Assembly (NCBI GenBank): GCA_003175865.1
Contig: PSRF01000314.1
Location: 1 to 12,168 of the forward strand
DNA length: 12,168 bases
Source of the DNA: Blastocatellia bacterium
GTDB lineage: Bacteria > Acidobacteriota > Blastocatellia > Pyrinomonadales > Pyrinomonadaceae
Direction of reading: 5' to 3'
Part shown: positions 1 to 12,168 of the stretch, piece after piece
Position numbering within the stretch: the stretch's first letter is position 1
Layout: every line of letters starts with the position of its first letter
Notes under the pieces: model-generated
Seen by the model: the letters and a program-made list of their open reading frames with translations, nothing else
What the model was told of the DNA's origin: nothing
Databases searched by the model: none
Translations under genes and position numbers: made by a program

Positions 1-1
1 C

Positions 2-430
2 GTTGCAGACGAATACGCAAGACCATTGAACCAGTTGACGGTAGTTCGAATGCTGGGCAGGCGATCGCATTCAGATTGTCTAGAGGCGATGCGGAATACT
101 GATCTGCTCTATCTCCCCTTAGCATTTTCTCGGAAGGCAACTCGAATCTCTTTGTATTCACTGCCGACGAAGTTACCGGAATACCTGGCATCTGGAAAGA
201 CAATGCTGGTGCACGCGCCAAAAGATTCGGCGGTCTTTCGAGTCGCGGAGCGATATGACCTAAATCCTCGTTTATCAACTATCGATGGCCCGGAACTTGA
301 TGCTTTCGTAAAGCAGTGGGCAGAAGGCAAACTTACCGGTTCGCATAATGATGAAGGTGTCAGACTTGCCCTGGCGACCGAGTTTAATTTGAGAACGTTG
401 GCAACAGAGTTTCAATCAGCGTTTGTTTAA
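2..430 (+). CDS. Glycosyltransferase, GT4-like, C-terminal part (5' truncated by window edge)
   Basis: The reading frame is open from base 2 and ends at TAA 428-430, leaving 142 residues of a longer protein. A TTG at 26 is only an internal codon, because the frame continues to the edge without a stop. The visible part looks like the nucleotide-sugar-binding C-terminal Rossmann domain of a GT-B enzyme. It has the segment SHSDCLEAMRNTDLLYLPL, then SLPTKLPEYLASGKTMLVHA, where the lysine and glutamate of PTKLPEYLA take the place of the usual E-x7-E region. A downstream AVFRVAERYDL helix is also typical of family 4 enzymes in polysaccharide clusters. It probably transfers a sugar from an NDP-sugar onto a lipid-linked intermediate on the cytoplasmic face. 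Donor and linkage cannot be read from this fragment. The next gene follows after 21 bases on the same strand. Confidence 0.8.
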   Translation, partial: VADEYARPLNQLTVVRMLGRRSHSDCLEAMRNTDLLYLPLAFSRKATRISLYSLPTKLPEYLASGKTMLVHAPKDSAVFRVAERYDLNPRLSTIDGPELDAFVKQWAEGKLTGSHNDEGVRLALATEFNLRTLATEFQSAFV

Positions 431-451
431 GGCTGGTACCTTTATGTTCGT

Positions 452-1309
452 ATGAAATGTCGGATTTGCAACGGAAGCATGAGGCAGTTTTTCGCGACTT
501 CGACGGAAGATCTCGACGAACCCTTCCTAAGTTCTGATTTTCGACGACAGTTACCCGAGTTGCGATTGGATCAATGCTCTGATTGCGGATGCTTGTGGGC
601 AAAGGACATGAGGAGTGATGACGCAGTTCTTACTCGTGCTTATCAGCACCTGGTGAATGATTACTTTGAAACGCCGCCGAACGAAGAAAAGTACAAAGAA
701 TTCTATCGTTGGCTTGAACGACTGATTGAGGAACACACACCGGGGAATGAGATCTTGGATGTTGGATGTGGTGATGGTTTGTTTTTGGCGAGTATGTCAG
801 CACGCTGGTCTAAGCAAGGTCTAGAACCAAGCACAGCAGGAGCGGAACTTGCGCGAAAGAAGAATCTGAAAGTCTTGTGCGGCACGTTGGCCGATCTTCC
901 ACCATCATGCAGAGTGGATTTATTGTCAGCTCTTGACGTCATTGAACATATTGCAGAACCGCACGCCTTTCTGGAGGCCCTCAAGACAAAGCTGAAACCT
1001 GGTGGTCTCTTACTGGTACTTACCGGTGATTCGACTTCATTACCGGCACGCATTGCGGGTCCGCAATGGTCTTACCTTAAGTGGTGTGGTCACGTCTCAA
1101 TATTTTCGGAGGCCGGGCTTCGAAGGGTCCTGGAAGATCATGGATTTCAAATCGTCGCCTGGAAGAGATGTGAACATCCATCAAGTGCGGGATTCACTGC
1201 GTGGTGGCGCGTTCATTTGCTTGAGCCGGTGCGGCGCCTTATTGGTCGCAACCGATCCTGGTATCCATTTTGGAGAGACCACCAGGCAGTCGTTGCGCGT
1301 CTTGTTTAG
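452..1309 (+). CDS. Class I SAM-dependent methyltransferase with N-terminal zinc-ribbon
   Basis: A 285-residue protein starting at ATG 452. Residues 1-50 carry paired cysteines, CRIC (Cys3, Cys6) and CSDC (Cys42, Cys45), the zinc-binding arrangement seen ahead of many sugar methyltransferases. The Rossmann SAM-binding motif ILDVGCGDG is at 101-109. A DVIEH motif is at 162-166 and LKPGGLLLVL at 181-190, in the order expected for a Methyltransf_11/23-type fold. It should use S-adenosylmethionine to methylate a sugar or intermediate of the polysaccharide. NDP-sugar C-methyltransferases share this zinc-ribbon layout, so C- or O-methylation cannot be separated here. No clear Shine-Dalgarno precedes the start. 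It lies 21 bases after the first glycosyltransferase and 11 bases before the hydrolase, so co-transcription is likely. The methyltransferase fold is secure; the substrate is inferred from context. Confidence 0.88.
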   Translation: MKCRICNGSMRQFFATSTEDLDEPFLSSDFRRQLPELRLDQCSDCGCLWAKDMRSDDAVLTRAYQHLVNDYFETPPNEEKYKEFYRWLERLIEEHTPGNEILDVGCGDGLFLASMSARWSKQGLEPSTAGAELARKKNLKVLCGTLADLPPSCRVDLLSALDVIEHIAEPHAFLEALKTKLKPGGLLLVLTGDSTSLPARIAGPQWSYLKWCGHVSIFSEAGLRRVLEDHGFQIVAWKRCEHPSSAGFTAWWRVHLLEPVRRLIGRNRSWYPFWRDHQAVVARLV

Positions 1310-1320
1310 ACAGCGGAAAG

Positions 1321-2223
1321 ATGCGGACAGATTCGATTCCGCACAATTGGGTTTTTCTTGGCGACAGCCTTACTGAGGGGATCGGATCTCAACGTATCAG
1401 TCACGTCAGTGAATTAGTTAAGTGTTTGCGAGTTGACGCCGACAGTAATTTTCGCGCAGTCCATCACATAAGATTGAGGGAAGTGGATGCGTTTGATCGT
1501 TTCGTCAATTTTAATGTTGCCGGATTCTTAGATACTGAAACTCCTGCTGATCCCGCTTTGTGGATTTGGAATCTTGCATGTGAGGGGCGAACGATCGAAG
1601 ACGATTTTGCCTGGATACCGTTCGTTAAGAATCTTCAACCTGAGTGGGTAATTATCTTCAGGGGAAGTCTGGAAAGCATTATTCGTCCGGCTATGATCAT
1701 GGACGGTGATTGGCCTTTTTGGGTGCCGCAGTCATGGCGCAGTTATTCAAGCCTCGATCCACGCTGCTATTTCAGTTCTACGTGGTGGCGTCAAGCCAAA
1801 CAACGCTCCATTGATCGAGCCAAACAAGTTGCGCGGCGAAGGTTTCTTGCGATGCGAGCAGGACAGCCGTTGGTTGGGTCAGACGCATTTACGAAGCGAT
1901 ACGAGGAACTCCTATCACAATTGTGCGGTTCAGCGAAGCAGATCCTCGTGCTTGGATTACTACCCGTCGATGACACGATGTTTCCTGGTTCGTTACATTA
2001 TTTTAGCGAGGTGACGAATAGTCTGCGCGACTTAGCGACGAGATTTGACGTGAACTTCCTCGATTGGGGCGCGGAAGTCTCTTCATTAAATAGTTACTCA
2101 GAGTTGTTCTATCGTGATGGCTTCCATCCGAATCACAGTGGCGCAAAAGTGCTAGCTGGCATTCTGCGAAGCCGCCTGGAAGAGTCCCGAGTATTGCGAC
2201 CGGCAGTCAGTCAATTAGCTTGA
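1321..2223 (+). CDS. SGNH/GDSL-family hydrolase (putative polysaccharide acyl esterase)
   Basis: I place the start at ATG 1321, giving 300 residues. A good purine stretch (GGAAAG) lies just upstream, and block I then falls close to the N terminus. An earlier in-frame TTG at 1270 would overlap the methyltransferase by 40 bases. Block I is VFLGDSLTEG (11-20), with predicted nucleophile Ser16. Block II is probably NLACEG (84-89). Block V is DGFHPNHSG (266-274), with the catalytic pair Asp266 and His269. The usual block III GxND is not evident: the strand after PEWV reads IIFRGSLES (111-119). There is no signal peptide or membrane segment, so it looks cytoplasmic. In glycan clusters such proteins add or remove acetyl groups. 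That role is inferred from context. The stop codon overlaps the next start as TTGA. Confidence 0.83.
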   Translation: MRTDSIPHNWVFLGDSLTEGIGSQRISHVSELVKCLRVDADSNFRAVHHIRLREVDAFDRFVNFNVAGFLDTETPADPALWIWNLACEGRTIEDDFAWIPFVKNLQPEWVIIFRGSLESIIRPAMIMDGDWPFWVPQSWRSYSSLDPRCYFSSTWWRQAKQRSIDRAKQVARRRFLAMRAGQPLVGSDAFTKRYEELLSQLCGSAKQILVLGLLPVDDTMFPGSLHYFSEVTNSLRDLATRFDVNFLDWGAEVSSLNSYSELFYRDGFHPNHSGAKVLAGILRSRLEESRVLRPAVSQLA

Positions 2224-3095
2224 GTAACCGCGTACCGATTACAGCAATTGTTACGGCACACACGAGGATCGCTCAAACTTTAGCTACTTTGAATGCGATT
2301 CGGCGCTGCGATCCAACTCCCAACGAAATAATCGTACACATCGATCAGAACCAAAAAGAGTGCGCTGACTCGATCAGTAAAATCTACCCGACCGTTAAGA
2401 CGCTCGTGAGCACTGACCATGTCGGACCTGGGGGTGGCCGTAACACACTTATTCAAGCAGCGGCCAACGACATCGTGGCGAGCTTCGACGACGACTCGTA
2501 TCCTCTTGACGCAATTTACTTCGCGCGCGCTTTGGAACTTTTCCAAAAATTTCCGCAAGCCTCAATCCTCTGCGCTTCGCTTTATCACCCTGGTGAACAT
2601 CTTGAAGCAGACGTTCCGTCGGCGGAATGGTGCGCGGACTTTACAGGTGGTGCATGCGTCTACAAACGACAAGCTTTCCTCGCGACCGGAGGATACGTTC
2701 CTTTGGCAATCGCCTATGGCATGGAGGAATCAGATCTCGCATTACGCCTTCATGCACGGGGAGGACGAATCCTGCGAACGAGGTGGCTTCGCGTTTTCCA
2801 CGACACAAACTTACACCGACACGCGGATCCGGAGGTCACAAGAAATAGTATTGCGAATCTCGCCCTTCTGGCTTACCTGCGTTATCCACCGTCGCTGTGG
2901 CCTCTAGGAATCTTTCAATGTGCGAACCGGGTGTGGTGGTTGGCGAGCCACGGACGTTGGCGCGGCATCGGACAAGGTTTGTTGATGATTCCTTCGCACT
3001 TGAGAGCACATGAAAGCTACAAGATGCGCATTAACCATAGCAGCATCAGATCCTACTTAGCACTCAGGCGAGCTCCGCTCCAGCAGACCTTCTAA
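2220..3095 (+). CDS. Glycosyltransferase family 2 (GT-A fold)
   Basis: A 291-residue protein starting at TTG 2220, which overlaps the previous stop by four bases (TTGA). This suggests translational coupling, and no Shine-Dalgarno is seen. The N terminus PITAIVTAHTRIAQTLATLN is the first strand and helix of a GT-A nucleotide-binding domain. GPGGGRNTLIQAA (69-81) and ASFDDDSYP (87-95) follow, the latter holding the metal-binding acidic cluster Asp90-92. FTGGACVYKRQAF (141-153) and GMEESDLALRL (167-177) form the acceptor side, with the ED-type acidic pair that often supplies the catalytic base. His194 in VFHDTN resembles the metal-coordinating histidine of related inverting enzymes. The C-terminal third, with several Trp-rich segments, may lie on the membrane surface. 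It probably adds one sugar to the lipid-linked repeat unit. The family is clear; donor and linkage are unknown. Confidence 0.88.
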   Translation: MSNRVPITAIVTAHTRIAQTLATLNAIRRCDPTPNEIIVHIDQNQKECADSISKIYPTVKTLVSTDHVGPGGGRNTLIQAAANDIVASFDDDSYPLDAIYFARALELFQKFPQASILCASLYHPGEHLEADVPSAEWCADFTGGACVYKRQAFLATGGYVPLAIAYGMEESDLALRLHARGGRILRTRWLRVFHDTNLHRHADPEVTRNSIANLALLAYLRYPPSLWPLGIFQCANRVWWLASHGRWRGIGQGLLMIPSHLRAHESYKMRINHSSIRSYLALRRAPLQQTF

Positions 3096-3100
3096 TCTTG

Positions 3101-4315
3101 ATGCTCCGAGACAAAGCGTCGGTACCTTGGATCTGCTGTCAGCTCGGTGCTCGTGAGCACTATGCCGTGCCACGTGCAATTAACCGTACCGGATTGTTGT
3201 CTGAACTGATAACGGATTTCTGGTTAGCGCCCGGCGCCGCATCGAAGACTATGAAGAATGGTTTTTCTGATCGTTATCACCCGGATCTCAGAAACGCGAA
3301 AGTGCAAAGCGACAACCTTTCCGTCGCTGCGTTCGAATTGAAATCACGATTATCGGGACGCAATGGCTGGCGTTTGATTCAGCGGAGAAATGCAAGGTTT
3401 CAAGACTTCGCACTGGCCGAACTCGCGCGAGTTGCAAAGACAATTGGCGACAGAAGCATTAAGGTCTTCGCATACAGTTATGCCGCAGCCAAATTGTTCA
3501 GCTTTGCTAAAGAGCGATCATGGACCACCGTGTTAAGTCAAATCGATCCTGGGCCACTTGAAGAGCGCCTTGTTGGAGAGTTACATGAGGCCGCCGATCT
3601 TCGACATACGTGGAAGCCCGCGCCGGCAGAGTATTGGGACGCTTGGCGAGTAGAATGCGAGTTGGCTGATCAGATAATTGTTAACTCCGACTGGTCGAGA
3701 GCCGCACTACTAAATGAAGGAGTTCCTTACAAAAAACTCGCAGTATTGCCACTTGCTTTTGAGCCGAACAACGAAGCCGTCGCCTTCAATCGTCGATATC
3801 CATCGGTCTTTACCAAAGAACGACCTATGAGAGTTTTGTTCCTGGGTCAGATCAACGTAAGGAAAGGCGTTCTCGAGTTATTGGCTGCCGCGGAAAAGTT
3901 AATAGAAGAGCCGATTGAATTTTCGTTTGTTGGTCCCGTCCAGTATGAAATCGCTGGAACAATTAGCGCGTTGAGTTCAATCAAGTGGATTGGTATCTCT
4001 CCTCGAAGTGAAGTCGCGAAACACTACAAGGCCGCAGACCTATTCGTGTTTCCCACTCACTCTGATGGGTTTGGGTTAACACAATTGGAAGCACAGTCAT
4101 GGAAATTGCCGATTGTGGCTTCTCGGCATTGTGGTGAGGTGGTTCTCGATGGCGTCAATGGATTGAGGATAGCAGAGGTCAGCGCTGAAGAGATTGCTGC
4201 ATCCCTGTTGCGCCTACTTCATGATCCCCAAAGTCTTCAGAGAATGTCCGACCAATCGTGTGTGCCCGAGCGATGCACCTTGAAGGCATTGAGCTCATCA
4301 TTACTTAAGACCTGA
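3101..4315 (+). CDS. Glycosyltransferase family 4 (GT-B fold)
   Basis: A 404-residue protein from ATG 3101. A TTG directly before it at 3098 is in frame and would add one residue, so the choice is open. The N-terminal domain runs to about residue 235 and contains FAYSYAAAKLF and IIVNSDWSRAALLNEGV (192-208), a segment typical of GT4 enzymes. The C-terminal domain begins at MRVLFLGQINVRKGVLELL (243-261), the RxxxxKG donor-phosphate loop. It continues to FPTHSDGFGLTQLEAQ (317-332), where Asp322 and Glu330 form the E-x7-E signature with the first Glu replaced by Asp. A retaining transfer from an NDP-sugar in the cytoplasm is expected. Five bases separate it from the GT2 gene, and one base lies before the next start (TGACATG). 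The last 20 residues are serine-rich but in keeping with the family end, so I see no frameshift. Confidence 0.88.
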   Translation: MLRDKASVPWICCQLGAREHYAVPRAINRTGLLSELITDFWLAPGAASKTMKNGFSDRYHPDLRNAKVQSDNLSVAAFELKSRLSGRNGWRLIQRRNARFQDFALAELARVAKTIGDRSIKVFAYSYAAAKLFSFAKERSWTTVLSQIDPGPLEERLVGELHEAADLRHTWKPAPAEYWDAWRVECELADQIIVNSDWSRAALLNEGVPYKKLAVLPLAFEPNNEAVAFNRRYPSVFTKERPMRVLFLGQINVRKGVLELLAAAEKLIEEPIEFSFVGPVQYEIAGTISALSSIKWIGISPRSEVAKHYKAADLFVFPTHSDGFGLTQLEAQSWKLPIVASRHCGEVVLDGVNGLRIAEVSAEEIAASLLRLLHDPQSLQRMSDQSCVPERCTLKALSSSLLKT

Positions 4316-4316
4316 C

Positions 4317-5762
4317 ATGGAATCGGCCTCAGCTGCCTATTACGAACGCCGCAGACTAGCTTTTAGCGCTCCGAGCCGGGCGATCGCGACTTCGGTCGTG
4401 GCTATAGCAATAACAGGTTTGGGCACGCTGTTCGCCGTTCTTCTGATTCCGGCTAACTCGGGAACACCTGGAGCACTTTTTTATTCGGCGTTGGCGATGA
4501 CACTGGGTCTTCTAATAACGCCTTTGGTGTTTGTCGTTCCAAATCCTAAGGCCGCCCTGCGAGCTGACTGTCTACTGGCACTGGCCCCGATCTATTGGCT
4601 ACTCCTCGATCTGTTGCAGGGCGTTTATGCCATGGATTCAATAGACCCTTCAGAAATCGCCGGCGGCTTTATCGCAATAGGCGTCTTTTGTTCCGCGGCG
4701 TGGTTAGGTGCCTTGCGACGTCCATGGTCCCCGCCTGGTTTTATTATCAAGTCAGTGTCTCGAGACTTTACCACCAATACCTACTTCGCTGCTGCGGTCA
4801 TGTCGTTTCTGATTGGCATGTTGCGGTTTGCTATTCCGTGCAATTTCGATCTCGTGCAGATGTTTTCTTACGCGGGCCAGGAGCGATGGGCGGCGCCCTG
4901 GGGCAGGGGACAACTGGGAGGTTGGGACGCATTTCTGGATCACTTGCAATACTTTGGTTATCTGCTTCCGGTTTTTACGATCATACTCACTCGCTACGTG
5001 GGATGGCGCAACGTGCGTACTCTCGCGTGCGTGGTGATGTCGGGAATAATGACGCTCTTTATTGCTCAAAGTGGCAGTCGCAGAGTGTTAGGTGTGATTC
5101 TGGGCATGGCTCTGGTTTTCTGGGTGCTCAGTCAACCACGACTGAGAGTGAAACAAGTTGTCGTCAGTGTGATTTCGGTTGCAGCATTATTGATTGCACT
5201 TCAGATCATGCTCGAGTATCGCAATGTGGGGTTAGGAGTCCTGGTTGGTCAGCGGAATCAGACAGCTAGTGGTTTGAACGAGAAGCAAGCGATGTTCGAG
5301 GAACAGTATCTTCGCGTCGACGATAATTTTTACAGACTTTGTCAGGTAATTCAGTTGATTCCAAAATCGTTTCCATACGTTTACCACCGGTACATCATCT
5401 ACGTAATCGTTCGACCGATCCCGCGAGTTTTTTGGCCTGGGAAGCCCGTGGATCCGGGGTTTGACTTGCCTACGGCTCTTGGCGTCGAAGGTGTTTCGTA
5501 TTCGTATTCGGTCATCGGCGAACTCTACATGTCTTTCGGCTTCCTCGGGATTGCAATCGGTGGTTGGTTCTATGGACGCATTGCAGCGATGGCGAATGGA
5601 TTATTAAGCCGCAGTGGCACCGTTGCGACTCTTCTCGTTTATAGCATCGTAGTGATGGCTCTGTTTGCCGGACTCCGCTCAATGCTGGATTTGCTGCTTG
5701 TGAGTTATGTAGTGCTGGTGTGGGTCTTCCTTTCACGATTCTTCAGTGCGACACGTGCGTAA
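4317..5762 (+). CDS. Wzy-like oligosaccharide repeat-unit polymerase (polytopic membrane protein)
   Basis: A 481-residue, very hydrophobic protein from ATG 4317, one base after the previous stop. By eye there are about twelve membrane segments, near residues 22-45, 53-74, 84-102, 113-132, 154-172, 208-226, 233-250, 256-272, 279-298, 400-420, 434-453 and 456-475. Between the ninth and tenth lies a hydrophilic stretch of about 100 residues (300-398). It contains conserved-looking polymerase features: an Arg-rich RPIPRVFWPGKP (366-377), then LGVEGVSYSYSVIGELYMSFG (388-408). This SxxGE-type ending followed by a helix is typical of O-antigen and exopolysaccharide polymerases. The likely role is joining undecaprenyl-linked repeat units on the outer face of the inner membrane. 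The main alternative is a WaaL-type ligase, which shares the topology. No flippase is present here. No Shine-Dalgarno is visible. Confidence 0.78.
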   Translation: MESASAAYYERRRLAFSAPSRAIATSVVAIAITGLGTLFAVLLIPANSGTPGALFYSALAMTLGLLITPLVFVVPNPKAALRADCLLALAPIYWLLLDLLQGVYAMDSIDPSEIAGGFIAIGVFCSAAWLGALRRPWSPPGFIIKSVSRDFTTNTYFAAAVMSFLIGMLRFAIPCNFDLVQMFSYAGQERWAAPWGRGQLGGWDAFLDHLQYFGYLLPVFTIILTRYVGWRNVRTLACVVMSGIMTLFIAQSGSRRVLGVILGMALVFWVLSQPRLRVKQVVVSVISVAALLIALQIMLEYRNVGLGVLVGQRNQTASGLNEKQAMFEEQYLRVDDNFYRLCQVIQLIPKSFPYVYHRYIIYVIVRPIPRVFWPGKPVDPGFDLPTALGVEGVSYSYSVIGELYMSFGFLGIAIGGWFYGRIAAMANGLLSRSGTVATLLVYSIVVMALFAGLRSMLDLLLVSYVVLVWVFLSRFFSATRA

Positions 5763-5884
5763 TGTATTGACTCGGATTACTGTTGGCTTTTGTTCCTGTT
5801 AGTTAGTGTGGTTTCGTGGATTAGTGTCCAGGGACGAAACAAACGATAATGACTAACGGCGTCTAGAAGCCGCACCGCTATAAC
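5763..5884. promoter_or_regulatory. Intergenic gap with interrupted inverted repeats; possible promoter or processing site
   Basis: This 122-base gap is the longer of the two non-coding stretches. GTTTCGT at 5811-5817 pairs with ACGAAAC at 5834-5840 (seven bases, 16-base loop). Outside it, GTTAGT at 5802-5807 (also present at 5798-5803) pairs with ACTAAC at 5852-5857. No T-run follows, so it is not a standard intrinsic terminator. GATAAT at 5845-5850 resembles a -10 box, 35 bases before the next start, but no convincing -35 lies 16-18 bases upstream. The gap may divide the cluster into two transcription units. Function is inferred; the inverted repeats are seen directly. Confidence 0.3.
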
Positions 5885-6967
5885 TTGAAAATCTCCGTTC
5901 TGACAGACATTCCCTCACCGTATCAGGTTGAAATCCTAAATGAGATCGCTCAAGACAAAGAGAACTCACTTCAGGTCATCTATTTGAGACGTCGAGATCC
6001 TTCGCGTCAATGGAAGGAGGTGCCGATCTGTCACGACGCCATTTCACTTGGCGATGGGCCATCTTGCTTCACTGAAGCGCGACGACGCCACGCTAATGCT
6101 GATCTGGTCGTCTTCAATTATTACCATCATCCCTTCGCCACGGCGTTGATCGAAGAGCGCGCAAGGTCAATGCGCCCGTGGTGTTTTTGGGGTGAGCGGC
6201 CCGGATTACGAAAGCCCGAATGGGCAGGTCGACTCTTTCGAATGCGAAACCTTCGCTGGCTTCACTCATCCGCGGCTCCGATCTGGGGGATCGGCAAGTT
6301 TGCAGTAGATACATATCGTTCTGAGTTTGGTTCACAACGGCAATACTTCAACCTTCCGTACTTTTCGAACCTTCAACGTTTTCGAGACACGCTGAACTCA
6401 CGCAACGGCGCAAATGCCCAAACATTCCTGTTTTCCGGCTCGCTAATCAAACGAAAAGGGATCGATCTTCTGGCGAACGCTTTCATGCGGTTGCTGAGGG
6501 AAGGTCACAACGCACGGTTAAGAATAGTCGGGGATGGTCCGTTGCGCAGCTCACTTGGAAGAACACTTGGTCAAGTTGAATCCGCTGTCGAATTCGTCGG
6601 TTTTGTGGATTGGTCAGAGTTGATGCCGCAGTACGCAACCAGCGACGTGCTCTGTGTGCCGTCGCATTATGACGGATGGGGAATGGTTGTTCCCGAAGGT
6701 TTAGCGTCGGGTTTGCCTGTTATTGCGACGGACCGAACTGGCGCGGCGCTCGAGTTTATTGAAGCGGGTCGGAATGGTTGGCTAATACCTGCTGGCGACG
6801 GTGATGCTCTCTTCAATGCAATGCGCGAGGCAGTAATCATGCCGGCGTCTAAATTCGCGCAGCTCTCGCAAGAAGCTCAACAGAGTGTTGCCAATCACAG
6901 CCTCGAGCATGGTGCGAGCCGATTCAAGCAGTATTCAGCTCAAGTCGTGTCGGCCTGGACTACGTGA
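5885..6967 (+). CDS. Glycosyltransferase family 4 (GT-B fold)
   Basis: A 360-residue protein. The start is TTG 5885: there is no ATG or GTG between it and the in-frame stop at 5864-5866, and the sequence from there, MKISVLTDIPSPYQVEILNE, is the classic first strand and helix of a GT-B N-terminal domain. The C-terminal domain opens with FLFSGSLIKRKGIDLLANAF (181-200), including the KRKG donor loop. It then has LRIVGDGPLRSSL (212-224), VEFVGFVDWSELMPQYATSDVLCVPS and HYDGWGMVVPEGLASGLPV. Asp263 and Glu271 form a D-x7-E version of the E-x7-E signature. It should transfer a sugar from an NDP donor to the growing oligosaccharide in the cytoplasm. It is the first gene after the 122-base gap and ends three bases before the amidotransferase. 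No Shine-Dalgarno is seen. Confidence 0.88.
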   Translation: MKISVLTDIPSPYQVEILNEIAQDKENSLQVIYLRRRDPSRQWKEVPICHDAISLGDGPSCFTEARRRHANADLVVFNYYHHPFATALIEERARSMRPWCFWGERPGLRKPEWAGRLFRMRNLRWLHSSAAPIWGIGKFAVDTYRSEFGSQRQYFNLPYFSNLQRFRDTLNSRNGANAQTFLFSGSLIKRKGIDLLANAFMRLLREGHNARLRIVGDGPLRSSLGRTLGQVESAVEFVGFVDWSELMPQYATSDVLCVPSHYDGWGMVVPEGLASGLPVIATDRTGAALEFIEAGRNGWLIPAGDGDALFNAMREAVIMPASKFAQLSQEAQQSVANHSLEHGASRFKQYSAQVVSAWTT

Positions 6968-6970
6968 GTT

Positions 6971-8914
6971 ATGTGCAGCATCTCGGGAATCATTAAGCTA
7001 TCAAAATCGCAGTGCAAAGAAGAATTGAGCAGATTTGTGTCTCGAATGAACTCTGCGCTGCGCCATCGTGGGCCGGATGATCGCGGAATGGTGAACATTA
7101 ACGCCGCTGCGTTTGCACCAGACCAATCCATCAGCGTTAGCCTGGGAAATACGCGATTAGCCATCATCGATGTGAGTTCTGCAGGTCACCAGCCGATGCA
7201 TGATCCGGAGACGGGAAACTGGCTCACTTATAACGGTGAAACATACAACTATCGCCAACTTCGAAGTGAACTAGGCGATGAGTTTGGCCCATGGAGATCA
7301 AACACTGACACCGAGGTGGTGTTGCGAGCGTATCGGAAGTGGGGCGTGGATGCTTTCGCACGCATGCGCGGAATGTTTGCCCTGGCGATTTGGGATCAAA
7401 ACAAGCGCTCACTGGTCCTGGCGCGCGACCAATTTGGGATCAAACCGCTCTATTGTTTCTTTGGCTCAAGCGAACCACTTAGCGCAACCTCATCAACGAT
7501 AGCGTCGAACATGTTTATGTTTTCGTCGGAGGTAAGAGCGCTTCTGGCGAGTGACTTGGTTCCAAGAACACTGAGTCTATCCGGCTTATCATCACTTCTC
7601 GAATTTGGCTCAGTTCAAGCGCCACTGACGATTGTGAATAACGTCTGGTCGTTAATGCCGGCAACTTGTTTGACGGTAACTGAGAAGTCTGAGTCCCAAC
7701 TCGGCCTGGATGTCGTAAGTTTCAAGATTGGTCGCACTAACACTCGCGCGAGTTCCAGACAGCAAGCGAAGGCTGAACTTCGCCGCCGCCTGGAAGACTC
7801 GTTGAAGCAACATCTCGTCAGTGATGTACCTCTGGGTATTTTTCTTTCAGGAGGGATGGACTCCAGCGCGACTGTTGCGCTGATGAGTCAAGTAACGTCC
7901 GAACGACCGCGAACATTTAGCGTTGTTTTTTCTGAGCGGGAGTTCACTGAGTCAGAACATTCGCAGGCCATCGCAACCAAATTCAATACAGATCATTGTG
8001 AAATAAGGCTGAGTGAACAGTCCTTAATCTCAGCACTACCCGATGCTCTTGGAGCACTTGACCAACCAACGATGGATGGCATTAACACGTACGTCGTCTC
8101 TAAAGCAGTTAAGGAATCTGGCGCGACCGTGGCACTTTCGGGACTGGGAGGGGACGAGTTATTCGGTGGCTACCCGAGTTTTCATCGCGCGCTCCGAATG
8201 GAGGCGGCAAGTGGTTTGATGAAAGGAGTCTTACGCTCAGTGGCGCGAGTCGGAAGTTTGGCCAACGAGAGCAAAGCGATTCTGTTGGCGGCCAGTAATG
8301 GTGAGGCGGCAGCCGTGTATCGAATCAGCCGTCAACTCTTTTCAACGCGAACAGTGCAAGAGCTCGCAATCAGTCCCGTCAAGATTGACGAGTCATATTG
8401 CTACTCAAACGATGAAAGAGACACGGTGAACCTGATCTCGCGCCTCGAGATGCATGGGTATATGTCGAACACACTTCTGCGTGATACGGACTCAGTGAGT
8501 ATGGCCAATTCTTTAGAAGTCCGCGTTCCTTTCGTCGACAAAGAAGTAGCTGATTGCGTTTTATCGATGCCGGGTAATTGGAAACTGAATCAGAGCAATG
8601 GACATCAATCAAAGCCATTGTTGGCTGAAACACTAGCGGACTTGTTGCCGCCTGAAGTTTTGTACAGACCCAAAATGGGTTTCACTTTACCCTTCGAGAA
8701 GTGGATGACCCTACAGCTCAAAGATCATATCTCTTCCGTCTTTGCCGATACTTCGCAGTTGAACAGTTCTGGACTGCGCCAGGATTCAGTAAACCATCTA
8801 TGGCGCCGGTTTTTGCGACGACCTAAAAGTGTTGGTTGGTCTCGGCCCTGGACTCTTTATGTCCTGGCGAAATGGTGCCAGCTCAATAACGTCAGGGTTG
8901 CATTAGAACAGTAA
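6971..8914 (+). CDS. asnB: AsnB-type asparagine synthetase (glutamine-hydrolysing) / glycan amidotransferase
   Basis: A 647-residue protein from ATG 6971. Cys2 directly follows the initiator Met, as the class II glutaminase nucleophile must. RHRGPDDRG (31-39), LAIIDVS (63-69) and YNGETYNYRQLR (87-98) complete the N-terminal glutamine-binding domain, which ends near residue 215. The synthetase domain has the ATP-binding PP-loop LSGGMDSS (292-299) and VALSGLGGDELFGGY (387-401). The C-terminal LEVRVPFVDKEV and YRPKMGFTLPFEKWM segments are also standard. Length is normal, with a serine-rich stretch near 165-180. By family it moves the amide nitrogen of glutamine to an ATP-activated carboxylate. 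Homologues inside O-antigen and exopolysaccharide clusters are thought to amidate uronic acids or sugar-linked carboxylates. That role fits the setting better than asparagine supply, but the sequence alone cannot decide. Confidence 0.92.
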   Translation: MCSISGIIKLSKSQCKEELSRFVSRMNSALRHRGPDDRGMVNINAAAFAPDQSISVSLGNTRLAIIDVSSAGHQPMHDPETGNWLTYNGETYNYRQLRSELGDEFGPWRSNTDTEVVLRAYRKWGVDAFARMRGMFALAIWDQNKRSLVLARDQFGIKPLYCFFGSSEPLSATSSTIASNMFMFSSEVRALLASDLVPRTLSLSGLSSLLEFGSVQAPLTIVNNVWSLMPATCLTVTEKSESQLGLDVVSFKIGRTNTRASSRQQAKAELRRRLEDSLKQHLVSDVPLGIFLSGGMDSSATVALMSQVTSERPRTFSVVFSEREFTESEHSQAIATKFNTDHCEIRLSEQSLISALPDALGALDQPTMDGINTYVVSKAVKESGATVALSGLGGDELFGGYPSFHRALRMEAASGLMKGVLRSVARVGSLANESKAILLAASNGEAAAVYRISRQLFSTRTVQELAISPVKIDESYCYSNDERDTVNLISRLEMHGYMSNTLLRDTDSVSMANSLEVRVPFVDKEVADCVLSMPGNWKLNQSNGHQSKPLLAETLADLLPPEVLYRPKMGFTLPFEKWMTLQLKDHISSVFADTSQLNSSGLRQDSVNHLWRRFLRRPKSVGWSRPWTLYVLAKWCQLNNVRVALEQ

Positions 8915-8918
8915 CCAA

Positions 8919-10136
8919 TTGAAAGTTCTTCACGTCATTCCGTCAGTCTCCGAACAATCAGGTGGCCCTGCTCAGGCGATTTTCCCCATGTGTCGAGCAC
9001 TAATGTCGCGAGGCCATGAGGTTACGATCGCAACGACGCGGCATGGTCTTTCAGATGTCAATGGCCACGCGAAACGGATGTATAAGGGAATTCTCACTCA
9101 TTTCTTTCCGGTTCAATGGGGAGAGGGATTCAAATACTCTCGACCTTTTAAGACCTGGTTGGATCGGAATGTTCAGAGCTTCGATGTGGTTCACATTCAC
9201 GCGGTTTTTAATTACTCAAGTATTGCCGCGTCCAAATCATGTCGCAAATCTCGGGTTCCATATGTGGTCAGGCCTCTTGGAACGCTAGACCCCTGGAGTA
9301 TGAAACAAAAAAGTTTCAGAAAGTCCTTGTTCTTTACTCTTGCAGGGAAGCGCATGCTACAGAGTGCGGGAACTGTTCACTACACTGCGCAGGGGGAATT
9401 CGATCGCGTGAAGCACTCTCTGGGTCTCACGCAGGGCACTGTGGTACCTCTCGGCATTGAAGACGAATCGAAGTCAATAACTGACATTGTGCTGGGAGCG
9501 CAGGCGTCATCGCCTGCTCGTCTCCCATTGCGGGTCGAGAGGGAAACGCACGAGGCGAGGACGCCTGCGCTCCCAGCACCTCCTTATATTCTGTTTCTTT
9601 CACGACTACATCCGAAGAAGGGCCTCGAACTGTTGATAAAGGCATTCGTAGCATTGCACAAGAACCAAATCTTTTCGGAGTGGCATTTAGTGATCGCGGG
9701 AGACGGCGATAGAGACTATGTCGATTCACTGAAACGACTTGTCAGCTTAAATAGCGGCGACGAGACAATTCATTTTGTTGGCTGGCTAAGTGGTGATCAG
9801 AAGCCTGAAGTACTTCGCAAGGCATCATTGCTGGTGCTTCCGTCTCGCCAGGAGAATTTTGGACTTTGTGTGTTGGAGGCGCTTGCTGAAGAAGTGCCAG
9901 TCGTTGTTAGTAGCGAAGTGAATCTGGCGAAGGAGATTGCTGATGCGGGAGCCGGGTGGATCAGCAAAGTCGATGTCGCGAGTCTGGTGAAAACCCTTTC
10001 GGAGGCGATGATTGATAGAGAACAAAGACTTCGTCGCGGCTCGGCCGGTAAGGCGTTTTCTCAGAATTTCACCTGGGAAAGTATTGCGGAAAAACTTGAG
10101 AATATGTACGTCTCGATTGTTGAGCGAAATGGCTGA
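8919..10136 (+). CDS. Glycosyltransferase family 4 with in-frame palindromic insertion
   Basis: A 405-residue protein from TTG 8919, four bases after the asparagine synthetase stop. Translation from there, MKVLHVIPSVSEQSGGPAQA, gives the expected first strand and glycine-rich loop. The N-terminal domain includes FDVVHIHAVFNYSS (88-101) and PYVVRPLGTLDPWS (114-127), ending near VVPLGIEDE (175-183). Residues 191 to about 220 are foreign in character (VLGAQASSPA to RTPALPA) and are encoded by the palindrome at 9489-9579. The C-terminal domain then resumes with YILFLSRLHPKKGLELLIKA (223-242), AGDGDRDYVDSL and SRQENFGLCVLEAL, with Glu312 and Glu320 as the E-x7-E pair. All signature residues are intact and the frame is open, so the enzyme is probably active despite the longer interdomain linker. 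It should be a retaining cytoplasmic sugar transferase of the repeat-unit pathway. Confidence 0.88.
   Translation: MKVLHVIPSVSEQSGGPAQAIFPMCRALMSRGHEVTIATTRHGLSDVNGHAKRMYKGILTHFFPVQWGEGFKYSRPFKTWLDRNVQSFDVVHIHAVFNYSSIAASKSCRKSRVPYVVRPLGTLDPWSMKQKSFRKSLFFTLAGKRMLQSAGTVHYTAQGEFDRVKHSLGLTQGTVVPLGIEDESKSITDIVLGAQASSPARLPLRVERETHEARTPALPAPPYILFLSRLHPKKGLELLIKAFVALHKNQIFSEWHLVIAGDGDRDYVDSLKRLVSLNSGDETIHFVGWLSGDQKPEVLRKASLLVLPSRQENFGLCVLEALAEEVPVVVSSEVNLAKEIADAGAGWISKVDVASLVKTLSEAMIDREQRLRRGSAGKAFSQNFTWESIAEKLENMYVSIVERNG
9489..9579. repeat. Palindromic element inserted in-frame in a glycosyltransferase gene
   Basis: Two 27-base arms, 9489-9515 and 9553-9579, are reverse complements with one mismatch and flank a 37-base spacer. 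The outer end is GTGCTGGGAGCGCAGGCGTC on the left. Each arm also folds on itself: GCAGGCG 9500-9506 with CGCCTGC 9511-9517, and AGGCG 9553-9557 with CGCCT 9562-9566. The element is read as about 30 codons (VLGAQASSPA...RTPALPA) of the surrounding glycosyltransferase without breaking the frame. I see no target-site duplication. The layout matches interspersed palindromic repeats that insert into coding sequence, such as Rickettsia palindromic elements. That this one occurs elsewhere in the genome is my inference from its form. Confidence 0.85.
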
Positions 10137-10764
10137 GTCGTACGCCGAATTTGAGTGGCTTACTGACTCTGCGGCGAACGGGGTCTCCGGGGAGAAACTT
10201 GCTGACAAGCTAGTTATTCTGATTCGAAGTTTCAAAGATGTCAGCAGCATCTGCGATCTTGGTTGTGGTAACGGCTACCTTGCTAGTCGACTCGCTTCCT
10301 ATGGTTATGATGTCGTTGGCATCGACGCATCCGCAAGTGGCATTGAGCAGGCAAAGAGTAAAGCAACGAAGGTCAGGTTCATTCAATCTTTCATTGACAA
10401 GGATGTTCGGGATCGCAACGGTCTGAAACCTTTCGATCTCGTGGTATCGAGTGATGTCGTTGAGCATCTTTATCGACCATCCGATCTATTCGAAGCAGCA
10501 GGAGTTCTGTTGAATCAAAGCGGTAGACTTGTAATTACGACTCCTTATCACGGTTATCTAAAGAATCTTGCGTTGGCACTCAGCGGCAAAATGGATCGTC
10601 ATTTTTCTGCCCTTCACAATGGGGGTCACATAAAGTTCTTTAGTGTTGCCAGTTTGTCAGAACTGATGGCAAGCCACGCGTTCGTTGATTTGAACTTTAA
10701 CTATTACGGCCGGGCTCCATGGCTTTGGAAGAACATGATCTGTCATGCACGGAAAGGAAAATGA
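10129..10764 (+). CDS. Class I SAM-dependent methyltransferase (UbiG-like)
   Basis: A 211-residue protein. The chosen start is ATG 10129, which overlaps the glycosyltransferase stop by eight bases (ATGGCTGA) and puts the SAM-binding fold at a normal distance from the N terminus. An upstream in-frame start at 10012 would add 39 residues lying entirely inside the previous gene and is unlikely. Motif I is ICDLGCGNGYLASRLA (41-56), followed by DVVGIDASASGIEQAKSKA (61-79), where Asp66 should bind the ribose hydroxyls. FDLVVSSDVVEHL (102-114) and GRLVITTPYHGYLKNL (132-147) match motifs II and III. DRHFSALHNGGHIKFFS (156-172) is the common acceptor-side segment of this group. It most likely O-methylates a sugar of the repeat unit. 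The stop codon is followed one base later by the large palindrome at 10766. Confidence 0.88.
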   Translation: MAESYAEFEWLTDSAANGVSGEKLADKLVILIRSFKDVSSICDLGCGNGYLASRLASYGYDVVGIDASASGIEQAKSKATKVRFIQSFIDKDVRDRNGLKPFDLVVSSDVVEHLYRPSDLFEAAGVLLNQSGRLVITTPYHGYLKNLALALSGKMDRHFSALHNGGHIKFFSVASLSELMASHAFVDLNFNYYGRAPWLWKNMICHARKGK

Positions 10765-10765
10765 A

Positions 10766-10870
10766 CTAATCAAGTCAGAAGCGAAAAGCGTTAGCGTCGG
10801 ATCCAGCCCAAGTATCGTCGTTGAACTGCGCGGGACCGAAGCTACCCCGTTTCGCTTCTGACTTGATCAG
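10766..10870. repeat. Large imperfect palindrome filling a gene junction
   Basis: Bases 10766-10804 pair with the reverse complement of 10832-10870 across a 27-base loop, with about 32 of 40 aligned positions identical. The outermost 21 bases (10766-10786 against 10850-10870) differ at only one position, and the arm core is ATCAAGTCAGAAGCGAAA. The repeat begins one base after the methyltransferase stop and ends ten bases before the preferred start of the next glycosyltransferase. No T-run follows, so it is not a simple terminator. As RNA it would form a strong hairpin between two genes of the operon. The arms are unrelated to those of the element at 9489. Mobility or multicopy status is inferred. 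Confidence 0.8.
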
Positions 10871-10880
10871 GCGCAACAGC

Positions 10881-11708
10881 GTGCTTGACCAAATTACACC
10901 GCTCATCCTTACCTATAACGAAGCTCCGAATCTGGAGCGAACAATGCGGCAAGTGTCCTGGGCCACCGATATTGTGGTCGTTGACAGTTTCAGCAGCGAC
11001 GAAACGGCCGTCATTGCTAAGTCATTTGAGCAAGCCAGGTTCTTTCAAAGAAAATTCGATAATCACCAAAATCAATGGACGTTCGGTTTGACTCAGACGA
11101 GCATCAAGACGCCTTGGGTTCTTGCGCTCGATGCCGATTATGTCTTGACCGATGAATTGATCGACGAACTAAAGAACCTGGAACCTGAGTCTTCGCTGAA
11201 TGGTTACACAGTTCAGTTCATCTATTGTTTGAACGGTAAGCCTCTTCGTAGCGGCATCTATCCTCCAGTGAATGTTCTCTATCTCGCGGCGGAGGCGATT
11301 TACGAACTGGATGGCCATACTCAGCGCGTGAAGATAAATGGTCCAGTAGGACAACTTAATTCAAAGGTCTTGCATGACGATCGAAAATCACTACGCCGGT
11401 GGTTTCATTCGCAAGTCACATACGCCGAGCTCGAAGCACGAAAACTTTTGACTGCAAACTCCAAACTCTCCGTTGCTGATCGGGTGCGCACCTGGCGCCT
11501 CTTTGCTCCCGTTGCAGTGGTCCTGTATTGCCTTGTGTGGCGGGGCGGACTTCTCGATGGATGGAGAGGGCTCTTCTATGCGTTCCAAAGGGGAATCGCG
11601 GAACTAATGCTTTCACTTTACCTCATTGCCGCAAAACTCTCAGGAAAATACAAAGCCCAACTTCGGAGCGAGGCAGCAACACGAGAGACGTTACCGGCTA
11701 AAAACTAG
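10881..11708 (+). CDS. Glycosyltransferase family 2, WaaE/KdtX-like
   Basis: I prefer GTG 10881, giving 275 residues that begin MLDQITPLILTYNEAPNLER, the normal first strand of this family. A TTG at 10821 would add 20 residues (MNCAGPKLPRF...) encoded inside the palindrome and probably not native. Motifs are WATDIVVVDSFSSDET (27-42), FQRKFDNHQNQWTFGL (55-70) and WVLALDADYVLTDEL (79-93), with the metal-binding Asp84-Ala-Asp86. DGHTQRVKINGPVGQL (144-159) and VLHDDRKSLRRWFHSQ (163-178) carry likely acceptor-side and metal-contacting residues. Hydrophobic stretches near 207-221 and 238-251 could anchor it to the membrane. The family resembles lipopolysaccharide core beta-1,4-glucosyltransferases, although here it most likely builds the exopolysaccharide repeat. 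The stop TAG directly abuts the next ATG. Confidence 0.85.
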   Translation: MLDQITPLILTYNEAPNLERTMRQVSWATDIVVVDSFSSDETAVIAKSFEQARFFQRKFDNHQNQWTFGLTQTSIKTPWVLALDADYVLTDELIDELKNLEPESSLNGYTVQFIYCLNGKPLRSGIYPPVNVLYLAAEAIYELDGHTQRVKINGPVGQLNSKVLHDDRKSLRRWFHSQVTYAELEARKLLTANSKLSVADRVRTWRLFAPVAVVLYCLVWRGGLLDGWRGLFYAFQRGIAELMLSLYLIAAKLSGKYKAQLRSEAATRETLPAKN

Positions 11709-12168
11709 ATGATTATTCTGGGGATTAATGCGTACCACGGGGACGCCGCCGCTGCGATCGTCAAAGATGGAAAGCTGATAGCGGCTGCTGAGGAAGAGCG
11801 ATTTAATCGTTTCAAGCATTGCGCTGGTTTTCCCACTCAAGCAGTCAAGTATTGTCTGACGGCTGCGGGAGTTGGAATCGAAAAGGTTGATCACGTCGGT
11901 ATCTCACGAGACCCTTCAGCTCATCTACATAAGAAAATTCTTTTTGCGGCATCCCGCGCAGCTAAACAGGCAAGCTCATCTGTTTGGAGAGCAAGCGGAC
12001 CCAGCTCGAACGTCGCGGTAGTGGAATCTGCGGAAGACAATAGCAATGGAGACGGGCCAGGCGTTTTTCGCCAGATAAGAGATCGGCTCGGCAATGCGGC
12101 CAGGGTTCGTGACTTGAAACAGGAACTAGCTCGCCAGCTCAACACCTCCACCAAGTCAATTCGTGCCG
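11709..12168 (+). CDS. Carbamoyltransferase, NodU/CmcH family (3' truncated by window edge)
   Basis: An open frame from ATG 11709 runs past the right edge, giving 153 codons of what is usually a protein of roughly 550-650 residues. The start abuts the previous TAG with no spacer and no clear Shine-Dalgarno, so translation is probably coupled. MIILGINAYHGDAAAAIVKD (1-20) is the family's ASKHA-type N terminus with a His-Gly-Asp motif. GKLIAAAEEERFNRFKH (21-37) and FPTQAVKYCLTAAGV (41-55) also match well. Family members transfer a carbamoyl group from carbamoyl phosphate to a hydroxyl, as in Nod-factor or antibiotic sugars, through an adenylated intermediate. Here the acceptor is probably a sugar of the polysaccharide. 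Residues of about 88-119 form a Ser/Gly/Asn-rich stretch that looks inserted, before FRQIRDRLGNAARVRDLKQE resumes. The catalytic C-terminal half is outside the window. Confidence 0.87.
   Translation, partial: MIILGINAYHGDAAAAIVKDGKLIAAAEEERFNRFKHCAGFPTQAVKYCLTAAGVGIEKVDHVGISRDPSAHLHKKILFAASRAAKQASSSVWRASGPSSNVAVVESAEDNSNGDGPGVFRQIRDRLGNAARVRDLKQELARQLNTSTKSIRA

Follow-up and report, generated by a model that had tools for sequence, protein, structure and literature searches.

The palindromic insert in a glycosyltransferase gene of this Blastocatellia bacterium is, with a probability of roughly 80%, a REPIN-like element moved by a RAYT, which landed a single time in the linker of the enzyme long ago and whose contents have been rewritten since. 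It is a RAYT/REP-like hairpin embedded in a protein, and in-frame REP dimers have already been published (PMC3733652). The more surprising result comes from relatives, where acetyl-CoA synthetase, PriA and methionine synthase contain, as read from their sequences, whole RAYT genes in frame. Both this nesting and the in-frame position, within genes, of most cousin elements in two selected sister-genus genomes are new. The window refers to the whole stretch of DNA analysed (12,168 nucleotides), and the host genome to the assembly that contains it (3.57 Mb, 436 contigs, 62% complete).

The element in the window and its copies in the host genome

The element occupies 89 bp in frame at positions 9490-9578 of the window and consists of two inverted 23-base hairpins (GGAGCGCAGGCGTCNTCGCCTGC) flanking a 33-base spacer, in the order TGCTG, GGAGCGCAGGCGTCATCGCCTGC, spacer, inverted second unit and CAGCA. 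These TGCTG...CAGCA ends are common to most pairs in the genome; in the window the outer TGCTG (9490-9494, + strand) is mirrored by CAGCA at 9574-9578, and over 69 ends of 35 pairs the base counts were T 61, G 62, C 65, T 64 and G 65. The left REP unit (9495-9517, + strand) is a perfect 7-bp hairpin encoding GAQASSPA, the spacer (9518-9550, + strand) keeps the frame open and encodes RLPLRVERETH, and the inverted right unit (9551-9573, - strand), with two mismatches to the consensus, encodes EARTPAL on the + strand. The sequence-only reading had described a palindrome at 9489-9579 with 27-nt arms, one mismatch between them and each arm self-complementary. The palindrome is real and its arms (9489-9515 and 9553-9579, 37 nt apart) are complementary at 26 of 27 positions, but self-complementarity is complete only on the left, where the 7-bp hairpin formed by the arm and the two bases that follow it, GCAGGCG-TCAT-CGCCTGC (9500-9517), is perfect; the right unit, whose REP end reads CCTCG instead of CCTGC, has two of its seven pairs broken. 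Folded as RNA, 9485-9585 reached -68.6 kcal/mol, whereas shuffled sequences averaged -39.1 (z -8.15), and none of 200 shuffles folded as well. The CGTC contained in the REP units spans stem and loop and is not the unpaired CGTC end of CGTC-tagged REPs. A second palindrome of the window, at 10766-10870, had no further copy in the host genome.

The surrounding gene is a GT4-type (GT-B) glycosyltransferase ORF of 405 aa with a TTG start (8919-10136, + strand), the database entry of which (P0001) begins at an in-frame ATG at residue 24. As had been proposed, the element is translated as part of this gene, being open from residue 191 of the ORF, and is placed between the two GT-B domains: Pfam sets the N-terminal domain PF13579 at residues 15-178 (8961-9452, + strand) and the C-terminal domain PF00534 at residues 210-378 (9546-10052, + strand), with the element at the boundary. 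The fold assignment combines these Pfam boundaries with the similarity of the C-terminal half to the PDB glycosyltransferases 3c4q/3c48, the closest solved relatives at sequence level, the match being good over the C-terminal part.

That the repeat should recur across the genome was confirmed by 59 exact sites of its 14-base core GGAGCGCAGGCGTC in the host genome (30 forward and 29 reverse) against none for the reversed control, and these counts, together with the fold z-score, rule out a chance palindrome. The units were surveyed in 60 contigs and the window (560,771 bases; 44 contigs chosen for a copy and 16 for other reasons), counting 23-base REP units with up to five mismatches and joining a + unit to a following - unit within 120 nt. 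The 84 units found make up 49 elements, of which 35 are head-out pairs of 73-112 bp with the two inverse REP hairpins and spacer of a REPIN; no unjoined units stood within 300 nt of one another in the surveyed contigs. All 59 cores fall within these contigs, three of them (L042, L051 and L064) outside the 49 elements, which brings the sites to 52. Of the units, 65 begin with GGAGC, eight with GGACC and 11 with another five-base sequence, and the GT[AG]G tag of REPINs was seen at the hairpin foot in 0 of 84; the window element is therefore no canonical GTAG REP. Pair spacers measure 27-66 nt, that of the window having no clear similarity to any other spacer of the host genome (best score 0.33). 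In 12 pairs the spacer length is a multiple of three; two of these, the window copy and L075, have no stop in either direction in the LGAQASSPA frame, and among the other ten L073 is open both ways and L041 and L058 one way. Many copies are accompanied by a CT dinucleotide 9-10 bases to the outside (of 69 ends, 44 have C at -10 and 40 have T at -9); the window copy lacks this dinucleotide and, therefore, may be immobile. The exact 23-base REP occurs in four of 145 relative genomes, the host genome included.

The element is multi-copy and mainly extragenic, as REPINs are, since clear in-frame cases, called where at least 60 residues are open on either side, account for only four of the 52 sites, and 47 other sites of the host genome have no such frame. 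A further site inside a long frame, L083:5485, has five mismatches and was taken as chance. Besides the window copy (196 and 186 open residues on its two sides), the in-frame cases are L075:9680-9791 (559/509) in a 1094-aa TAT-variant molybdopterin/4Fe-4S oxidoreductase, with the peptide LGAPASSPA...AGTPALPA; L051:9184 in a 1528-aa frame (998/524) of an Lhr-type large helicase, with AGSARVSPA...AGETPALPA; and the single unit L039:1280-1302 (66/421), with QAGTPALPA, in a protein with a weak TIG-domain match. In all four proteins TPALPA comes from the right half in the same frame; the left half of L051 has lost one base and is hence read in another frame. The insert peptide thus recurs in unrelated proteins, as the earlier reading predicted. 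Rickettsia palindromic elements are protein-embedded palindromes in many unrelated genes, and the same in-frame presence in unrelated proteins was found here for GT4, the molybdopterin oxidoreductase, the Lhr helicase and the L039 protein.

Age and turnover of the insert in glycosyltransferase homologues

A search that scored 8000 candidates returned 1952 homologues at E <= 1e-60, of which 120 were aligned and the first 60 rows inspected; the state of the insert in the 18 nearest (P0002-P0018 and P0026; 67-74% identity) was sorted by eye, with arms and palindromes inferred from the peptides. Both arms are visible at the same linker site in 14 of these 18, with discretely different spacers. Consequently, the insert is old and clade-wide at one site, and the outcome that would have spoken against the sequence-only reading, an equivalent non-palindromic stretch in all homologues, did not arise. 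P0006 and P0014 carry degenerate arms, P0017 and P0018 have lost most of the element in frame, and 12 more distant homologues have a short, element-free linker. Between PLGI and YILF the linker measures 42 aa in the window, 37-50 in two-arm relatives, 19-25 in the 12 empty rows, 22 in P0017 and 16 in the near-empty P0018. Instead of the clean 30-residue gap that had been anticipated, these lengths therefore give a net gain of about 17-26 residues.

On a tree of 31 rows built without the linker, the empty state is a single change (12 rows; 98% of 200 bootstrap trees). The spacer types, assigned and named by the analyst as TDCDS, RVGT, DQxHG, HSPCW, LAAQ and window, together require 13 changes on the 31 rows where nine is the least possible; shuffled labels average 18.3 changes, and 0 of 200 shuffles were as low as observed. 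Since the labels are more clustered than shuffled ones, part of the pattern is plain descent, and the rest could come from ordinary strain recombination or, rarely, assembly chimeras. The TDCDS type needs four changes, two of them forced by well supported branches. P0012 and P0016 are 96.8% identical outside the linker and carry different spacers, and P0017, 99.4% identical to P0012, lacks the middle of the element. The window reads LGAQ/TPALPA where LGPQ/TPAVPA stands in most relatives, a difference that the GGAGC and GGACC sub-types would produce in both arms; it is counted as one event, without amounting to proof. No orthologue of the glycosyltransferase at about 70% identity was found besides the gene itself among 59 relative, 16 genus and 119 family genomes. 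There is no sign of a function of the insert for the enzyme.

RAYT genes and REPINs in related genomes

The host genome has nine Y1_Tnp matches and four to the RAYT model NF047646, one of which is above the cut-off (94.9 bits, 188-aa protein); no REP unit was found near that gene, nor any cognate RAYT in the 62%-complete genome. When the collection was scanned for the exact REP, 20 stretches came back, their records belonging to Acidobacteriota, Chthoniobacter, Deltaproteobacteria, Bacteroidales/Prevotella and Sumerlaeota. Among them a Bacteroidales contig contains a RAYT ORF (L119:983-1789; NF047646 82.3 bits, cut-off 80) the ends of which overlap window-type REPs, exact at one end and with two mismatches at the other, each hairpin being paired with a GC-richer variant. 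In the bacterial family of the window, RAYT matches were present in 96 of 119 genomes and exceeded the cut-off in 75. Hairpins of the same plan (GGANC, 7-bp stem and 4-nt loop, with altered stems such as GCGGAC..) stand on both sides of the RAYT in five of 30 fetched family loci (L133, L135, L143, L153 and L157); no such pair was found in the other 25, and crude block shuffles of the loci gave none. L131 has a lone unrelated hairpin, which was left out of the count. A looser sequence search gave 11 matches in four of the 30 loci and three for the reversed control, in three others.

In nine genomes of genus g9, RAYT matches fall in open frames of 907-1064 aa. Twelve loci were fetched, these nine and L168-L170 for comparison, and a RAYT motif lies inside a long frame in eight of them. 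L159, L160 and L161 share a first site in acetyl-CoA synthetase and L163, L166 and L167 a second, while L164 and L165 carry the RAYT in PriA; L162, missed by the motif search, is nested too by its NF047646 match, L168 is cut by a contig end, and L169 and L170 are not nested. In L163, Pfam finds an AMP-binding stretch on either side of Y1_Tnp; in L164 and L165 it finds the PriA 3'BD domain on one side and the helicase domain on the other, NCBIfam agreeing for L164 on PriA with RAYT; in L160 Pfam gives just a sub-threshold ACAS_N match ahead of Y1_Tnp. Hairpin units lie within the frames of L159-L163, L166 and L167; none was found in the PriA loci L164 and L165, where only peptides (SADTPVR...DKSVRTP) look REP-like.

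With the RAYT part of L165 as query and a length range of 585-1862 aa, a database search yielded 82 proteins whose listed domains are AMP-binding in 64, PriA in six, methionine synthase in three and DNA polymerase III alpha-type in one; six of the remainder have methylase, restriction or PF18135 domains, and two have Y1_Tnp alone. Among the 64, two lack the motif YTSGTTG and one, P0313, has no visible Y1_Tnp. In 54 of 56 AMP-binding proteins of at least 850 aa with YTSGTTG, all five motifs checked for the enzyme and the transposase are kept. Some nested-RAYT proteins are encoded on contigs as long as 2-3.8 Mb, and they stem from several sources, which makes an assembly error unlikely. At least three recognisable arms were present in 47 of the 82 proteins; 327 of 439 within-protein arm pairs are of the same sub-type (0.74, a value inflated by the relatedness of the proteins), compared with 0.50 on shuffling and a maximum of 0.58 in 2000 shuffles. 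Searches of the literature, mainly open-access, turned up no earlier description of a RAYT gene lodged in frame within a host gene.

Eight sister-genus genomes, chosen for nested RAYTs, contain the cousin hairpin pattern 1-35 times each, with no match of the reversed controls. G103 and G173 (29 units each) were read at all listed sites, G158 (35) being left out, with up to four mismatches and at least 60 open residues per side, and with weak hits and RAYT-flanking units included in the counts. In G103, 21 of 25 elements and 15 of 18 pairs are in frame, and in G173 14 of 24 elements and six of ten pairs. These 35 in-frame elements lie in 28 frames, 24 of which contain Pfam domains, including TatD, LeuRS, CarB, a class II aminoacyl-tRNA synthetase, ThiC, MetH, asparagine synthase, RtcB, GidA, DapB and AIR-synthase-like proteins. 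The other four (L203:5092-5988, L213, L227 and L231) have no Pfam domain at E <= 1e-10, and without them the counts become 19 of 25 (G103) and 12 of 24 (G173). The two genomes have elements at matching places in TatD, ThiC, MetH and GH92; two of these four sites could be scored, and there the sequences differ, with median normalised scores of 0.41 and 0.50 between inserts of one genome against 0.26 and 0.15 for the orthologous insert, the median of all between-genome pairs being 0.17.

LeuRS was matched in 38 of 41 genus genomes and read at 30 loci. In G103 the KMSKS loop is preceded by a full REPIN, and in G095, which is 97% identical to it over residues 1-631, a short turn takes the place of the REPIN; since the junction flanks also differ, this is not a clean insertion into unchanged sequence. 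By eye, L247, L251 and L260 carry REP-like remnants; the linkers are longer and unrelated in three loci and short, or nearly so, in all others.

Origin of the insert and comparison with known systems

The insert is a non-autonomous, REPIN-like unit of two inverted REP hairpins, most probably moved on single-stranded DNA by a RAYT, the REP-associated HUH/Y1 transposase. A copy would have landed long ago in the inter-domain linker of the glycosyltransferase, in an ancestor of an Acidobacteriota clade, and would have survived because its length and spacer kept the frame open and its peptide fell at a site tolerating extra residues. This peptide of small residues and prolines is likely disordered and presumably neutral. 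The site has since been kept while the content was rewritten, spacers and REP sub-type (LGAQ/TPALPA or LGPQ/TPAVPA) being exchanged, presumably by gene conversion, and most of the element was removed in two in-frame deletions, probably by recombination or slippage between the arms.

The strongest competitor is repeated independent insertion, with the linker as a hot spot of a target-specific transposase and each lineage receiving its own REPIN and spacer. Discrete spacer types at several places of the tree would fit it, as would the filling of TatD, ThiC, MetH and GH92 by each genome's own type in the two sister-genus genomes. We nevertheless regard it as unlikely, given that nearly all clade inserts begin after the same (S/N/T)D(S/I)V flank, that no clade member at 67-74% identity has the plain ancestral linker, and that P0017 and P0018 look like deletions within an existing element. 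Co-option of the peptide, so that selection keeps a linker insert tuning hinge motion or stability, is less probable still: in-frame retention over about 25-30% protein divergence speaks for it, but the spacer is free in sequence and length (37-50 aa linkers in two-arm homologues), two near relatives lost most of the element, and the same peptide occurs in unrelated proteins.

A homologue of the Rickettsia palindromic elements spread by horizontal transfer would produce the same outcome, in-frame palindromes in unrelated genes, and is very improbable because the element, in its architecture as far as seen, is a REP dimer, and its cousins stand next to RAYT genes. Hardly credible at all is an ordinary low-complexity linker, palindromic by coincidence of Ala, Pro and Ser codons; the linker of the L075 molybdopterin oxidoreductase is indeed Ala/Pro/Ser-rich anyway and unrelated linkers of relatives are of similar make-up, yet the exact cores lie mostly outside long open frames, their reversed controls are absent and the fold is far outside the shuffled range.

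Inteins are likewise mobile coding units in frame inside conserved enzymes; the nested RAYTs differ from them in showing no splicing domain, Y1_Tnp being the only domain in the inserted part of four fusion proteins by Pfam. The sequence-only reading had proposed a mobile repeat comparable to the Rickettsia elements; a protein-embedded repeat it is, but the better comparison is the REP/REPIN-RAYT system with its hairpin dimers (PMC3733652). The literature describes REPINs and BIMEs as REP dimers in inverse orientation whose mobilisation is attributed to RAYT/TnpA-REP (PMC3116915, PMC8266576), with GT[AG]G as the four-base tag at the foot of the hairpin (PMC6006769), RAYT cleavage at a CT dinucleotide outside the hairpin (PMC8266576) and REPIN excision (PMC3116915). 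The elements studied here resemble them in their inverse hairpin pair with outward tags, 27-66 nt spacers, tens of mostly extragenic copies and the Y1/RAYT genes of the genome, and differ in that the window element lacks the GT[AG]G tag, that the incomplete genome yielded no cognate RAYT and that one window-type copy is part of a protein throughout a clade.

Closer still, PMC3733652 reports intragenic REP dimers in ORFs of several phyla, encoding 20-30 aa and thought to lie in linkers or loops, counting R. conorii RPE-4 and RPE-6 among them. The ORF-internal dimers seen here are like these GTAG/CGTC REPs of Opitutus terrae, Rickettsia conorii and others, and unlike them in belonging to Acidobacteriota, in their non-canonical tag, in site retention with spacer exchange, in the mostly intragenic elements of two sister-genus genomes and in the nesting of RAYT genes as well. 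In-frame REP insertion in a coding gene is also described, in PMC6006769, for RAYT genes themselves (TnpA-REP subclass 2.4), long fusions having been discarded there. The motifs given for that subclass, NH[IFV]H and YIxNNP, fit some RAYTs here (PNHVH, YIENNP), many others reading PNHAH; there, however, the REP is inside the RAYT, whereas here the RAYT is inside a housekeeping gene.

A broader reading, which we hold tentatively and short of favouring it, is that in this Acidobacteriota family the REP/RAYT system has moved inside proteins, so that core enzymes (acetyl-CoA synthetase, PriA, methionine synthase, DNA polymerase III alpha-type and restriction/methylase-like proteins) would carry REPINs and whole RAYTs as translated internal domains. 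Nesting would tie the expression and retention of the RAYT to genes that the cell cannot lose, genome-wide conversion would keep embedded REPINs matched to the resident RAYT, and the glycosyltransferase insert would be one satellite of the system.

Because such insertions are traceable as peptides across homologues, site persistence, spacer exchange and in-frame loss can be counted. LeuRS, CarB, ThiC, MetH and PriA are suggested to tolerate about 30 to 250 inserted residues at defined places, a tolerance of conserved enzymes that may be of use in protein engineering and is a warning for gene annotation. The nested RAYTs, finally, bear on the long vertical persistence of RAYTs and REPINs, for which in-frame lodging in core genes is suggested to be protective.

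In-frame elements in sister-genus genomes, and a peptide in database homologues

In the two sister-genus genomes selected (G103 and G173), the majority of cousin REP elements, that is, hairpins of the same plan with altered stems, occupy in-frame positions within genes (loci L201-L237, L160 and L162), and for four of these in-frame elements the site is identical in both genomes. At the LeuRS loci of the sister genus (L238-L267), one genome carries a full REPIN before the KMSKS loop, while the gene of a near relative displays an empty turn where this REPIN sits, and partial REP-like remnants were found at the same place in three other genomes.

Molybdopterin oxidoreductase relatives (database homologues P0160, P0173, P0182, P0186, P0190, P0196, P0201, P0204, P0211 and P0216) have in common, in another linker, a peptide whose last residues are TPAVPA, in most cases GGTPAVPA; this peptide may be either an old REP remnant or a coincidence.

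Palindromes of the host genome

A REPIN also lies in frame in the gene of a large helicase of Lhr type in the host genome (L051:9184-9290), its left unit with one base lost. For two other host copies (L069:6178-6260 and L066:1343-1440), the flanks outside TGCTG were observed to form inverted repeats as well (tcgtgaa/ttcacga and tacgcca/tggcgta), as if these copies had been inserted into pre-existing hairpins.

The window contains a second palindrome at 10766-10870, with 35-nt arms (86% complementary) and a 35-nt gap, located directly past an ORF that ends at 10764 and overlapping the first part of the one that begins at 10821. A search for a further copy across the host genome found none.

RAYT genes and enzyme genes

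Entire RAYT genes were found nested in frame in the genes of acetyl-CoA synthetase, at two alternative sites, or of PriA (loci L159-L161 and L163-L167; genomes G158, G173, G111, G070, G172, G156, G083 and G155). A search of the protein database, covering proteins of 585-1862 aa, gave 82 long RAYT-like proteins; methionine synthases are among them, as is one protein of the DNA polymerase III alpha type. For the RAYT of a Bacteroidales contig (L119:983-1789, minus strand), the N- and C-terminal codons are formed by the flanking REP hairpins, which are of the window's type.
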